Below are positions 1 to 64,000 of a stretch of DNA of 64,000 nucleotides, one piece after another. Origin of the DNA: an uncultured Clostridia bacterium. Its GTDB lineage: Bacteria > Bacillota > Clostridia > Christensenellales > Borkfalkiaceae. How positions within the stretch are numbered: position 1 is the first letter of the stretch; every line of letters starts with the position of its first letter. The DNA lies in assembly GCA_947631195.1 (NCBI GenBank), contig CANRKK010000001.1:62001-126000 (forward strand). The letters run 5' to 3'. The position numbers and the translations under genes were made by a program. A model generated the notes under the pieces. It made no database searches, was not told where the DNA came from, and saw only the letters and a list, made by a program, of their open reading frames with translations.

Positions 1-1004
1 AGAACTTCGATGAAGCGCAATCGGAGCTCATTTTGCAAAAGCTGAGCAAGGTATTCGGAGTGCATTCCATGAGTATCGCGCTCAAGGTGCCCACCGATAT
101 GGACTCAATTTTCTGCGCAGCAAAAACAGTCGGCCCGATGAACGGTACGTTTAAGGTTGAAACTCACAGGGCTGATAAAAGTTTTAAGCTCAATTCAATG
201 GAGATCAGCGCCGAAATAGGCGGCAGGCTTTTATCCGAAAACCATAATCTGAAAGTTGACGTTCATTCTCCCCAACACACAATTCAAATTGACTTGAGAG
301 AGGACGGCAGCACGCTTGTTTTCAATGAGTTTTTTAAAGGCGCGGGTGGCATGCCCGTAGGTACTGCCGGCAAGGGGCTGTTGCTTATCTCGGGCGGAAT
401 TGACAGCCCTGTGGCGGGGCACATGATTGCAAAGCGGGGAATGAATATCGAATGTGTACATTTCCACAGCTATCCATATACAAACTTACAGGCGCGCGAC
501 AAGGTAATTGAACTTGCAAAGGTGCTTTCGCAGTATTCCTGCGGGACAAAATTGCACATAGTTTCCGTAACGCACATTCAGGAGGAAATTCATAAAAAAT
601 GTAACGGCGACTATATGGTTACCATTCTGAGGCGCTTTATGATGCGGATTGCCGAGCGGCTCGCCATAAAAACTGGCGCACAATGCATAATTACAGGGGA
701 GAGTTTGGGGCAAGTTGCCAGCCAGACGATAGAGGGAATAACCACTTCGAACGACGTTATCGGCAAGCTGCCCGTCTTACGGCCGCTTTGCGGATTTGAT
801 AAAGATGAGATTATAGAGCGCAGCAGAGCGATGGGGGCATTTGAAATATCGATACAGCCTTACGAGGATTGTTGCACAGTATTCCTGCCCAAACACCCGG
901 TTATAAGGCCGACGGTGCAGGACGTATTGAACGAGGAAGCAAAACTCGATGTTGAGTCTTTAATAGAGGAAGCCTTTAAATCGATTGAAACATATAACCT
1001 ATAA
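1..1004 (+). CDS. thiI: tRNA 4-thiouridine synthase ThiI (5' end outside window)
   Basis: ThiI adenylates uridine 8 of tRNA and transfers sulfur to it, and it also takes part in thiamine thiazole synthesis. The reading frame is open from base 3 to the stop, and the residues before the track's TTG start (NFDEAQSELI) continue a THUMP-like sequence. The gene therefore begins upstream and the TTG at base 33 is not the start. Visible parts are the end of the THUMP region, the PP-loop ATP site SGGIDSPVAG, and the conserved YEDCCTVFLPKHP segment that carries catalytic cysteine. No C-terminal rhodanese domain follows, as is usual in Bacillota. The cysteine desulfurase partner usually lies upstream, outside the window. 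A hairpin terminator follows the stop. Confidence 0.93.
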   Translation, partial: NFDEAQSELILQKLSKVFGVHSMSIALKVPTDMDSIFCAAKTVGPMNGTFKVETHRADKSFKLNSMEISAEIGGRLLSENHNLKVDVHSPQHTIQIDLREDGSTLVFNEFFKGAGGMPVGTAGKGLLLISGGIDSPVAGHMIAKRGMNIECVHFHSYPYTNLQARDKVIELAKVLSQYSCGTKLHIVSVTHIQEEIHKKCNGDYMVTILRRFMMRIAERLAIKTGAQCIITGESLGQVASQTIEGITTSNDVIGKLPVLRPLCGFDKDEIIERSRAMGAFEISIQPYEDCCTVFLPKHPVIRPTVQDVLNEEAKLDVESLIEEAFKSIETYNL

Positions 1005-1009
1005 AAATA

Positions 1010-1037
1010 TAAGCGTGCAATTTGCACGCTTTTTATA
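1010..1037. terminator. Bidirectional intrinsic terminator between thiI and the PBP gene
   Basis: A short inverted repeat (AAGCGTGCAA/TTGCACGCTT) is followed by TTTTTATAT on the plus strand and by a T-rich tract on the minus strand. It lies between two convergent genes and the PBP stop codon falls in the T-run, so it probably ends both transcripts. Confidence 0.8.
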
Positions 1038-3255
1038 TATTGTACCAATCCCCATTTATGATATGCGGGATTTTTATTTGGGGTTGCTGTTTATTCGATG
1101 AAATAAATATGGGTCCGACGTTTATTTCTTTGCCGAAATGCCTTGCCGTTCCGTCAAAATAGTAGGGGCAAACGGAGTACAGGTATGTTCCGTCGGGCGG
1201 AGAATCGGTTATTGATTTTTTCCATTTGCCATCATAAATTGTAGTTTTTATACCGCTATTGGCGCGTTTAACTATATATGAATAGTACTTTGTCTGACAT
1301 AAATCAATAAAAACGCTGTTATTTTCCACTTTGATTTCAGGTTTGCATATTGTAGGAGTTGAAAATCTGGTGGAGGTTGTTGCGGGTATGTTGGATTCCA
1401 AAGTTTTGATTTGCAGCAAATTCAACTGCGGCGAAATGTCGTCGGCAATTTCAATTTTGTTTGAATCGTAATATAATTCCGCGTCTATTTTAACCGTCTT
1501 TGTTCCCTTTGACGTTTCGAGCTTTTTGGGGGACTTATCCGCGTAGAGTTTATTCAAAATTGTCTGTGCCATTTTACAGCTTTGATTTCCGCCCGTAATG
1601 TCAAGTTTTTTGTTTGTGCCGTCGCCAAGCCAAACGGCTACGCAATTTTCGCTCGTATATGCTACGGAGTAGGCGTCCGTATTTCCGCTTTTATCTCCGC
1701 ACGTTCCCGTTTTGGCGGCCACGTCGTAAGGTAAATTTCTTAACATTTTTGCCGTGCCGCTTTTGGCTGTTTCAATCAGCATCTGGTTGATTAGCGATGC
1801 GGTTCCCTCCGAAAACGCCCGGGACTTTACTTTTTTCGGTTCGTATATCAATTTTCCGTTTTCATCTTCAATTTTTCTTATAAACGTTGAGGGGGCATAG
1901 ATGCCAGAATTTGCAAACTGATTGTAGCAATCGGCAATCTGTTTTATCGAAAAGCCGTGCGTCATTCCGCCCAAGGCAAGCGACAGGTTTTTCTCGCTTT
2001 CCTCGAGTTTGATGTTCATTTTATTTAAGTATTTTTCGGCCTTGTCCACCGTAAGAGAATTTAAAATTTTTACCGCGGGGATATTGTAACTGCGCGCCAG
2101 ACATTCGGTTGCCGAAATATAGCCGTGATAGCGGTTGTCGTTGTTGGACGGCGAATAGCCGTTAAAGTCGATTTTGTCGTCGAGAATTTTGGTGTAGGGA
2201 TTTATCAATTTTTCCTCAATGGCGGGCGCATACACGGCCAAAGGCTTGATGGTGGAGCCGGGTTGCCGTTTGGAATCGCCGATTGTACTTTTGTATGCGG
2301 CTACCTCGTTGTCGGAGGTGGTAACAATAATGGCGTTGTCGCAAGGATAGTCCGTTTTTTCAATCAAATCCTGCAATTCCGGCTGCAGATTGGTATATAT
2401 TTTACAACCCGAGCTGATATTATAAAAGTTCAGTTCGGCTGCTTCGAGTTCATCGAATACCGCGTTTATATATTCATCACCGTAACCGGAATTGTTGTTT
2501 TGACTTACATTCAACGGCTCGGCGAGGCACTGACTATACCGTGCGTCGCTTATAAATTTGCAATCGCGCATCGCTTTTAGTACAACGTTTCTCCGTGTCA
2601 GACTTTTTTCGGGATGCTTGAAGGGGGAGTAGTTGTTGGGCGAGATTAAAAGTCCCGCAAGCACCGCGCTTTCTTCCGTTGTTAAGGTTTCGGCATTTTT
2701 GCCGAAATAAAATTCGGCGGCGCTTTGCAGCCCGTAGCAGTTATGCCCGAAATAAATAGTGTTCAGGTACATTTCCAAAATTTTGTCTTTCGAGTAATGC
2801 TTTTCGAGCTTTTTGGTCAACCTGATTTCTTTCAATTTTCTGCTTATGGTTTTATCGCCCGACAGATGCGTGTTTTTGATTAACTGCTGGCTGATTGTGG
2901 ACGCACCTTCTTTAAAGGATCGGGAGAGAACGTTTTTATATGCCGCCTTCAGCATCCGCTTGTAATTCAGACCGTGGTGCGAGTAAAAATTTCTGTCCTC
3001 GGAGGCTATAAAGGCATTGACCGTATCCTTTGGCAACTGAGCAAGTTTTATCGCTTTTCTGTTGTTTTTTTGGTATGCGCTTACAATTTCATCGCCGTTT
3101 TTATCGTATATAGTAATGCTTTGCTGCGTTGTTGTCAGTTTGCTTTTGTCCAAAACAGCGTCTTTGGTTATTATAAAATATGACAGTACGCACGCAACCG
3201 CCATAACGGCTATACACGCCGCAGTGACCGCGGCGATTTTTAGAATTTTTAACAT
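1033..3255 (-). CDS. Class A penicillin-binding protein (PBP1A-type bifunctional peptidoglycan synthase)
   Basis: This enzyme polymerises lipid II into glycan strands and cross-links peptide stems on the outer face of the membrane. The N-terminus has one hydrophobic segment (about residues 7-29) acting as signal anchor. The GT51 glycosyltransferase domain shows SEDRNFYSHHG with catalytic Glu86, EGASTISQQLIKN (about 116-128) and a second Glu near 181. The transpeptidase domain has the three penicillin-binding motifs: S334-T-I-K337, S389-Y-N391 and K515-T-G-T. The 740-residue length is normal. The tail after residue 640 is divergent and may be a small extracellular module. The gene is monocistronic, divergent from miaB and convergent with thiI. 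Which PBP1 paralog it represents cannot be decided here. Confidence 0.93.
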   Translation of the reverse strand: MLKILKIAAVTAACIAVMAVACVLSYFIITKDAVLDKSKLTTTQQSITIYDKNGDEIVSAYQKNNRKAIKLAQLPKDTVNAFIASEDRNFYSHHGLNYKRMLKAAYKNVLSRSFKEGASTISQQLIKNTHLSGDKTISRKLKEIRLTKKLEKHYSKDKILEMYLNTIYFGHNCYGLQSAAEFYFGKNAETLTTEESAVLAGLLISPNNYSPFKHPEKSLTRRNVVLKAMRDCKFISDARYSQCLAEPLNVSQNNNSGYGDEYINAVFDELEAAELNFYNISSGCKIYTNLQPELQDLIEKTDYPCDNAIIVTTSDNEVAAYKSTIGDSKRQPGSTIKPLAVYAPAIEEKLINPYTKILDDKIDFNGYSPSNNDNRYHGYISATECLARSYNIPAVKILNSLTVDKAEKYLNKMNIKLEESEKNLSLALGGMTHGFSIKQIADCYNQFANSGIYAPSTFIRKIEDENGKLIYEPKKVKSRAFSEGTASLINQMLIETAKSGTAKMLRNLPYDVAAKTGTCGDKSGNTDAYSVAYTSENCVAVWLGDGTNKKLDITGGNQSCKMAQTILNKLYADKSPKKLETSKGTKTVKIDAELYYDSNKIEIADDISPQLNLLQIKTLESNIPATTSTRFSTPTICKPEIKVENNSVFIDLCQTKYYSYIVKRANSGIKTTIYDGKWKKSITDSPPDGTYLYSVCPYYFDGTARHFGKEINVGPIFISSNKQQPQIKIPHIINGDWYNI

Positions 3256-3299
3256 TTATAAATAGTATTTATAAAATTAAATAAATCTTGCTTATTTGT

Positions 3300-3328
3300 T
3301 TGAAAAACTGCCGAAAAAAATGTATAAT
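3300..3328 (+). promoter_or_regulatory. Sigma-A-type promoter for the miaB-mutS-mutL-miaA operon
   Basis: TTGAAA, a 17-base spacer and TATAAT end 20 bases before the miaB ATG. The resulting leader would be very short and no strong ribosome binding site is seen ahead of miaB. Confidence 0.75.
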
Positions 3329-3348
3329 TAATTCGGTATAGAATAATT

Positions 3349-4668
3349 ATGGATAAATTTTATTACATTACAACCTACGGTTGCCAGATGAACGTGCACG
3401 AATCGGAAAAAATAGCGGGCATTTTGGCGGGACTCGGCTACCGTGCATGCGAAAAAATCGAGGACGCAGATATTGCGGTGTTCAACACATGTTGCATACG
3501 CGAAAACGCCGAAAATCATGCCTATGGAAATATAGGCATGCTAAAAAAACTTAAGGCAAAAAAGAAAGATATGATTATTGCCGTCGGCGGCTGTTTGACG
3601 CAGCAGATAGGAAAGGCCGATATTTTACATAAAAAATTCCCCTATGTGGACATTATTTTCGGCACGCATAACCTTAACAGTCTTGAAGAATTGATATTGA
3701 AAAAACAAAAAAGCAAAAAGGCAGTAATCGAGATTGAGGAAAGCGAAGGGGAGATCTGCGAAGGCGACGCGCCCCTCCGCACGAGCTATCCCAACGCATG
3801 GATAAATATTACATACGGCTGCAATAATTTTTGCAGCTATTGCATAGTACCGTACGTCAGAGGGCGCGAGAGGAGCAGGCGCTCCGAAAATATAATTGCC
3901 GAGGCAAAGGCGCTTATTGCGGAGGGCTATAAGGAGATTACTCTTTTGGGGCAAAACGTAAATTCCTATGCCAACAATACGGACGATATAACGTTCCCCG
4001 AGCTTTTGCAGAGGGTGGCAGATATCGACGGGAAGTTCCGTCTGCGCTTTATGACGAGCCATCCGAAAGATTTTTCGGAAGATCTCGTAAAAGTCATCGC
4101 CGCCAACAACAAAATATGTAACGACGTGCATTTGCCCGTTCAAAGCGGCTCAAACGCCATTCTCAAAGCCATGAACAGGCGTTACACCCGCGAAGATTAT
4201 TTGAAAAAAATCGAACTTTTAAAAAAATATATTCCCGATTGCGCCGTGACCACGGATTTGATTGTCGGATTCCCCGGTGAAACCGAGGAGGACTTTGAGG
4301 ATACCTTAAGCCTTGTGCGGGAAGTAGGATTTTCCTCTGCGTTTACGTTTGTTTATTCGCCGCGGGAAGGAACGGTGGCCGCAAAAATGGACAATCAAAT
4401 TCCCGAAGACGTATCAAAAAGCAGAATTATGCGGCTTGTAGAGCTTGTAAACTCCAACACCCGTGAGCAATCTTCCAAATATGTAGGGCGAACGGTGGAG
4501 GTTCTTTGCGAAGATTATGACGACAAAAAGAATTTATATCTCGGCAGAGACGAGTATGGCAGAATGGCGTATTTTGCAAGCCCGTCAAACGTTATCGGAG
4601 AATTTTTAAATATTAAAATACAGTCGGCGAACGGAATTTCTCTTGTCGGCAATATAGTTAAGGATTAA
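3349..4668 (+). CDS. miaB: tRNA-2-methylthio-N6-dimethylallyladenosine synthase MiaB
   Basis: MiaB is a radical-SAM methylthiotransferase that adds a methylthio group to i6A37 of tRNAs reading UNN codons. The N-terminal UPF0004 domain supplies three cysteines for an auxiliary 4Fe-4S cluster (YGCQMN at residue 12, NTCCIREN, VGGCLTQQ). The radical-SAM motif CNNFCSYC (CxxxCxxC) follows near residue 155, and a TRAM domain ends the protein. Length, 439 residues, is typical. It opens an operon whose last tRNA gene, miaA, makes the i6A substrate of MiaB, so both steps of ms2i6A37 synthesis are co-transcribed around mutSL. Confidence 0.97.
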   Translation: MDKFYYITTYGCQMNVHESEKIAGILAGLGYRACEKIEDADIAVFNTCCIRENAENHAYGNIGMLKKLKAKKKDMIIAVGGCLTQQIGKADILHKKFPYVDIIFGTHNLNSLEELILKKQKSKKAVIEIEESEGEICEGDAPLRTSYPNAWINITYGCNNFCSYCIVPYVRGRERSRRSENIIAEAKALIAEGYKEITLLGQNVNSYANNTDDITFPELLQRVADIDGKFRLRFMTSHPKDFSEDLVKVIAANNKICNDVHLPVQSGSNAILKAMNRRYTREDYLKKIELLKKYIPDCAVTTDLIVGFPGETEEDFEDTLSLVREVGFSSAFTFVYSPREGTVAAKMDNQIPEDVSKSRIMRLVELVNSNTREQSSKYVGRTVEVLCEDYDDKKNLYLGRDEYGRMAYFASPSNVIGEFLNIKIQSANGISLVGNIVKD

Positions 4669-4671
4669 AAT

Positions 4672-7269
4672 ATGGCGCTTTCACAAATGATGCAACATTA
4701 TTTATCCATAAAGGATAAGTATAAAGACTGCTTGATTTTTTACCGTCTTGGCGATTTTTACGAGATGTTTTTCGACGATGCCGTAAAGGCTTCCAAAATT
4801 CTCGATTTAACGCTTACCGGGAGGGACTGCGGACTTGAAAAGAGGGCGCCAATGTGCGGCGTTCCCTATCATGCCGTTGACGCCTACATTGAAAAACTTG
4901 TTGCTTGCGGGGAAAAGGTTGCCATTTGCGAACAGCTTGAAGATCCGTCCACGGCAAAGGGAATGGTTGCCCGCGACGTCGTAAGGGTGGTTACGGCGGG
5001 CACGCTGACGTCCGACAGCGGTCTAAACGAAAAAACCAACAATTTTATCTGTTGCGCCTATAAGGAGGGCGACAATGTTGCGCTGGCTTGGGCAGATATA
5101 ACCACGGGCGAACTTACCGCCACCGAATATCTCGGGGACGGCGTTAAAAAGTGCCTGACGCAAATGATAAAACTTGACGTTAAGGAAATTATCTGCAACG
5201 ACGAAATGCTGTTTGAGGTTAAAAATCTGCGCGAAGTAAATTCGGGCGCATTGCCTCATTTTTCAAATTATCCCGCGTGGGCTTTTGGATACTCTGCGGC
5301 GGAACGCACTCTTTTGGCACAATTTCAGGTCAACTCGCTCGCATCATATTCTATATGCGGTAAAAAAAGTGCGATATCGGCGGCGGGAGCGCTCATCGAA
5401 TATTTAAAAGAGACGCAAAAGCACGCATTGAAGAATATAGACAACGTAAAATACGTTGTTGCGGAGAGCTATTTGCAGCTTGACGTCGTTGCTTTGAACA
5501 ATCTTGAAATTACAAAAACTCTCGGCAACGGCGGCAAATACGGTTCGCTGTTATGGCTTTTGGATAAAACCAAAACGGGAATGGGGGCCAGACTTTTAAA
5601 AAACGCGATACTTTATCCGTTGCATAACATAGACGATATAAATTTCAGGCTTGACGGCGTTTCGGAATTATATGAAGCTACGGTAATCAGAATCGCTATT
5701 CAGGAACTGCTTAAAGATATCAAGGATATTGAGCGGATCGCGGGGAAAATCAGCAACGGCAATATTATGCCAAGGGATTGCCTTGCGTTGGCGGCGTCGC
5801 TGAACGTTGTTCCTAACATTAAATTCCAGCTTGCGGGTTTCGGTTCGCCTATCATTAAAAAAATCTGCGCGGATTTGGTTGATTTATCCCCTATAGCCAA
5901 ATTGCTTGAAAACGCAATAGAGCTGCCGCCCCCGGACGCTAAAAAGACCGACGGATACGATAGGGAGCACGGATATATCAAAAATGGGTTCAACGCGCAA
6001 CTTGACGAACTCCGTTCTGTTAAGGTCAAGGGGAAGCAGATGCTTGAAGCCATGGAATCGCGCGAGAGGGACGCCACGGGCATCAGAAATCTCAGGATAG
6101 GTTTCAACAGGGTCTTTGGATATTATATCGAAGTAACCAAGTCGTTTAAAGAAAAAGTTCCGCTGAATTATCGGCGGAGGCAAACGCTTGCAAACGCCGA
6201 GCGGTACACCACCGACGAGCTGGCAGAACTTGAAGAAAAGATTTTGACTAGCGATGACAAGGCGGTTAAGCTCGAAGCGGAAATCTTTGAAAAGATAAAG
6301 CAGATATTGACCCAAAATATTGACAACTTAAAAAATATTGCTTCCGCGGTTGCCTTGCTGGATATGATAGTTGCCTTTGCGGATCTGGCAAAGTCCAACA
6401 GATATGTGCGGCCGCAAATCGTGGACGAGAATGAGCCGCTTGTAATAAAAGAGGGGCGGCACCCCGTGGTTGAAGTGATATCAAAGGAGAGATTTATTCC
6501 CAACGATACTCTCCTCGACAGGGGTGAAAACCGCACGGCAATCATCACGGGACCCAATATGGCGGGCAAGAGCACATACATGCGGCAGACCGCTATAATT
6601 GCAATAATGGCGCATATGGGGTGTTTTGTCCCTGCAAAATCGGCCCGAATTCCGCTTATTGACCGCGTGTTTACCCGCGTGGGGGCGAGCGATAACCTGA
6701 TATCCGACCAAAGCACGTTTATGGTTGAGATGATAGAGGTTGCAACAATAATCAATAATGCAACGCCGTGCAGCTTGCTGATTCTCGACGAAGTGGGGCG
6801 GGGCACCAGTACTTATGACGGCTTGAGCATTGCATGGGCGGTTATCGAGCACTTGACCTGCAAAATAGGTGCAAAAACGATGTTTGCCACCCATTATCAC
6901 GAGCTTACGGAACTTGAAAACAGCTTAGATGGCGTAAAAAACTATAAAATTGCCGTAAAAGAACTGAATGGCGGAATAATATTTTTGCGAAAAATCATGC
7001 GCGGAGGCGCTAACAGAAGTTTCGGCATTGAGGTTGCGGCGCTTGCAGGCATCCCCAAAGTCGTTACCGATAGAGCAAAACAGATATTGCGGTTAGTCGA
7101 AAAGGGCGATTCGGCCAAAGTGGAAAATAATGAAGACGAGCCGCAGCCCGATAGCGACAGCGAGATTGTAAAAATTTTACGTGAAGTTGATATGAATAAT
7201 CTTTCTCCCATGCAGGCGTTTTTGCTTGTGGGCGATTTGGTGGAAAAGGTAAAAGATGAAGAAAATTAA
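4672..7269 (+). CDS. mutS: DNA mismatch repair protein MutS
   Basis: MutS recognises mismatches and small loops and recruits MutL. The N-terminal domain has the mismatch-wedge motif GDFYEMF near residue 25 (Phe-x-Glu). The C-terminal ATPase carries Walker A GPNMAGKST near residue 626, the ST*-type segment DNLISDQSTFMVEM, Walker B LLILDEVGRGTSTYDG near 700 and the signal FATHYHEL. The 865-residue length fits MutS1 rather than MutS2. It starts 3 bases after the miaB stop and overlaps mutL by 14 bases, which points to translational coupling. Confidence 0.98.
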   Translation: MALSQMMQHYLSIKDKYKDCLIFYRLGDFYEMFFDDAVKASKILDLTLTGRDCGLEKRAPMCGVPYHAVDAYIEKLVACGEKVAICEQLEDPSTAKGMVARDVVRVVTAGTLTSDSGLNEKTNNFICCAYKEGDNVALAWADITTGELTATEYLGDGVKKCLTQMIKLDVKEIICNDEMLFEVKNLREVNSGALPHFSNYPAWAFGYSAAERTLLAQFQVNSLASYSICGKKSAISAAGALIEYLKETQKHALKNIDNVKYVVAESYLQLDVVALNNLEITKTLGNGGKYGSLLWLLDKTKTGMGARLLKNAILYPLHNIDDINFRLDGVSELYEATVIRIAIQELLKDIKDIERIAGKISNGNIMPRDCLALAASLNVVPNIKFQLAGFGSPIIKKICADLVDLSPIAKLLENAIELPPPDAKKTDGYDREHGYIKNGFNAQLDELRSVKVKGKQMLEAMESRERDATGIRNLRIGFNRVFGYYIEVTKSFKEKVPLNYRRRQTLANAERYTTDELAELEEKILTSDDKAVKLEAEIFEKIKQILTQNIDNLKNIASAVALLDMIVAFADLAKSNRYVRPQIVDENEPLVIKEGRHPVVEVISKERFIPNDTLLDRGENRTAIITGPNMAGKSTYMRQTAIIAIMAHMGCFVPAKSARIPLIDRVFTRVGASDNLISDQSTFMVEMIEVATIINNATPCSLLILDEVGRGTSTYDGLSIAWAVIEHLTCKIGAKTMFATHYHELTELENSLDGVKNYKIAVKELNGGIIFLRKIMRGGANRSFGIEVAALAGIPKVVTDRAKQILRLVEKGDSAKVENNEDEPQPDSDSEIVKILREVDMNNLSPMQAFLLVGDLVEKVKDEEN

Positions 7270-9220
7270 TATACTTTCGGAAAGAGTTTACAACAGAATA
7301 GCTGCGGGCGAGGTGGTGGACAGGCCCTACTCCGCGGTGAAAGAACTTGTTGAAAACAGCATCGACGCGGGCGCAACGGAAATTGAAATATACATAGAAA
7401 AGGGCGGCAAACAGCTTATAAGGGTTGTGGATAACGGCTCGGGGATTTATAAAGACGACTTGCCCGCCGCCTTTTTGCCCCATGCGACAAGTAAGATCGC
7501 GGGAGTGAACGATCTTGACAATATTACAACTCTCGGTTTCAGGGGAGAGGCCCTTGCAAGCATTGCGGCCATTTCCAAAACGGAGATAATTTCCGTGACC
7601 GATGGCAATCCTGCGTATAAAATTGAGTGCGAAGGGGGCAATATCGGCAATGTGCAGCAGGCGGCGCTTGAAAAGGGGACAATAATTACCGTGCGCGATC
7701 TGTTTTATAATACTCCCGTGCGCGCCAAATTTTTAAAGCCCTACAAAAAGGAAGAGACGGACATAACGAGTTTTGTGACGAGATTCATTCTTGCAAAGCC
7801 CAAAATTTGTTTTAAATATTTTACAGACGGCAAACTCACGCTGCAGTCTTTCGGCGGCGGGCTCGAAGAGTCGATTGCGCAGGTTTATGGGGCAAAAGTG
7901 TTGCCGCAGTGCATAAAGCTCGACGCGCTTAAAGACGATATTCATATATATGGTTTTATCGGGAACCAAAATTTTTTCAAGCCGAATAAAAGTTATCAAA
8001 GCATCTTTTTAAACGGCAGATACATTGTAAACAATACTATCGCCATTGCAATATCCAACGCATATTCAAGCTATGTGATGAAAAGGCAGTTCCCGTTTTA
8101 TGTCCTCCATATAGACATGCCCGCCGACCTTGTTGATGTAAACGTGCATCCCAACAAAGCCGACGTGCGGTTTGTGGATAATAAATTTATATTTGGCGTT
8201 GTGTACAAGGTTGTTTCGGCCGTTTTGGACGGCACGCCGAGCGCGATGGATTTTGTTGCAGATTATGCCAGAGTGCCTCAAATAAAATCCACGTCGACCG
8301 CGAAATCGGAAAATGTGAATAAAGTGTACGCCGAGGACGAGCCGTTTGTGCCGCAGGAAATAATAGATAAATACAAGCCTTCACAGTCAACTATTTTCCC
8401 CGAAGATGTCAAGTTGCTTGACGATGGCCCCGCCCAACCCGAACCCGAAAAGGAAGATAGACCCTTTGATCCCGAAAGAGATTTGTCGCTTGCCACATTT
8501 TACGGAGCGGACTTCAGATATGATACGACGCCGCAGGACGACAATTTGTATGTTGGAGACAGCGCGCTGGAGATAAATCCCTATCTTGAAGAAGCAAAGG
8601 AGATTGAAAAGAGATATTTTGAGCGCAAACAGGCAAGGATTGACTACGAAACCTGCAAATATTGTGGCGCGCTGTTCAATACTTATCTTATGTATGAATA
8701 CCGCGACACCGTATATATTATCGACCAGCACGCCGCGCACGAAAGAATACTTTTCGATAAATTAAAAAACAAATTAAAACGGCGCAAAATTGTTAAGCAA
8801 CCGCTTTTGTTGCCCTATGACTTCCACGTAAACGCCCTGGAATTTCAATTTATGGAAAAGAATTTCAACGTTATACAGGATTTGGGCTTTACAATTTTGC
8901 ACCACGGGCTGAATACGTACAGAATAACCGAAGTACCGGCCGATTTAAAGGACATAAAAATAAACGAATTCTTTGATGAAGTTTTGGCGCAGATCGGAAG
9001 CTACGACGAAATAACGCTTGAGGAGATGTTAAAGGATAAGTTGGCCTCCACAGCATGCAAGCACGCAATAAAGGGCGGGGAGATACTAACGGAGCAGGAA
9101 GTTAAATATCTGATAAAATTGATGGACGGCAACGTTGCGCTTAAGTGCCCGCACGGCAGACCCGTTTGCGTGTCGCTGTCAAAGACGGAAATTGAAAAAA
9201 TGTTCAAAAGGATTGTATAA
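7256..9220 (+). CDS. mutL: DNA mismatch repair endonuclease MutL
   Basis: MutL couples mismatch recognition to strand incision. The GHKL ATPase domain is complete: ENSIDAGAT, DNGSGI, and the GFRGEALASI lid. A long linker (about residues 330-450) leads to the C-terminal dimerisation and endonuclease domain, recognised by DQHAAHERILF, ACKHAIKGGE and CPHGRP, the motif set of MutL proteins that cut DNA and of hosts lacking MutH. The metal-binding motif DQHA(x)2E(x)4E ends in Asp instead of Glu here. The start codon overlaps the end of mutS. Length is 654 residues. Confidence 0.97.
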   Translation: MKKINILSERVYNRIAAGEVVDRPYSAVKELVENSIDAGATEIEIYIEKGGKQLIRVVDNGSGIYKDDLPAAFLPHATSKIAGVNDLDNITTLGFRGEALASIAAISKTEIISVTDGNPAYKIECEGGNIGNVQQAALEKGTIITVRDLFYNTPVRAKFLKPYKKEETDITSFVTRFILAKPKICFKYFTDGKLTLQSFGGGLEESIAQVYGAKVLPQCIKLDALKDDIHIYGFIGNQNFFKPNKSYQSIFLNGRYIVNNTIAIAISNAYSSYVMKRQFPFYVLHIDMPADLVDVNVHPNKADVRFVDNKFIFGVVYKVVSAVLDGTPSAMDFVADYARVPQIKSTSTAKSENVNKVYAEDEPFVPQEIIDKYKPSQSTIFPEDVKLLDDGPAQPEPEKEDRPFDPERDLSLATFYGADFRYDTTPQDDNLYVGDSALEINPYLEEAKEIEKRYFERKQARIDYETCKYCGALFNTYLMYEYRDTVYIIDQHAAHERILFDKLKNKLKRRKIVKQPLLLPYDFHVNALEFQFMEKNFNVIQDLGFTILHHGLNTYRITEVPADLKDIKINEFFDEVLAQIGSYDEITLEEMLKDKLASTACKHAIKGGEILTEQEVKYLIKLMDGNVALKCPHGRPVCVSLSKTEIEKMFKRIV

Positions 9221-9221
9221 T

Positions 9222-10127
9222 TTGGCAAGGCTTTTGATAATTTGCGGGGCTACGGCGTCGGGAAAAACGTCGCTTGCCGTGCAATGCGCGCAAAAATTGA
9301 ATACCGAGATAATTTCTGCCGATTCGCAACTCATATATAGGGGGCTGGATATAGGTACCGCAAAGCCAACGCTCTCCGAGCGCGGCGGAATTGTCCATCA
9401 TATGATAGACATAGTTGAACCGGACGAAGAATTCAGCGTGTTTGATTATGAGGAAAGGGCAACGCCGCTTATACTAAGACTTATATCCGAAGGCAAAACA
9501 CCCATAATTTGCGGCGGCACGGGTTTTTATATTAATTCGCTGCTGTTTGACTTTGCTTACGGCAACGCAGGCGCGGACAAAAATATAAGAGATAAATATA
9601 ACCGTTTGCTTGAAGAAAAAGGCAAAGAGTATTTATATGCGCTTTTGACGGAAGTGGACGTGGAAACGGCAAAAAAATTGCACGTCAACGACACCAAAAG
9701 AGTTATCCGCGCACTGGAAATTTATGAATTGAGCGGCATAAAAAAATCCGCGCAGCACGACGCGCTTATTCCAAAATACGAATATCTTGCAGTGGCTGTG
9801 AATTATCCGAGGGAGGAGCTGTATCGCCGCATAGACAGACGCGTGGACGAGATGTTTGAACGCGGGCTTGTTGAAGAAGTTAAAAATTTGTTGAATCGCG
9901 GAATTGGCGAAAATTGTCAATGTATGCAGGCGATTGGCTATAAAGAAGTGGTAAATTGCCTAAAAAGCGGCGATAATGAGAGTACTATGCGTGACATAAT
10001 CAAGTTAAATACCCGTCATTATGCAAAGAGGCAGATAACTTTTTTTAAAAAATTGCCGAACATTCAGTGGTTAGAGCCAGAATGCACAATGGCTGAAAGG
10101 ATAGTGGAGATGCTAAATGAACGCTAA
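9222..10127 (+). CDS. miaA: tRNA dimethylallyltransferase MiaA
   Basis: MiaA transfers a dimethylallyl group to A37 of tRNAs, giving i6A37, the substrate of MiaB. The P-loop GATASGKTS lies close to the N-terminus, followed by DSQLIYRGLDIGTAKP and the C-terminal RYAKRQ-type motif (HYAKRQITFFK). I chose the TTG at 9222 over the track start at 9135: it gives a normal 301-residue MiaA beginning MARLLIICGATASGKT and has AAAAGGA nine bases upstream. The track start would add 29 residues read from mutL in another frame. One copy of the dispersed 18-bp repeat lies in the C-terminal part and encodes STMRDI. Confidence 0.95.
   Translation: MARLLIICGATASGKTSLAVQCAQKLNTEIISADSQLIYRGLDIGTAKPTLSERGGIVHHMIDIVEPDEEFSVFDYEERATPLILRLISEGKTPIICGGTGFYINSLLFDFAYGNAGADKNIRDKYNRLLEEKGKEYLYALLTEVDVETAKKLHVNDTKRVIRALEIYELSGIKKSAQHDALIPKYEYLAVAVNYPREELYRRIDRRVDEMFERGLVEEVKNLLNRGIGENCQCMQAIGYKEVVNCLKSGDNESTMRDIIKLNTRHYAKRQITFFKKLPNIQWLEPECTMAERIVEMLNER
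9981..10000 (+). repeat. Dispersed repeat, copy 1 (inside miaA)
   Basis: AGTACTATGCGTGACATAAT contains the 18-bp core GTACTATGCGTGACATAA, found exactly three more times in the window (19933, 44020, 55548) and once in degenerate form (27762). Here it is in frame and encodes STMRDII without evident lengthening of MiaA. Confidence 0.9.
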
Positions 10128-11334
10128 AAACTTTATCAAAGAATGTGAAGTTAAATTAAAAGATAAATTTGAATATGTCGACGACGTCGCCTATTATAAT
10201 CAGGTAAAGGTTTTACAGGCGTTCGAAGAAAATAAGGTTGCGCTGCGGCATTTCAACGGCTCTACGGGCTACGGCTATGACGACGAGGGCAGAGACACTC
10301 TCGGAAAGCTGTATGCAAAATCTTTCGGGGCGGAAGCCGGAATAGCGTCGCCGCACCTTTTGTCGGGTACACACTCTCTTACGGTTGCACTTTTCGGACT
10401 TCTCCGTCCGGGAGACACACTTTTATGCGTAAGCGGCATGCCTTATGACACTATAAGAGGAGTAATTTTCGGTGAAAACAACGGATCCTTAAAAGATTTT
10501 GGCGTTAAATTCGAGTATTGCGAACTGAAAAACGATAAAATCGATTTTGATTCCGTAAAATCTAAATTAAATAATAATGTAAAGGTTGTGTATATCCAGC
10601 GTTCGCGCGGCTATGAGCTCAGGGACGCTTTTTCCTGCGAAGAAATAAGTGAAATCTGCAAGTTTGTCCGCTCCCTTGACTTTGAGGGCTGTATTTTTGT
10701 GGATAATTGCTACGGCGAATTTGTTGAAAAGCAGGAGCCGACGGAAGTCGGCGCGGATATAATTGTCGGTTCGCTCATAAAAAACGCGGGCGGCGGGCTT
10801 GCGCCCACGGGCGGCTATATATGCGGCAAGCAAAAATATATAGATTTGATCGGCAAAAGGCTCACCGCGCCTTCGATAGGGCTTGAAGTCGGTTCGTATG
10901 CGGGCGGCTATCAATATTTTTATCAGGGGCTGTTTATGGCTCCGCACACCGTGGCGCAGGCCCTCAAGTGTTCGTTGCTTATCGGCATGGCGATGGGGGA
11001 GCTCGGATATATAAATTACCCCGCAATCGATAAAATTCCGTACGACATTACAAGAGCAATTGAGTTTGACAGCGCGGAAAAGATGGTGAATTTCATCCGC
11101 GAGGTGCAGTACGCTTCGCCCGTGGACAGTTTTGTAACCTGCGAACCGTGGGATATGCCGGGCTATGACGATAAAATCATAATGGCGGCGGGCACGTTTG
11201 TTGCGGGGGCTTCGATCGAACTTTCGGCAGACGGTCCCGTAAAGCCGCCTTACATTGCATATTTTCAGGGCGGGCTCACTTACGAGCACGGCAAATACGC
11301 CTTGGAACGCATTTTAAACAAGATTGCCAAATAA
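10117..11334 (+). CDS. ynbB: PLP-dependent methionine gamma-lyase family protein (YnbB / aluminium resistance family)
   Basis: This belongs to the fold-type I PLP enzymes related to Cys/Met metabolism enzymes, annotated in Bacillota as YnbB or aluminium-resistance family; the true substrate is not established. Visible hallmarks are the glycine-rich segment SPHLLSGTHSL, the Asp-containing FVDNCYGEF strand and the probable PLP-lysine region GSLIKNAGGGLAPTGGY. The 405-residue length is typical. Its start overlaps miaA by 11 bases, so it is the last gene of the miaB operon, and a terminator follows. The miaA-ynbB adjacency is also seen in Bacillus; hfq, which often sits between them, is absent. 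Confidence 0.88.
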   Translation: MNAKNFIKECEVKLKDKFEYVDDVAYYNQVKVLQAFEENKVALRHFNGSTGYGYDDEGRDTLGKLYAKSFGAEAGIASPHLLSGTHSLTVALFGLLRPGDTLLCVSGMPYDTIRGVIFGENNGSLKDFGVKFEYCELKNDKIDFDSVKSKLNNNVKVVYIQRSRGYELRDAFSCEEISEICKFVRSLDFEGCIFVDNCYGEFVEKQEPTEVGADIIVGSLIKNAGGGLAPTGGYICGKQKYIDLIGKRLTAPSIGLEVGSYAGGYQYFYQGLFMAPHTVAQALKCSLLIGMAMGELGYINYPAIDKIPYDITRAIEFDSAEKMVNFIREVQYASPVDSFVTCEPWDMPGYDDKIIMAAGTFVAGASIELSADGPVKPPYIAYFQGGLTYEHGKYALERILNKIAK

Positions 11335-11356
11335 TTTATTATTAAAAAACCAAAAG

Positions 11357-11390
11357 TCGGGCGCAAAAAATTTTGCGTCCGCTTTATATA
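11357..11390 (+). terminator. Intrinsic terminator of the miaB-ynbB operon
   Basis: GGGCGCAAAA pairs with TTTTGCGTCC (one G-T wobble) and a T-rich tract follows 23 bases after the ynbB stop. Confidence 0.75.
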
Positions 11391-11418
11391 TTTTGGATAT
11401 ATAAATTCAAGCCAATTC

Positions 11419-11447
11419 TTGACAATTTTTCTGTCGTGTGGTATATT
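11419..11447 (+). promoter_or_regulatory. Strong sigma-A promoter for the structured RNA / LRR lipoprotein
   Basis: A consensus TTGACA, a spacer of exactly 17 bases and TATATT. Transcription would begin near 11453, where the folded RNA starts. Confidence 0.8.
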
Positions 11448-11452
11448 TTAGC

Positions 11453-11640
11453 TACCACATTTTCAATACAAATCGTAGAGCAGTTTTGCTCTGTGCATAT
11501 TGTCAGCCAAAATACACAATATGGCATTGTGTATCTCTTTTGATATTAAAAATTTCGGCTGACGAATATTGTATTGAAGGTGTGGTAACCGTAAGAGATA
11601 CCGTGCGGTGTGCTCTTTCGGGAGCACACCTTATTTTTTT
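11453..11640 (+). ncRNA. Structured untranslated RNA with intrinsic terminator (unrecognised family)
   Basis: Three nested or adjacent stems are visible. A 19-bp closing helix joins 11453-11471 to 11569-11587 (17 Watson-Crick pairs plus two G-T). Inside it are a 6-bp hairpin (AGAGCA/TGCTCT, 11477-11492) and a longer arm closed by GTCAGCC/GGCTGAC (11502-11508 with 11557-11563), capped by ATACACAAT/ATTGTGTAT. A separate 9-bp hairpin (11607-11630) followed by TTATTTTTTT is a good terminator. It may be a free small RNA of about 185 nt or a leader that attenuates the lipoprotein gene starting 20 bases later. It does not match TPP, cobalamin, lysine, purine, c-di-GMP, T-box, SRP or tmRNA signatures that I know. 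6S RNA is similar in length, but its symmetric central bubble is not seen. Confidence 0.65.
11607..11640 (+). terminator. Terminator or attenuator ahead of the LRR lipoprotein gene
   Basis: GGTGTGCTC pairs with GAGCACACC across a TTTCGG loop, followed by a run of T. The bases GTGCGGT at its foot can pair instead with ACCGCAC just after the T-run, which gives an alternative fold. Confidence 0.8.
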
Positions 11641-11660
11641 ACCGCACAAAAGGAGATACC

Positions 11661-14600
11661 ATGAAGAAAAAGCTGTTAATTTTGTTGTTGACTGTGGTTG
11701 CCGCCCTGTGCTGCGCGTTGTGTTTAGCTGCGTGCGATGATAAGCCTGCTGCAAATTCGGGCAACGGCGGCACGCAGACAGAGCAAGGTGGAAACGGTGG
11801 AAACCAATCCGAACACACTCATACTTACGGTGATTATGTTGGCATTACGCCCGCAACCTGTTCGGCAACGGGTTTAAAGGGGCATTATCAGTGTGAAACA
11901 TGCGGAGAATATTTTAATATGTTTAAGCAGCCGGTTAACTATTATGATTTGGTAATCAAAATTGATCCTAATGCTCATGAGTTGGGCGAATGGGTAGATG
12001 AAGTGCCTGCAACCTGTTCGACGACAGGAACAAAAGGTTACCAACAATGTGATTACTGCCATAACAAGTTTGACATCAATGGTAAACAAATAGACGATTT
12101 GACTATTGATATTAACCCTTCAGCGCATAAATTTGGGGGATGGACACCCGACGTGCCTGCAACCTGTTCGACGACAGGAACAAAAGGTTACCAACAATGT
12201 GATTATTGCCATAACAAGTTTGACACCAATGGTAAACAAATAGACGATTTGACTATTGATGTTAACCCATCGGCGCATAAATGGAATGTTGGCGTTACAA
12301 CAAAAGAACCAACCTGCACAGAGCAAGGCACAAAATTGTTTACTTGCGTACATAATGAAAATCACACAAAAACCGAGCAAATTGAAATTGATACTACCAA
12401 GCACGATATGCGGGGAGTTCCTGAAAAATCTCCTACTTGCACTGAAGATGGTTATACGGCATATCAACAATGCTCAAGATGTGGTTATAAAGATGGATAT
12501 GTAAAACTTGTAGCCTCGGGACACCAATTTAATGAAGCCGTGTCAAAAAAGACTTGCCTTCAAAAAAAGGCTTATATAAATTATGCTTGCACAAAATGTA
12601 CACACCAAGAACAAAAGGAAATAGAAGATATTTCGGCTACATTTCGCGCCGAAGATAAACATTATGCAAATGGAGTATTGCAAGAGATTACCGTTTATGC
12701 CTTTGCCGAAGGTGGCTATGGGGATTTGGAATACAAAAAAGAGGCGTTCAAAACGTCTGAAGATAAGAAGCCTTTGCATGTTCTTGAATTCAGTAATGCT
12801 AACGGTATAATATTAACCGATAAAAATATTGGTTTAAGTGAATATATTATACAGTTTACTATCAAAGATAAATATGGTAATTGTACAGTTTATAAATTTT
12901 CAGTAGGTGACAATAAAGTTATATCCACCGAGATACCTGAGGCTCACGAGTGGAATGAGGGGGTGCAGACCCTGGCTCCTACCTGTACTACTCAAGGTAC
13001 AATGGAATACACTTGCGTGTATGACGAGGGGCACAAAAAGACTGAATTGATAGCTATAGACGAAAATGCCCATACATACGGACCACTTATTCAAGAAAAG
13101 CAACCGACTTGCACAGATACAGGTATACAGGCACATTATCACTGCGCCTGCGGTAAGTATTTTGACGAGGAATATCAAGAAACTACGTTTAGAAACTTGG
13201 AAATTGCCATAGATCCCGATGCACATAATTTCAACGGCGGAGAGAACTGCACTATTTGCAACGTCGCCTCGAATTATACAAGGGGATTAGAATATGTATA
13301 TACATCCTATTTGAAAGGTTATGTAGTAAGCGGAATAGGTACTGCTACCGATGAAACTGAAATAGTTATTCCATGCTCATATATGGGCGAACCGGTAACC
13401 TCTATAGCCACTAACGCATTTGGCACTCGCCCTAATCTTAAGGCAATTACTATTCCGGATAGTGTGACAAATATCGGTGGAAATGCGTTTAGTGGCTGTA
13501 CAAATATCAAAACGGCAACCATTCCTGCAATGGCAATTAGTTATATCCCTAAAAACAATCTGCAAGTAGTTATTATTACAAGCGGAACATCTTTAGGCAA
13601 TTATGCATTTCAAAATTGCACAAGCCTTACAAATATAACCATACCCGACAGCGTTACTTCTATCGGCGATAGTGCGTTTGATGGTTGCACAAGCCTTACA
13701 AATATAACCATACCCGACAGCGTTATTTCTATAGGCAGTAGGGCGTTCTATTCTTGCACAAGCCTTGAAAGCGTGAATTTCGGAAATGATAACAAGCTTG
13801 AATCTATCGGTAGTTATGCGTTTTATGAATGTACAAGCCTCACAAGCATAACTATACCCGATAGTATTGTTTCTATCAACGATGGCGTGTTCAGTAATTG
13901 TGCAAGCCTTAAAACCATAAATATACCTGATAGTATTGTTTTTATTGGCGGTGCGTTCTTTGGTTGCAAAGGGCTAGTTAAAGTTTACATAACGGATATT
14001 AAGTCTTGGTGCAATATTGAGTTTGACAGTTATAATTCTAACCCTTTGTATTATGCGCACAATCTTTATTTAAACGATAATCTTGTAAACGAAATTACTG
14101 TCGATATGTTGCAAGGAGTAACTGAAATTAAAGACTATGCGTTTTATGAATGTACAAGCCTCACAAGCATAACTATACCCGACGGCGTTATTTCTATAGG
14201 CAAATATGCGTTCCAAGAGTGTTCAAACCTTAGTGAAACAACTATTCCGGACAGTGTTACTTCTATCGGATATTGGGCATTTAGCCAGTGTTATAAGCTA
14301 TTTAAAACCGAAAACAATGTAAAATATGTAGATAAGTGGGTGGTAGAATGCGATGAATATAGTTCTGCAATAGCAGCATCTATAAAGTCAGGGACCAAGG
14401 GCATTGCAGATTATGCGTTTGAAGATTGTACAAAGTTGGAAAGTGTAACTATACCCGAAAGTGTTATTTATATTGGACAATTTGCATTTAAAAATTGTCC
14501 AAGTCTTAAGGGTGTGACAATTGAGGGCGACGCAAAAAATTGGCAAATGTCAAAAACGAGCGATATGGCGGATGCTACGCCAGTGGACTTATCAAATGCT

Positions 14601-14672
14601 ATCGGCAACGTCGAATATTTCACTTTTGATTATGTTGAATATTATTGGAAGCGAGATGATGCAAATGAGTAA
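11661..14672 (+). CDS. Surface lipoprotein with Cys-pair repeats and BspA-type leucine-rich repeats
   Basis: Predicted cell-surface protein, probably for adhesion or binding of host or environmental ligands; that role is inferred from BspA-like families. I start it at the ATG preceded by AAAGGAG, dropping 17 track residues. A lipoprotein signal peptide ends in the lipobox LAAC with Cys25. Residues about 50-520 hold seven loosely repeated units of the form PTCxxxGxxxxxCxxC, two nearly identical at DNA level. Residues about 545-965 hold repeated LRR_5 units of the type TSITIPDSVTSIGDSAFxGC. There is no sortase motif, so anchoring should be by the lipid alone. Its AT-richer, repetitive DNA differs from neighbouring genes, and expression probably depends on the structured leader. 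Confidence 0.88.
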   Translation: MKKKLLILLLTVVAALCCALCLAACDDKPAANSGNGGTQTEQGGNGGNQSEHTHTYGDYVGITPATCSATGLKGHYQCETCGEYFNMFKQPVNYYDLVIKIDPNAHELGEWVDEVPATCSTTGTKGYQQCDYCHNKFDINGKQIDDLTIDINPSAHKFGGWTPDVPATCSTTGTKGYQQCDYCHNKFDTNGKQIDDLTIDVNPSAHKWNVGVTTKEPTCTEQGTKLFTCVHNENHTKTEQIEIDTTKHDMRGVPEKSPTCTEDGYTAYQQCSRCGYKDGYVKLVASGHQFNEAVSKKTCLQKKAYINYACTKCTHQEQKEIEDISATFRAEDKHYANGVLQEITVYAFAEGGYGDLEYKKEAFKTSEDKKPLHVLEFSNANGIILTDKNIGLSEYIIQFTIKDKYGNCTVYKFSVGDNKVISTEIPEAHEWNEGVQTLAPTCTTQGTMEYTCVYDEGHKKTELIAIDENAHTYGPLIQEKQPTCTDTGIQAHYHCACGKYFDEEYQETTFRNLEIAIDPDAHNFNGGENCTICNVASNYTRGLEYVYTSYLKGYVVSGIGTATDETEIVIPCSYMGEPVTSIATNAFGTRPNLKAITIPDSVTNIGGNAFSGCTNIKTATIPAMAISYIPKNNLQVVIITSGTSLGNYAFQNCTSLTNITIPDSVTSIGDSAFDGCTSLTNITIPDSVISIGSRAFYSCTSLESVNFGNDNKLESIGSYAFYECTSLTSITIPDSIVSINDGVFSNCASLKTINIPDSIVFIGGAFFGCKGLVKVYITDIKSWCNIEFDSYNSNPLYYAHNLYLNDNLVNEITVDMLQGVTEIKDYAFYECTSLTSITIPDGVISIGKYAFQECSNLSETTIPDSVTSIGYWAFSQCYKLFKTENNVKYVDKWVVECDEYSSAIAASIKSGTKGIADYAFEDCTKLESVTIPESVIYIGQFAFKNCPSLKGVTIEGDAKNWQMSKTSDMADATPVDLSNAIGNVEYFTFDYVEYYWKRDDANE
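12003..12282 (+). repeat. Tandem duplication with 150-bp period inside the LRR lipoprotein gene
   Basis: The stretch from 12003 recurs from 12153 with only a few substitutions over about 130 bases, an in-frame 50-codon unit encoding PATCSTTGTKGYQQCDYC. The low divergence indicates recent duplication or gene conversion. Confidence 0.9.
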
Positions 14673-15336
14673 TGAAATTATTGAATGTAATAGTAGCTGT
14701 AATGCAATATGCAGTAACAATGCACAACCAAAGTTTCCCATTAAAACTGTTGCGGATAATAAAGATAAAGGTATTACATATCAAGTTTATATTAAACGAT
14801 TTAACAAAGCTAAAGAATCCGGGTTTTACCTTGAATGTATTTGGATTCTATATGCGATGATTGAGGACAGGCTTTCTTCTTTCCTTTACCACATAGGTTT
14901 TATATCTGCGGATAAACGAACTGTTATTCAAAAAGAGGAAATTAAAGCAGATGTTCGTGAGATTTTCGAAATGAAACCAAATGAAAGCAATTACAAATTA
15001 AATAATATAAGTGGGAAAATCGGGCGTATTAAAAAACTATTGGCATGGTGCAAGGAGAAGCATGAAAAATTGTCTGACTATCAAAATACTCTTGTTAAAG
15101 TTATGTAGCCCGTTGTGAATTCTGGCGAGTTTAATGACACTTTGAATTATTTGGAAACGGAGTGGTGCGATAAACGCAATCAGCTGACCCATGCATTATT
15201 TAATAAAAATCCGGACGCTGTTTTAGCTGAACTATGCCCATTGATTGAACAGGGGTACAATGCGGCTCGGCAGTTAGATACGGTTGTTAAACAAATCAAA
15301 AAGCAAAATATTCGCTCAAAATTTAAAATTCAATAA
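14659..15336 (+). pseudogene. HEPN-like protein interrupted by an in-frame TAG
   Basis: Two track ORFs (ending 15108 and starting 15115) are in the same frame, separated only by a TAG at 15106-15108, and read together as one protein of about 225 residues. The N-terminal part (FYLECIWILYAMIEDRLSSF) is helical and typical of HEPN-fold proteins. The C-terminal part has RNQLTH, the R-x4-H motif of HEPN ribonucleases and nucleotidyl-transfer toxins, and lies after the TAG. Truncation at the TAG would therefore remove the presumed active site. TAG is an ordinary stop elsewhere here (it ends the recombinase gene), so code reassignment is unlikely. The start overlaps the LRR gene end, with GGAAG seven bases ahead of ATG 14659; ATG 14656 is also possible. 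Nonsense mutation is the simplest reading. Confidence 0.65.
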
Positions 15337-15364
15337 TAATGCTAAAGATTAGATTTATGACAAT

Positions 15365-15402
15365 AACGCCCCCGAAGCGATTGAGCTTCGGGGGCGTTTA
15401 AA
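15365..15402. terminator. Bidirectional terminator between the HEPN-like gene and groEL
   Basis: A perfect 14-bp stem (AACGCCCCCGAAGC/GCTTCGGGGGCGTT) with a 6-base loop lies between convergent genes. The plus-strand side continues TTTAAATTTT; the minus-strand side is less T-rich. Confidence 0.8.
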
Positions 15403-15418
15403 TTTTGTTTATCTTTTA

Positions 15419-17062
<1,644 letters not shown>

Positions 17063-17068
17063 TTATAA

Positions 17069-17353
17069 TTACTCGACTATCGCCAGTATATCGCTCTGGC
17101 GGATTATCGTATATTCTTTATCGTCAAGTTTGACTTCGGTGCCGCTGTATTTGGCAAGCAGCACTTTGTCGCCAACTTTAACCTGCATTTTTACTTCCTT
17201 GCCGTCTACAATTCCTCCGGGACCGACGGCTACAACTACGCATGTAGCGGGTTTTTCCTGAGAGGCGGCAGTAAGATAGAGTCCGCTCTTAGTCTTTTCT
17301 TCGGCTTTGAGCCCTTCTACAACCACTTTATCGAACAATGGTTTAATAGACAT
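17069..17353 (-). CDS. groS: Co-chaperonin GroES
   Basis: GroES caps the GroEL ring. The 94-residue protein begins MSIKPLFDKVVVEGLKAEEKTKSGLYL and includes the mobile loop and the VGDKVLLAKYSGTEVKLDDKEY strand expected of the family. A strong GGAGGA ribosome binding site lies ahead of the ATG. It is the first gene of the groESL operon. No CIRCE inverted repeat (TTAGCACTC-N9-GAGTGCTAA) is visible upstream, so HrcA control is not supported by this sequence. Confidence 0.98.
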   Translation of the reverse strand: MSIKPLFDKVVVEGLKAEEKTKSGLYLTAASQEKPATCVVVAVGPGGIVDGKEVKMQVKVGDKVLLAKYSGTEVKLDDKEYTIIRQSDILAIVE

Positions 17354-17389
17354 TATAAAATCCTCCGAACAATCATTTTAGTCACAAAT

Positions 17390-17418
17390 ATTTTATAAAC
17401 AGTATTATTTTAAGTCAA
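17390..17418 (-). promoter_or_regulatory. groESL promoter
   Basis: On the minus strand TTGACT, 17 bases and TAAAAT precede groES by about 36 bases. No CIRCE or CtsR-type operator overlaps it. Confidence 0.65.
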
Positions 17419-17490
17419 ACATTATAATATAAAAAATTGATTTTTTTTGATATTCGTGTTAGAATGAGTTAAGGTAAAAGGGGAATTATT

Positions 17491-17943
17491 ATGGATAAGT
17501 GGGATAAAAGGTTTATGGAAATGGCCGAACAAATCGGTAACTGGTCGAGCTGTTTTCAGGAGAACAGGCACGTGGGCGCCGTAATAGTAAAAAACAAGCG
17601 GATTATAGCCACGGGCTACAACGGCGCGCCGCAGGGGATTAAGAGCTGCATAGACAAGCAGGAGTGCCTGAGAAAAAAACTTGACATTGAAAGCGGGACG
17701 AGGCACGAACTTTGCTACGGCGTGCACGCCGAGCAAAACGCTATAATACAGGCTGCGCGGGTAGGATGCAGCGTTGAGGGTTGCACGCTCTATTGCACCC
17801 ATCAGCCCTGCGTGATTTGCGCAAAAATTATTATTAATTCGGGAATTTTGAGAGTTGTATATAAGGAAGGATACCCGGACGACTTTTCGGTGAAACTCTT
17901 TGAAGAAGCGGGCGTTATTCTTCAAAAATACGGCGATTTATAA
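17491..17943 (+). CDS. dCMP deaminase family protein
   Basis: Zinc-dependent deaminase that converts dCMP to dUMP for thymidylate synthesis; in Bacillus the relative ComEB is also linked to competence. The catalytic HAEQNAI (His ligand and proton-shuttling Glu) and the QPCVICAK zinc cysteines are present, with YNGAPQGIKSC upstream as in the family. At 150 residues it is slightly short but complete. It is divergent from groES and begins an operon with the cyclophilin and purB. AAAGGGGA precedes the ATG. Confidence 0.92.
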   Translation: MDKWDKRFMEMAEQIGNWSSCFQENRHVGAVIVKNKRIIATGYNGAPQGIKSCIDKQECLRKKLDIESGTRHELCYGVHAEQNAIIQAARVGCSVEGCTLYCTHQPCVICAKIIINSGILRVVYKEGYPDDFSVKLFEEAGVILQKYGDL

Positions 17944-17954
17944 GGAGGAAATGT

Positions 17955-18476
17955 ATGCAAAACCCCGTTGTTACCATTGAAATGGAGAGCGGAAAGATAA
18001 TCAAGGCCGAGTTATATCCCGACAAGGCTCCCAACACGGTAAATAATTTTATCGATTTGGCCCAAAGCGGCTTTTACGACGGAACTATTTTTCACAGAGT
18101 AATCGCGGGCTTTATGATCCAAGGCGGAGATCCTGCGGGAGTGGGCACTGGCGGACCCGGATATACGATTAAGGGGGAGTTTGCGCTAAACGGCTTTAAG
18201 CAAAACGACTTGAAGCATACGCGCGGCGTGCTCTCAATGGCAAGGGCAATGCACCCCAATTCGGCAGGCTCGCAGTTTTTTATAATGCACCAAAACGCGG
18301 CGCACCTCGACGGGCAATATGCTGCTTTCGGCAAGGTGATCGAGGGGATAGAGGTGGTTGACGAGATTGCCTCGGTAAAGACCGATTGGAATGACAAACC
18401 CAAGATACCTCAGGTTATAAAAAAGATTTGCGTGGAAACCTTCGGCGTGGAGTATCCCAAACCTGTAAAATTTTAA
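17955..18476 (+). CDS. Peptidyl-prolyl cis-trans isomerase, cyclophilin type
   Basis: Accelerates proline isomerisation during folding. The cyclophilin core is intact: FHRVIAGFMIQGGDP with catalytic Arg, SMARAMHPNSAGSQFFIM and the HLDGQYAAFGKVIEG segment. There is no signal peptide, so it should be cytoplasmic (PpiB-like). The 173-residue length is typical. AAGGAGG lies at the right distance, 11 bases after the deaminase stop. Confidence 0.95.
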   Translation: MQNPVVTIEMESGKIIKAELYPDKAPNTVNNFIDLAQSGFYDGTIFHRVIAGFMIQGGDPAGVGTGGPGYTIKGEFALNGFKQNDLKHTRGVLSMARAMHPNSAGSQFFIMHQNAAHLDGQYAAFGKVIEGIEVVDEIASVKTDWNDKPKIPQVIKKICVETFGVEYPKPVKF

Positions 18477-18490
18477 AAATCGGAGTAAAT

Positions 18491-19924
18491 ATGGATTATT
18501 CGGTTTATCAAAACCCTTTGATTACAAGATATGCAAGCAAAGAAATGGCCGAAAATTTTTCGGACGCGAAAAGATTTAAACTTTGGCGTAAACTTTGGAT
18601 TGCCCTTGCCGAATCGGAGATGGAGCTTGGGTTAAATATAACTTCGGAGCAAGTGGAGGAAATGAAAAAGTACGCCGATGACGTAAACTTTGAGCTTGCC
18701 GAAAAGTACGAAAGGGAAGTCCGTCACGACGTTATGGCGCACGTAAAGGCTTTCGGGGCACAGGCGGCTTGCGCAATGCCGATAATTCACCTCGGCGCAA
18801 CGAGCTGTTTTGTGGACTGCAACTCGGAGCTTATCATTGCAAACGACGCCCTGCAGATAATTAGGACAAAACTTGTTAACGTAATCGATAAACTGACAAA
18901 ATTTGCAATAAAATATAAAAATTTGCCTACGCTGGGGTTTACGCACCTGCAGCCCGCGCAACTTACCACGGTCGGCAAGCGCGCAACGTTATGGATACAA
19001 GACCTCACAATGGACTATAACAGTCTTGTTAACCTGCAAAAATCCTTTAAACTCCGCGGGGTTAAGGGGACGACGGGCACGCAGGCCAGCTTTATGGAAC
19101 TTTTCGGCGGAGACGAGGACAAAGTCAAAGAGCTTGAAAAGAAAGTTGTATCAAAACTCGGTTTTGATAAAGTTTACGGCGTTACGGGCCAGACTTATCC
19201 GAGGAAATTCGATTATAATATGCTCAGCGTTCTGTCGCAAATAGCCCAAAGCGCATATAAATTTTCAAACGACATCAGAATTTTGCAGAACATGAAAGAA
19301 ATCGAGGAGCCGTTCGAAAAATCTCAAATCGGATCCTCGGCAATGGCCTACAAGCGCAACCCGATGAGGTGCGAAAGAATGGGCTCTCTGGCAAGGTATG
19401 TGATTTCGCTTCCCGCAAATTGCGCAATCACGGCGGGAACGCAGTGGTTTGAGAGAACTCTTGACGATTCGGCAAACAGAAGAATAGTAATTGCGCAGGC
19501 ATTTCTTGCGCTTGACGGCATACTCAATATCTATATGAACGTAGCTGAAAATCTTGTCGTGTACGATAAGGTCATTGCAAAGCATATCGCCGCCGAACTT
19601 CCCTTTATGGCTACCGAAAATATTATGATGGAATGTGTAAAGGCGGGCGGCAACAGGCAGGAACTCCACGAAAGGATAAGGGTGCTTTCCATGGAGGCAG
19701 GCAAAAACGTAAAGGAAGAAGGGAAAGAAAACAATCTCATTGAACTTATAAAGGGCGACAGCCTCTTTGCTGCGGTGCACGATAAACTTAATGAGATTTT
19801 GAATGCAGAAAATTTTATCGGCAGGGCGCCCTCGCAGGTTGTGGAATTCATTGAAAACGAAGTTCGCCCGATATTGGCCGACAACGCCGAATTGCTCGGC
19901 AAAAGCGGCCGTGTTGATGTGTAA
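18491..19924 (+). CDS. purB: Adenylosuccinate lyase
   Basis: PurB acts twice in purine synthesis, splitting SAICAR and adenylosuccinate with release of fumarate. The family signature is GSSAMAYKRNPMRCERMGSLAR near residue 280; HDVMAHVKAF and the TSCFVDC region carry further active-site residues. I start at the ATG at 18491 (MDYSVYQNPLITRYA, with CGGAG upstream), because the track start at 18428 lies inside the cyclophilin gene. Length is 477 residues. It stands alone here without other pur genes. Confidence 0.97.
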   Translation: MDYSVYQNPLITRYASKEMAENFSDAKRFKLWRKLWIALAESEMELGLNITSEQVEEMKKYADDVNFELAEKYEREVRHDVMAHVKAFGAQAACAMPIIHLGATSCFVDCNSELIIANDALQIIRTKLVNVIDKLTKFAIKYKNLPTLGFTHLQPAQLTTVGKRATLWIQDLTMDYNSLVNLQKSFKLRGVKGTTGTQASFMELFGGDEDKVKELEKKVVSKLGFDKVYGVTGQTYPRKFDYNMLSVLSQIAQSAYKFSNDIRILQNMKEIEEPFEKSQIGSSAMAYKRNPMRCERMGSLARYVISLPANCAITAGTQWFERTLDDSANRRIVIAQAFLALDGILNIYMNVAENLVVYDKVIAKHIAAELPFMATENIMMECVKAGGNRQELHERIRVLSMEAGKNVKEEGKENNLIELIKGDSLFAAVHDKLNEILNAENFIGRAPSQVVEFIENEVRPILADNAELLGKSGRVDV

Positions 19925-19932
19925 AACACGCT

Positions 19933-19951
19933 ATTATGTCACGCATAGTAC
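19933..19951 (-). repeat. Dispersed repeat, copy 2 (after purB)
   Basis: The minus strand reads GTACTATGCGTGACATAAT, identical to copies 1 and 4. It is intergenic, nine bases after the purB stop. Confidence 0.9.
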
Positions 19952-20006
19952 ATAATATTTAGCCAAAATTAATATATTTTAGTTAAAATTAATACAAATA
20001 GAAACA

Positions 20007-20035
20007 AAAAATCCCAACGCGAAATGTTGGGATTT
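20007..20035 (-). terminator. Terminator of tRNA-Trp (possibly also of purB)
   Basis: The minus strand has AATCCCAAC/GTTGGGATT followed by TTTTTT directly after the tRNA CCA end. The plus strand has a shorter T-run, so the element may also serve purB. Confidence 0.85.
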
Positions 20036-20110
20036 TGGCAGGGGAGACACGATTCGAACATGCAACCGACGGTTTTGGAGACCGCGACTCTACCGTTGAG
20101 CTACTCCCCT
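20036..20110 (-). tRNA. trnW: tRNA-Trp (anticodon CCA), 3' CCA encoded
   Basis: The minus strand folds as a full cloverleaf: acceptor AGGGGAG/CTCCCCT, D-arm GCTC/GAGT, anticodon stem GCGGT/ACCGT with loop CTCCAAA (anticodon CCA) and the T-loop sequence GTTCGAATC. The terminal CCA is encoded. It is transcribed against its protein-coding neighbours. Confidence 0.96.
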
Positions 20111-20177
20111 AAGATTTATTACCTTTAAATTATATAATATCGTTTGAAATTAGTCAACTGATTTTGGAGAATAAATT

Positions 20178-20987
20178 ATGAAGAAAAAGTTTAAGCTCGG
20201 CGTCATAGGATGTGGCTTTATCGGGGCCGCACTCGTTAAGGGCGTGGTATTGTCCGATTACTTGGGCGCCAAAAAAGTTGTCGTTAGCGATATAGTTGAA
20301 TCTTGCCTCGATTCAATTGACGATACCGGGGTCTACACCTGTAACAGCAACCGTTATGTCGCCGAAAACAGCGAATTCCTTGTTTTGGCCGTCAGACCCC
20401 AACATTTTGCCAATGTTTTAAAGAGTTTGGGCGATTACAAGCCTTCTAAAATTATATCTGTAATGTCGGGGGTAACCAAACTTTCAATAAAAAAGGCCTT
20501 TGGCGGCGATGCAAAAGTCGCAAGGTGCGCGCCCAATTTGCCCTGCGCAATCGGAAGCGGTGTTACGGCCGTCGATATGTCTGATTTTGATGACAACATA
20601 GACGATACCGATTTTATTTTTAACGTTTTTAACAGTTTGGGAACGGTTGTAAGCCTTGACGAAAGCAAAATGGACGCAGTAAGCGGTATAAGCGGCAGCG
20701 GTCCCGTATATGCGTTTATGCTGATTGACGGTTTAACCGACGCGGGTGTAAAACACGGACTGACCAAGGAGGAGGCCCAAACGCTCGCCGTGCAGACGGT
20801 TTTGGGCGCGGCGGAAATGGTTCAGCGCGGCGACGAAACGGTAGCCGACCTTACCATGAAAGCGTGCAATAAGGGCGGCAGCGCCATTGAAGCCGTTAAA
20901 GTGTTGGAAGAAAACAATTTCCGCGGAGTAGTGTATCATGCCGTCACTGCGAGCGTAAATAAATCGAAAGAGCTGTCCAAACAATGA
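20178..20987 (+). CDS. proC: Pyrroline-5-carboxylate reductase
   Basis: ProC carries out the last step of proline synthesis, reducing P5C with NAD(P)H. The Rossmann motif GVIGCGFIGAAL is at the N-terminus, followed by LAVRPQHF and the family block MDAVSGISGSGPVYAFMLIDGLTDAGVKHGL with TMKACNKGGSAIEAVK near the C-terminus. It has 269 residues. The stop overlaps the rnhA start by four bases (ATGA), so the two are co-translated. No proA/proB genes are nearby. Confidence 0.96.
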   Translation: MKKKFKLGVIGCGFIGAALVKGVVLSDYLGAKKVVVSDIVESCLDSIDDTGVYTCNSNRYVAENSEFLVLAVRPQHFANVLKSLGDYKPSKIISVMSGVTKLSIKKAFGGDAKVARCAPNLPCAIGSGVTAVDMSDFDDNIDDTDFIFNVFNSLGTVVSLDESKMDAVSGISGSGPVYAFMLIDGLTDAGVKHGLTKEEAQTLAVQTVLGAAEMVQRGDETVADLTMKACNKGGSAIEAVKVLEENNFRGVVYHAVTASVNKSKELSKQ

Positions 20988-21427
20988 AAAAAGTGATTTT
21001 GTACACCGACGGCGCATGTTCGGGGAATCCCGGAATCGGCGGCTGGGGGGCCGTGTTGATATATAGGGGCATTGAAAAGCGTATTTCGGGCGCCGACGGC
21101 TCCACAACAAACAACCGCATGGAAATCACGGCTGTAATCGAGGGACTTAAATGTCTTAAAGAGCCATGCGAAGTAGACGTCTACAGCGATTCGGCTTATA
21201 CTGTAAACGCATTTTTGAACGGCTGGATTGACGAATGGGTTAAAAACGGTTTTAAAAAGGCGGACAATAAGCCCGTTCTCAACGAGGATTTGTGGAGAGA
21301 GCTGCTCGGGCTGACGTCAATCCACAAGGTCAATTTTGCAAAAGTAAAGGGGCACGCGGACGATAAGTACAACAATATATGCGACAAACTCGCCACAGAC
21401 GCAGTCAAAAATTATAAACCCGACTAA
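20984..21427 (+). CDS. rnhA: Ribonuclease HI
   Basis: RNase HI cuts the RNA strand of RNA-DNA hybrids. The catalytic acidic residues are in YTDGACSGNPGIGGWG (Asp), NNRMEITAVIEGL (Glu), VYSDSAYTVNAF (Asp) and the C-terminal GHADDKYNN (Asp, with the His loop). At 147 residues it is a minimal enzyme without the hybrid-binding domain. It is translationally coupled to proC. Confidence 0.96.
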   Translation: MKKVILYTDGACSGNPGIGGWGAVLIYRGIEKRISGADGSTTNNRMEITAVIEGLKCLKEPCEVDVYSDSAYTVNAFLNGWIDEWVKNGFKKADNKPVLNEDLWRELLGLTSIHKVNFAKVKGHADDKYNNICDKLATDAVKNYKPD

Positions 21428-21462
21428 TATTTATTACAAAATTAAATATAATAATAGTGTTA

Positions 21463-22368
21463 ATGAAAGGTACAGACGTTCTTAAACACATTATTAATAT
21501 ATTGGCAGTTGTACTATTCGGTGCGGTTGCCTTTCTTTTTATCGCCTACGGGCTGGCGTATAAAAACGTCGACTTTATAGAGGAATATTTTTACCTGTTG
21601 TTTTGGCTTACTTTTGCCGTGTGCGCGGCAACCGTATTTGCCGGCATTTTATTCTATATATTCAAAAAACGTTCCGTATTCCGCTTGATTGTGTGCTTTT
21701 TGGTATTTGCGGACATATGTGCAGCCGTTTTTTTCTTTTTGTGCGCCACAGGTCTGCTTGCAACAATCAACAGCGTTGAGGCGCTGCGGGAATATATAAC
21801 CAACGCCGGCAGTTTGGCCGCGCTCATCTATATCAGTTTTTGTCTCTTGCAGGTCATTCTGCTGCCTGTACCGGGTTCGGTTGCTGTCGCCGTGGGCGTA
21901 GCGATGTTCGGACCGTGGAAGTGTGCGATATTTGCTTTTATAGGAATTATAATCGGCTCATTTATTGCCTTTGGCGTGGGGAGATGGATAGGATATAAAG
22001 CCGTATGCTGGATAGTTGGCAAGGACAGCCTCGATAAGTGGCTCGAAAAATTAAAGGGTAAGGATTATCTTATTCTTTCGATTATGTTTCTGCTGCCGAT
22101 GTTCCCCGACGACATTCTATGCTTTGTGGCGGGATTGTCGTCCATGACATGGCGCTATTTTGTGGTGATGATAATTTTGACCCGCGCTATTTCCGTCGTT
22201 TCGACGGCATATTCGTTTGAATTGATACCTTTTACTACGTGGTGGGGGATACTTACCTGGATACTTCTTGCCGGGTTGGTGGCGCTTACTTTCTGGCTGG
22301 TTATCAAATATTCGGATAAAATTGACAATTTTATAAAAAACAAGCTTAAAATGAGCAAAGGTGACTGA
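21463..22368 (+). CDS. TVP38/TMEM64 (SNARE-associated, DedA-like) membrane protein
   Basis: Integral membrane protein of the DedA/VTT superfamily, members of which are implicated in lipid scrambling or transport; the substrate here is unknown. About six hydrophobic segments are visible. The family motif is present: LPVPGSVAVAVGVAMFGPWKCAIFAFIGIIIG followed by GVGRWIGYKAV, and MFLLPMFPDDILCFVAGLSSM. The start is uncertain: the track uses GTG at 21457, I prefer ATG at 21463; neither has a clear ribosome binding site. The stop codon lies in the loop of its own terminator. Confidence 0.85.
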   Translation: MKGTDVLKHIINILAVVLFGAVAFLFIAYGLAYKNVDFIEEYFYLLFWLTFAVCAATVFAGILFYIFKKRSVFRLIVCFLVFADICAAVFFFLCATGLLATINSVEALREYITNAGSLAALIYISFCLLQVILLPVPGSVAVAVGVAMFGPWKCAIFAFIGIIIGSFIAFGVGRWIGYKAVCWIVGKDSLDKWLEKLKGKDYLILSIMFLLPMFPDDILCFVAGLSSMTWRYFVVMIILTRAISVVSTAYSFELIPFTTWWGILTWILLAGLVALTFWLVIKYSDKIDNFIKNKLKMSKGD

Positions 22369-22384
22369 ATTGTCACCTTTTTTG
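22356..22384 (+). terminator. Terminator overlapping the stop of the TVP38-like gene
   Basis: AAAGGTGAC/GTCACCTTT flanks the TGA stop and is followed by TTTTG. The coding end and the terminator share sequence. Confidence 0.88.
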
Positions 22385-22431
22385 TTTTATTAAAACAAAA
22401 AATTTTCAGGATAAATTTTTTTTAAATTAAG

Positions 22432-22459
22432 TTGCTTTTAATAATATTAATGCTAAAAT
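22432..22459 (+). promoter_or_regulatory. Promoter of the Na+ decarboxylase operon
   Basis: TTGCTT, 16 bases and TAAAAT, located 35 bases before the first start codon. Confidence 0.55.
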
Positions 22460-22493
22460 GATATATGAGGAAATTTGGCATTCAGGAGAAATT

Positions 22494-23870
22494 ATGGACA
22501 AAATCAGCTTATTGCAAAAGCGTAAGCAAGATCTTTTAAACGCAGGCGCGGACATCCGCAAGGATATAATGGCGCTCATCGATGAGGACAGTTTTGTTGA
22601 ATTGTCCACATTCAGTTTTTCAAAAAATGACTTTTACGGCGAAGAAGCGCAGGGAGAGGGAGTCGTAACCGGTTTTGCAACCATAAACGACTATCCTTTT
22701 TATATTATTGCCCAAAATCCCGCCGTACTTTTGGGCGGCGTAAGCAAGGCGGCCTGTGAAAAAATCGAGAAGTGCCTCAACCAGGCGGAAAAAGCGTCAA
22801 CTCCCGTGATTTGGTTGTTGTCGTCTTACGGTGTGCAGCTTGGCGAGGGAGTAAACGTTTTGGAAGGGCTTGCAACGCTCATTTTGAAGAGTTCGCAACT
22901 CAAAGGCAGCGTGGTTCAGTATCTTATTGTAAACGGTGAAGTTTACGGTCAACTTTCGGTTCTTGCCGGGATTTGCGATTTTACCTATTTTATAGACAAA
23001 AAAAGCGTTCTTGCCGTAAACAGTCCTTTGGTGATATCCGCAGCCAACGGCGTTAACGTGTCAAAATTTCAGGTGGGAAGCGCGGAAGGGCTTAAAAATG
23101 CTAACCTCGCAACGTTTGTAGTAAAGGACTTGGGTGAGATTAAAAGCAGCATAGCCGAAATTACTGAAATCATTTCAGTTCCCGTAATTGACAGCGACGA
23201 GCTGAACGAAGTCATTCCCGAACTTGATAAAGCTCCCGATATGGCGTCGTTTTTGAAAGTTTTTGACAAGGATACGGCGATAGAGCTCGGCGTGGGATAT
23301 GCTTCTGAGCTCAAATGTTATCTTGGCAGAGTGGGCGGCATTGCCGTTGCGGCCGTTGTTTTTGAATATGGAACGGGCGTTGAACTGACGGCGCAAAATA
23401 TGCGCAAACTTAAAGACTTTGCCGAATTTGCGTCCTGCTACGGTCTCCCGTACGTAACTTTTGTAAATTCACTTGGAATTAAGGCCGACCTTGCAACCAA
23501 TAACAGTCCTGTTTTAAAGGAAATTGCCGAGTATGTTTCCATACTCGACTGCATAGACGCCGCAAAAATCTCCGTTATCTATGGCAAAGCGATAGGTTTG
23601 GGCTATACGCTGTTTGCCGCAAAATCTATGGGCTATGACTACAGTTATGCCTTTGCCAATGGCAAAATTGCGCTGTTCGACAGCGTTCAGGGCGCGGAGA
23701 TCGAGTATGCCGGGGACAAAAAGGCCGACAAGGCTAAACTTGCCGAAAAGTACGCGGACGAAAATTCTGACCCAGTAAATGCGGCAAAGGGCGGATATAT
23801 CGATAACATAATCCAACCCTCTCTCGTAAAACAATATTTAATTGCGTCGTTGCAGATGCTCTTAAAGTGA
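22494..23870 (+). CDS. Divergent biotin-dependent carboxyltransferase (MmdA/PccB-like) subunit
   Basis: The fold resembles the crotonase-type carboxyltransferase of methylmalonyl-CoA decarboxylase or propionyl-CoA carboxylase: an N-terminal MALIDEDSFVELSTF block, GEGVVTGFATINDYPFYIIAQNP, then a C-terminal half ending in SYAFANGKIALFDSVQGAEIEY. The glycine-rich oxyanion-hole motifs are altered. The usual NDSGGARIQEG reads LSSYGVQLGEG, and the second-half GGAY-type motif reads GLGY. At 458 residues it is about 50 shorter than MmdA. I use ATG 22494 (AGGAGAA upstream), not the track start. As the first gene before OadG-, biotin carrier-, OadB- and OadA-like genes it clearly belongs to the complex, but its activity is uncertain. 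Confidence 0.75.
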   Translation: MDKISLLQKRKQDLLNAGADIRKDIMALIDEDSFVELSTFSFSKNDFYGEEAQGEGVVTGFATINDYPFYIIAQNPAVLLGGVSKAACEKIEKCLNQAEKASTPVIWLLSSYGVQLGEGVNVLEGLATLILKSSQLKGSVVQYLIVNGEVYGQLSVLAGICDFTYFIDKKSVLAVNSPLVISAANGVNVSKFQVGSAEGLKNANLATFVVKDLGEIKSSIAEITEIISVPVIDSDELNEVIPELDKAPDMASFLKVFDKDTAIELGVGYASELKCYLGRVGGIAVAAVVFEYGTGVELTAQNMRKLKDFAEFASCYGLPYVTFVNSLGIKADLATNNSPVLKEIAEYVSILDCIDAAKISVIYGKAIGLGYTLFAAKSMGYDYSYAFANGKIALFDSVQGAEIEYAGDKKADKAKLAEKYADENSDPVNAAKGGYIDNIIQPSLVKQYLIASLQMLLK

Positions 23871-23877
23871 GGTACAC

Positions 23878-24240
23878 ATGAATAACTTGTTGCTCGATAT
23901 AGTCCAAGGGGAGAATGGCAGTTTTTATTTCAGCGATTTCCCCGAGGCGTTGATATATGCGTTATTGGGCTTTTTGATAGTGTTTGCGGGCATTGCAATA
24001 ATCATAGCGGTGATCTGGCTGATAGGGCTTTTGATGCGAAAAACCAATAATTTAGCTTTTTTGACAAACAGAAAACAGAAGCCCAAATCCGTTGAAAAAA
24101 CAGAGGAAACAAAACCCGTAACCGAAAGCGATGAAGTGCCCGATGAGGTTAAAGCGGCAATAATCGCGGCAATTATGGCGTATTATGAAACCGAACAGCC
24201 CCAATGCGAATTTAAAGTTAAAAGAATCAAGAGGATATAA
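23878..24240 (+). CDS. oadG: OadG-like small membrane subunit of Na+-translocating decarboxylase
   Basis: Gamma-type subunits hold together the membrane beta subunit and the cytoplasmic carboxyltransferase and may carry zinc. The 120-residue protein has one transmembrane segment (about residues 28-52, ALIYALLGFLIVFAGIAII), a charged Pro/Glu/Lys linker and the typical C-terminus EVKAAIIAAIMAYYE ... FKVKRIKRI. It lies seven bases after the carboxyltransferase gene and 12 before the biotin carrier gene. Confidence 0.85.
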   Translation: MNNLLLDIVQGENGSFYFSDFPEALIYALLGFLIVFAGIAIIIAVIWLIGLLMRKTNNLAFLTNRKQKPKSVEKTEETKPVTESDEVPDEVKAAIIAAIMAYYETEQPQCEFKVKRIKRI

Positions 24241-24252
24241 GGAGAAATTGTT

Positions 24253-24606
24253 ATGCGTAATTTTGTTGTGACTATTGACGGAAAAAGCTATCAGGTAGCG
24301 GTGGAAGAAGTCGGCGGCGAGGCGGGCCATGCCGATAATGTTCCCGCAAAACAGCCTGTCGACGCCCAGCCTGCAAAGACGACAACTGTTGCAAACGGCG
24401 AAAAGATTTTGTCGCCCTTCCCCGGGATGATTAAAAATATACTTGTAGCAGACGGCGCAACGGTCAAAAAGGACCAGCCCGTAATCGTGCTCGAGGCGAT
24501 GAAGATGGACAATGAAATAACCGCGCCCTGCGACGGAAAAATAACGTTGAGCGTTGCAAAAGGCGCAAACGTAGAAACAAATTCTTTGTTGGCGGTTATA
24601 GGCTGA
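24253..24606 (+). CDS. Biotin carboxyl carrier protein of the decarboxylase complex
   Basis: Carries the carboxyl group on biotin between the carboxyltransferase and the membrane decarboxylase. The C-terminal biotinyl domain has the EAMKMDNEI motif with the biotinylated lysine and the preceding PFPGMIKNILV half-barrel. A flexible Pro-Ala linker (about residues 27-50) precedes it, allowing the swinging arm to move. At 117 residues it is a stand-alone carrier, consistent with the OadA-like protein lacking its own biotin domain. Confidence 0.95.
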   Translation: MRNFVVTIDGKSYQVAVEEVGGEAGHADNVPAKQPVDAQPAKTTTVANGEKILSPFPGMIKNILVADGATVKKDQPVIVLEAMKMDNEITAPCDGKITLSVAKGANVETNSLLAVIG

Positions 24607-24617
24607 GCGGAGGAAAT

Positions 24618-25859
24618 ATGAGTTTACTTCAAGTAAACTTTGGCGGAATATTCGGCGGACTGTACGAGCAGATGGGCTTTGTGCAGGGCAGCTGGCAGAA
24701 CTATGTGATGCTTTTGATTTCCTTTGTTCTGATGTATCTCGCCATAGTTAAAAAATTCGAGCCCATGCTCCTTCTGCCGATCGCGTTCGGAATGTTCCTC
24801 ATAAACATTCCCGGCGCCGAGCATGTGCTTTGGGGCGTTCATCCCGAAGGCAACAACTCGTATGACGCGGTTGAACCTGCCTCGCGCGGGCTGTTGTGGT
24901 ATCTGTACTTCGGCGTCGATAAGGTTATTTATCCGCCGCTCATTTTCCTCGGGATAGGCGCAATGACGGACTTCGGCCCCTTGATTGCCAATCCCAAGAG
25001 TATGCTTATAGGCGCAGGCGCACAGCTTGGGATATTCGTTGCGTTTATTCTCGCCATTGCGTTTGGTTTTTCGGTGGCGGCAGCTGCGGCGATAGCCATT
25101 ATCGGTGGCGCGGACGGCCCTACGGCAATTTTGGTAACAACCAAACTGTCGGCCGATCTGTTGCCGATGATTGCAATAGCGGCCTATTCGTATATGGCGC
25201 TTATACCTATAATACAAAAGCCGCTTATGAAATTGCTTACTACCAAAAAGGAGAGAATGATTAGAATGAAGCCTCTCCGCCAGGTAAGCAAAATCGAAAA
25301 GATACTTTTCCCCATAATCGTTACTTTGGTGATGGGAATAATATTGCCCGATTCCATTGCGCTTTTAGGTATGTTGATGCTCGGCAATCTGTTAAAGGAG
25401 TCGGGGGTTGTTGACAGACTTTCCACACAGGCGCAAAACGGGTTGATGAATACGATAACGATCTTTTTGGGAATAGCTGTGGGTTGCAAGGCAAAGGGAG
25501 AATTGTTTTTGCAGTTGCAGACCCTTGAGATAATTGCTATAGGGCTGTTTGCCTTTATAATGGGCACGATAGGCGGCCTGCTTGTGGCAAAAATCATGTG
25601 CAAACTTACCAAAGGACAAATCAATCCGCTAATCGGTTCGGCCGGGGTTTCGGCGGTTCCGATGGCGGCGAGGATTTCAGAGGACGTCGGGCGGCAATAT
25701 GATCCGCAAAACCATCTTTTGATGCATGCAATGGGGCCGAACGTAGCGGGAGTTATCGGGTCGGCAATAGCCGCAGGCGTACTGCTTGCATGCTTCGGAG
25801 GATATTTTGACGGGCAGGCCGTGCAGGCGGCAATACAATCGATTACGGCAATAGCTTAA
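24618..25859 (+). CDS. oadB: Na+-translocating decarboxylase beta subunit (OadB/MmdB/GcdB family)
   Basis: Membrane subunit that decarboxylates carboxybiotin and uses the energy to export Na+. About ten hydrophobic segments are visible, with the family block GGADGPTAILVTTKLSADLL, whose Asp is essential in characterised homologues, and the GNLLKESGVVDRLSTQAQNGLMNTITIFLG region. Length, 413 residues, is typical. The family does not by itself distinguish oxaloacetate, methylmalonyl-CoA and glutaconyl-CoA pumps. Confidence 0.95.
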   Translation: MSLLQVNFGGIFGGLYEQMGFVQGSWQNYVMLLISFVLMYLAIVKKFEPMLLLPIAFGMFLINIPGAEHVLWGVHPEGNNSYDAVEPASRGLLWYLYFGVDKVIYPPLIFLGIGAMTDFGPLIANPKSMLIGAGAQLGIFVAFILAIAFGFSVAAAAAIAIIGGADGPTAILVTTKLSADLLPMIAIAAYSYMALIPIIQKPLMKLLTTKKERMIRMKPLRQVSKIEKILFPIIVTLVMGIILPDSIALLGMLMLGNLLKESGVVDRLSTQAQNGLMNTITIFLGIAVGCKAKGELFLQLQTLEIIAIGLFAFIMGTIGGLLVAKIMCKLTKGQINPLIGSAGVSAVPMAARISEDVGRQYDPQNHLLMHAMGPNVAGVIGSAIAAGVLLACFGGYFDGQAVQAAIQSITAIA

Positions 25860-25869
25860 CGGTGGAGAT

Positions 25870-27297
25870 ATGGAAGGTAAAAAAGTTTTAATAACGGATA
25901 CAATTTTGCGTGACGCGCACCAGTCGCACGCGGCAACAAGAATGAAGTTTGAAGAAATGGAGCCGATGTTGCCGCTCCTTGACGATATCGGCTATTATTC
26001 CCTTGAGGCATGGGGGGGAGCTACGTTCGATTCTTGTTTAAGATTTTTAAACGAGGATCCCTGGGAACGGCTCAGAAATCTTAAAAAATATTTGAAAAAG
26101 ACACCCATCCAGATGCTCTTGCGCGGACAGAATCTTTTAGGATACAGACATTATGCCGACGACGTGGTTGAAAAGTTTGTCGATAAATCAATCGAAAACG
26201 GAATAGGGGTGATAAGGCTCTTTGACGCCCTGAACGACCCGCGGAATCTCGAAGCGTCGGTAAACGCTATAAAAAAGTACGGAAAAGGCGGAAAATGCGT
26301 ATGCGAATGTGCAATTTCATACACGACAAGCCCCGTGCATACAACCGAATATTTTGTTAAACTTGCAAAGCAGTTTGAGGATATGGGCGCGGACAATATC
26401 TGCATAAAGGATATGGCAAATCTTTTATTGCCGTTCACCGCGTATGAGCTGGTAAAAGAGCTTAAAGCCGAACTGCGCCCCGAAACAAAAGTGCATCTGC
26501 ACACGCATAACACCACAGGCACGGGCGATATGATCAATCTTATGGCTATACAGGCCGGGGTTGACATTGTGGACTGCGCGCTGTCGCCGCTCGGTAACGG
26601 CACGTCCAACCCCGCAACCGAACCGTTGGTTGCAACTTTGAATGGCACCCCTTACGATACGGGCATAGATATTGAAAAACTTTTGCCTGCAGTCACCCAT
26701 TTCAAAAAGGTTGCCGCAAGGTTGGAAAAGGATGGATTCTTAAATCCTAAAGTCCGTTCGGTAGATATAAATACTCTCTTATACCAGGTGCCCGGCGGTA
26801 TGCTTTCAAATCTTATGAACCAGCTCAAACAGGCGGGCAAAGAGGATAAACTTTTGGAATGTCTTGCTGAAGTTCCCGTAGTCAGAAAGGACAGCGGCTA
26901 TCCGCCCCTTGTAACGCCCACAAGCCAAATTGTGGGGACGCAGGCCGTCTGGAACGTGCTTTTGGGCAGATACAAAACGATTACCGCCCAATTTAAAGAT
27001 TTGATTTTGGGAAAATACGGCGCGCTGTTGGGAAAGGAAAACGAAGAACTCGTCAAAAAGTGCACCGAGCATGGCGAGGAGCAAATAACCTGCCGTCCCG
27101 CCGACTTGCTGAAAGACGAATTCGGCGATTTGACAAACAAAGTAAAGGAAATGGGATTTTATACGCAGGAGGAAGACGTGCTCTCATATGCGCTGTTCCC
27201 CGAAGTTTCAACCAATTTTTTCAAATGGCGCAAGGCCAAAAATGTGGGCGTAGACGCCGATATGGCCGCAAATCCCAACAGAGTTTATCCCGTATAA
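25870..27297 (+). CDS. oadA: Oxaloacetate decarboxylase alpha / pyruvate carboxylase 5S-type carboxyltransferase
   Basis: TIM-barrel carboxyltransferase moving CO2 between oxaloacetate/pyruvate and biotin. Hallmarks are ILRDAHQSHAATRM (metal-binding Asp), LRGQNLLGYRHY, VIRLFDALND, the AMKM-independent catalytic region NICIKDMANLLLP (Lys) and the metal ligands HLHTHNTTGTGDM. It ends at 475 residues, after the conserved carboxyltransferase C-domain and without a biotinyl domain, which is provided in trans. With OadB, OadG and the carrier it should decarboxylate oxaloacetate to pyruvate coupled to Na+ export. With the upstream MmdA-like subunit it could instead resemble a transcarboxylase. Confidence 0.93.
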   Translation: MEGKKVLITDTILRDAHQSHAATRMKFEEMEPMLPLLDDIGYYSLEAWGGATFDSCLRFLNEDPWERLRNLKKYLKKTPIQMLLRGQNLLGYRHYADDVVEKFVDKSIENGIGVIRLFDALNDPRNLEASVNAIKKYGKGGKCVCECAISYTTSPVHTTEYFVKLAKQFEDMGADNICIKDMANLLLPFTAYELVKELKAELRPETKVHLHTHNTTGTGDMINLMAIQAGVDIVDCALSPLGNGTSNPATEPLVATLNGTPYDTGIDIEKLLPAVTHFKKVAARLEKDGFLNPKVRSVDINTLLYQVPGGMLSNLMNQLKQAGKEDKLLECLAEVPVVRKDSGYPPLVTPTSQIVGTQAVWNVLLGRYKTITAQFKDLILGKYGALLGKENEELVKKCTEHGEEQITCRPADLLKDEFGDLTNKVKEMGFYTQEEDVLSYALFPEVSTNFFKWRKAKNVGVDADMAANPNRVYPV

Positions 27298-27310
27298 GGT
27301 TTTAATAAAG

Positions 27311-27350
27311 CGGCGTGGGCAAGCGATGTTCACGCCGTAAGGTTTTATTT
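27311..27350 (+). terminator. Possible weak terminator or intergenic hairpin after oadA
   Basis: CGGCGTG pairs with CACGCCG over a 13-base loop and is followed by TAAGGTTTTATTT. The AAGG there also serves the next gene, so this may be a partial terminator. Confidence 0.45.
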
Positions 27351-28577
27351 ATGAAAAACGTAGCAGTAATAGGCGCGGGCGCCGCAGGGCTGATGGCCGC
27401 ATACGCTGCCGCAAAAAACGGAAACCGGGTTACAGTTTTTGAAAAAAATGAAAAATGCGGCAAAAAAATTTATATTACGGGCAAGGGAAGATGCAACGTC
27501 ACGCATGACTGCGACGAGCAGGAATTTTTGCAAAACGTTGTGTCTAATCCCAAATTTATGACGGGGGCCATTTATAATTTGTCGCCCGCGGCCACGGTAC
27601 GTCTTTTTGAGGAGAGTGGGCTTGCGCTTAAAACGGAGCGGGGAGCAAGGATTTTTCCCGCATCCGACAAGGCGAGCGACGTTACAAAGTGTTTGGAAAG
27701 CAACTGCAAAAAACTTGGTGTTTTGTTCAATTTTAATGAAAAAGTGACCAAAATCGAATGTGTACATAGTATTATGTCACACATAATTACTGAAAAGACC
27801 GAATATCCGTTTGATTGTGCGATTGTCTGTACGGGCGGATTGAGTTATCCTTCTACGGGCTCCACGGGCGACGGATACAAATTTGCGGTTGAAACGGGGC
27901 ACAAAATTGTTCCGCTGAGGCAGGGGCTTTGCGGGCTGAATTTAAAGGGAACCTTTTACAAAAATTTACAGGGCTTATCGCTTAAAAACGTTTCTCTCGG
28001 GGTCTTTTATAAGGGGCAAAACATTAAAAATTTTTTCGGTGAAGCTCTTTTTACGCACTACGGAATCTCCGGGCCCATTATTTTATCAGCTTCAAGCCTT
28101 ATAAACCGGCTTGATTTAGCGCAGGTTAAGCTCAGTTTGGATTTTAAGCCCGCCCTTTCGGCTGAACAGTTGGACAGTCGTCTGCTGAGGGATTTTGAGC
28201 AAAATAAAAATAAAACTATTGCAAATTGCTTAAAAAATTTGTTACCCGTTGCGCTTATTCCCGAAATTCTGGCAAGGTGCAACCTAAGCGGCAACAGACA
28301 AATAAATTCGATAACGAAGAGCGAGCGTTCCGATTTGTTGACAAAAATCAAAAATTTTGATATGCTCGTATCGTCTTTACGCGGGTTTGAAGAGGCCATA
28401 ATAACTTGCGGCGGCGTTGACGTCAAAGAAATCAATCCCAAAACAATGGAGAGCAAAATAATAAAGGGACTCTATTTTTGCGGGGAAGTGCTGGATGTTG
28501 ACGCTTTTACCGGCGGCTTTAATCTTCAAATCGCTTTTTCGACGGGATATACAGCAGGAAATTCAATAAAGGACTGA
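27351..28577 (+). CDS. HI0933/YhiN-family NAD(P)/FAD-dependent oxidoreductase
   Basis: Flavoprotein of unknown physiological substrate, in the family that includes BaiN-like enzymes. The FAD dinucleotide-binding motif IGAGAAGLMAAYAAAKNG is at the N-terminus, followed by GKKIYITGKGRCNVTH, a family signature, CTGGLSYPSTGSTGDGY and the C-terminal FCGEVLDVDAFTGGFNLQIAFSTGY. I start at ATG 27351, which gives 408 residues and a direct entry into the Rossmann motif; the track adds 12 implausible residues. This gene often precedes cmk in Clostridia, as here. A degenerate copy of the dispersed repeat falls in a variable part (VHSIMSHII). Confidence 0.9.
   Translation: MKNVAVIGAGAAGLMAAYAAAKNGNRVTVFEKNEKCGKKIYITGKGRCNVTHDCDEQEFLQNVVSNPKFMTGAIYNLSPAATVRLFEESGLALKTERGARIFPASDKASDVTKCLESNCKKLGVLFNFNEKVTKIECVHSIMSHIITEKTEYPFDCAIVCTGGLSYPSTGSTGDGYKFAVETGHKIVPLRQGLCGLNLKGTFYKNLQGLSLKNVSLGVFYKGQNIKNFFGEALFTHYGISGPIILSASSLINRLDLAQVKLSLDFKPALSAEQLDSRLLRDFEQNKNKTIANCLKNLLPVALIPEILARCNLSGNRQINSITKSERSDLLTKIKNFDMLVSSLRGFEEAIITCGGVDVKEINPKTMESKIIKGLYFCGEVLDVDAFTGGFNLQIAFSTGYTAGNSIKD
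27762..27788 (-). repeat. Dispersed repeat, degenerate copy 3 (inside the flavoprotein gene)
   Basis: The minus strand reads TTATGTGTGACATAATACTA, sharing TATG(T)GTGACATAAT with the exact copies and differing by one transition in the core right half. The left half GTACTATG appears downstream as ATACTATGTAC instead. Confidence 0.6.
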
Positions 28578-28583
28578 AATTTT

Positions 28584-29591
28584 ATGATTGCAATCCGTGG
28601 CGCCACAACAATCGAAAGCGATTGCGGCGGGCAAATTAAGGAAAGAGTAAAAGAGCTATTGTGCGAAATCAAGGCAAAAAACGGCCTCAGCGACGGCGAT
28701 TTTGTCTGCATTGTGTTTACAAGCACTGCGGACATACGTTCATATTACCCCGCAAAGGCGGCGAGGGAGGCAGGTTTTGCCTTTTGTCCGCTGTTTTCTG
28801 CATTGGAGCCCGATATCGAAAGCGCGCTGAAGCTCTGTATCCGCGTTCTGGTTTTTGCGGAATGTAAAGCTCCCGCCAAACACATATATTTGCACGCCGC
28901 CGCTGCGCTGAGAAAAGATATCAGCCAAAGGATAAATATAGCCCTCGACGGGCCCGCGGGCAGCGGAAAGAGTACGGTCGCAAAAATTTTAGGGAAAAAA
29001 CTCAACATTTTGTGCCTTGATACGGGCGCAATGTACCGCGCCTGCGCATTGAAGTGCATAAAGGAAAACGTGAGCGTTTTCGACGAGCCTGCCGTTGCCG
29101 CGCTAATGGACGGCATTGCTTTGGAAGTTAAGTATGTCGAAGGAGAGCAAAGGACCTATCTCGACGGGCAAGACGTTTCGGCCGAGATAAGAAAGCCCGA
29201 GGTTTCGATGTTGGCTTCATCCGTTTCCGCGCTCGGTTGCGTCCGCGAAAAGATGGTTGCGCTCCAACGGCAAATAGCCTCGAAAACTTCTTGCATACTC
29301 GACGGCAGAGATATAGGCACAAACGTTTTGCCTGACGCGCAATTTAAATTTTATCTTACGGCGCTTCCCGAAGTCCGTGCCGAAAGACGTGCAAAAGAAA
29401 ACCTACAAAAGGGCTACGATATCCCCTACGGGCAAATTTTGAAAGAGATCATAGAGAGGGACGAAAGGGACAAAAACCGCAAAATCGCGCCCCTGACGGT
29501 GGCGCCGGACGCCACTGTGATCGATTCTTCATATATGACCGTTGAGGAAGTTGTTGCCTTTATAGAAAATAAAATGCAGGAAAAAATCTGA
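28584..29591 (+). CDS. cmk: Fusion of AroH-type chorismate mutase and cytidylate kinase
   Basis: Residues about 1-112 match the AroH class of chorismate mutase (chorismate to prephenate): IRGATTIESD with the active-site Arg, SADIRSYYPAKAARE, SALEPDIESALKLCIRVLVF with the Glu and Arg positions, and HIYLHAAAALRKD. The cysteine near Glu78 of Bacillus AroH is a serine. Residues about 117-335 form CMP kinase: ALDGPAGSGKSTVAK P-loop, LDTGAMYRA, DGRDIGTNVLPDAQFKFYLTA and RDERDKNR. No stop or frameshift separates the two parts, which share the helical join LRKDISQRINIALDG. The gene is followed by plsC with overlapping stop and start. Confidence 0.9.
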   Translation: MIAIRGATTIESDCGGQIKERVKELLCEIKAKNGLSDGDFVCIVFTSTADIRSYYPAKAAREAGFAFCPLFSALEPDIESALKLCIRVLVFAECKAPAKHIYLHAAAALRKDISQRINIALDGPAGSGKSTVAKILGKKLNILCLDTGAMYRACALKCIKENVSVFDEPAVAALMDGIALEVKYVEGEQRTYLDGQDVSAEIRKPEVSMLASSVSALGCVREKMVALQRQIASKTSCILDGRDIGTNVLPDAQFKFYLTALPEVRAERRAKENLQKGYDIPYGQILKEIIERDERDKNRKIAPLTVAPDATVIDSSYMTVEEVVAFIENKMQEKI

Positions 29592-30313
29592 TGAGCGAAG
29601 AAACGAATAATGTAGAAACCTCCGCGACAAACGGCGGCGAACAGGTACCCCCCAAAAAAACCAAGAAAAAAAAGCGCACAAAACTTGAAAAATGGTTCAG
29701 ATTTATGCGCAGGCTTTACTATACCGTCGGGCGAATAATTCTGCCCATAAAAAAATTGGGGCATACGGAAAAATTTGACGATAGGGCATATCTCTACGTG
29801 GGGAACCATCTGCACGTGCTCGATGTCGTGCCCGTGGGGATTTCTCTCAGCAAACCTGTTCACTACATGTGCAAGCGCGAATTAACAAATAAAAAAATCG
29901 GCCGCTGGTTTACAAAAAAATGCGAGTGCATAGTGGTAAACCGCGACGGAACGGACGTGCGCGCCGTGATGCAGGCGATGAAATATCTTAAAAACGGCGA
30001 ATCGGTATGCTGTTTCCCCGAAGGGACGCGCAATAAGACAAATGAAATATTTTTGCCGTTTAAGAGCGGGGCTGCGGCCCTTGCGATAAAGACAAGAACG
30101 CCGATCGTCATGATGCTGCAGTGCAGAAAAATCAGACTTTTCAGAAAAAACTATTTCTATTTTGCGGAGCCCTTTGAGTTTTCTGAATATTACGGCAAAA
30201 AGCTCACCGAGGCCGAGATGCAGGAGGCCGACGAAAAGTTGCGTTCAAAAATGCTCGCTACCTATTATGAGCTGGATGCAATGCTTAAGAGCAAGAAGAA
30301 AAAATCCAAATGA
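29591..30313 (+). CDS. plsC: 1-acyl-sn-glycerol-3-phosphate acyltransferase (PlsC family)
   Basis: Acylates lysophosphatidic acid to phosphatidic acid at the membrane. The catalytic NHLHVLD (H-x4-D) is near residue 75, and the substrate-binding block CFPEGTRNK is near 140. A short Lys-rich N-terminus (PPKKTKKKKRTK) precedes the domain and could bind membranes or RNA. The 240-residue length is typical. It overlaps cmk by one base and ispH by four. Confidence 0.92.
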   Translation: MSEETNNVETSATNGGEQVPPKKTKKKKRTKLEKWFRFMRRLYYTVGRIILPIKKLGHTEKFDDRAYLYVGNHLHVLDVVPVGISLSKPVHYMCKRELTNKKIGRWFTKKCECIVVNRDGTDVRAVMQAMKYLKNGESVCCFPEGTRNKTNEIFLPFKSGAAALAIKTRTPIVMMLQCRKIRLFRKNYFYFAEPFEFSEYYGKKLTEAEMQEADEKLRSKMLATYYELDAMLKSKKKKSK

Positions 30314-32409
30314 AAGTAGTTTTGGCAAAGCACGGCGGCTTTTGCGCCGGTGTAAAATATGCCGTTGAAACGGCCATGTCGCTCGGGGGCGGCAACAATT
30401 ATGTGCTGGGCGAGATTATACATAATCCCGACGTGGTAAAGGAATTGGCCGACAGGGGCCTGAAGGAGGTAGACAGCCTCGACCTTGTGCCCGACGGGGC
30501 TACGGTTGTATTCCGGTCACACGGCGTTCCCCAAAACTATTATCTCGAATGTGAAAAAAGGAACATCAAAATCGTAGACTGCACCTGTAAATTTGTGCGG
30601 CGCACGCAGACAATCGTCAGCGAGCAACATGCGCTCGGCAGGCACATTGTGATTGTGGGTGAGGCGGGCCATCCCGAGGTTGACGGACTGCTCGGCTGGT
30701 GCGACGGAGAGGCAACGGTGTTGGGCGGCGGTGAAATCCCCGACGATTTGCGGCACAAAGACCTTGCGGTAGTCTGCCAAACTACGTTTGCAGAGGAAAA
30801 ATTTGAAAAAATAATAAAAAATATTAAAAAAGTTTGTGAAAAAACAGTTGCTGTTTTCAAGACTATTTGTTATACTACTATAGAACGGCAAAACGAAGTT
30901 GAAGAGCTTTCAACGCAATGCGAAGCTGTTTTGGTAATAGGCGGGCTGAACAGTAGCAATACGAACAAGCTGTATGAAATTGCTGCCGCCCATTGCAAAA
31001 ATGTTTTCAGGATTGCGTCGGCAACCGATTTTGACGTTTCAAAAATAAAAAATTTTAAAAGTTTAGGTATTGTTTCCGGGGCGTCGACTCCGGATGCGCA
31101 AACTCGGGAGGTTCTCTTAAAGATGGCAGAAAACACAGAAGTGAAGGCAACTAATGTTATGGATGAAGTAGTTGCTAAAATTGACAACGAGTCGAAGTTC
31201 AAAAAGGGACAAACCGTCACGGCTACCATATCTCAGGCAACCGAAGACGGATTGCAGATCCTTTTGCCTTTCTCCAAAAAGGAAGTGGCGTTGAGCAAAG
31301 ATGAGCTGGACTGCGAAGAATACAGGGCTGAAGACTACGTTGGCAAAATCGGTGAACCTATCGAGTTGCTGGTTGTCGACCTTAAACCCACACTCAAATT
31401 ATCGCAGAAAATGATAAAACTCTTGCAGCAAGAAGAAGCGTTGAGCGCCGAAATAGAATCGGGTAAAGAGTTTTCTGTTGTCTGCACCGGATATAACAAA
31501 GGCGGACTCACTGCCCAGCTCGGCACATATTCCGTGTTTGTCCCCGCAAAAGAAATCAGACCCGGTTTTGTAAAGGATTTGACCAAGTATGAAGGCAAAA
31601 CGTTGAGACTTCGCGCACTTGAAGTTAAAAAGACGGGCAGAAAAGAAATAATTGCCTCCCAGCGCGTTATTTTGCAAGAAGAGCGCGACGCAAGGGAAGC
31701 CGCCAAAGCGGAAAAGGAAGCCGAGTTCTTTGCCAATATCCATGTGGACGATATTGTAGATGGTAAGGTTGAAAGGGTTACCAACTTCGGCGCGTTTGTA
31801 TCGGTCAACGGTTTTGACTGCCTTGCGCACATTTCCGACATTTCATGGACGGGCGTAAGCGCGGTTACCGACGTATTGGAAATCGGCAAAACCTATCAGT
31901 TCAAAGTATTAAAAGTAGATGTAGATAACAAGAAAGTATCTATAGGTTATAAACAGCTTCAGCCCCAGCCTTGGGATCTTGTATCCGAAAAATATGCCGT
32001 CGGCGAAGTTATCCACGGCAAGGTTGTAAGGATTGTGCCGTTCGGCGCTTTTGTTGAAGTTGAAAAAGGTGTTGACGGACTTGTTCATGTGTCCCAGATA
32101 AGCCACGAAAGAATCGAAACGCCGTCAACGGTATTGAACGTCGGCGACGAGGTTGACGCAAAGATAATCGCAATCGATCCCGCCGCAAAGAAGATGAATC
32201 TTTCGATAAAGGCTCTGTTGCCCGAAGGCGAGAGGAAAAAATCACGCAAGCCCGCTGAAGGCGAGGACGGCGAAAAACCTGAAAAGCGTTCACGTTCGCC
32301 CAAGAAAACGGTTAATACCGACGAATATTCCGACTGGTCGGACGCAGGCAGCGGATCGGTGGGCATCTCTATGGCCGACATACTTGCGGACGCACAAAAA
32401 AATAAGTAA
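30310..32409 (+). CDS. ispH: IspH (HMBPP reductase) fused to ribosomal protein S1-type repeats
   Basis: The N-terminal half (about residues 1-285) is IspH, the last enzyme of the MEP isoprenoid pathway, with three 4Fe-4S cysteines (GGFCAGVKYAVE, IVDCTCKF, FKTICYTT) and GGLNSSNTNKL. The C-terminal half carries four S1 RNA-binding domains starting near residues 297, 382, 475 and 560 (for example VDGKVERVTNFGAFVSVNGFDCLAHIS), then a charged tail. This IspH-S1 fusion is known from Clostridia and supports the taxonomic placement. It is unlikely to be an assembly artefact, since the frame is uninterrupted. A terminator follows. Confidence 0.96.
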   Translation: MKVVLAKHGGFCAGVKYAVETAMSLGGGNNYVLGEIIHNPDVVKELADRGLKEVDSLDLVPDGATVVFRSHGVPQNYYLECEKRNIKIVDCTCKFVRRTQTIVSEQHALGRHIVIVGEAGHPEVDGLLGWCDGEATVLGGGEIPDDLRHKDLAVVCQTTFAEEKFEKIIKNIKKVCEKTVAVFKTICYTTIERQNEVEELSTQCEAVLVIGGLNSSNTNKLYEIAAAHCKNVFRIASATDFDVSKIKNFKSLGIVSGASTPDAQTREVLLKMAENTEVKATNVMDEVVAKIDNESKFKKGQTVTATISQATEDGLQILLPFSKKEVALSKDELDCEEYRAEDYVGKIGEPIELLVVDLKPTLKLSQKMIKLLQQEEALSAEIESGKEFSVVCTGYNKGGLTAQLGTYSVFVPAKEIRPGFVKDLTKYEGKTLRLRALEVKKTGRKEIIASQRVILQEERDAREAAKAEKEAEFFANIHVDDIVDGKVERVTNFGAFVSVNGFDCLAHISDISWTGVSAVTDVLEIGKTYQFKVLKVDVDNKKVSIGYKQLQPQPWDLVSEKYAVGEVIHGKVVRIVPFGAFVEVEKGVDGLVHVSQISHERIETPSTVLNVGDEVDAKIIAIDPAAKKMNLSIKALLPEGERKKSRKPAEGEDGEKPEKRSRSPKKTVNTDEYSDWSDAGSGSVGISMADILADAQKNK

Positions 32410-32421
32410 AAATTATTTAAT

Positions 32422-32452
32422 GAACCGCCGAATTTTTCGGCGGTTTCTTTTT
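32422..32452 (+). terminator. Terminator of the flavoprotein-cmk-plsC-ispH operon
   Basis: AACCGCCGAA/TTCGGCGGTT with a short T loop, followed by TTCTTTTT. Confidence 0.92.
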
Positions 32453-32476
32453 AATGCAGAATGTTAAAGGAGAATT

Positions 32477-33310
32477 ATGATAGGGGCGATAATAGGCGAC
32501 ATTGTCGGCAGCAGATTCGAATTTATCGAAGACGATAACCGTGGTAAAAATTTTAAATTTTTTACGGGAACCTGTTGTGCCACGGACGATACTTTTATGA
32601 CCGTGGCGATAGCACAGGCGCTGTTTTTATGCAAGGGCGACTACTCAACCCTTGCCGACAAGACAATAAACTGCATGCGCGCCGCTGCAAGGGCTCATCC
32701 CAATACGGGGTGGGGCGAAAAGTTTTATCGTTGGCTGTTCGACGGCAATTCCACGTCGCCGATAAACAGTTACGGCAACGGAGCCGGAATGAGGATAAGC
32801 CCCGTTGGTTGGGTCGCAGATTCCGAAACGCAACTAAAATCGCTGGCAAACATAGTTACAGGCGTAACTCACAATCATCCCGAAGGCCTGAAGGGGGGCG
32901 AGGCAATTGCGCTCTGCGTTTATCTTGCGCGCATTGGCGCAGATAAACAGACCATCAGAAAGCGCGCCGCAGAATATTATCCCATATTAAACGATAAATC
33001 TTTCACCATTCCAAGCCTGCAAATCTCATATGGATATGACGAGCTCGGGAATTGGGTGACGTGCCAAGGGAGCGTTCCCCATGCGATTTTGGCATTTTTG
33101 GAGAGCGACGGCTTTGAAGACGCAGTCCGCAACGCCGTGTCGATCGGCGGAGATTCTGATACGATAGGGGCGATGGCGGGAAGTATAGCGGAGGCCTATT
33201 ACGGGGTGCCGACCGAGCTGGAAGAGCAGGCGCTTTCATATCTCTCCGACGATCTGAAAGGAATTTATTATGCGTTTGAACTTATCAGAAAGCGTCGGGT
33301 GGCAAGATAA
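32477..33310 (+). CDS. ADP-ribosylglycohydrolase family protein (DraG-like)
   Basis: Predicted to remove ADP-ribose from proteins or nucleic acids, or to hydrolyse related N-glycosides. The two metal-binding blocks of the family are present: GAIIGDIVGSRFE with CATDDTFMTVAIA (Thr-Asp-Asp), and SIGGDSDTIGAMAGSIAEAYYG (Asp-Ser-Asp-Thr) near the C-terminus. The 277-residue length is standard. AAAGGAG precedes the ATG. It is a single gene between two terminators and is convergent with the DUF1828-like gene. No ADP-ribosyltransferase partner is seen in the window. Confidence 0.92.
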   Translation: MIGAIIGDIVGSRFEFIEDDNRGKNFKFFTGTCCATDDTFMTVAIAQALFLCKGDYSTLADKTINCMRAAARAHPNTGWGEKFYRWLFDGNSTSPINSYGNGAGMRISPVGWVADSETQLKSLANIVTGVTHNHPEGLKGGEAIALCVYLARIGADKQTIRKRAAEYYPILNDKSFTIPSLQISYGYDELGNWVTCQGSVPHAILAFLESDGFEDAVRNAVSIGGDSDTIGAMAGSIAEAYYGVPTELEEQALSYLSDDLKGIYYAFELIRKRRVAR

Positions 33311-33333
33311 GTAAAAAACTTCACAGCACTATC

Positions 33334-33708
33334 TTATAAGTCAATGTTTGCTATGATTGAAATGGCCTGAATGAAGTAACCGAGATGGTTTTGTACGTAG
33401 ACGAGGCTGTTCGTCGGCATAGTCATGACGAATGCACCGTTATTTTCCTCTATAAAAAATCTTTCCTTGATTGCGTCTAATTTTTCCCGATAGTTTTCAA
33501 TCCTGATATCTTTCAATTCAAGATAATCCATGGTTGTTCCGCAGTCTGAAATTACGGGTCTGCCGTCTTCCGTTTCGGAAAATCTCAAAGCAATGCTTTC
33601 ATCACTGTCAATGTGATAAAACGGCAAGGCGATAAAAACGGCATCGCCGTTATTTCTTACCGTTATGTCTTTTCTGTATTGGTCTAACAGCTCTGCAATA
33701 TCAATCAT
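33334..33708 (-). CDS. DUF1828-like hypothetical protein
   Basis: A 124-residue protein of unknown function. The block TEDGRPVISDCGTTMDYLEL resembles the DUF1828 pattern (edg..vlsDdG.tl..L), a family often found in phage or defence-associated settings. No catalytic motif or membrane segment is apparent. It is encoded against the prevailing strand between the ADP-ribosylglycohydrolase and htpG, with GAGGG ahead of the ATG. Family assignment rests on pattern memory and should be treated as tentative. Confidence 0.6.
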   Translation of the reverse strand: MIDIAELLDQYRKDITVRNNGDAVFIALPFYHIDSDESIALRFSETEDGRPVISDCGTTMDYLELKDIRIENYREKLDAIKERFFIEENNGAFVMTMPTNSLVYVQNHLGYFIQAISIIANIDL

Positions 33709-33871
33709 AGGGATTCCCTCGCAACTGAATTTTTTCCATTATACCACAAAATGTTGTTTCAAATATTAAATCATGTAAATTTATTTAAAATTTTTAAAAA
33801 AATGTGTAAACAGTTTAACGGGGCCCCGCTTGGGGTATTAAATAAGTGTTATACGATTTTGGAGGCATAGT

Positions 33872-35710
33872 ATGCAAAAACAGGGTAATATCAAAATTTC
33901 AAGCGAAAACATGATGCCGATCATAAAAAAATGGCTCTATTCGGATAAAGATATATTTTTACGCGAGATAGTTGCCAACGGCATCGACGCAATAACCAAA
34001 TATAATAAACTTGTTTCAATGGGGGAAGCCGAAGCGGATGAAAGCGGCTATTCCGTAAAGATATCGGTAGATAAAAAAGCCAAAACGCTTACCGTTGAGG
34101 ATAACGGCATAGGTATGACCGCGGAGGAAGTAGAAAATTACATAACCCAGATAGCTTTTTCGGGCGCTTCGGATTTTATCGAAAAGTACGAAAAGGCGGG
34201 CGGCGACGGCATAATAGGGCACTTCGGGCTCGGTTTTTATTCGGCCTATATGGTATCCGAAAACGTTGAAATATTTACCAAATCCTATAGAGACGAGCCC
34301 GCCGTGCACTGGGTAAGCGACGGCAATTCCACTTATACGCTTGAGGACTGCCAAAAGGACGGCCGCGGCACAAAAGTTGTGCTGCATATCGCCCCGGAAG
34401 AAAAGGAATTTTTGGAAGAAAGCACAATAAAAAATCTTGTTAAAAAGTATTGTTCGTTCATGCCCTATAATGTTTACGTCAACTTTAAGGGGGACGGCAA
34501 GGATGAACCGCTGAACACAACCACGCCGCTATACGCAAAATTGCCCAAAGATTGTACGGACGACGACTATAAAAAGTTTTACACCGATACATTCATGGAT
34601 TATAACGAGCCGATATTTTGGGTTCATTTAAATATGGATTATCCCTTTAAGCTGAAGGGTATCTTGTATTTCCCCAAAGTGAGAAACAAATTGGAGCTTG
34701 AGCGCGGCAAAGTAAAGTTGTATTGCAACCAGGTATTTATTGCCGACAACATAAAGGAAGTGATTCCCGAATATTTAATGCTTCTGAACGGCGTTATCGA
34801 TTGCCCCGATATACCGCTCAACGTGTCGCGCAGCTTTTTGCAAAACGACAAGCAAGTGCAAAAAATCAGCAAGCACATAGTTAAAAAGGTTGCGGACAAG
34901 CTCACTTCCCTGTACAAAAATGACCGCAGCAAATATGAAAAGTGCTGGGAGGATATCGCCAACTTTATAAAATTCGGATGCATAAAGGATAATGATTTTT
35001 ACGAAAAAGTAAAGGATATCATAATCTATAAAAATATCGAAGATAAATATGTGAGCGTAACGGAGCTTATGCCCGCTGAAACCGCCGGGGAAAATAAATC
35101 GGAAAACTCGGAGGAAAAGACGGAGGACAAAGTCCCCGAGCCCAAAACAATTTATTATGTTTCAGACGCGGAACAGCAGGCGCAATATATCCAGCTGTTT
35201 AAGGACGAAGGCTTGACGGCGATTTGCTGCGATAATTTTATAGACCCGCATTTTTTAAGTTATCTCGAATATAAGACGCCCGACAAAATCAAATTTATGC
35301 GCATTGACGCCGACATTGACGGTGCGCTCAAGGATAGTGCGGGCGGCGACGACTCTGTGATTGCCGATATCTTTAAACAGGCGCTGAACGACGACAAGAT
35401 CACCGTAAAAACCGAAAAGCTGAAAAACGAAGAAATTCCCGCCGTTATCGTCGTTGACGAATATATGAGGAGATACAGCGAGATGGGGCAGTTTTACGGC
35501 ATGAGCGAGGGCGACCTCGGCAAAACGCTGATAGTAAATTTGGCTTGCCCGATAATCGGCAAACTAAAAGAGCTTGACGACGACAAGCAGAAATTTGTTG
35601 CCAAATATGTTTATTTGCTTGCCTTGATGGCCTTTAAAAAACTTACGCCCGAGGAGCTTACGCAATTCCGCGAGTGCAATTTGACCGTTCTTAAAGAATA
35701 TATCAAATAA
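33872..35710 (+). CDS. htpG: Molecular chaperone HtpG (Hsp90)
   Basis: ATP-dependent chaperone acting late in client folding. The GHKL ATPase domain begins at the N-terminus: REIVANGIDAITKY, DNGIGMTAEEV, IGHFGLGFYSAYMV and GRGTKVVLH. The middle domain has YFPKVRNKLELERGKVKLYCNQVFIADN and DIPLNVSRSFLQND, and the C-terminal dimerisation region completes a 612-residue protein. A strong GGAGG precedes the ATG. No CIRCE-like operator is visible. A GC-rich terminator follows, so it is monocistronic. Confidence 0.97.
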   Translation: MQKQGNIKISSENMMPIIKKWLYSDKDIFLREIVANGIDAITKYNKLVSMGEAEADESGYSVKISVDKKAKTLTVEDNGIGMTAEEVENYITQIAFSGASDFIEKYEKAGGDGIIGHFGLGFYSAYMVSENVEIFTKSYRDEPAVHWVSDGNSTYTLEDCQKDGRGTKVVLHIAPEEKEFLEESTIKNLVKKYCSFMPYNVYVNFKGDGKDEPLNTTTPLYAKLPKDCTDDDYKKFYTDTFMDYNEPIFWVHLNMDYPFKLKGILYFPKVRNKLELERGKVKLYCNQVFIADNIKEVIPEYLMLLNGVIDCPDIPLNVSRSFLQNDKQVQKISKHIVKKVADKLTSLYKNDRSKYEKCWEDIANFIKFGCIKDNDFYEKVKDIIIYKNIEDKYVSVTELMPAETAGENKSENSEEKTEDKVPEPKTIYYVSDAEQQAQYIQLFKDEGLTAICCDNFIDPHFLSYLEYKTPDKIKFMRIDADIDGALKDSAGGDDSVIADIFKQALNDDKITVKTEKLKNEEIPAVIVVDEYMRRYSEMGQFYGMSEGDLGKTLIVNLACPIIGKLKELDDDKQKFVAKYVYLLALMAFKKLTPEELTQFRECNLTVLKEYIK

Positions 35711-35723
35711 AAAATCCGTATGT

Positions 35724-35762
35724 GCGCGCCGCCGATAAATCAAAGCGGCGCGCTGATTTTAT
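35724..35762 (+). terminator. htpG terminator
   Basis: GCGCGCCGC/GCGGCGCGC with a 12-base loop, followed by TGATTTTAT. Confidence 0.85.
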
Positions 35763-35791
35763 AAATAATTGCAATTTTTTTTAAATCTGTC

Positions 35792-35820
35792 TTGAAATAT
35801 TGATTATAATATGGTAAAAT
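35792..35820 (+). promoter_or_regulatory. Promoter of the glycogen operon
   Basis: TTGAAA, 17 bases and TAAAAT, 22 bases before the glgB ATG. No other promoter of this quality is seen between the five glg genes. Confidence 0.7.
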
Positions 35821-35842
35821 ATGTTAGGTATGGTAAGGGATT

Positions 35843-37675
35843 ATGTCCACAGATCTTGAGCTTAAAAAATTTCATGACGGAATTAATTTTAACGCTTACA
35901 GATTTTTCGGGTGCCATAAAACCGACGGCGGCTATATCTTCAGAGTGTGGGCCCCGCATGCCAAACAGGTTTTTATAGTTCTGAACGGCGGAGCGTCCGT
36001 TGAAATGTCAGTTCTTTCGGACGGCGAATGTTACGAGGCAACCGTTTGGGCGGAGCAGGGCGATAAATACCGTTTTGAAATATTGACCTATGACGGAAGA
36101 TTGTTACGTAAAGCCGATCCGTACGCGTTTAAATCGGATTATCCCGATTCGTTTGATTCGGTAGTTTACGATTTGCCCGAAAGATCGGCATACCGCGGGC
36201 AGGAGCAGCCCATAAATTACTCCGAACCGATAAACATTTTCGAAGTCAATCTCCTGTCATGGAAGCGCGGTGCAGGCAACCGCTACTTAACCTATACCGA
36301 GCTTGTCGAACAACTTGTTCCCTACGTCAAAAAAATGGGCTACACCCATGTGGAATTTATGCCCGTGACGGAATTTCCGTACGACGGCTCGTGGGGATAT
36401 CAGGTTACGGGATATTTTTCCCCGACGGCGCGCCTCGGCTCTCCCGACGGGTTTAAAAAATTGGTTGACGCGTTCCACGACTGCGGCATTAAAGTTATAG
36501 TGGACTGGGTGCCCGCGCACTTCCCCAAGGATGATTTCGGGCTATACGAATTTGACGGACAACCCCTGTATGAATGTCCGCTTTGGGACCGAATGGAGCA
36601 CAGCGGCTGGGGTACACGCAAATTTGATTTCGGCAGGGGAGAAGTAGACAGTTTTTTGCTGTCAAGCGCATATTTCTTCTTTGATATATACCGTATCGAC
36701 GGGTTGCGCGTAGACGCCGTGGCCTCGATGCTCTACCTCGATTACGATAAAAAATGCGGCGACTTTACGCCCAATATCTACGGCGATAACCGCAATCTCG
36801 AGGCCATAGCCTTTATAAAAAAGTTCAATTCCGTCATCAAGCGCGATTTTCCGGGCGCAATAACCGTTGCCGAAGAATCCACAACTTTTAACGGCGTTAC
36901 GCAGCGGATTGAGGACGGCGGGCTGGGATTTGACTTTAAATGGAATATGGGCTGGATGAACGACGTTTTGTTTTATTGCAGGCAGGACCCGTATTTCCGT
37001 AACCATCACCACAACAAAATGACCTTCTCGCTCGTGTACGCTTTTTCCGAAAGATACATTTTACCGCTTTCCCACGACGAAGTGGTGCACGTTAAGGGCT
37101 CAATAATAAATAAGATGCCGGGCTCGTACGACGACAAGTTTGCGGGAGAAAGAGAACTGCTCGCCTTTATGTACGCCCACCCCGGGAAAAAACTCAACTT
37201 TATGGGCTATGAAATAGCGCAGTTTAAAGAGTGGGACTACAGAGAGGGCATAGAATATTTTTTAAAAAAGTTTGAAAAACATAAAAAGATGACCGAATTC
37301 GTCCGTTGCGTCAACAATCTGTACAGGCAGGAAAAAGCTCTGTATGAGATCGACGAAAGCTGGAAAGGATTTGAGTGGCTGGTTGTAGACGATAAATTCA
37401 ATAATTTTTTTGCCTTTAACCGCTATGCCGCAGACGGGGAATGTTTGACGGTGATAGCCAATTTTTCCGGGGTGGACATACACGGATACGGAATACGCGT
37501 AAAAGAGGGCAAATACCGTATTATTTTCAATACCGACAGCAAAAAATTCGGCGGCGAAGGAAAAATACGGAAAAGAGTTATTTATTCCGGGAAACAAACA
37601 GGTCAAAACGGTGAACCTATGATTTTCGTCGACGTTCCCAAATTGACTTGTATGTATTTAAAAAAAGAAAATTAA
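35843..37675 (+). CDS. glgB: 1,4-alpha-glucan branching enzyme
   Basis: GlgB introduces alpha-1,6 branches into glycogen. The N-terminal CBM48 (FRVWAPHAKQVFIVLNG) leads into a GH13 barrel with THVEFMPVTEFPYDGSWGYQVTGYFSPTARLG, VDWVPAHFPKDDFGL, the nucleophile strand YRIDGLRVDAVASMLYLDY, AEESTTF with the acid Glu, and LPLSHDEVVH. At 610 residues it is at the short end for GlgB. It opens the glg operon. Confidence 0.96.
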   Translation: MSTDLELKKFHDGINFNAYRFFGCHKTDGGYIFRVWAPHAKQVFIVLNGGASVEMSVLSDGECYEATVWAEQGDKYRFEILTYDGRLLRKADPYAFKSDYPDSFDSVVYDLPERSAYRGQEQPINYSEPINIFEVNLLSWKRGAGNRYLTYTELVEQLVPYVKKMGYTHVEFMPVTEFPYDGSWGYQVTGYFSPTARLGSPDGFKKLVDAFHDCGIKVIVDWVPAHFPKDDFGLYEFDGQPLYECPLWDRMEHSGWGTRKFDFGRGEVDSFLLSSAYFFFDIYRIDGLRVDAVASMLYLDYDKKCGDFTPNIYGDNRNLEAIAFIKKFNSVIKRDFPGAITVAEESTTFNGVTQRIEDGGLGFDFKWNMGWMNDVLFYCRQDPYFRNHHHNKMTFSLVYAFSERYILPLSHDEVVHVKGSIINKMPGSYDDKFAGERELLAFMYAHPGKKLNFMGYEIAQFKEWDYREGIEYFLKKFEKHKKMTEFVRCVNNLYRQEKALYEIDESWKGFEWLVVDDKFNNFFAFNRYAADGECLTVIANFSGVDIHGYGIRVKEGKYRIIFNTDSKKFGGEGKIRKRVIYSGKQTGQNGEPMIFVDVPKLTCMYLKKEN

Positions 37676-37693
37676 TATTTGGGGGATTTAGCA

Positions 37694-38896
37694 ATGCTAA
37701 GAAAAAAAGAATGTGTTGCCATGTTGCTTGCAGGCGGGCAGGGTTCAAGACTGTACGCCCTGACGAGTAACATAGCAAAACCTGCTGTTTCGTTCGGTTC
37801 AAAGTACAGAATCATCGATTTCCCGCTTTCGAACTGCATAAACTCCGGAATTGATACCGTCGGTGTGCTCACCCAGTATCAACCCCTTGTTTTGAACGAA
37901 TACGTCGGCAACGGACAGCCTTGGGACCTTGACAGAACGTTCGGCGGCGTACATATCCTGTCGCCCTATGAGGCCAAAACGGATACGTCATGGTATAAGG
38001 GCACCGCAAACGCGATCTATCAGAATATCAGGTTTATGAAGATGTATGACCCTGAGTATGTTTTAATACTTTCGGGCGACCATATATATAAAATGGACTA
38101 TGATAAGATGTTGTCCGCGCATAAAGCGGCGGGGGCCGACTGCACTATAGCATGTATGCAGGTACCCATGAAGGAAGCCTCGAGATTCGGTATTTTAAAC
38201 ACAAATCCCGACGGCACGATTTACGAATTCGAAGAAAAGCCCAAGCAGCCCAAGAGCGATCTGGCCTCGATGGGCATATATGTTTTCACGGCGTCGAAGT
38301 TGTTTAAGTATCTTGAAGAGGATGACAAGGACCCCAACTCCGAAAAGGATTTCGGCAAAAATATTTTGCCCAAGATGCTTGCCGCAGGCGAAAAAATGTA
38401 TTCCTACCGCTTTGAAGGCTATTGGAAGGACGTCGGCACCATAAGCTCCCTGTGGGAAGCGAATATGGATTTATTGGGAGTGACTCCCAATTTTGAGTTG
38501 GCCGATAAGGACAGAGTTATCCATTCGAGAAGTCCTCTTGCGCCCCCGGCGTACGTTGAAGGGGAGGTTATCAACTCCATCGTTGCCACTGGCGGTGAAA
38601 TAGAGGGCAAGGTTGTAAATTCGGTTGTAGGCACAAACTGCACGATTGAAAAAGGCGCAGAAGTTGTTGACTGTGTTCTTATGGGCAATATAACCGTTAA
38701 GGCGGGGGCAAAACTCAACTATGCCATTATCGACGAGGACGTCGTTATTGGCGAAAATGCAGTTATCGGAGCAGAAAAGGCCGAAGCTGAAAAGGTTGAA
38801 AGCAAAACTTCCGGTATAACAGTGCTCGGCAGAGGAATAACCGTAAGCAAAAACGGCAAAGTTCCCGCAGGCGAGATAGTGGATAAAAACGTTTAA
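37694..38896 (+). CDS. glgC: Glucose-1-phosphate adenylyltransferase, catalytic subunit GlgC
   Basis: Makes ADP-glucose, the committed step of glycogen synthesis. The nucleotidyltransferase domain has [35 protein letters not shown] and [14 protein letters not shown], followed by [11 protein letters not shown] and a C-terminal left-handed beta-helix. The track start (TTG) lies before the ribosome binding site; GGGGG followed eight bases later by ATG 37694 makes that the start, giving 400 residues. It is paired with GlgD as in other Bacillota. Confidence 0.96.
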
Positions 38897-38910
38897 GGGG
38901 GAAACAGAAT

Positions 38911-40017
38911 ATGGCAACTACAGTTGGTGTTATTTTTTCAAGTATAAACGAACAGGACATACCTGAACTGACCAAAATGCGCTCTACGGGATCCGTTCCC
39001 TACGGCGGCAGATACCGCCTTGTCGACTTTGCGCTTTCCAATATGGTAAATTCGGGCATAACTACGGTCGGCATGGTAACCAAGAATAATTACCAGTCCC
39101 TTATGGACCATCTCGGCACGGGCAAATATTGGGATTTGGCAAGAAAGGAAGGGGGACTGATTTTGTTGCCTCCTTACAGCGGCGAGTCCGAAACGCTTTA
39201 CAAGAACCGTTTGGAAGCGTTAAAGGGTGCTACGGCTTTCCTTAAAAAGGCCAAAGAGGATTTTGTCGTACTTGCGGACAGCGACGCGGTTTACAAACTT
39301 GATTACAGCAAAGTTATCGATGCGCACATCAAGAACAATGCCGATATAACTATGGTGTATCACGAGCATGAACTTACCAAGTCTCATTATTATATGACAT
39401 TTGAGACAGACAAAAACGATAAGATTACCGATATACAAATCAATCCCACGCCCGGCGGGATAAAGAAAAACTATATCAACGTTATGGTTGCGCGCAGGTC
39501 GTTCCTGCTCAGGCTTGTACAGGACGGCATACAGCACGGCTATACAAGTTTCGGCAAAGATATTCTTAGCCCCGGCGTTAAGACGTACAACCTGTATGCC
39601 TATAAGTTCGACGGCTACTACGCGAATATCAATTCCTTAAATGCGTATTTCAATGCCAATATGGATCTCTTGAAAAAGGACGTAAGGCAGGAAATTTACG
39701 GCGAGCGCGACATCTACACCAAGGTTAACGACAGTGCGCCCGCAAAATTTGCTCCTTCCGCAATCGTTAAAAATTCGCTTATTTCCGACGGTTGCTTAAT
39801 TGAAGGCACGGTTGAAAACTGCGTTCTTTTCCGCGGCGTAAAAATAGGCAAGGGATCGGTCGTTAAAAATTGTATCTTAATGACGGACAATATCGTTGGC
39901 GAAAACTGCAACCTCGCATATGTAGTCAGCGATAAAAACGCAGTGATCCGCGACAACAGAGTGCTTGCAGGCTGCGAAATTCAACCTTATTTCATCAACA
40001 AGGGCTCTTTGATATAA
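38911..40017 (+). CDS. glgD: Glucose-1-phosphate adenylyltransferase subunit GlgD
   Basis: Non-catalytic or regulatory partner of GlgC, forming a heterotetramer in Bacillota. It shares the fold (YGGRYRLVDFALSNMVNSGITTVGMVT) but lacks the GGxGxRL pyrophosphorylase loop at the N-terminus, where it reads GVIFSSINEQDIPELTK. This is the family hallmark. The 368-residue protein ends in the beta-helix repeats VIKNSLISDGCLIEGTVENCV. It sits 14 bases after glgC. Confidence 0.95.
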   Translation: MATTVGVIFSSINEQDIPELTKMRSTGSVPYGGRYRLVDFALSNMVNSGITTVGMVTKNNYQSLMDHLGTGKYWDLARKEGGLILLPPYSGESETLYKNRLEALKGATAFLKKAKEDFVVLADSDAVYKLDYSKVIDAHIKNNADITMVYHEHELTKSHYYMTFETDKNDKITDIQINPTPGGIKKNYINVMVARRSFLLRLVQDGIQHGYTSFGKDILSPGVKTYNLYAYKFDGYYANINSLNAYFNANMDLLKKDVRQEIYGERDIYTKVNDSAPAKFAPSAIVKNSLISDGCLIEGTVENCVLFRGVKIGKGSVVKNCILMTDNIVGENCNLAYVVSDKNAVIRDNRVLAGCEIQPYFINKGSLI

Positions 40018-40035
40018 TTTTAAGGAGGAAACGAT

Positions 40036-41517
40036 ATGGCAACAAAATCAACCAAAACTCCCGCAAAAAAAACTGCAGCCAAAAAAGTCAACGCCGTTGA
40101 AAAGAAAAAGATTCTTTTTGTGGCTTCCGAATCCACGCCTTTTATAGCGACAGGCGGTCTTGCCGAAGTTATAGGCTCTCTTTCCAAAGCGCTTGCGGCA
40201 ACGGGAAGATTTGACGTAAGGGTTGTAATTCCTCTGTTTTCTGACATAAAAAAGGAGTATAGGGATCAGTTTAATTATCTCGGCAACCTGTACGTTCATC
40301 TTGCATGGCGCAACCAATATTGCGGAATATTCGAATATGTAAAGGACGGGGTAACTTTCTATTTTATCGATAATGAATTTTACTTTAAACGGCCTGGATG
40401 CTACGGATATTATGATGACGGCGAAAGGTTTGCGTTTTTCTCGCGCAGCGTGCTTGAAATTATGCCTTTCTTAAATTTCTATCCCGATATTATGCATTGC
40501 CACGACTGGCAGGCAGCGTTGGCGGCCATTTATCTTAAAACAAATTATTGTTTCAGGGAAGAATATCAATATATCAGGGCTCTGTTCACAATTCATAATA
40601 TAGAATACCAGGGCCAATATTCGCTTGATTTGCTCGGAGATTTATTCGATATCTACGGCAGCTATCAATATCTTGTTGAATACAATAATTGCATTAACCT
40701 TATGAAAGGTGCGATTGAGTGCTGCGAGAGGTTTTCAACCGTCAGCCCCAAATATGCCGAAGAAATTAAAGACGCATACTACGCGCACGGGCTCGATCCC
40801 ATAATAAGGAAAAACGAATTTAAACTTACGGGCATTTTAAACGGTATCGACGATATCGGATACAGCTGCGAGCATGACACGCATTTGTTTGCAAACTTCA
40901 CGCCAGAAGATTTTACGAATAAAGCCGTTTGCAAAAAAGAGCTGCAAAAGATGCTGCATCTGCCCGAAAAACCTTCTACGCCTATAATTTCCATGGTATC
41001 GAGACTTGTTTCGCATAAAGGACTCGATCTTGTTACCGCGGTTATAGAAGATTTGCTGCAGGACGACGTGCAGATTGTAATTCTCGGCACGGGCGATTCG
41101 CATTTTGAAGGATTTTTCCGCGATCTTGCAAACAGATATCCCGAGAAACTCAGTGCTAACATAGTATTCAACGGCGATCTGTCAAGAAAAATATATTCCG
41201 GCTCGGATATCTTTTTGATGCCTTCCAAGTCGGAACCTTGCGGACTTTCCCAAATGATTGCCTGCCGTTACGGCACTGTGCCTATTGTGAGAGAGACGGG
41301 CGGACTTTACGATAGCATAAAGCCCCTTCAAAACGGTTACACGTTTACAAATTACAATGCGCACGATATGCTGTATGTTATACGCCAAGCCTGCTCCGAT
41401 TATAAAAACAAAGAAGAGTGGTCAAAACTTATGTACAGGGCGGCCACAACTGATTTCAGTTGGAGCCATTCCGCCTTGGAGTACGAATCGCTCTATTTGA
41501 ATATGCTTAAAAACTAA
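40036..41517 (+). CDS. glgA: Glycogen synthase GlgA with Lys-rich N-terminal extension
   Basis: GT5 glucosyltransferase adding glucose from ADP-glucose to glycogen. The GT-B fold shows ILFVASESTPFIATGGLAEVIGSL, HCHDWQAALAAIYLK, LTGILNGIDD, PIISMVSRLVSHKGLDL and the C-terminal SKSEPCGLSQMIACRYGTVPIVRETGGLYD. The normal start would be near residue 24; before it lies MATKSTKTPAKKTAAKKVNA, a Lys/Ala/Pro tail of histone-H1-like composition. Its start has AAGGAGG, so the extension appears to be translated. The ADP-glucose motif KxGGL reads ATGGL, a variant also recalled from other Clostridia. Confidence 0.95.
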   Translation: MATKSTKTPAKKTAAKKVNAVEKKKILFVASESTPFIATGGLAEVIGSLSKALAATGRFDVRVVIPLFSDIKKEYRDQFNYLGNLYVHLAWRNQYCGIFEYVKDGVTFYFIDNEFYFKRPGCYGYYDDGERFAFFSRSVLEIMPFLNFYPDIMHCHDWQAALAAIYLKTNYCFREEYQYIRALFTIHNIEYQGQYSLDLLGDLFDIYGSYQYLVEYNNCINLMKGAIECCERFSTVSPKYAEEIKDAYYAHGLDPIIRKNEFKLTGILNGIDDIGYSCEHDTHLFANFTPEDFTNKAVCKKELQKMLHLPEKPSTPIISMVSRLVSHKGLDLVTAVIEDLLQDDVQIVILGTGDSHFEGFFRDLANRYPEKLSANIVFNGDLSRKIYSGSDIFLMPSKSEPCGLSQMIACRYGTVPIVRETGGLYDSIKPLQNGYTFTNYNAHDMLYVIRQACSDYKNKEEWSKLMYRAATTDFSWSHSALEYESLYLNMLKN

Positions 41518-41532
41518 AACCAGGAGAATCGA

Positions 41533-43977
41533 ATGAGTAGTACTGCTATTACCGAAAAAGAAGTTAGGGATCAAATCAAAGGGAAACTTGCCAGGTATTT
41601 TGGCGTTGCTCCTGCCGAAGCTTCTAAGGACCAGATTTATAAGGCTGTTGTAATGGTTGTAAGAGATATTTTACTGCAAAAACGCCAACAGTTTCATAAA
41701 AAGGTCAAAGCAAGACGCGCCAAAAGAGTGTATTATCTTTGCATGGAATTCCTTTTGGGGCGTTCGCTTAAAAACAGCTTATACAATTTATGCGTCACTC
41801 ATATTTTTGAAAAAGCTGTTTCATCTTATGGACTCAACCTTGAAGACTTGTACGAACTTGAACCTGACGCAGGATTAGGTAACGGCGGTTTAGGTAGGCT
41901 TGCCGCGTGCTTTTTGGACGCGCTTGCAACCGGCGATTATCCCGCAATGGGCTATTCGCTACGCTACGAATACGGTTTATTCAAACAAAAGATTGTAGAC
42001 GGATGGCAGATTGAGCTGCCCGACGCATGGCTTCCCGGCGGCGAGGCATGGCTTACTCAGCGCACCGATAAAAATTTTATTGTACGTTTTAACGGTCAGA
42101 TCGAAGAAAAGTGGACGGAGAACGGGCTGCAAACCAACTATATCAACTGCAACGAGATTCAGGCCGTTGCCTATGATATGATGGTGTCCGGCAAAGACAG
42201 CGAGGCTGTTTCGGTTTTGCGGCTTTGGAAGGCCAAACCCATGCAGGATTTCAATATGAAATTGTTTTCGCAGGGTGAATACTACCAGGCAATGACCAAC
42301 GATAACGACGCCGACCTTTTAACAAAAGTTCTCTATCCTGCCGATAACCACAATGCGGGAAAATCGTTGAGGCTTAAGCAACAATACTTTTTGTGTTCGG
42401 CGTCCATCCAAAATATTGTGGAGGACCATAAACACAGATACGGGGACTTGAGAGATCTGCCCAAACTTGCGGCCATTCACTTAAACGATACGCATCCCGC
42501 AATGGCAATTCCCGAGCTTATGAGAATACTTATTGACGAGTATTACTATGACTGGAACCAGGCATGGGCAATAACGACGGCGACGTGCGCCTATACAAAT
42601 CATACCGTTTTGGCGGAAGCCTTGGAAACGTGGAATGAGAGCTTATTACAGCGTACGGTGCCCAGAATACACTCTATCATAAAAGAAATCAACAGGCGGC
42701 TCTGCGAGGAACTGTGGAACAGGTTCCCCGGAGAATGGGCAAAGATATCCCGCATGTCGATTATGGAACATGACAGAGTTAAAATGGCCAATCTGTCCGT
42801 GTACGGAAGCCATAGCGTAAACGGCGTTTCTGCTCTGCACAGCGAAATTATAAAAACTTCCGTATTTAAAGATTTTTATGATTTCTCGCCCGAAAAGTTT
42901 ACAAATGTAACCAACGGCATCGCGCACAGACGCTGGCTCAACCAATCCAATCCCGAATTGGCCGAACTTTTAAACGAGTGCATCGGCGATTCGTATGTGC
43001 TGAACGGCGCGGCGCTCGCGGAGTTTAAAAAGTTTGAAAACGACGAAACCGTGTTAAAACGGCTCGAAGAAATCAAATTAATCAAGAAAAAGCAGTTTGC
43101 CGCATATGCCAAAAAGAAGCAGGGCGCTATTATCGACCCCGAAACAATATTTGACGTGCAGGCAAAACGGCTTCACGAGTACAAGCGTCAATTATTAAAC
43201 GTATTGAATATTATTGACACATATTTGGATTTGTTGGATGATCCCGACCTTGACATCGTGCCTAAAACGTATATTTTCGGCGCAAAAGCCGCACCCGGCT
43301 ATGATATGGCCAAAAAGATTATCCAGCTTATAAATTATTTAGCCGAGGACATCAAACAGCACCCCGAAATCAATAAAAAACTTAACGTTGTTTATATGGA
43401 AGATTACAACGTTACGATGTCCGAAAAGCTCATGCCCGCATCTGAAGTTTCAGAACAAATTTCACTTGCAGGCAAGGAAGCAAGTGGAACCGGAAATATG
43501 AAATTTATGATTAACGGTGCGCTCACAATCGGAACGCTCGACGGCGCGAACGTTGAAATGGCCGAGGCTGTAGGCGACGAAAACATATTTATATTCGGTT
43601 ATAAATCCAACGAAGTCGACGAAATCTGGCGCAACGGATATAGCTCGAGTAAATTCTATAACGAATCCCCCAAATTGAGAAGAATTATCGAAGCGCTGAT
43701 AATCGGCTTTAACGGTAAATCTTTTGCCGAAATTGCAAATTATCTTCTGACAGAAACGCCCGTTGCAGATCCATACATGTGCATGGCCGACTTTGCCGCT
43801 TATTCAAATAAGCAACACGAAATTTCCGAATTATATGTAACCGACAAACATCGGTGGAACCAAATGTCGCTGAGAAATATTGCGGCAGCGGGAATTTTCG
43901 CCGCAGACAGAAGTATTGCAGAATATACTTCAAGAATATGGAATCTTAAAAGTTTAAGCGCAAAAACGGATAAATAA
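41533..43977 (+). CDS. glgP: Glycogen/starch/alpha-glucan phosphorylase
   Basis: Releases glucose-1-phosphate from glycogen ends. The GT35 phosphorylase core includes YYLCMEFLLGRSLKNSLYNL, GLGNGGLGRLAACFLDALAT, HLNDTHPAMAIPELMR, TNGIAHRRWL and the PLP block SLAGKEASGTGNMKFMINGALTIGTLDGANVE. The length, 814 residues, matches bacterial GlgP. Residues 1-40 include a short extra helix. It ends the operon; no debranching enzyme is encoded with it. Confidence 0.97.
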   Translation: MSSTAITEKEVRDQIKGKLARYFGVAPAEASKDQIYKAVVMVVRDILLQKRQQFHKKVKARRAKRVYYLCMEFLLGRSLKNSLYNLCVTHIFEKAVSSYGLNLEDLYELEPDAGLGNGGLGRLAACFLDALATGDYPAMGYSLRYEYGLFKQKIVDGWQIELPDAWLPGGEAWLTQRTDKNFIVRFNGQIEEKWTENGLQTNYINCNEIQAVAYDMMVSGKDSEAVSVLRLWKAKPMQDFNMKLFSQGEYYQAMTNDNDADLLTKVLYPADNHNAGKSLRLKQQYFLCSASIQNIVEDHKHRYGDLRDLPKLAAIHLNDTHPAMAIPELMRILIDEYYYDWNQAWAITTATCAYTNHTVLAEALETWNESLLQRTVPRIHSIIKEINRRLCEELWNRFPGEWAKISRMSIMEHDRVKMANLSVYGSHSVNGVSALHSEIIKTSVFKDFYDFSPEKFTNVTNGIAHRRWLNQSNPELAELLNECIGDSYVLNGAALAEFKKFENDETVLKRLEEIKLIKKKQFAAYAKKKQGAIIDPETIFDVQAKRLHEYKRQLLNVLNIIDTYLDLLDDPDLDIVPKTYIFGAKAAPGYDMAKKIIQLINYLAEDIKQHPEINKKLNVVYMEDYNVTMSEKLMPASEVSEQISLAGKEASGTGNMKFMINGALTIGTLDGANVEMAEAVGDENIFIFGYKSNEVDEIWRNGYSSSKFYNESPKLRRIIEALIIGFNGKSFAEIANYLLTETPVADPYMCMADFAAYSNKQHEISELYVTDKHRWNQMSLRNIAAAGIFAADRSIAEYTSRIWNLKSLSAKTDK

Positions 43978-43988
43978 AAATAAGCGTC

Positions 43989-44019
43989 AATAGAAGCCCG
44001 AAAAATTCGGGCTTCTATT
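43989..44019 (+). terminator. Terminator-like hairpin after glgP
   Basis: AATAGAAGCCCGAA pairs with TTCGGGCTTCTATT. The T-run is poor because the dispersed repeat copy 4 begins immediately after it. Confidence 0.7.
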
Positions 44020-44038
44020 GTACTATGCGTGACATAAT
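44020..44038 (+). repeat. Dispersed repeat, copy 4 (after glgP)
   Basis: GTACTATGCGTGACATAAT is identical to copies 1 and 2 over 19 bases. It abuts the glgP terminator hairpin. Confidence 0.9.
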
Positions 44039-44194
44039 ATATCTGTTTTGCCCGATTTTATCGCAAATTTACCTTATTATTGTGCTTTTTTGAATTTTTA
44101 TCCGCCGACACTTAATTTTTAAAGCAAGCTAAAATTTAAAAGAATTCACGGTCAAATATAAGAATTCCTCTTCAAAATACCTTATTTTAAGGTC

Positions 44195-44228
44195 AACACT
44201 TCGTAAAAGCTGCATTTTACGAAGTGTT
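44195..44228. repeat. Perfect 14-6-14 inverted repeat (dif-like recombination site candidate)
   Basis: AACACTTCGTAAAA and TTTTACGAAGTGTT are perfect inverted arms around GCTGCA. The inner 11-6-11 geometry is that of dif sites, and the left half ACTTCGTAAAA matches 9 of 11 bases of the Bacillus subtilis dif left arm as I recall it. The site lies 112 bp upstream of a tyrosine recombinase gene. A transcription terminator is the alternative, though the following T-run is short. Confidence 0.55.
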
Positions 44229-44305
44229 TTATGTGTTTCTGTTTTCCTCCATTAAGTAAAAGTGGATGCGGGCGTCGGAAATTTTTATGTTTTAATCCCT
44301 CACCA

Positions 44306-44334
44306 TTGACTTATTTTTCTAATTGTTTTATAAT
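44306..44334 (+). promoter_or_regulatory. Promoter of the tyrosine recombinase, predicted leaderless
   Basis: TTGACT, 17 bases and TATAAT, ending six bases before the ATG at 44341. Transcription from it would start at or next to the start codon. Confidence 0.75.
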
Positions 44335-44340
44335 TTAAGT

Positions 44341-45399
44341 ATGGCAACAGGCAACTTTTACGTTCAGCGCAATAACAAAAATTTGGAGACAATCGAGCGG
44401 ATTTTGGATGAAGATCTGCCCACCTTTTGCTACGACTATTTTCTTGCGATTGACAGTCAGACTTCCACGCTTACGCGCCTCAACTATGCCCACGATTTAA
44501 AAATCTTTTTTTACTTTTTACAGGAAAAAAAATTCAGAAAATCCAAAGCCGTTAAAGAATTCACGCTCAGCGATTTGGAAGCCGTTACAAGCAACGACAT
44601 TGAATATTTTTTAAGTTTCCTCTCCCATTACAATTACGCAGGAAAAGAACATACCTGTAACGACAGGGCCAAAGCGCGCAAGCTTTCATCAGTCCGCGCA
44701 ATGTTTAAATTCTTTTTTAATAAGGGATATATCGCCGTAGATAATTCCGCAAAGGTTGCAACACCGAAACTTCACGAAAAGCCTATAATCAGGCTTGACA
44801 GCAACGAAGTTTACAATATTTTGGACGTTGTGGAAACGGGCGCCGGCCTCACCCCGCACCAAAGGGCGTATCACGATAAAAACAGGGTCCGTGATACTGC
44901 TATTCTTACTCTTTTTCTCGGAACGGGCATCCGTATCAGCGAGTTGGTCGGGCTGAACAACGATGATATAAATTTTAACGATAATTCCTTTATAGTCACG
45001 CGAAAGGGCGGCAACAAGTCGATTTTATATTTTGACGACGACGTAGCCGCGGCCTTAAAGAACTATCTCGAGTATAAAGAAAATAATTCGGAGGCCTTGC
45101 AGGAGCCTAACGCTCTCTTCTTGTCCAACAATAAAAAACGCATTACCATACGCGCCGTAGAAAATCTTGTGCACAAGTACGCGAAGATTATCTCTCCCCT
45201 TAAAAATATTTCTCCGCACAAGCTCCGCTCCACCTACGGCACGCAACTCTATCGGGCGACGGGCGACATATACATAGTTGCCGACGTCTTGGGGCATAAA
45301 GACGTAAACACTACACGAAAACACTATGCCGCGATTTCGGATGAAAACCGCCGCAGCGTTGTCGGCAAAGTTAAATTAAAGCCCGACGACGATGAATAG
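44341..45399 (+). CDS. Tyrosine recombinase, XerS-like in size
   Basis: Site-specific recombinase probably resolving chromosome dimers or acting on the adjacent palindrome. A core-binding SAM-like domain (about residues 15-140) precedes the catalytic domain. Catalytic residues are visible: Arg in GTGIRISEL, Lys in RKGGNKS, H-K-L-R in SPHKLRSTYG, His in GHKD and nucleophile Tyr in HYAAI. The 352-residue length is longer than XerC/XerD (about 300) and similar to XerS (about 356), which acts alone on a site next to its gene. I drop six track residues and start at ATG 44341. No other phage or transposon genes are nearby, so a resident Xer function fits better than an integrase. It ends in TAG. 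Confidence 0.85.
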   Translation: MATGNFYVQRNNKNLETIERILDEDLPTFCYDYFLAIDSQTSTLTRLNYAHDLKIFFYFLQEKKFRKSKAVKEFTLSDLEAVTSNDIEYFLSFLSHYNYAGKEHTCNDRAKARKLSSVRAMFKFFFNKGYIAVDNSAKVATPKLHEKPIIRLDSNEVYNILDVVETGAGLTPHQRAYHDKNRVRDTAILTLFLGTGIRISELVGLNNDDINFNDNSFIVTRKGGNKSILYFDDDVAAALKNYLEYKENNSEALQEPNALFLSNNKKRITIRAVENLVHKYAKIISPLKNISPHKLRSTYGTQLYRATGDIYIVADVLGHKDVNTTRKHYAAISDENRRSVVGKVKLKPDDDE

Positions 45400-45404
45400 A
45401 TATT

Positions 45405-45435
45405 AAAAGCACGACAATTATTTGCCGTGCTTTTT
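45405..45435. terminator. Bidirectional terminator between the recombinase and GNAT genes
   Basis: AAAAGCACG/CGTGCTTTT with an inner CAA/TTG pairing; A- and T-runs flank both sides between convergent genes. Confidence 0.8.
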
Positions 45436-45891
45436 GAAAACTATCAAAGTCATGTTTTCATTTATCTTTTGAGTTAAATCTGTTCTAATGTATCCCATTT
45501 TTTCATATAGTCGGCAATTTAACTTCTCTTCAAGAATAGTTTCAAGCTCCCACATTTCTTGCCCATGAATTGCCTCTGCTGCCCTTATTGCCGCTTGCGC
45601 GAAACCTTGGTTTCTGTACTCCGGCAAAATAAAAATCGGCGAAATGCGCTTATAAGACGAGGAATTAAGGTTATCCACTACCCTGATTGCCCCGACAGTT
45701 TTACCTTCATATAAAATTAAATAGAAATAAGTGCTGTTTTGGTTCAACCGCCAAATAGTCTTGTCTAACGATTCATTTCCCGGATTTGTGTCGTAATCAT
45801 TATATTTTTCAAGCAAATCGGAGAACGATTTTACTTGCATTCTCCAAATTATTTCAGCGTCCTCAAGCGACGCCTTTTTTAATTCAATCAT
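45418..45891 (-). CDS. GNAT family N-acetyltransferase
   Basis: Predicted acetyl-CoA-dependent acyltransferase; the substrate is unknown. The acetyl-CoA loop is ISPIFILPEYRNQGFAQAAIRAAE (Q/RxxGxG/A type), preceded by GKTVGAIRVVDN and followed by YEKMGYIRTD, the usual C-terminal strand. Starting at ATG 45891 gives 157 residues. The track start adds a TTG-initiated MTTKIK. The ATG overlaps the end of the upstream Cys-rich gene by eight bases, suggesting coupled translation. Confidence 0.85.
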   Translation of the reverse strand: MIELKKASLEDAEIIWRMQVKSFSDLLEKYNDYDTNPGNESLDKTIWRLNQNSTYFYLILYEGKTVGAIRVVDNLNSSSYKRISPIFILPEYRNQGFAQAAIRAAEAIHGQEMWELETILEEKLNCRLYEKMGYIRTDLTQKINENMTLIVFKKHGK

Positions 45892-46072
45892 TTTTATTTT
45901 TGTCGTCAAAAATTATGCCGTCTATCTTAATAACAGCGTCGTCGCGTATGTCAAGGCACTTGCCGCAGTTATCGCAAAATTTGTCGGAATCGAGGTCGCA
46001 CATATCGCATTCCCCGCAATCTATGCACTCCCTGTCGTATAAAACGCACTCCTCTCCTTTTATATGTCTCAT
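45884..46072 (-). CDS. Cys-rich 62-residue protein
   Basis: Small protein with nine cysteines, eight of them in CIDCGECDMC and FCDNCGKC, a spacing able to bind two metal centres or an iron-sulfur cluster; function unknown. The surrounding residues are acidic (DLDSDKF, IDGIIFDDKNKND). It has an AGAGGTG ribosome binding site nine bases from the ATG, sits directly upstream of the GNAT gene and is divergent from lexA. I recall similar short Cys-rich proteins in Clostridia but no named family. Codon use and signals support a real gene. Confidence 0.75.
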   Translation of the reverse strand: MRHIKGEECVLYDRECIDCGECDMCDLDSDKFCDNCGKCLDIRDDAVIKIDGIIFDDKNKND

Positions 46073-46131
46073 TATGACGCACCTCTTTATTTATTTTATC
46101 ACATTGTTAGCACAAATACAATAATTTTATA

Positions 46132-46144
46132 GAACAAACGTTTG
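46132..46144. promoter_or_regulatory. LexA (SOS) box
   Basis: GAACAAACGTTTG closely matches the Bacillota SOS box GAACNNNNGTTC/T. It overlaps the -35 of lexA and lies between lexA and the divergent Cys-rich gene. Confidence 0.8.
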
Positions 46145-46170
46145 ATTTTTATACTCAAATATGTTAAAAT
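46142..46170 (+). promoter_or_regulatory. lexA promoter
   Basis: TTGATT, 17 bases and TAAAAT, with the -35 inside the SOS box, so bound LexA would block its own transcription. Confidence 0.75.
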
Positions 46171-46194
46171 TGTGACATAAGTGAGGGTTAAAAT

Positions 46195-46782
46195 ATGAGA
46201 AAAGCCTATAATGACGAGATAGTCTATGAATTTATTCGTGATTTTATAAACGAAAACGGCTATGCGCCGACCGTCAGAGATATTTGTAGGGGTTGCAACA
46301 TCAATTCAACCGCCACCCCCTATCAAATTATAAACAGGCTGGTTGAACGCGGGCTGCTAAAAAAATCGGGGAATAAAAACCGCGCGCTGTCAATCGCCAA
46401 CCAAGGCCCTACGCTCAGTGTTCCTTTGGTTGGTACGGTTGCCGCAGGCCAGCCTATTTTTGCAAGTGAAAATCTTGAAGAATACTATACGATCCCCGGG
46501 AACTTTTTTAAGGGCGAAGATTTATTTATGCTCAACGTAAAGGGCTCCTCCATGATAAATATTGGCATGTTTGACGGCGATAAAGTAGTTGTCCAACGTC
46601 AAAAAACTGCCGATAACGGAGATATAGTGGTTGCGCTTGTGGAAGATTCCGCAACGGTTAAGCGATTTTTTAAACGCAACGGAAAAATTATACTCCACCC
46701 CGAAAACGACGATATGGAAGATTTTGTGTTTGACAACGTTGAAATTTTGGGCAAAGTTGTCGGCTTAATGAGAAATATATAA
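46195..46782 (+). CDS. lexA: SOS repressor LexA
   Basis: Represses DNA-damage genes and self-cleaves when RecA is activated. The winged helix (residues about 1-65) includes GYAPTVRDICRGCNINSTATPYQIINRLVERG. The cleavage site Ala-Gly is in GTVAAGQP, the catalytic Ser in GSSMINIGMFDGD and the Lys in ATVKRFF. The length is 195 residues. GAGGG precedes the ATG. Autoregulation is supported by the SOS box upstream, and a strong terminator follows. Confidence 0.96.
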   Translation: MRKAYNDEIVYEFIRDFINENGYAPTVRDICRGCNINSTATPYQIINRLVERGLLKKSGNKNRALSIANQGPTLSVPLVGTVAAGQPIFASENLEEYYTIPGNFFKGEDLFMLNVKGSSMINIGMFDGDKVVVQRQKTADNGDIVVALVEDSATVKRFFKRNGKIILHPENDDMEDFVFDNVEILGKVVGLMRNI

Positions 46783-46808
46783 TCAATTACTACTCAAATC
46801 AACAATGC

Positions 46809-46840
46809 ACGCCTATTGCGCAAATCGCAATAGGCGTTTT
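46809..46840 (+). terminator. lexA terminator
   Basis: A perfect 12-bp stem ACGCCTATTGCG/CGCAATAGGCGT with a five-base loop, followed by TTTT. It also lies just downstream of tRNA-Thr on the other strand. Confidence 0.88.
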
Positions 46841-46843
46841 AAA

Positions 46844-46919
<76 letters not shown>

Positions 46920-47045
46920 AAGATTTAATTTACTCAATTATTATATTTAAAAACGCATATATTGTCAATTCTTTTTTTATGTATTTGACAAATTTTAAGC
47001 AAAATAAAATGCGGCCCTTAGCAAGTAACCGCATTAAAAAAATAT

Positions 47046-47726
47046 TTATTTTTTTCTTTTCGCCGTCGCAATTCTGACGCCGATTTTTTTGGGCTTTTGC
47101 GGCTCTGCATCTGCTTCTTCGTCTGTCGGTTGCTCCGTTTCTTCGGCATTTACAGGGTCTGCGCTTTCAGGTTTTATATCTTCCTGCGCTTGCGGCTCAG
47201 GCTCGGGCAAAATAGCTTCGGCACTTTCTTCAGCGACAATATTTTCAACGGTTGCATTATCGGCGCCGATATCTTCGATATCGGAAACGGTATTTTCGGT
47301 AACCGTATCCTCTATAACGGGCTCTTCGGCCGTTTCCACGTCCTGCAAAACTACGGGCTCGCCGATATCTTCTGTGACATCTTCTGCGGGAGCGTATTTT
47401 TCTGCATATGCAACCGGGGTTTCTTCGGCTACTTCCTGCTCCTGTTCGCCTGTTTCGCCGTTGGACTCGTCGGTAAAAGCAACTTCGAGCTTGATTCCCT
47501 CAGCCTGCTTTAATCTGATATAGGCTACGGCGCACGGCATAGCTATCGACTTGTCGCAAAGCGCGCAAAACGGCGCATATTCACCGCACAAATCGCGGCC
47601 GAGCAATGTGCTGCAAATAGACCTATCATTGTCAACTACAGCCTGCATCTTTTCAAGATTTGCTTTCGACAGCTCAAACGGTAAATTTGAAAGTAACTCC
47701 ATAGGCGTTTTATTGTTCCAACTCAT
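47046..47726 (-). CDS. Hypothetical protein: Cys-containing N-domain plus acidic low-complexity tail
   Basis: No family recognised. Residues 1-75 form a compact domain with four cysteines (RDLCGEYAPFCALCDKSIAMPCAVAYIRLKQ) that could bind a metal. Residues about 85-205 are very rich in Glu, Asp, Ala, Pro and Val, with no hydrophobic segment, and are probably disordered. The last 20 residues are basic (PKKIGVRIATAKRKK). AGAGAGG lies ahead of the ATG, so expression is likely. It is 22 bp upstream of nothing on its strand except tRNA-Thr and downstream of fruK. An acidic tail ending in a basic patch suggests interaction with nucleic acid or ribosome, but this is guesswork. Confidence 0.7.
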   Translation of the reverse strand: MSWNNKTPMELLSNLPFELSKANLEKMQAVVDNDRSICSTLLGRDLCGEYAPFCALCDKSIAMPCAVAYIRLKQAEGIKLEVAFTDESNGETGEQEQEVAEETPVAYAEKYAPAEDVTEDIGEPVVLQDVETAEEPVIEDTVTENTVSDIEDIGADNATVENIVAEESAEAILPEPEPQAQEDIKPESADPVNAEETEQPTDEEADAEPQKPKKIGVRIATAKRKK

Positions 47727-47748
47727 GATAAAACCTCTCTATTAACAT

Positions 47749-48678
47749 TTATCCAAGGATTTTGCTGATATGTAGCGTAGTTAAAATTTCTTCGTATTTA
47801 TCCTTATTGAATGAAATGCTGTCCGGGCTGGTTACCGCAGCGGTACCTGCCGCCACTCCCTGCCGTAAAATTTCGTCTATGGGTGCGCCGTTCGTCAGGG
47901 CGCTTACTGCTGCGGCCACCATACTGTCGCCCGCCCCAAGCGTGGAGTTCATCGCCACGTTGACGCTCTTACAATAATAGCCCGATTTGCCGTCGGATAT
48001 GATTGCGCCCGCCTTGCCGAGCGATAGTAGCACGCATTTTGCACCGCGCTTTATCAGCTCGTCACAGGCCGCAAGCATCTCGCTTTGGGTTTTGATAGGG
48101 CGTTCCAAAGTCCTTTCAAGTTCTTCAAGATTGGGTTTTACAAGGTCTACGCCGCAACGCAAAGCGCTGAAAAGCCTTTCGCCTTCGGAGTCAACCACCT
48201 TTTTAACGTTTGCGGGAACAGCCGATAGCACTTTGCCGTAATAATCGGCCGACATACCCTTGGCCAGCCCGCCGGAAATAACCACCGCCTCGCACGAAGG
48301 CGCAATTTGGGAAATTAATTTTATCAATTCGGCTTGCTTATGCTCGCTGACTTCAGGACTGATATCGTCAATTTCCGTGAGCATGGATTTGTGGTCTATA
48401 AACTTATAATTTTCACGCACCCTGCCCTTATTCCAAACAAATTTATAGGTCACTCCCTCTCTATGCAATTCCTGCTCGAATTGGTGGCCGTTTTCTTCAT
48501 ACATAAAACCTGTTGCAAAGGAGTCAACTTTCAATCTCGCAAGCCCTATCGCCACATTTATCGCTTTGCCTGTAAAAAATACTCTTTTGCTTAAAATTCT
48601 ATGCGATTTGCCCACGTTTAAAGACTCAACTTCAAGGTTTACGTCTATGCACGGGCTTAAACAAACGGTTAAAATCAT
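47749..48678 (-). CDS. fruK: 1-phosphofructokinase / PfkB-family sugar kinase
   Basis: Ribokinase-fold kinase, most like FruK, which phosphorylates fructose-1-phosphate to the 1,6-bisphosphate. It begins MILTVCLSPCIDVNLEVE, carries the LNVGKSHRILSKRVFFTGKAINVAIGLARL sugar-binding block and the C-terminal PfkB signature NSTLGAGDSMVAAAVSAL with the catalytic Asp. Length is 309 residues. There are no fruA or fruR neighbours, so tagatose-6-phosphate kinase activity (LacC-like) cannot be excluded. Confidence 0.85.
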   Translation of the reverse strand: MILTVCLSPCIDVNLEVESLNVGKSHRILSKRVFFTGKAINVAIGLARLKVDSFATGFMYEENGHQFEQELHREGVTYKFVWNKGRVRENYKFIDHKSMLTEIDDISPEVSEHKQAELIKLISQIAPSCEAVVISGGLAKGMSADYYGKVLSAVPANVKKVVDSEGERLFSALRCGVDLVKPNLEELERTLERPIKTQSEMLAACDELIKRGAKCVLLSLGKAGAIISDGKSGYYCKSVNVAMNSTLGAGDSMVAAAVSALTNGAPIDEILRQGVAAGTAAVTSPDSISFNKDKYEEILTTLHISKILG

Positions 48679-48700
48679 TAATTATCCCTCTTATCTTTTT

Positions 48701-48728
48701 AAAAAAGGCCGCTGAAAAAAGCGGCCCT
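48701..48728 (-). terminator. pfkA terminator
   Basis: On the minus strand GGGCCGCT/AGCGGCC with loop TTTTTC is followed by TTTTTTA, five bases past the pfkA stop. Confidence 0.9.
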
Positions 48729-48732
48729 ACAT

Positions 48733-49695
48733 TTACATGGAAATCATCTGTAAGGTTTCATAGAGCTCATAGTTAAACTTTTTCTTCATGCTGACCGCTT
48801 CAATTATATCCATATCGATGATCTCGTTTTTGCGTATGCCGACCACGCGGTTTCCTACTCCGTCGTTCAACAGCCGCACGGCCTTATTGCCGAATTGTGC
48901 AGCCAACATTCTGTCGGCCATAGACGGCGAGCCGCCGCGCTGAATGTGGCCTATCGTCGTGGGGCGCACGGAATATGTGGTGACGGATTGCAACTGCTTG
49001 GCAAATTCGTCGGCAGTACATACACCCTCGGCAACCACCACTATGTTGGAGTGCTTGCCGTTTGCCCTTGAGCGGTTGATTTTCATAACTATGTCGTCGA
49101 GATCAAAAACCACCTCGGGCACAACTATAATTTCGGCACCGCTGGCTATGCCTGCATACAGAGCGATATCTCCGCACCTTCTGCCCATAACTTCCACAAC
49201 GGAAATTCTTTCGTGGGACGTCATGGTGTCGCGAAGCTTATTGATAACGTCGATACAGGTATTTACGGCCGTGTCAAACCCCAACGTATAGTCCGTATAT
49301 TCAAGGTCGTTATCGATTGTGCCGGGAATACCTATCGTAGGCACGCCATATTCTTCGGACAAGCATTTTGCGCCCCTGAAAGAACCATCGCCGCCAATGA
49401 CTACAAGCCCGTCAATTCCGCGAGCTTCAAGAGTTTTTACGGCCTTTTTCTGCCCTTCCTTAGTCAGCATTTCAAGGCAACGCGCCGTTCTGAGCTTCGT
49501 GCCGCCGCGCTGCACTATGTCGGACACCGAGCGCATTTCCATCGGGATCATTTCATCGTCAATCAATCCCTGGTATCCGCGCTCGATTCCGTACACTTCC
49601 ATTCCGAAGTAAATTGCGGTGCGCACAACGGCTCTTATACATGCGTTCATCCCGGGAGCATCGCCGCCGCTGGTCAATAAGCCTATCCTTTTCAT
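48733..49695 (-). CDS. pfkA: ATP-dependent 6-phosphofructokinase
   Basis: Commits fructose-6-phosphate to glycolysis. Motifs are GLLTSGGDAPGMNACIRAVVR, VVIGGDGSFRGA (Gly at the position that discriminates ATP- from PPi-using enzymes, so ATP is predicted), GIPGTIDNDLEYTDYTLGFDTA with the catalytic Asp, and VEVMGRRCGDIALYAG. The 320-residue length is standard. It follows dnaE on the same strand, a common clostridial order, but has its own promoter and a 75-90 nt leader. Confidence 0.97.
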   Translation of the reverse strand: MKRIGLLTSGGDAPGMNACIRAVVRTAIYFGMEVYGIERGYQGLIDDEMIPMEMRSVSDIVQRGGTKLRTARCLEMLTKEGQKKAVKTLEARGIDGLVVIGGDGSFRGAKCLSEEYGVPTIGIPGTIDNDLEYTDYTLGFDTAVNTCIDVINKLRDTMTSHERISVVEVMGRRCGDIALYAGIASGAEIIVVPEVVFDLDDIVMKINRSRANGKHSNIVVVAEGVCTADEFAKQLQSVTTYSVRPTTIGHIQRGGSPSMADRMLAAQFGNKAVRLLNDGVGNRVVGIRKNEIIDMDIIEAVSMKKKFNYELYETLQMISM

Positions 49696-49776
49696 TTAAG
49701 TTCCTCCACACAACTATATGTCCCGTGCTGCCCCCTTGCACACGCACGGAACGAATCCTCATCATTTCCGTTTGAT

Positions 49777-49805
49777 ATTATAACAAATTATATAGGAAAA
49801 TACAA
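49777..49805 (-). promoter_or_regulatory. pfkA promoter with hairpin-bearing leader
   Basis: The minus strand has TTGTAT, 17 bases and TATAAT. The leader between it and pfkA can form CCGTGC/GCACGG (about 49719-49752). Confidence 0.65.
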
Positions 49806-49819
49806 CCTTTTTTATCAAA

Positions 49820-52800
49820 TTATTTTGATTCAATGTATTTAACATCGTCTTGTTCCAAATATGAGTACAGTTCGGCCAATAATCCCCTGCAATAGTTAAC
49901 TCCTGTCGGATATTTATAGCGCTTATCGCCTCGCACTATTTTGCAAAGCAGGTCTCCTGGATAATTGCCCAAAACGACCATAAGCTCGTCAAAACTCGTA
50001 TCGTCTATTTTGGTCGTGTTCAGCCAAAGGGTTGCAGTCTCGTCAAATTTTTTTGATTGCCCTGTTTCGGCGGTATTGATTTCTTCCACATCGTCGACAA
50101 TGCAAGAAATTCCTTTGTCATAATCGATGTCAAGTTTGCCGTTTATTTTTACGATTTTGTCGTTCCCGATAAACGCCTTTACCTTTTCAAACACCTGCGG
50201 GAAGCACACACATTCCAAACTGCCGTAAACATCCTCAAGATTCATAAATGCCATGATTGCGCCCGTTCTTTTGGTTGTGGTGCGCCTGAATGACGATATT
50301 ATGCCTGACATAGTAATATGCATACCGTCGCTCAATTGGTTATACGTGCGATTTCCGTCCTCGTCCTCCACATAATCGTCCAGAAGCGAACAATTAAAAT
50401 TACACTCGGGGAAAGAATTCATGAATCGCTCAAACGGGTGGCCGCTTACATACACGCCCAAAACTTCCTTTTCGAGCGCAAGTTTTTCGTTTGGCTCATA
50501 TTCGGGTATATCGGGATAGGTTACCTCAAGTTTTTCCTCTTCCAAAATATCCCCGAAAAAGCTCATCTGGGCGCTCGACCGCTGTTTTCCTATTATTTTT
50601 GCGCGTGCGCACAACGGTTCGTAAACTTGGGCCAGCTGGGAACGCTTTATGCCCATTTCGTCAAATGCTCCCGAAAATATCAAACCTTCCACAAGACGCG
50701 AATTTAAGGTACCTGCCGCAACGCCCGACTGCTGCTTGACGTTCAACGCTTTGGTGCATCTCAAAATAAAGTCGGGGAAGTCGGCAAAGTTACCGTTTTT
50801 GGCTCTTTCCTCCATTATAACTTCGATAACGCCCTGTCCTATGCCCTTCAGGGCGGAAAGGCCGAACCTTACGCCGTTGTTTTCAACCGTGAAAAACGTT
50901 TTACTCTTGTTTATGTCGGGAGGATAAACCTTGTACCCTTTTTCTTTCAGATATAAGACATACTTCGTGATTTCGTCTATTTTATTCAAACGGTTATTGA
51001 GCAGTGCGCAAATAAATTCCTTGCAGTAATATTTCTTGAGCCAAGCTGTCTGATAGGCCAACGTTCCGTACGCCGCAGCGTGGGACTTATTAAACGCGTA
51101 GGAGGCAAAACCCTCCATATCCCCGAATATTTTGCTTGCAGTTTCGGCTGAAATTCCATTGTGAATACAGCCTTTTATATGTGAACCGTTTATATCGCTT
51201 ATGCCGCCGTTTATAAATTTTTCCTTCTGCGCCATAAGCGTTTTCTTGTCTTTTTTGCCCATTGCGCGGCGAACCAAATCGGCCTCGCCGAGCGAAAACC
51301 CTGCCAAATCCTGGAAGATCTGCATCACCTGCTCCTGATAAACGGGGATGCCGTAGGTTACCTTTAAAATCTTTTCTTCCTGCGGGCAGTCATAGGATAT
51401 GGCTTCCTCACCGTGTTTGCGGCGGCAAAACGAATCGATAAATTTCATCGGGCCGGGACGATAGAGCGAAACGCCGGCTATCAAGTCTTCGAGGCAGTCG
51501 GGTTTCAAAGTTTTCATAAACCGTTTCATTCCGCCGGCTTCAAGCTGGAATACCCCGTCGGTATCGCCTTCGGCAATCAGCTGGTACGCGCCCTCATCTT
51601 TATACCCTATTTGGTTGAAATCTATAACCTTGCCGTAGTTCTCGTTTATGTAATCCAAACATTTTTTGATATCGGTCAAAGTTACCAGCGCAAGGAAGTC
51701 CATCTTAAGCATTCCCAACGCTTCAATTTCTTTTGCGACAAATTGAGTTGTTATATCTTCGCCGTTTCTCGAAAGCGGCACATTGTCGGCAATGCGCTTT
51801 TGGCATATAACCACGCCCGCGGCATGCATGCCCGTCTGCCTTGGCATGCCCTCGATTTTCAGCGCCATGTCAATCACGCGGTGCAAGGTAGAATCGTTTT
51901 CGTATATCTCACAAAACTCCCTGTTTTTTACCGTCCGCAATTCATTGAGCTTTTGATCAAGTTCCTGCCTTTTATCGTCGTCCGTTTCGGTAGCCAAAGC
52001 AGCCTGCACGCCGTCTATCCTTCTCCCCAGCAAATCTTTTATCGAAGTTTTGCCGTCCATGATTTTCGTGAGCCTGTCCGTCTCGGAATAGGGCACCCGC
52101 ATAACTCTGCCAACGTCTTTGATAGAGTTTTTGGCGGCCATGGTACCGAACGTTACAATCTGGCAAACGTTTTCCTTGCCATATTTGCTACGCACATATT
52201 CAATTGTTTCCTCGCGCCTGTCGGTACAAAAATCGATATCAAAATCGGGCATGGAAACGCGGTCGGGATTCAAAAACCTTTCAAAAAGCAAATCGTATTG
52301 CAGCGGTTCCACGTCGGTAATTCCTATGGAGTACGCAACGATGGAGCTGACGCCCGACCCTCTGCCCGGCCCTACGGGAATTCCCTGCTCTTTGGACCAG
52401 TTGATAAAATCCCAAACGACAAGATAATAATCGGCATATCCCATTCCGCATATTATGTCAAGCTCATATTTGGCCCTGTCAAGTTCGCGCTGCGTAGGCG
52501 TGCCGTATCTTTTTTTCAGACCGACATCTGTAAGATTTCTCAAATATTGTTCGGCAGTTAAGCCGTCCGGGGGCGTAAACATCGGAATTAAAGACGTATC
52601 CTTTATGGGATAGCCCTTGTGATCCAAATTAAAGGCAGGCTCCGTCACCTTGTCGGCAATAACCCTTGTATTGGCAATCGCGCGCGGCAAATTCGGGAAC
52701 AATTCAGCCATTTGGTCGCCCGTTTTAAAATAAAATTCGTTAGTTTCGAACTTCATTCTTTTGGGATCGTCAAGCTGCTTTTTCATTTGGATGCACATAA

Positions 52801-53446
52801 GCACATCCTGCATTTCCGCGTCGGCCTTTTCAATATAGTGCACGTCGTTGGTCGCAACCAACTCAACGCCTATTTCGTTTGCGAGATTTATCAGCAGAGG
52901 CAAAACCCTGCGCTCATCGTCGATACCGTGGTTTTGTATTTCAATATAAAAATCTTCGCCGAAAATATCTTTCAAATACAGCGCCAACTCTTTTGCGCCC
53001 TCGTAGTCCCCCGCCAAAAGCCTTCTCGGAATACCGCCCGCAAGGCAAGCCGAAAGACAGATAACTCCTTCGGAATGTGCTTTGAGGACGTTATAGTCAA
53101 TCTTCGGTTTATAATAAAAGCCGTCCACAAATGCCATAGAGTCGAGCTGAACAAGATTTTTGTATCCCGCTTTGTTTTTTGCAAGCAAAATCAAATGTTC
53201 GGCCGTGTTTGAGGTCTTGTCATACATATTTTTGGTAAGATAAAACTCGCAGCCGATTATGTATTTTATGCCCGCTATGGTAGCTTTTTCCGCAAGTTGG
53301 AGCGTGCCGTACATATTTCCGTGGTCGGTAATGCAAACAGTATCGATGCCGTTCTTTTTGCAATGGCCGATCAGGTTGTCGATTTTACATGCGCCGTCGA
53401 GCAGAGAATACTCGGTATGTAAATGCAAATGTACAAAATCTGTCAT
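49820..53446 (-). CDS. dnaE: DNA polymerase III alpha subunit DnaE
   Basis: Replicative-type polymerase of the DnaE1 class. The N-terminal PHP domain is intact (FVHLHLHTEYSLLDGACKI, CITDHGNMYG). The palm holds the acidic residues in MPDFDIDFCTDRRE, with PVGPGRGSGVSSIVAYS and a fingers region containing LFERFLNPDRVSMP. A helix-hairpin-helix and an OB-fold (about residues 980-1060, ITMSGIISSFRRTTTKRTGAIMAFMNLED) end the 1208-residue protein. No proofreading exonuclease domain is inserted, so it is not PolC. It lies 17 bases after whiA. Confidence 0.97.
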   Translation of the reverse strand: MTDFVHLHLHTEYSLLDGACKIDNLIGHCKKNGIDTVCITDHGNMYGTLQLAEKATIAGIKYIIGCEFYLTKNMYDKTSNTAEHLILLAKNKAGYKNLVQLDSMAFVDGFYYKPKIDYNVLKAHSEGVICLSACLAGGIPRRLLAGDYEGAKELALYLKDIFGEDFYIEIQNHGIDDERRVLPLLINLANEIGVELVATNDVHYIEKADAEMQDVLMCIQMKKQLDDPKRMKFETNEFYFKTGDQMAELFPNLPRAIANTRVIADKVTEPAFNLDHKGYPIKDTSLIPMFTPPDGLTAEQYLRNLTDVGLKKRYGTPTQRELDRAKYELDIICGMGYADYYLVVWDFINWSKEQGIPVGPGRGSGVSSIVAYSIGITDVEPLQYDLLFERFLNPDRVSMPDFDIDFCTDRREETIEYVRSKYGKENVCQIVTFGTMAAKNSIKDVGRVMRVPYSETDRLTKIMDGKTSIKDLLGRRIDGVQAALATETDDDKRQELDQKLNELRTVKNREFCEIYENDSTLHRVIDMALKIEGMPRQTGMHAAGVVICQKRIADNVPLSRNGEDITTQFVAKEIEALGMLKMDFLALVTLTDIKKCLDYINENYGKVIDFNQIGYKDEGAYQLIAEGDTDGVFQLEAGGMKRFMKTLKPDCLEDLIAGVSLYRPGPMKFIDSFCRRKHGEEAISYDCPQEEKILKVTYGIPVYQEQVMQIFQDLAGFSLGEADLVRRAMGKKDKKTLMAQKEKFINGGISDINGSHIKGCIHNGISAETASKIFGDMEGFASYAFNKSHAAAYGTLAYQTAWLKKYYCKEFICALLNNRLNKIDEITKYVLYLKEKGYKVYPPDINKSKTFFTVENNGVRFGLSALKGIGQGVIEVIMEERAKNGNFADFPDFILRCTKALNVKQQSGVAAGTLNSRLVEGLIFSGAFDEMGIKRSQLAQVYEPLCARAKIIGKQRSSAQMSFFGDILEEEKLEVTYPDIPEYEPNEKLALEKEVLGVYVSGHPFERFMNSFPECNFNCSLLDDYVEDEDGNRTYNQLSDGMHITMSGIISSFRRTTTKRTGAIMAFMNLEDVYGSLECVCFPQVFEKVKAFIGNDKIVKINGKLDIDYDKGISCIVDDVEEINTAETGQSKKFDETATLWLNTTKIDDTSFDELMVVLGNYPGDLLCKIVRGDKRYKYPTGVNYCRGLLAELYSYLEQDDVKYIESK

Positions 53447-53463
53447 AATTTAATTTCCTTTAA

Positions 53464-54414
53464 CTAACTCAACGTTTGTGCAATTTCTATAATTTTTCTC
53501 ATTCTGTGGTTAAGGCAGCTTTTTGAGATATGCAACCTATCCGATAGCTCTTTCATGGAAGCGTTTTTATCGGCAAGACGGCAAACCGCCACATCGAAAA
53601 CGGGCTTTGCTAGGCTTTGAAGTCCTATCGTCTGGCGTATGACCTCTATGGCCTGCACCTGCTTTACCGAAGCAATAACCGTCTTGTCTATGTTGGAAAC
53701 GGAGCAATTATTTACCCTGTTTGCATTGTTAAGTTTATCTTTGATTTCAACGATTTTGCCCAACTTGTCCAAACATTTCCGGCAGGATAACAAATCCAAA
53801 ATGTCGGATATCACTTCTTTGCTTTTTACATACACGACGGCCGAATCCTTGCGGGTGACAAGTTTTGACAAAATTTCAAATTCAGCTAAAATATTGCAAA
53901 AATCGCTTGCCGTGCTCTTGTTTGAAAACACGATTTCAAAGTGATATCCCGTTCTGCTGTATGAATTTTCGTAGGGCAAAGTGCAACTTCCGCCGCCTAA
54001 AAACGCGCCTTTGATATAGGCCAACATTGAATCTTCGTCATTTACAAAATTTTCGTCGATCCCGAAATTCAGATATTTGCCCTCGTCGTCCTCACCGACA
54101 ATGCCCGTTTCTTTTAAAAGCGCCTCGGCGGCGGGGCTTATACATTCGAAAGCGAGCTTATCCCTGCCGCTTACAACATCGAATTTTGCGCCGCTGACCA
54201 TAGGCGTGATTCCGAAAAAGTTTTCCGAAATCTCGGTAAAATATTCAGCAACCGGTTCGCTCTCGGTAATTATTTCAAAGCCGTATGCGCCTTCGCGCGA
54301 AATTATGCTGCCGCTCGTGCGTATAAATGCGGACAGCATACAAGCTGCACCCTTTTTTGAAGGCGCAGGCGCGGAGATGATTTCATTTTTTATTTCTTCG
54401 GTAAAATTCAGCAT
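53464..54414 (-). CDS. whiA: DNA-binding protein WhiA
   Basis: Conserved Gram-positive regulator with a LAGLIDADG-like N-domain and a C-terminal helix-turn-helix, linked to cell division and sporulation control. The N-domain includes GAFLGGGSCTLPYENSYSRTGYHFEI and the C-domain SMKELSDRLHISKSCLNHRMRKI. I start at ATG 54414 (MLNFTEEIKNEI), since the track start lies inside the preceding PHP gene; this gives 316 residues. The usual neighbours yvcK and rapZ are missing. Here the order is murB-PHP-whiA-dnaE. Confidence 0.94.
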   Translation of the reverse strand: MLNFTEEIKNEIISAPAPSKKGAACMLSAFIRTSGSIISREGAYGFEIITESEPVAEYFTEISENFFGITPMVSGAKFDVVSGRDKLAFECISPAAEALLKETGIVGEDDEGKYLNFGIDENFVNDEDSMLAYIKGAFLGGGSCTLPYENSYSRTGYHFEIVFSNKSTASDFCNILAEFEILSKLVTRKDSAVVYVKSKEVISDILDLLSCRKCLDKLGKIVEIKDKLNNANRVNNCSVSNIDKTVIASVKQVQAIEVIRQTIGLQSLAKPVFDVAVCRLADKNASMKELSDRLHISKSCLNHRMRKIIEIAQTLS

Positions 54415-54415
54415 A

Positions 54416-55192
54416 CTACAAATTCTTCTTTTTGTATTCGGCAAACCTGAATTGCGGCAAGCGACCATCGATATTATCTATAGACTCGAGCGGTATGCCG
54501 GCCTCCGCCACGATTTGCTCGGCAATCTTTGTGTCGCCCACCCTGTCGGCAGAATGTGCGTCCGAATCGACAACAAATTTGACGCCCGTAGACGCCATCA
54601 GATTGAGTTCCTCGGCGGAAACGTGCCGCTTTTTTGTGTTGATTTCTATATAAGTGCCGTAATCGGCGCAACATTTTGCAACTTCTTCAAGATTGCAATA
54701 ACATTTATAATTAATGTGGGTCAGGATATCGATGGGATTATCGCGGATTGCCTTTACATAGGCCTGAGTTGTGTAATCGATAACCTTTTGCGACGGCTTT
54801 TTGCCGAATTTGTAAGCCGAATAATTTTTCAGCATTATGTTGTACATATCGGAAAAACTTTTATACCTTACCACCTCATGAATTCCGCACAAATATATGT
54901 CAAAAAAATTCAAATCGGCTGTTTTCATGTCGGTATCGCCGTTTAAGGATATCAGATTGCTTTCCATTCCCATCAAAACCCTGATCCCCGTCAGCTTTTC
55001 CGCTTCTATACATTCGGCGCGGAGTTCCCCCAATTTTTTTCGTTTTAACCCGAATAAAATATGGTTAAAGCCGTGGTCGGTTATGGCAATCTGTTTAAGC
55101 CCGAGTTTTTTTGCCGCACGGGCGTTTTCCAAAACAGTATTTTCGCCGTGTGAATACGGAGTATGAGTATGATAATCAGCTGTAAGTATCAT
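54416..55192 (-). CDS. PHP-domain phosphoesterase (YcdX/histidinol-phosphatase-like)
   Basis: Predicted metal-dependent phosphatase. The PHP metal ligands are in ADYHTHTPYSHGENT, IAITDHGFNHI, GMESNLI, DILTHINY and VDSDAHSADRVGD. At 258 residues it is a stand-alone PHP protein and resembles the clostridial genes that sit beside whiA. It could act as histidinol phosphatase, but no his genes are nearby. Its ATG overlaps the murB stop by one base. Confidence 0.88.
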   Translation of the reverse strand: MILTADYHTHTPYSHGENTVLENARAAKKLGLKQIAITDHGFNHILFGLKRKKLGELRAECIEAEKLTGIRVLMGMESNLISLNGDTDMKTADLNFFDIYLCGIHEVVRYKSFSDMYNIMLKNYSAYKFGKKPSQKVIDYTTQAYVKAIRDNPIDILTHINYKCYCNLEEVAKCCADYGTYIEINTKKRHVSAEELNLMASTGVKFVVDSDAHSADRVGDTKIAEQIVAEAGIPLESIDNIDGRLPQFRFAEYKKKNL

Positions 55193-56076
55193 TAAAATTC
55201 TCCTATGTACACAACTTCCTCTTCAAGCCTTACGCCAAACGCGCTAAAAACCTCACGTTTTATATGTTCGATCAATTTATAAATATCCGTAGCGCGCGCG
55301 CCGTTATCGTTTATTATAAAGTTTGCGTGTTTCCTGCTTACCTCCGCGCCGCCACACCTAAACCCTTTAAGCCCGCAGGCCTCTATAAGATAACCTGCGC
55401 TCACGCCGTCGGGGTTTTTAAAAACGCATCCGCAACTTTTACCTTTTGGTTGTCCGCTGCGCCGTTGCAAATATTGCGTGATATTATTTTTAACTGCAGT
55501 TGGGCTTGAACGTTCAACATTGAATTCGCAGGACAAAATCATGCAATTTATGTCACGCATAGTACTATATTTATATCCAAAACTGCACGATTTATTTGAA
55601 AGTTCAATGGTTTTTTTAGTAAAAACAGTGCAAACCTCTAAAACGTCCGATATAAATTTTCCGCCCGCGCCGCCGTTCATAAACGTCAGGCCGCCTACGC
55701 TTGCCGGTATGCCTGCCAAAAATTCCAAGCCGCTCAAGCCGTTTGAAATGCAATATTGCAGCAGGCTGCCCACTCTTACGCCGCTTTGGCATTTAAGTTT
55801 GTCGCCGTTTTCAAAAATGCCTTTTAAACCTGCGGTGCAAATAACCGAGCCGTCGTAAAATGAGTCCGAAGCCAATATGTTTGAACCGTTGCCCAAAATA
55901 AAAAACTTTTCTTTGGTTTCGGTCAGCGTAGCGTAAATTTGTGTCGCTTCGTCTTCGGTTGTGGGGAAATACGCTTTTTTGCATAACCCGCCCACTCCGT
56001 ACGTTGTATTGCGGGCCAAATCAAAATTTTCTTCGGATTTTATTCCGCTAATATCTGCACTCGGTTTCAATGACAT
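55192..56076 (-). CDS. murB: UDP-N-acetylenolpyruvoylglucosamine reductase MurB
   Basis: FAD enzyme making UDP-MurNAc for peptidoglycan. FAD-binding motifs are NTTYGVGG, FILGNGSNILASD and LEFLAGIPASVGGLTFMNGGAGG; the catalytic serine region is QPKGKSCGCVFKNP, and the type IIb C-terminus contains GCVFKNPDGVSAGYLIEACGLKGFRCGGAEVSRKHANFIIN. The protein has 294 residues. It carries repeat copy 5 in frame, encoding STMRDI in the FGYKYSTMRDI strand. Confidence 0.96.
   Translation of the reverse strand: MSLKPSADISGIKSEENFDLARNTTYGVGGLCKKAYFPTTEDEATQIYATLTETKEKFFILGNGSNILASDSFYDGSVICTAGLKGIFENGDKLKCQSGVRVGSLLQYCISNGLSGLEFLAGIPASVGGLTFMNGGAGGKFISDVLEVCTVFTKKTIELSNKSCSFGYKYSTMRDINCMILSCEFNVERSSPTAVKNNITQYLQRRSGQPKGKSCGCVFKNPDGVSAGYLIEACGLKGFRCGGAEVSRKHANFIINDNGARATDIYKLIEHIKREVFSAFGVRLEEEVVYIGEF
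55548..55566 (-). repeat. Dispersed repeat, copy 5 (inside murB)
   Basis: The minus strand reads AGTACTATGCGTGACATAA, identical to copy 1 over 19 bases, and is read in the same frame as in miaA (STMRDI). Confidence 0.9.
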
Positions 56077-56119
56077 TAATACCTTTATATTTTACCATTT
56101 ATTTATACTTATTTCAACA

Positions 56120-57037
56120 TTAATTCAATAAATTTTTAATCAAATTTATATCCGAATTTTTTATTGCTCCGTTCAACAGAGTTTTAGTTTCACTGCTTAT
56201 TGGCGACGCGAGCTTATATCGGTAATTTAGGCCCTCCATTGCTGCCATTGCGTCATCATAAATCGGTTTATCGCCCATAAGTCCGATTTTGTTGAGATTT
56301 TGGCTGTTGTTATTGATAAATTCTATAAATTCATTTGCAAAATATATGTTTTTACCGTCCGTTGCTGTTACCGAGATTAGCTGAAATAAATCGTTAAATT
56401 CGGTGATCGGTTCAACCTTAAACTGAACCTCACGGGTGATCAGTCTGAATATATCTCTCTGCGTGCCCAAAAGATATTTATACTTGCCGCCGATAAGGCT
56501 GATATATGCTTCCGTCGGCTTTTCGGCTGCGGCTCCAGCTAAGCCGCGCATCAGTGCCGCTATTTGCGCAAAGTTTTCTGTGCCGCAATTCAAAACGGTA
56601 TTAGCCGCCGAAACGTCGCTGAAATCGGCATTTTCGCTTACAGTCAAAATACAATAGCCGCCGTGCGCCCAAATATGCGAAGCCGTCTTGTCCGTTATGT
56701 AACTTTCAATCCCGTATGCTCCCGCGCCGTATGAAATCAAATCGGGCCGTGCGCCGTTTTTTAGATTCTGTCTTGCGGCTTCCGACGATAGTGACAGCAC
56801 TTGCACGTAACATTTGGTTTCCTTGGTAAATTCGTTCCCCAACTTTTGCAGATAATTTGCGCGCGAGCCTTTACCGCCTTCAAAGCTGTCAATCTGCCAA
56901 ACCGTCAACATATTCATTTGACTGCTTTCGGCGGTCTGCTTGACCGTATTTGCCGCAATCAGTATCGGCGCCGCAACCAAAACGGAGATACATGCAGCCA
57001 GCCATACTATCCTTGCTATCACCTTTTTATGTTTCAT
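56120..57037 (-). CDS. Extracellular solute-binding-like protein, membrane-anchored
   Basis: The N-terminus has a signal or anchor segment (VIARIVWLAACISVLVAAPILIAAN, about residues 5-29) without a lipobox. The mature part begins LTVWQIDSFEGGKGSRANYLQKLGNEFTKE, the opening of family 1 ABC sugar-binding proteins, and continues with RPDLISYGAGAYGIESY. At 305 residues it is shorter than typical binding proteins (about 400). No permease or ATPase genes lie nearby, so its transport role is uncertain and it may be a degenerate or sensing relative. It precedes murB on the same strand. Confidence 0.65.
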   Translation of the reverse strand: MKHKKVIARIVWLAACISVLVAAPILIAANTVKQTAESSQMNMLTVWQIDSFEGGKGSRANYLQKLGNEFTKETKCYVQVLSLSSEAARQNLKNGARPDLISYGAGAYGIESYITDKTASHIWAHGGYCILTVSENADFSDVSAANTVLNCGTENFAQIAALMRGLAGAAAEKPTEAYISLIGGKYKYLLGTQRDIFRLITREVQFKVEPITEFNDLFQLISVTATDGKNIYFANEFIEFINNNSQNLNKIGLMGDKPIYDDAMAAMEGLNYRYKLASPISSETKTLLNGAIKNSDINLIKNLLN

Positions 57038-57074
57038 ACATTATTTTATTAGCGTTTGCCCGCAAAAATACATA

Positions 57075-57158
57075 GGGAGTATCCTGACAAGAATACTCCC
57101 CCGCTCATCTGCCAAAACGCACAACGCTTTAACAAATAAGCATATATATTAAAGCGTT
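57075..57158. other. Two intergenic hairpins downstream of the XRE gene
   Basis: GGGAGTAT/ATACTCCC (57075-57100) and AACGCTTTAA/TTAAAGCGTT (57123-57158) are inverted repeats with loops of 10 and 16 bases. They may terminate the XRE transcript, although T-runs are weak. Confidence 0.5.
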
Positions 57159-57208
57159 GCCGCTTGTAAAAATATCTTGCGCAATAAATCTACATATATG
57201 CGCTATTT

Positions 57209-57754
57209 TTATAATATTTTTGATGTTCTTAAAATGTTCTTCTCATAAAGCCATCTGTTGAATTGCGCCGATATAATTATTTTCAGATATAAGCATAGCC
57301 CGGCAAACAGTAAATTGAAAGCAAAAAGTCCCGCAATCAACGCTACAATCGGCGCTACGTTAATTTTGTATTGCAATAAATTATAATTATATAGAGTTAA
57401 TTGGACCGACAGGAAAATTATGCCGCACAAACTCATTATGGCCAAAAAACCGCATAACGCGACAAAAACTTGCTTTGCCTTTTGCGTTGCGGCAAACTGC
57501 CAAAAATATTCATGGCGTTCATTCCACGGCAAATTTTTAAATAAAACCGTTTCGGCAACCGCTTCTGTACCGATAAAATATTCGGCAGATACGCCGAGAA
57601 TGTTGCACAGCCGCGCAAACGTCTGCAAATCGGGTTCGGCTGTGCCGCGCTCCCAGCGTGAAACGGCCTGTCTCGTTACATAAAGCTTTTCGGCAAGTTG
57701 CTCCTGTGTAAGACCCTTACTTTTTCTCGCTTCAACAAGTTTTTCCGAAAACAT
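57209..57754 (-). CDS. XRE-family regulator with C-terminal membrane segments
   Basis: The N-terminal Cro/CI-type helix-turn-helix is canonical: KLVEARKSKGLTQEQLAEKLYVTRQAVSRWERGTAEPDLQTFARLC. Residues about 95-160 contain two hydrophobic segments (VFVALCGFLAIMSLCGIIFL and NVAPIVALIAGLFAFNLLFAGL), so it is probably membrane-tethered and may sense an envelope signal. The protein has 181 residues and its own promoter and GAGGTG site. The target is unknown; autoregulation is likely for such genes. Confidence 0.85.
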   Translation of the reverse strand: MFSEKLVEARKSKGLTQEQLAEKLYVTRQAVSRWERGTAEPDLQTFARLCNILGVSAEYFIGTEAVAETVLFKNLPWNERHEYFWQFAATQKAKQVFVALCGFLAIMSLCGIIFLSVQLTLYNYNLLQYKINVAPIVALIAGLFAFNLLFAGLCLYLKIIISAQFNRWLYEKNILRTSKIL

Positions 57755-57774
57755 ATCTCTGCACCTCTTAAAGT

Positions 57775-57803
57775 ATTATACTTTTGTAATCGACGATTTT
57801 CAA
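57775..57803 (-). promoter_or_regulatory. Promoter of the XRE regulator gene
   Basis: On the minus strand TTGAAA, 17 bases and TATAAT, 20 bases ahead of the ATG. Confidence 0.78.
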
Positions 57804-57812
57804 GCAAATTTG

Positions 57813-57847
57813 TAAAAACGCGGCGCAACCGTTTGTTGCGCCGCGTT
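57813..57847 (-). terminator. yebC terminator
   Basis: A perfect 13-bp stem AACGCGGCGCAAC/GTTGCGCCGCGTT, with TTTT after it on the minus strand. Confidence 0.9.
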
Positions 57848-57863
57848 CAGCTTAAAATAAAAC

Positions 57864-58601
57864 TTATTCTTCCTCGTCCTCGGGCAGATCTACGTTGTGG
57901 TAAACGTCCTGCACGTCGTCGAGCTCATTCAACCTGTCGAGCATTTTTTCAAACTGCTCAAGCTTTTCGCCCTCAAGCGTGATATAATTTTGCGGAATCA
58001 TTTTAATTTCCGCCTCAAGGAAAGTCACGCCCTTATCCTCAAAATATCTTCTTGCCGCCGACCAGTTTTCGGGTGTTGTGAATACTTCGTAAACGTCGTC
58101 TTCTACAGTGTAGTCCTCGGCTTCGGCTTCAAGGCAGTACTCCATCATCGTATCTTCGTCGAGCGCAACCGTTTTTTCGATCACAAAAACGCCCTTATTG
58201 TCAAACATATACGAAACGCAACCGCTGTTTCCCATCTGTCCGCCGCATTTGGCCATTGCCGAACGCACATCGCCGGCCGTCCTGTTTACGTTGTCCGTAA
58301 GCGTTTTAATTATGACGGCGGCGCCGCCTGCGCCGTATCCCTCATATATAAGTTCCTTATAATCCTTGCCTGCAAGCTCGCCCGCAGCCTTAGCGATAGA
58401 ACGTTTGATTGTATCGTTCGGCATGTTCGCCGCTTTGGCTTTTGCTATCACGTCGGCCAATTTGGAGTTGGTTTCGGGATTGGGATTGCCCTTTGCCGCA
58501 ACCGCTATCTCCCTGCCGAGTTTTGTAAACGCCGCGCCGCGCGCCGCGTCCGTTTTGCCTTTTTTAGCTTGTATGTTGTGCCATTTTGAATGTCCTGACA
58601 T
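57864..58601 (-). CDS. yebC: YebC/PmpR family protein
   Basis: Widely conserved protein, long annotated as a transcriptional regulator; related proteins (TACO1, YeeI/YebC) have been linked to translation of difficult peptides. The signature start MSGHSKWHNIQAKKGKTDAARGAAFTKLGREI is present, with NVNRTAGDVRSAMAKCGGQMGNSGCVSYMFD and an acidic C-terminus. It has 245 residues. It follows the SpoU gene by nine bases. Confidence 0.94.
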   Translation of the reverse strand: MSGHSKWHNIQAKKGKTDAARGAAFTKLGREIAVAAKGNPNPETNSKLADVIAKAKAANMPNDTIKRSIAKAAGELAGKDYKELIYEGYGAGGAAVIIKTLTDNVNRTAGDVRSAMAKCGGQMGNSGCVSYMFDNKGVFVIEKTVALDEDTMMEYCLEAEAEDYTVEDDVYEVFTTPENWSAARRYFEDKGVTFLEAEIKMIPQNYITLEGEKLEQFEKMLDRLNELDDVQDVYHNVDLPEDEEE

Positions 58602-58610
58602 ATTAATTCC

Positions 58611-59342
58611 TCACTTTAAATTGCGCTCTTTTAAAGCGTACATTGCAATACCTGCCGAAACCGCAGCGTTTAAACTCTCGCAGGTTTTACGCATGGGTAT
58701 TTTAAGTTTGTAATCAGCTTTGTTTTTAATGAATTCGTCTATTCCCGACCCCTCGTTACCAATGCAAAGACAATATTTTTCGGGGGGATTAAATCCGAAG
58801 ATGTTTTCGCCCTGCATGTCTGCGCATATTATGGGGCAGCCGTCCAAAGCGCTTAATACCTCTTCCCTTTCGGCTTGGTAGACGGTGGCAAAGAATATCC
58901 CGCTCATACTTGCGCGCACTGCCTTGGGCGAATAGGGATCGGTGCAATTTATCATATAAATTTCATCAAATCCCGCCGCGTTGGCCGTTCTTATGATTGT
59001 TCCCAAATTGCCGGGGTCCTGCAATCTATCCAACAAAATACAGCTGTTTTGGGGCGGCTTTAACACCGTTTGCGGAATTTTTACGACGGCGATGACGCCT
59101 TGCGGAGCCTTTTCAAAAGATATAGCTCCAAACACGTCGTCGCTCACCACAAGCGGATTTTTGTAGCGCGCGGCAAACTTTTCGGTACAAATAACCTGCC
59201 GGATATCTCCCCCTGCCGCAACGCACTCGTCCACGGGCTTTGTGCCCTCAACAAGATAGAGTCCGTTTATCCGCCTGTATTTTTTGTCGTAGAGCTTTGC
59301 AACTTCCTTGATTTGCGGATTGGATTTTGACGTTATAATCAT
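58611..59342 (-). CDS. TrmH/SpoU family RNA 2'-O-methyltransferase
   Basis: SPOUT methyltransferase modifying rRNA or tRNA ribose. An N-terminal substrate-binding domain (SNPQIKEVAKLYDKKYRRINGLYLVEGTKPVDE) precedes the knotted catalytic domain with LLDRLQDPGNLGTIIRTANAAGFDEIYM, LCIGNEGSGI and KIPMRKTCESLNAAVSAGIAMY. With ATG 59342 the length is 243. A terminator hairpin lies between rplT and this gene, and its stem supplies the AAAGG upstream of the start. It is probably expressed by readthrough from the infC operon. Confidence 0.92.
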   Translation of the reverse strand: MIITSKSNPQIKEVAKLYDKKYRRINGLYLVEGTKPVDECVAAGGDIRQVICTEKFAARYKNPLVVSDDVFGAISFEKAPQGVIAVVKIPQTVLKPPQNSCILLDRLQDPGNLGTIIRTANAAGFDEIYMINCTDPYSPKAVRASMSGIFFATVYQAEREEVLSALDGCPIICADMQGENIFGFNPPEKYCLCIGNEGSGIDEFIKNKADYKLKIPMRKTCESLNAAVSAGIAMYALKERNLK

Positions 59343-59345
59343 AGA

Positions 59346-59382
59346 CAAAAAATTAAGCCTTTCGGTTAAAAAGGCTTAAATT
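59346..59382 (-). terminator. Terminator between rplT and the SpoU gene
   Basis: On the minus strand TTAAGCCTTT/AAAGGCTTAA is followed by TTTTTT, ending right at the next start region. Confidence 0.85.
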
Positions 59383-59386
59383 ATAT

Positions 59387-59737
59387 TCATAGTGCCTGTT
59401 TAGCTTTGTCTGCAAGCGCTGCAAAAGCCTGTGCGTCGTTTACCGCAAGGTCGGCAAGCACTTTTCTGTTGAGGGTAATCCCCGCCGTTTTGAGACCATA
59501 CATAAATTTTGAATAGGAAAGACCGTTGATTCTCGCCGCGGCGTTAATGCGGGCAATCCAAAGGCTGCGCATGTCGCGCTTTCTCAATCTTCTGCCGATA
59601 AAGGCATAGTTTAAGGACTTCATAACGGCCTGGCGGGCGATCCTGTAATTCTTGGATTTATAGCCGCGGTAGCCCTTTGCAAGACGTAATATCTTTCTGC
59701 GCTTCTTTAAAGCGTTTACTGTTCTCTTAATACGCAT
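59387..59737 (-). CDS. rplT: 50S ribosomal protein L20
   Basis: Primary 23S rRNA-binding protein needed for early 50S assembly and, in Bacillota, the repressor of its own operon. The 116-residue protein shows the basic N-terminal helix ([35 protein letters not shown]) and the conserved [26 protein letters not shown]. It is third in infC-rpmI-rplT. Confidence 0.98.
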
Positions 59738-59752
59738 TATTAAAGTCCTCCG

Positions 59753-59953
59753 TTAATCTTTATAGGGAATCATCGACTTGACATTTGATTCCGTAGCGCT
59801 GGAAACAAGCGTATTTTTACGCAGGTTTCTCTTTCTCTTTCTGTTCTTGGTTTCAGCTTTGTGGTTTTTGCCGCCGTGAGGTCTCTTCACCTTACCGGTG
59901 GCAGTCAACCAAAAACGCTTTTTGCTGCCGCTGTGCGACTTCTGCTTGGGCAT
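59753..59953 (-). CDS. rpmI: 50S ribosomal protein L35
   Basis: Small basic ribosomal protein of 66 residues: MPKQKSHSGSKKRFWLTATGKVKRPHGGKNH, with the family's KTKR-type C-terminal region (RKRKRNLRKNTLV). It lies between infC and rplT. AGGAGG-type signals precede its ATG. Confidence 0.97.
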   Translation of the reverse strand: MPKQKSHSGSKKRFWLTATGKVKRPHGGKNHKAETKNRKRKRNLRKNTLVSSATESNVKSMIPYKD

Positions 59954-59985
59954 TTATTTATCCTCCATATGAATATTTTATAAAT

Positions 59986-60501
59986 TTAATTTTTAGCGGG
60001 AGAAAGCATCATTATGATATTGCGGCCTTCCGTGGTCGGCTTTTTATCCTGCACGGCTTTTCCGCCGAGCCCTTCAAAGAAGTCCTGCATTACCTTTACT
60101 CCTTGATAAGCTCTTGCGTTTTCGCGGCCTTTCATCCTGATTGATACTTTAATCTTGTTCCCCGCTTCCAAAAATTTGAGGCACTGCTTGGTTTTTACTG
60201 CAATATCCCCAACATCAATGGTCATTGAAAGCCTTATTTCCTTTACTTCTACCACCGTCTGGTTTTTGCGGTTTTCCTTGTCGCGCTTTGCCTGCTCGTA
60301 CTTGAATTTGGAATAATCCATAATTTTGCATACGGGCGGGTTGGCTGTCGGTGATATTTTTACAAGGTCGAGTTCGGCTTCGTCGGCAAGTTTTTGGGCT
60401 TGCTGGCTGCTCATAACGCCTATCATCTGGCCGTCGCTGCCGATAACTCTCACTTCTTTATCGCGAATTGCTTCGTTTACGGAATATAAATCTTTTATAA
60501 T
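59986..60501 (-). CDS. infC: Translation initiation factor IF-3, AUU start codon
   Basis: IF-3 ensures start-codon selection and subunit dissociation. The N-domain begins KDLYSVNEAIRDKEVRVIGSDGQMIGVMS; the linker and C-domain include PPVCKIMDYSKFKYEQAKRDKE and EIRLSMTIDVGDIAVKTKQCLKFLEAGNKIKVSIRMKGR. The track begins 20 codons upstream, inside the leader terminator. No ATG, GTG or TTG suits the normal IF-3 N-terminus. ATT at 60501 is in frame, six bases after a GAGG, and gives 171 residues. AUU starts are typical of infC and allow IF-3 to repress its own translation. Confidence 0.93.
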   Translation of the reverse strand: MIKDLYSVNEAIRDKEVRVIGSDGQMIGVMSSQQAQKLADEAELDLVKISPTANPPVCKIMDYSKFKYEQAKRDKENRKNQTVVEVKEIRLSMTIDVGDIAVKTKQCLKFLEAGNKIKVSIRMKGRENARAYQGVKVMQDFFEGLGGKAVQDKKPTTEGRNIIMMLSPAKN

Positions 60502-60523
60502 GATATACCTCGTTAAAAGTTTT

Positions 60524-60554
60524 AAAAAAAATCGGGCCGCAAAAGCAACCCGAT
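60524..60554 (-). terminator. Leader terminator (attenuator) of the infC operon
   Basis: On the minus strand ATCGGG...CCCGAT closes a short hairpin followed by eight T, within the untranslated leader. This arrangement resembles the L20-regulated infC leader of Bacillus. Confidence 0.8.
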
Positions 60555-60645
60555 ACGCCAAGACATAATTATGCCTTACAAAAACGTTATCTTGCCGGAC
60601 AAAAACTCCGTACGGCGAAAGGGTTTGCCTTTACTTTACTGTTTA
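60524..60645 (-). promoter_or_regulatory. Putative L20-type autoregulatory leader of infC-rpmI-rplT
   Basis: About 140 nt of leader separate the promoter from the AUU start. It includes CCGTACGG and CCGGCAAGATAACG elements and ends in a terminator. In Bacillus L20 binds such a leader and favours termination; here only the architecture is seen. Confidence 0.6.
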
Positions 60646-60675
60646 AGTTTACGATATTTTGGCTTGGAATGTCAA
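60646..60675 (-). promoter_or_regulatory. infC operon promoter
   Basis: On the minus strand TTGACA and TAAACT are separated by 18 bases, just after the thrS stop. Confidence 0.6.
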
Positions 60676-60685
60676 GCAATTTTAA

Positions 60686-62641
60686 TCAGAAAATAGTTTT
60701 ATTTGCTATTTCGAGCACAACTTTTGACAAAAATTCGTCAAATTTAACCGTTTCCTTAGCCTCAACGCCGCGCTTGTTGACGTTCACGGTGCCGTTTTCG
60801 GCTTCCTGGTCGCCGACTACAAGTACGTAGGGCACTTTATCCATTTTGGCTTCCCTTATCTTATAGCCTATTTTTTCGTTGCGCCTGTCAACTTCCACCC
60901 TTACTCCCGCGTTTTGCAATCCTGCGGCAATCTTTTCGGCATAGGGCAGGGTTCTGTCGGTAATGGGAAGCACTTTGACTTGCGTGGGGCACATCCACAG
61001 CGGGAACGCGCCCGCATATTTTTCTATGAGGAAGGCCAAAGTCCTCTCATAGCATCCTATAGAGCTGCGGTGAATGACGTAAGGAGTCTGCTTTGTGCCG
61101 TCGACGTCAACGTACTGCATTTCAAAACTTTCGCCTGCGGCAAAATCAATCTGGATCGTTATCAGCGTATCCTCTTTGCCGTGCACGTTTTTAATTTGCA
61201 CGTCGAGCTTGGGGCCGTAGAAAGCCGCTTCGTCGTCCGCCTCTACATAGTCGATTTTGAGGTCGTCGAGGATCTTTTTCATCATGGCCTCGGTGTTTAT
61301 CCATGCCTCGTCGTTGTCTATATATTTATCTGACTTGGATGCGCCGCGCTTTGAAAAGCGGTACGTCACGTCGTCGCGCATGCCCAACGCGTCCAAAAGA
61401 TAGTAGCTCAAATCGAGGCAACGCTTAAATTCGTCCTCAACCTGTTCTTTGGTGCAGATTATATGACCGTCGGAAAGAGTAAACTGTCTTACACGTATAA
61501 GACCGTGCATTTCGCCGGACGCCTCTTTTCTGAATTCCGTAGCCGTTTCCGAATAGCGGCAAGGCAAATCGCGGTAACTCTTTAACCCGTTTTTGAATAT
61601 CTGGTACTGGAAAGGGCATGTCATGGGCCTGAGAGCCATGATCTCTTCGCCGTCTACGCTCTCGCCGTTTTCGTCAACGTCCCCCAACAGGAACATTTTG
61701 TCGCGGTAATGATACCAGTGTCCGGAAATTTTATACAGGTCGGATTTTGCCATAAGCGGCGTTTTGGTTATCTGGAAGCCGCGTTTTTCTTCCTCGTCCT
61801 CCACAAAGCGCGAAAGAATCTGTATCATCTTTGCGCCCTTGGGCATAAGAATGGGCAATCCCTGACCTATTACGTCGGAAGTCATAAATATGCCGAGGTC
61901 GCGCCCTATCTTGTTGTGGTCGCGCTTTTTTGCCTCCTCTACGGCCGTGATGTATTCGTCCAGCTGGGCTTTCTTCTCAAAGGCCGTGCCGTAAATTCTG
62001 GTAAGCATTTTATTCTTCTCGTTGCCGCGCCAATACGCGCCCGTAACCGAAGTCAATTTAAACGCCTTGATTTTGCCTGTATTGGGCAGATGGGGCCCTC
62101 TGCATAAGTCGGTGAATTTTCCCTGCTTGTAAAATGAAATTACTGCGTCGTCGGGCAGGTCTTCGATGAGTTCAACCTTATACTTTTCCCCGTATTCCTT
62201 CATAAGCTCCAGCGCCTGTTCGCGCGGAAGCTCGAAGCGTTCAACCGGAGTTTTGGATTTTATTATTTTATCCATTTCGATCTCTATCTTGGCAAGATCT
62301 TCCTGCGATATAGGCGTTTTGAAATCTATATCATAATAAAAGCCGTTATCTATTACGGGTCCTATGGCAAGGTTGCAGGTAGGATAAATGGTTTTGACCG
62401 CCTGCGCAAGCACGTGTGCGCAAGTGTGGCGGTAAACTTCAAGACCTTCCTTATCTTTCAGCGTCACAATTTCCAAAGAATCGCCGTCTTTAAGAACAGT
62501 CGAAAGGTCGCAGAGCTTTCCGTTCACCTTGGCCGCAACGGCGTTGCGCGCCAACCCTTCGCTTATCTTAGCGGCAGCGGCGGCACAATCCGCCCCCTCT
62601 TCTACGCTGATTTTTTCACCGTTTTTAAGTAAAATTTCCAT
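60686..62641 (-). CDS. thrS: Threonyl-tRNA synthetase
   Basis: Charges tRNA-Thr. The TGS domain (MEILLKNGEKISVEEGADC) is followed by the editing domain (HTCAHVLAQAVKTIYP, DNGFYYDIDF, CRGPHLPNTG) and the class II core: motif 2 RYSETATEFRKEASGEMHGLIRVRQFTLSDGH and motif 3 IHRSSIGCYERTLAFLIE, then an anticodon-binding domain. I start at ATG 62641, six bases after GGAGG; the upstream track ATG overlaps that ribosome binding site. This gives 651 residues. Control is by the T-box leader. Confidence 0.97.
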   Translation of the reverse strand: MEILLKNGEKISVEEGADCAAAAAKISEGLARNAVAAKVNGKLCDLSTVLKDGDSLEIVTLKDKEGLEVYRHTCAHVLAQAVKTIYPTCNLAIGPVIDNGFYYDIDFKTPISQEDLAKIEIEMDKIIKSKTPVERFELPREQALELMKEYGEKYKVELIEDLPDDAVISFYKQGKFTDLCRGPHLPNTGKIKAFKLTSVTGAYWRGNEKNKMLTRIYGTAFEKKAQLDEYITAVEEAKKRDHNKIGRDLGIFMTSDVIGQGLPILMPKGAKMIQILSRFVEDEEEKRGFQITKTPLMAKSDLYKISGHWYHYRDKMFLLGDVDENGESVDGEEIMALRPMTCPFQYQIFKNGLKSYRDLPCRYSETATEFRKEASGEMHGLIRVRQFTLSDGHIICTKEQVEDEFKRCLDLSYYLLDALGMRDDVTYRFSKRGASKSDKYIDNDEAWINTEAMMKKILDDLKIDYVEADDEAAFYGPKLDVQIKNVHGKEDTLITIQIDFAAGESFEMQYVDVDGTKQTPYVIHRSSIGCYERTLAFLIEKYAGAFPLWMCPTQVKVLPITDRTLPYAEKIAAGLQNAGVRVEVDRRNEKIGYKIREAKMDKVPYVLVVGDQEAENGTVNVNKRGVEAKETVKFDEFLSKVVLEIANKTIF

Positions 62642-62857
62642 ATCGTCCTCCATAAAAAAATCCCTAAACGAAAATATCGTTTAAGGACGCAAAAATACTG
62701 TTTGCGCGGTTCCACCTTAATTGCCCTCTGAAAGGACCGCTTTGAATGCCCGATTTATATAAAGTGGTTTCCCGTTCTCTTTGGGACTATGCGCTCGCAG
62801 CGCCCGCGCACTCTCTGAAAATCCCTCGGCGGTACTTGTCTTCTATCAAGCGTATTT
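62642..62857 (-). promoter_or_regulatory. T-box riboswitch of thrS (specifier ACC, Thr)
   Basis: The T-box sequence AAGGTGGAACCGCG is on the minus strand at 62705-62718. Stem I contains AGTA and GA-rich elements, and GGGAAACCACTT (about 62763-62774) presents the codon ACC as specifier. The terminator AAACGA/TCGTTT with TTTTTTT lies at 62652-62684. Uncharged tRNA-Thr(GGT), encoded in this window, would pair with ACC and favour antitermination. Confidence 0.93.
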
Positions 62858-62886
62858 ATATTAATACAATTAATTTTAATTGTCAA
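62858..62886 (-). promoter_or_regulatory. thrS promoter
   Basis: On the minus strand TTGACA, 17 bases and TAATAT, directly ahead of the T-box. Confidence 0.85.
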
Positions 62887-62917
62887 CAATATTAAATTGC
62901 ATTTTAGCCAAAATTAT

Positions 62918-62946
62918 TTGCCAATTTCATTGCAAGATTGTATAAT
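62918..62946 (+). promoter_or_regulatory. leuS promoter
   Basis: TTGCCA, 17 bases and TATAAT, giving a leader of under 30 nt with AAAGGA. There is no room for a T-box, unlike thrS. Confidence 0.75.
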
Positions 62947-62979
62947 TAACGGGAAATTAATTTTAAAGGATAGTTTTTT

Positions 62980-64000
62980 ATGGCTTACACCGATTTTAAC
63001 GCCGTTGAAAAAAAATGGATCGAATATTGGGACAAAAACAAGACTTTCCATACCGATTTATATGATTTTTCCAAGCCTAAATATTATGTTTTGGACATGT
63101 TCCCCTATCCCTCGGGCGCGGGCTTGCACGTAGGACACCCCGAAGGCTACACGGCAACCGATATTCTTGCAAGAATGAAAAGGATGCAGGGCTATAACGT
63201 ACTGCACCCGATAGGATTTGACAGTTTCGGTTTGCCCGCCGAACAGTTTGCTATAAGAACGGGGCATAATCCCGACGGCTTTACGCAGGAAAATATTAAA
63301 ACTTTTACCGCCCAGCTCAAAATGCTCGGCCTATCCTACGACTGGGACCAAACCATTTCAACCTGCGACCCCTCCTACTACAAGTGGACGCAGTGGATTT
63401 TTAAGCAACTCTGCGAGGCAGGACTTGCAAGGTATGTGGAGACGCCCGTAAACTGGTGCGAGGAACTCGGCACGGTGCTTGCCAACGACGAAATCATAGA
63501 CGGCAAGAGCGAACGCGGCGGCTATCCCGTCGTTCGCAAAAATATGAAGCAATGGGTGATCGACATAAACAAATATGCCGAAAGACTCCTCGAGGGGCTT
63601 GACGGGCTCGATTGGCCCGAATCTTCAAAAATATCGCAGCGCAACTGGATAGGCAAGTCCGAAGGCGCAAATATAGAATTTAAGGTTGCGGACAGCGACG
63701 AAAAGTTCACAGTGTTCACCACCCGCTGCGACACCCTTTTCGGCGCAACCTACTGCGTGCTCGCCCCCGAACACAAGCTGGTGGACGCCATTACTGCGCC
63801 CGACAGGCGCGGCGAGGTCGAGGCTTATAAAAAACTTTGCGCAAGCAAATCAGATTTGGAACGCACCGAACTCAACAAAGAAAAGACGGGCGTATTTATC
63901 GGCGCTTATGCCGTAAACCCCGCAAACGGCAACAAGTTGCCTATATATATTTCAGACTACGTTTTAACCTCCTACGGCACGGGAGCAATTATGGCGGTGC
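62980..64000 (+). CDS. leuS: Leucyl-tRNA synthetase (3' end outside window)
   Basis: Charges tRNA-Leu and edits mischarged products. The frame is open from ATG 62980 to the window end (340 codons) and absent from the ORF track because it is unfinished. It starts [23 protein letters not shown], has the class I HIGH motif as HVGH in [34 protein letters not shown], and the bacterial insertion [25 protein letters not shown] in the form lacking the zinc cysteines. The editing domain starts near residue 225 (NWIGKSEGA) and reaches [13 protein letters not shown], the editing-site GTG segment. AAAGGA precedes the start, and it is divergent from thrS. Confidence 0.96.

Follow-up and report, generated by a model that had tools for sequence, protein, structure and literature searches.

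Within the 64,000-nucleotide window, the whole stretch of DNA analysed here, an AroH-type chorismate mutase and a cytidylate kinase (Cmk) occupy a single open reading frame. The arrangement raises the question of whether this is a real two-enzyme gene, how genes from two pathways came to be joined, and whether the join matters to either enzyme.

One frame encoding two complete enzymes

The frame of 335 codons contains no internal stop in the sequence as read (Table 1). Pfam CM_1 matches residues 2-113 with 107 bits against a cut-off of 27, and Cytidylate_kin matches residues 119-332 with 247 bits against a cut-off of 26. Both halves also exceed NCBIfam equivalog cut-offs: TIGR01796 (AroH) scores 99 vs 82 bits, and TIGR00017 (cmk) scores 227 vs 136 bits with model positions 3-213 of 217 covered. 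The closest solved structures are AroH from C. thermocellum and B. subtilis for the first half and, among others, Cmk from S. pneumoniae for the second. The initial annotation had described two unrelated pathways in one protein, with the Arg, Glu, Arg and Tyr positions of AroH kept, continuous with the kinase, and a junction near 28920-28940. Each of these points was borne out: both domains lie above curated cut-offs, R7, E78, R90 and Y108 are present in the one frame, and the junction falls at about 28923-28937, where approximately five residues separate the AroH domain from the kinase domain.

Table 1. Features of the aroH-cmk locus, in positions of the window
Feature	Position	Strand	Details and basis
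aroH-cmk fusion gene	28584..29591	+	335 aa, ATG to TGA, stop included; ORF list, Pfam/NCBIfam two-domain matches, kept in congeners
AroH-type chorismate mutase domain, residues 2-113	28587..28922	+	Pfam CM_1, residue alignment
Junction SQRIN, residues 114-118	28923..28937	+	AroH last helix to first Cmk strand (model); family alignment
Cytidylate (CMP/dCMP) kinase domain, residues 119-332, P-loop DGPAGSGKST	28938..29579	+	Pfam, NCBIfam, structure matches
Shine-Dalgarno-like AAAGGA	28568..28573	+	10 nt upstream of fusion start codon; sequence as read
HI0933/BaiN-like flavoprotein gene, upstream	27315..28577	+	Pfam PF03486; real start perhaps ATG at 27351
1-acylglycerol-3-phosphate acyltransferase-like (PlsC) gene, downstream	29591..30313	+	Pfam PF01553
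IspH (LytB)-ribosomal S1 domain fusion gene, downstream	30310..32409	+	Pfam PF02401 + PF00575
Terminator-like hairpin before four-gene unit	27310..27338	+	Consensus scan, weak by itself
Terminator-like hairpin after four-gene unit	32422..32446	+	Consensus scan, weak by itself

The gene sits in a compact unit of four genes (BaiN-like gene, aroH-cmk, plsC, and ispH-S1) with overlapping starts, and the start of plsC overlaps the stop of the fusion (TGATG). No RNA element was found in the operon by Rfam. The ispH-S1 gene is a second two-domain gene fusion in the same operon, and plsC lies between the two.

A sequencing or assembly error at the junction could in principle have joined two separate genes, as the window comes from a draft assembly and one congener (G019; G019:C52:6175-7189; L043, L082) has a frameshift inside the kinase part of its fusion. 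The conserved frame in independent genomes refutes this explanation, the probability of which is practically nil. Twenty-nine of 36 same-genus genomes carry the fusion frame at full length with 55-75% identity, four further genera of the family have the same uninterrupted frame, and these sequences share the spacing across the junction and the lack of a kinase start Met; an isolate genome from another lineage is also fused. The initial annotation had proposed searching relatives for the same architecture and had named separate genes with a stop here as the outcome that would refute it. No relative with separate, adjacent aroH and cmk and a stop at the junction was found within the family. The single-frame aroH-cmk is a genuine fusion of two complete enzymes.

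G019 is the only one of the 36 congeners with such a frameshift, for which assembly error and decay are both possible. The remaining six congeners have no full-length match and no Cmk whatever in their assemblies (67-95% complete). Two nearly complete assemblies, G078 (family f1, 98% complete) and the congener G018 (95% complete), have no Cytidylate_kin match at all.

The fusion is not limited to one genome, a point absent from the initial annotation, and occurs family-wide in uncultured gut-type Clostridia. Among the CM_1-bearing genomes of the family in our order sample, 28 of 29 have frames of ~335-364 aa, the exception being the frameshifted G019, and those members that we fetched read as AroH-Cmk. 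All checked CM_1-bearing genera of the family have the fusion. Fused examples come mostly from metagenome assemblies, and the isolate Anaerotalea alkaliphila F-3ap (L157) also has one.

Catalytic residues and sole-copy evidence

The catalytic residues R7, R63, E78, R90, Y108, L115, and R116 (B. subtilis numbering) are kept in the window's AroH domain, and six of them (R7, R63, R90, Y108, L115, and R116) are invariant across 68 fused proteins. Glu78, which is important in B. subtilis AroH, is kept in 64 of the 68; the other four have Ala at this position. Position 75 is Ser instead of the B. subtilis Cys, both here and in 52 of the 68. The kinase domain has the P-loop GxxGxGK[ST], and G123, P124, G128, K129, D146, G148, R152, R203, R221, R242, and D243, among others, are invariant in the 68 fused proteins.

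Other chorismate mutases, which had been suggested as worth looking for, did not turn up in the host genome: searched family by family, it contains one CM_1 and no true CM_2 (AroQ). A single sub-threshold CM_2 signal crosses a stop and falls within an apparent GntR-type regulator, and we rejected it as a second chorismate mutase. The genome does encode chorismate synthase and prephenate dehydratase. It contains a single match to the fusion's kinase and no second CMP kinase, and the kinase domain is therefore predicted to be the host's only CMP kinase, acting on CMP and dCMP.

The distribution of AroQ across the family is complementary to that of AroH. CM_2 is above cut-off in none of the 29 CM_1-bearing family genomes and in all five that lack CM_1 (G078, G322, G374, G383, and G392), mostly in PheA-sized frames, and chorismate synthase is kept in all 34. 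We also rejected the idea that the AroH half was lost together with the shikimate pathway, as chorismate synthase is present in 43 of 43 genomes tested and AroQ replaces the absent AroH. In four of the five CM_1-less genomes, this BaiN-cmk-plsC-ispH locus encodes Cmk alone.

Because the host lacks a second mutase, and because AroQ occurs only in AroH-less genomes of the family and never in fused ones, the AroH half is very probably a working housekeeping chorismate mutase. The trimeric state of AroH in solved structures and the substitution at position 75 might instead point to a mere trimerisation scaffold for the kinase, with its own catalysis lost. The retained catalytic arginines, Glu78 and Tyr108 make this highly improbable, as does the lack of any other mutase in a genome with the enzymes on either side of this step, while AroH-less relatives have AroQ. 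From the residues and the gene content, we infer that both catalytic activities are retained: the N-terminal AroH domain would convert chorismate to prephenate, a reaction on the way to phenylalanine and tyrosine, and the C-terminal domain would phosphorylate CMP and dCMP.

Recurrent fusion of neighbouring genes

Unfused loci of the wider class show how close the two genes usually are. The initial annotation had noted that aroH and cmk can be neighbours, and indeed cmk lies directly downstream of aroH in 47 of 60 unfused loci, 12 of these overlapping; the stop-to-start distance of such pairs ranges from -17 to +168 nt. The 13 unlinked loci all come from one family (f19). The suggested origin by stop loss stands as far as a fusion of operon neighbours is concerned, but loss of the stop alone may not describe the event in this lineage; the stop codon and the kinase start Met are both gone from 47 of 47 family sequences. 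Both codons would have been lost between adjacent, often overlapping genes to give one frame. The fusion is almost linker-free because unfused AroH mostly ends 0-10 residues past R116 and the first strand of Cmk lies right at its N-terminus. One genus contains both states: the unfused G082 reads ...GATTTG GTG TAA GTT ATG CGT TAT..., whereas the fused G053 reads ...GATTTG GTG CGT TAT..., and these junctions are consistent with a nine-base loss. The nearest sister of G053 in the tree, G141, is also unfused.

In a tree of 91 concatenated AroH and Cmk pairs, fused and unfused, the fused forms make up ten clades (gain-only 10, parsimony 10, loss-only 25). One ancestral fusion was rejected, with a p-AU of 6.9e-5 for a single fused clade. 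Judged by this tree, AroH-Cmk has at least about ten independent origins in Clostridia, a recurrence that we attribute to aroH and cmk being operon neighbours. Outside the window's class, an AroH-Cmk fusion was read directly in G1044 (L233; G1044:C1:19500-22500, - strand), where a BaiN-like gene again precedes the fusion and the junction (LRPDLIYSVAIDGPAG) is very short. Two other in-frame combinations of AroH in the phylum were seen by reading only: AroH with a HisC-like aminotransferase (L232; G1011:C14:37500-41500, + frame from 486, 610 codons) and an apparent type II dehydroquinase, the product of a neighbouring shikimate gene, with AroH (L234; G1053:C62:26000-29500, + frame from 497, 295 codons).

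Some younger fusions keep the kinase ATG at the junction, among them L116 (LRKDKYMSNN) and L154 from an uncultured Clostridia metagenome-assembled genome (LRKDLFMNIAIDGP), and an internal start could in such cases give a free CMP kinase as a second product. For the window's family this is very unlikely, and we rejected an internal kinase start there: none of the 47 sequences has an in-frame ATG between R116 and the kinase DGP, and 31 of them have no ATG, GTG, or TTG at all in this interval. With no conserved start codon at the junction, the kinase is most likely made solely within the fusion.

Oligomeric state, coupling, and related fusions

Both domains are modelled with confidence in the monomer (mean pLDDT 91), and they match Cmk and AroH structures (1COM/1DBF/1XHO) separately, domain by domain. 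Helix 104-114 is followed by strand 118-122, the hinge at 111-120 is short and less certain, and the relative orientation of the domains is uncertain (pTM 0.68, junction pLDDT about 75). Solved structures show AroH as a trimer, a pseudo-alpha/beta-barrel with active sites between subunits, and in B. subtilis its C-terminal tail carries active-site residues. Judging from the AroH fold, the most likely assembly of the fused protein is a trimer in which each AroH C-terminus carries a tethered kinase, and these three kinase domains would work independently.

Tethering to the active-site tail could also be adaptive, with the state of one domain gating the other. Ten separate origins would fit such coupling, as would the 11-residue spacing from R116 to DGP, which 46 of 47 family sequences share even though they diverge by ~40% outside this spacer. 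However, adjacency alone predicts repeated fusion, the spacer ranges from 10 to 40 residues across fused lineages, its residue types vary freely, and the family members with AroQ in place of AroH keep their plain Cmk at the same locus. We consider adaptive coupling unlikely. The specific version, in which the kinase pulls or gates the AroH tail in the trimeric enzyme and the supply of pyrimidine nucleotides and the production of prephenate thereby affect one another, is a little less likely again. Since adjacency would account for the recurrence and the spacer length differs between lineages, the data do not call for functional coupling; the fusion may be tolerated or mildly useful, for example through fixed stoichiometry, rather than a means of regulatory coupling. 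We regard it as highly probable that aroH-cmk encodes a bifunctional housekeeping enzyme, the sole chorismate mutase and sole CMP kinase of its host, which arose by repeated stop and start loss in an operon and is predicted to be trimeric.

Each half closely resembles a known enzyme. The AroH half shares its full-length domain, catalytic residues, and fold with AroH-class chorismate mutases (CM_1; B. subtilis 1COM/1DBF, C. thermocellum 1XHO), but known members are stand-alone trimers, whereas here the C-terminal tail runs straight into the kinase. Similarly, the kinase half has the full-length domain, P-loop, and fold of bacterial Cmk (TIGR00017; S. pneumoniae 1Q3T, S. aureus 2H92, E. coli 1CKE), yet unlike stand-alone Cmk it has no start Met of its own and is tethered to AroH at its N-terminus. 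Curated fusions in which Cmk has an unrelated or aromatic-pathway partner are AroA-Cmk (PRK11860), PanC-Cmk (PRK13477), and Cmk-Der (PRK09518). The partner in AroA-Cmk, too, belongs to the aromatic pathway; here it is AroH. Against these three models the fusion scores 182, 216, and 159 bits, far below the respective cut-offs of 943, 524, and 953, and the match is essentially the kinase part. AroQ-class proteins also combine a chorismate mutase with another enzyme (PheA P-protein, TyrA T-protein, and exported CM-CDT enzymes; PMC10520331), but AroQ has an unrelated all-helical fold and its fusion partners act on prephenate, whereas the fusion described here joins the AroH fold to a nucleotide kinase. 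Linkage of aromatic-pathway genes with cmk-rpsA has been described (PMC1173090). A search of openly licensed literature gave no account of AroH-Cmk, which is weak evidence, and the curated Cmk fusions of NCBIfam do not include it.

AroH-Cmk probably does not represent a new mechanism, as both enzymes and the route by which they became joined are known; what stands out is the frequent recurrence of the fusion and its fixed spacer in one family. If the trimer prediction is true, the protein would be a natural trimeric CMP kinase. The repeated fusion of unrelated neighbouring housekeeping genes is a reminder that a 'Rosetta stone' fusion need not mean a functional partnership, and annotation that names such a protein after a single domain would overlook the chorismate mutase or the CMP kinase of an organism that has no other.
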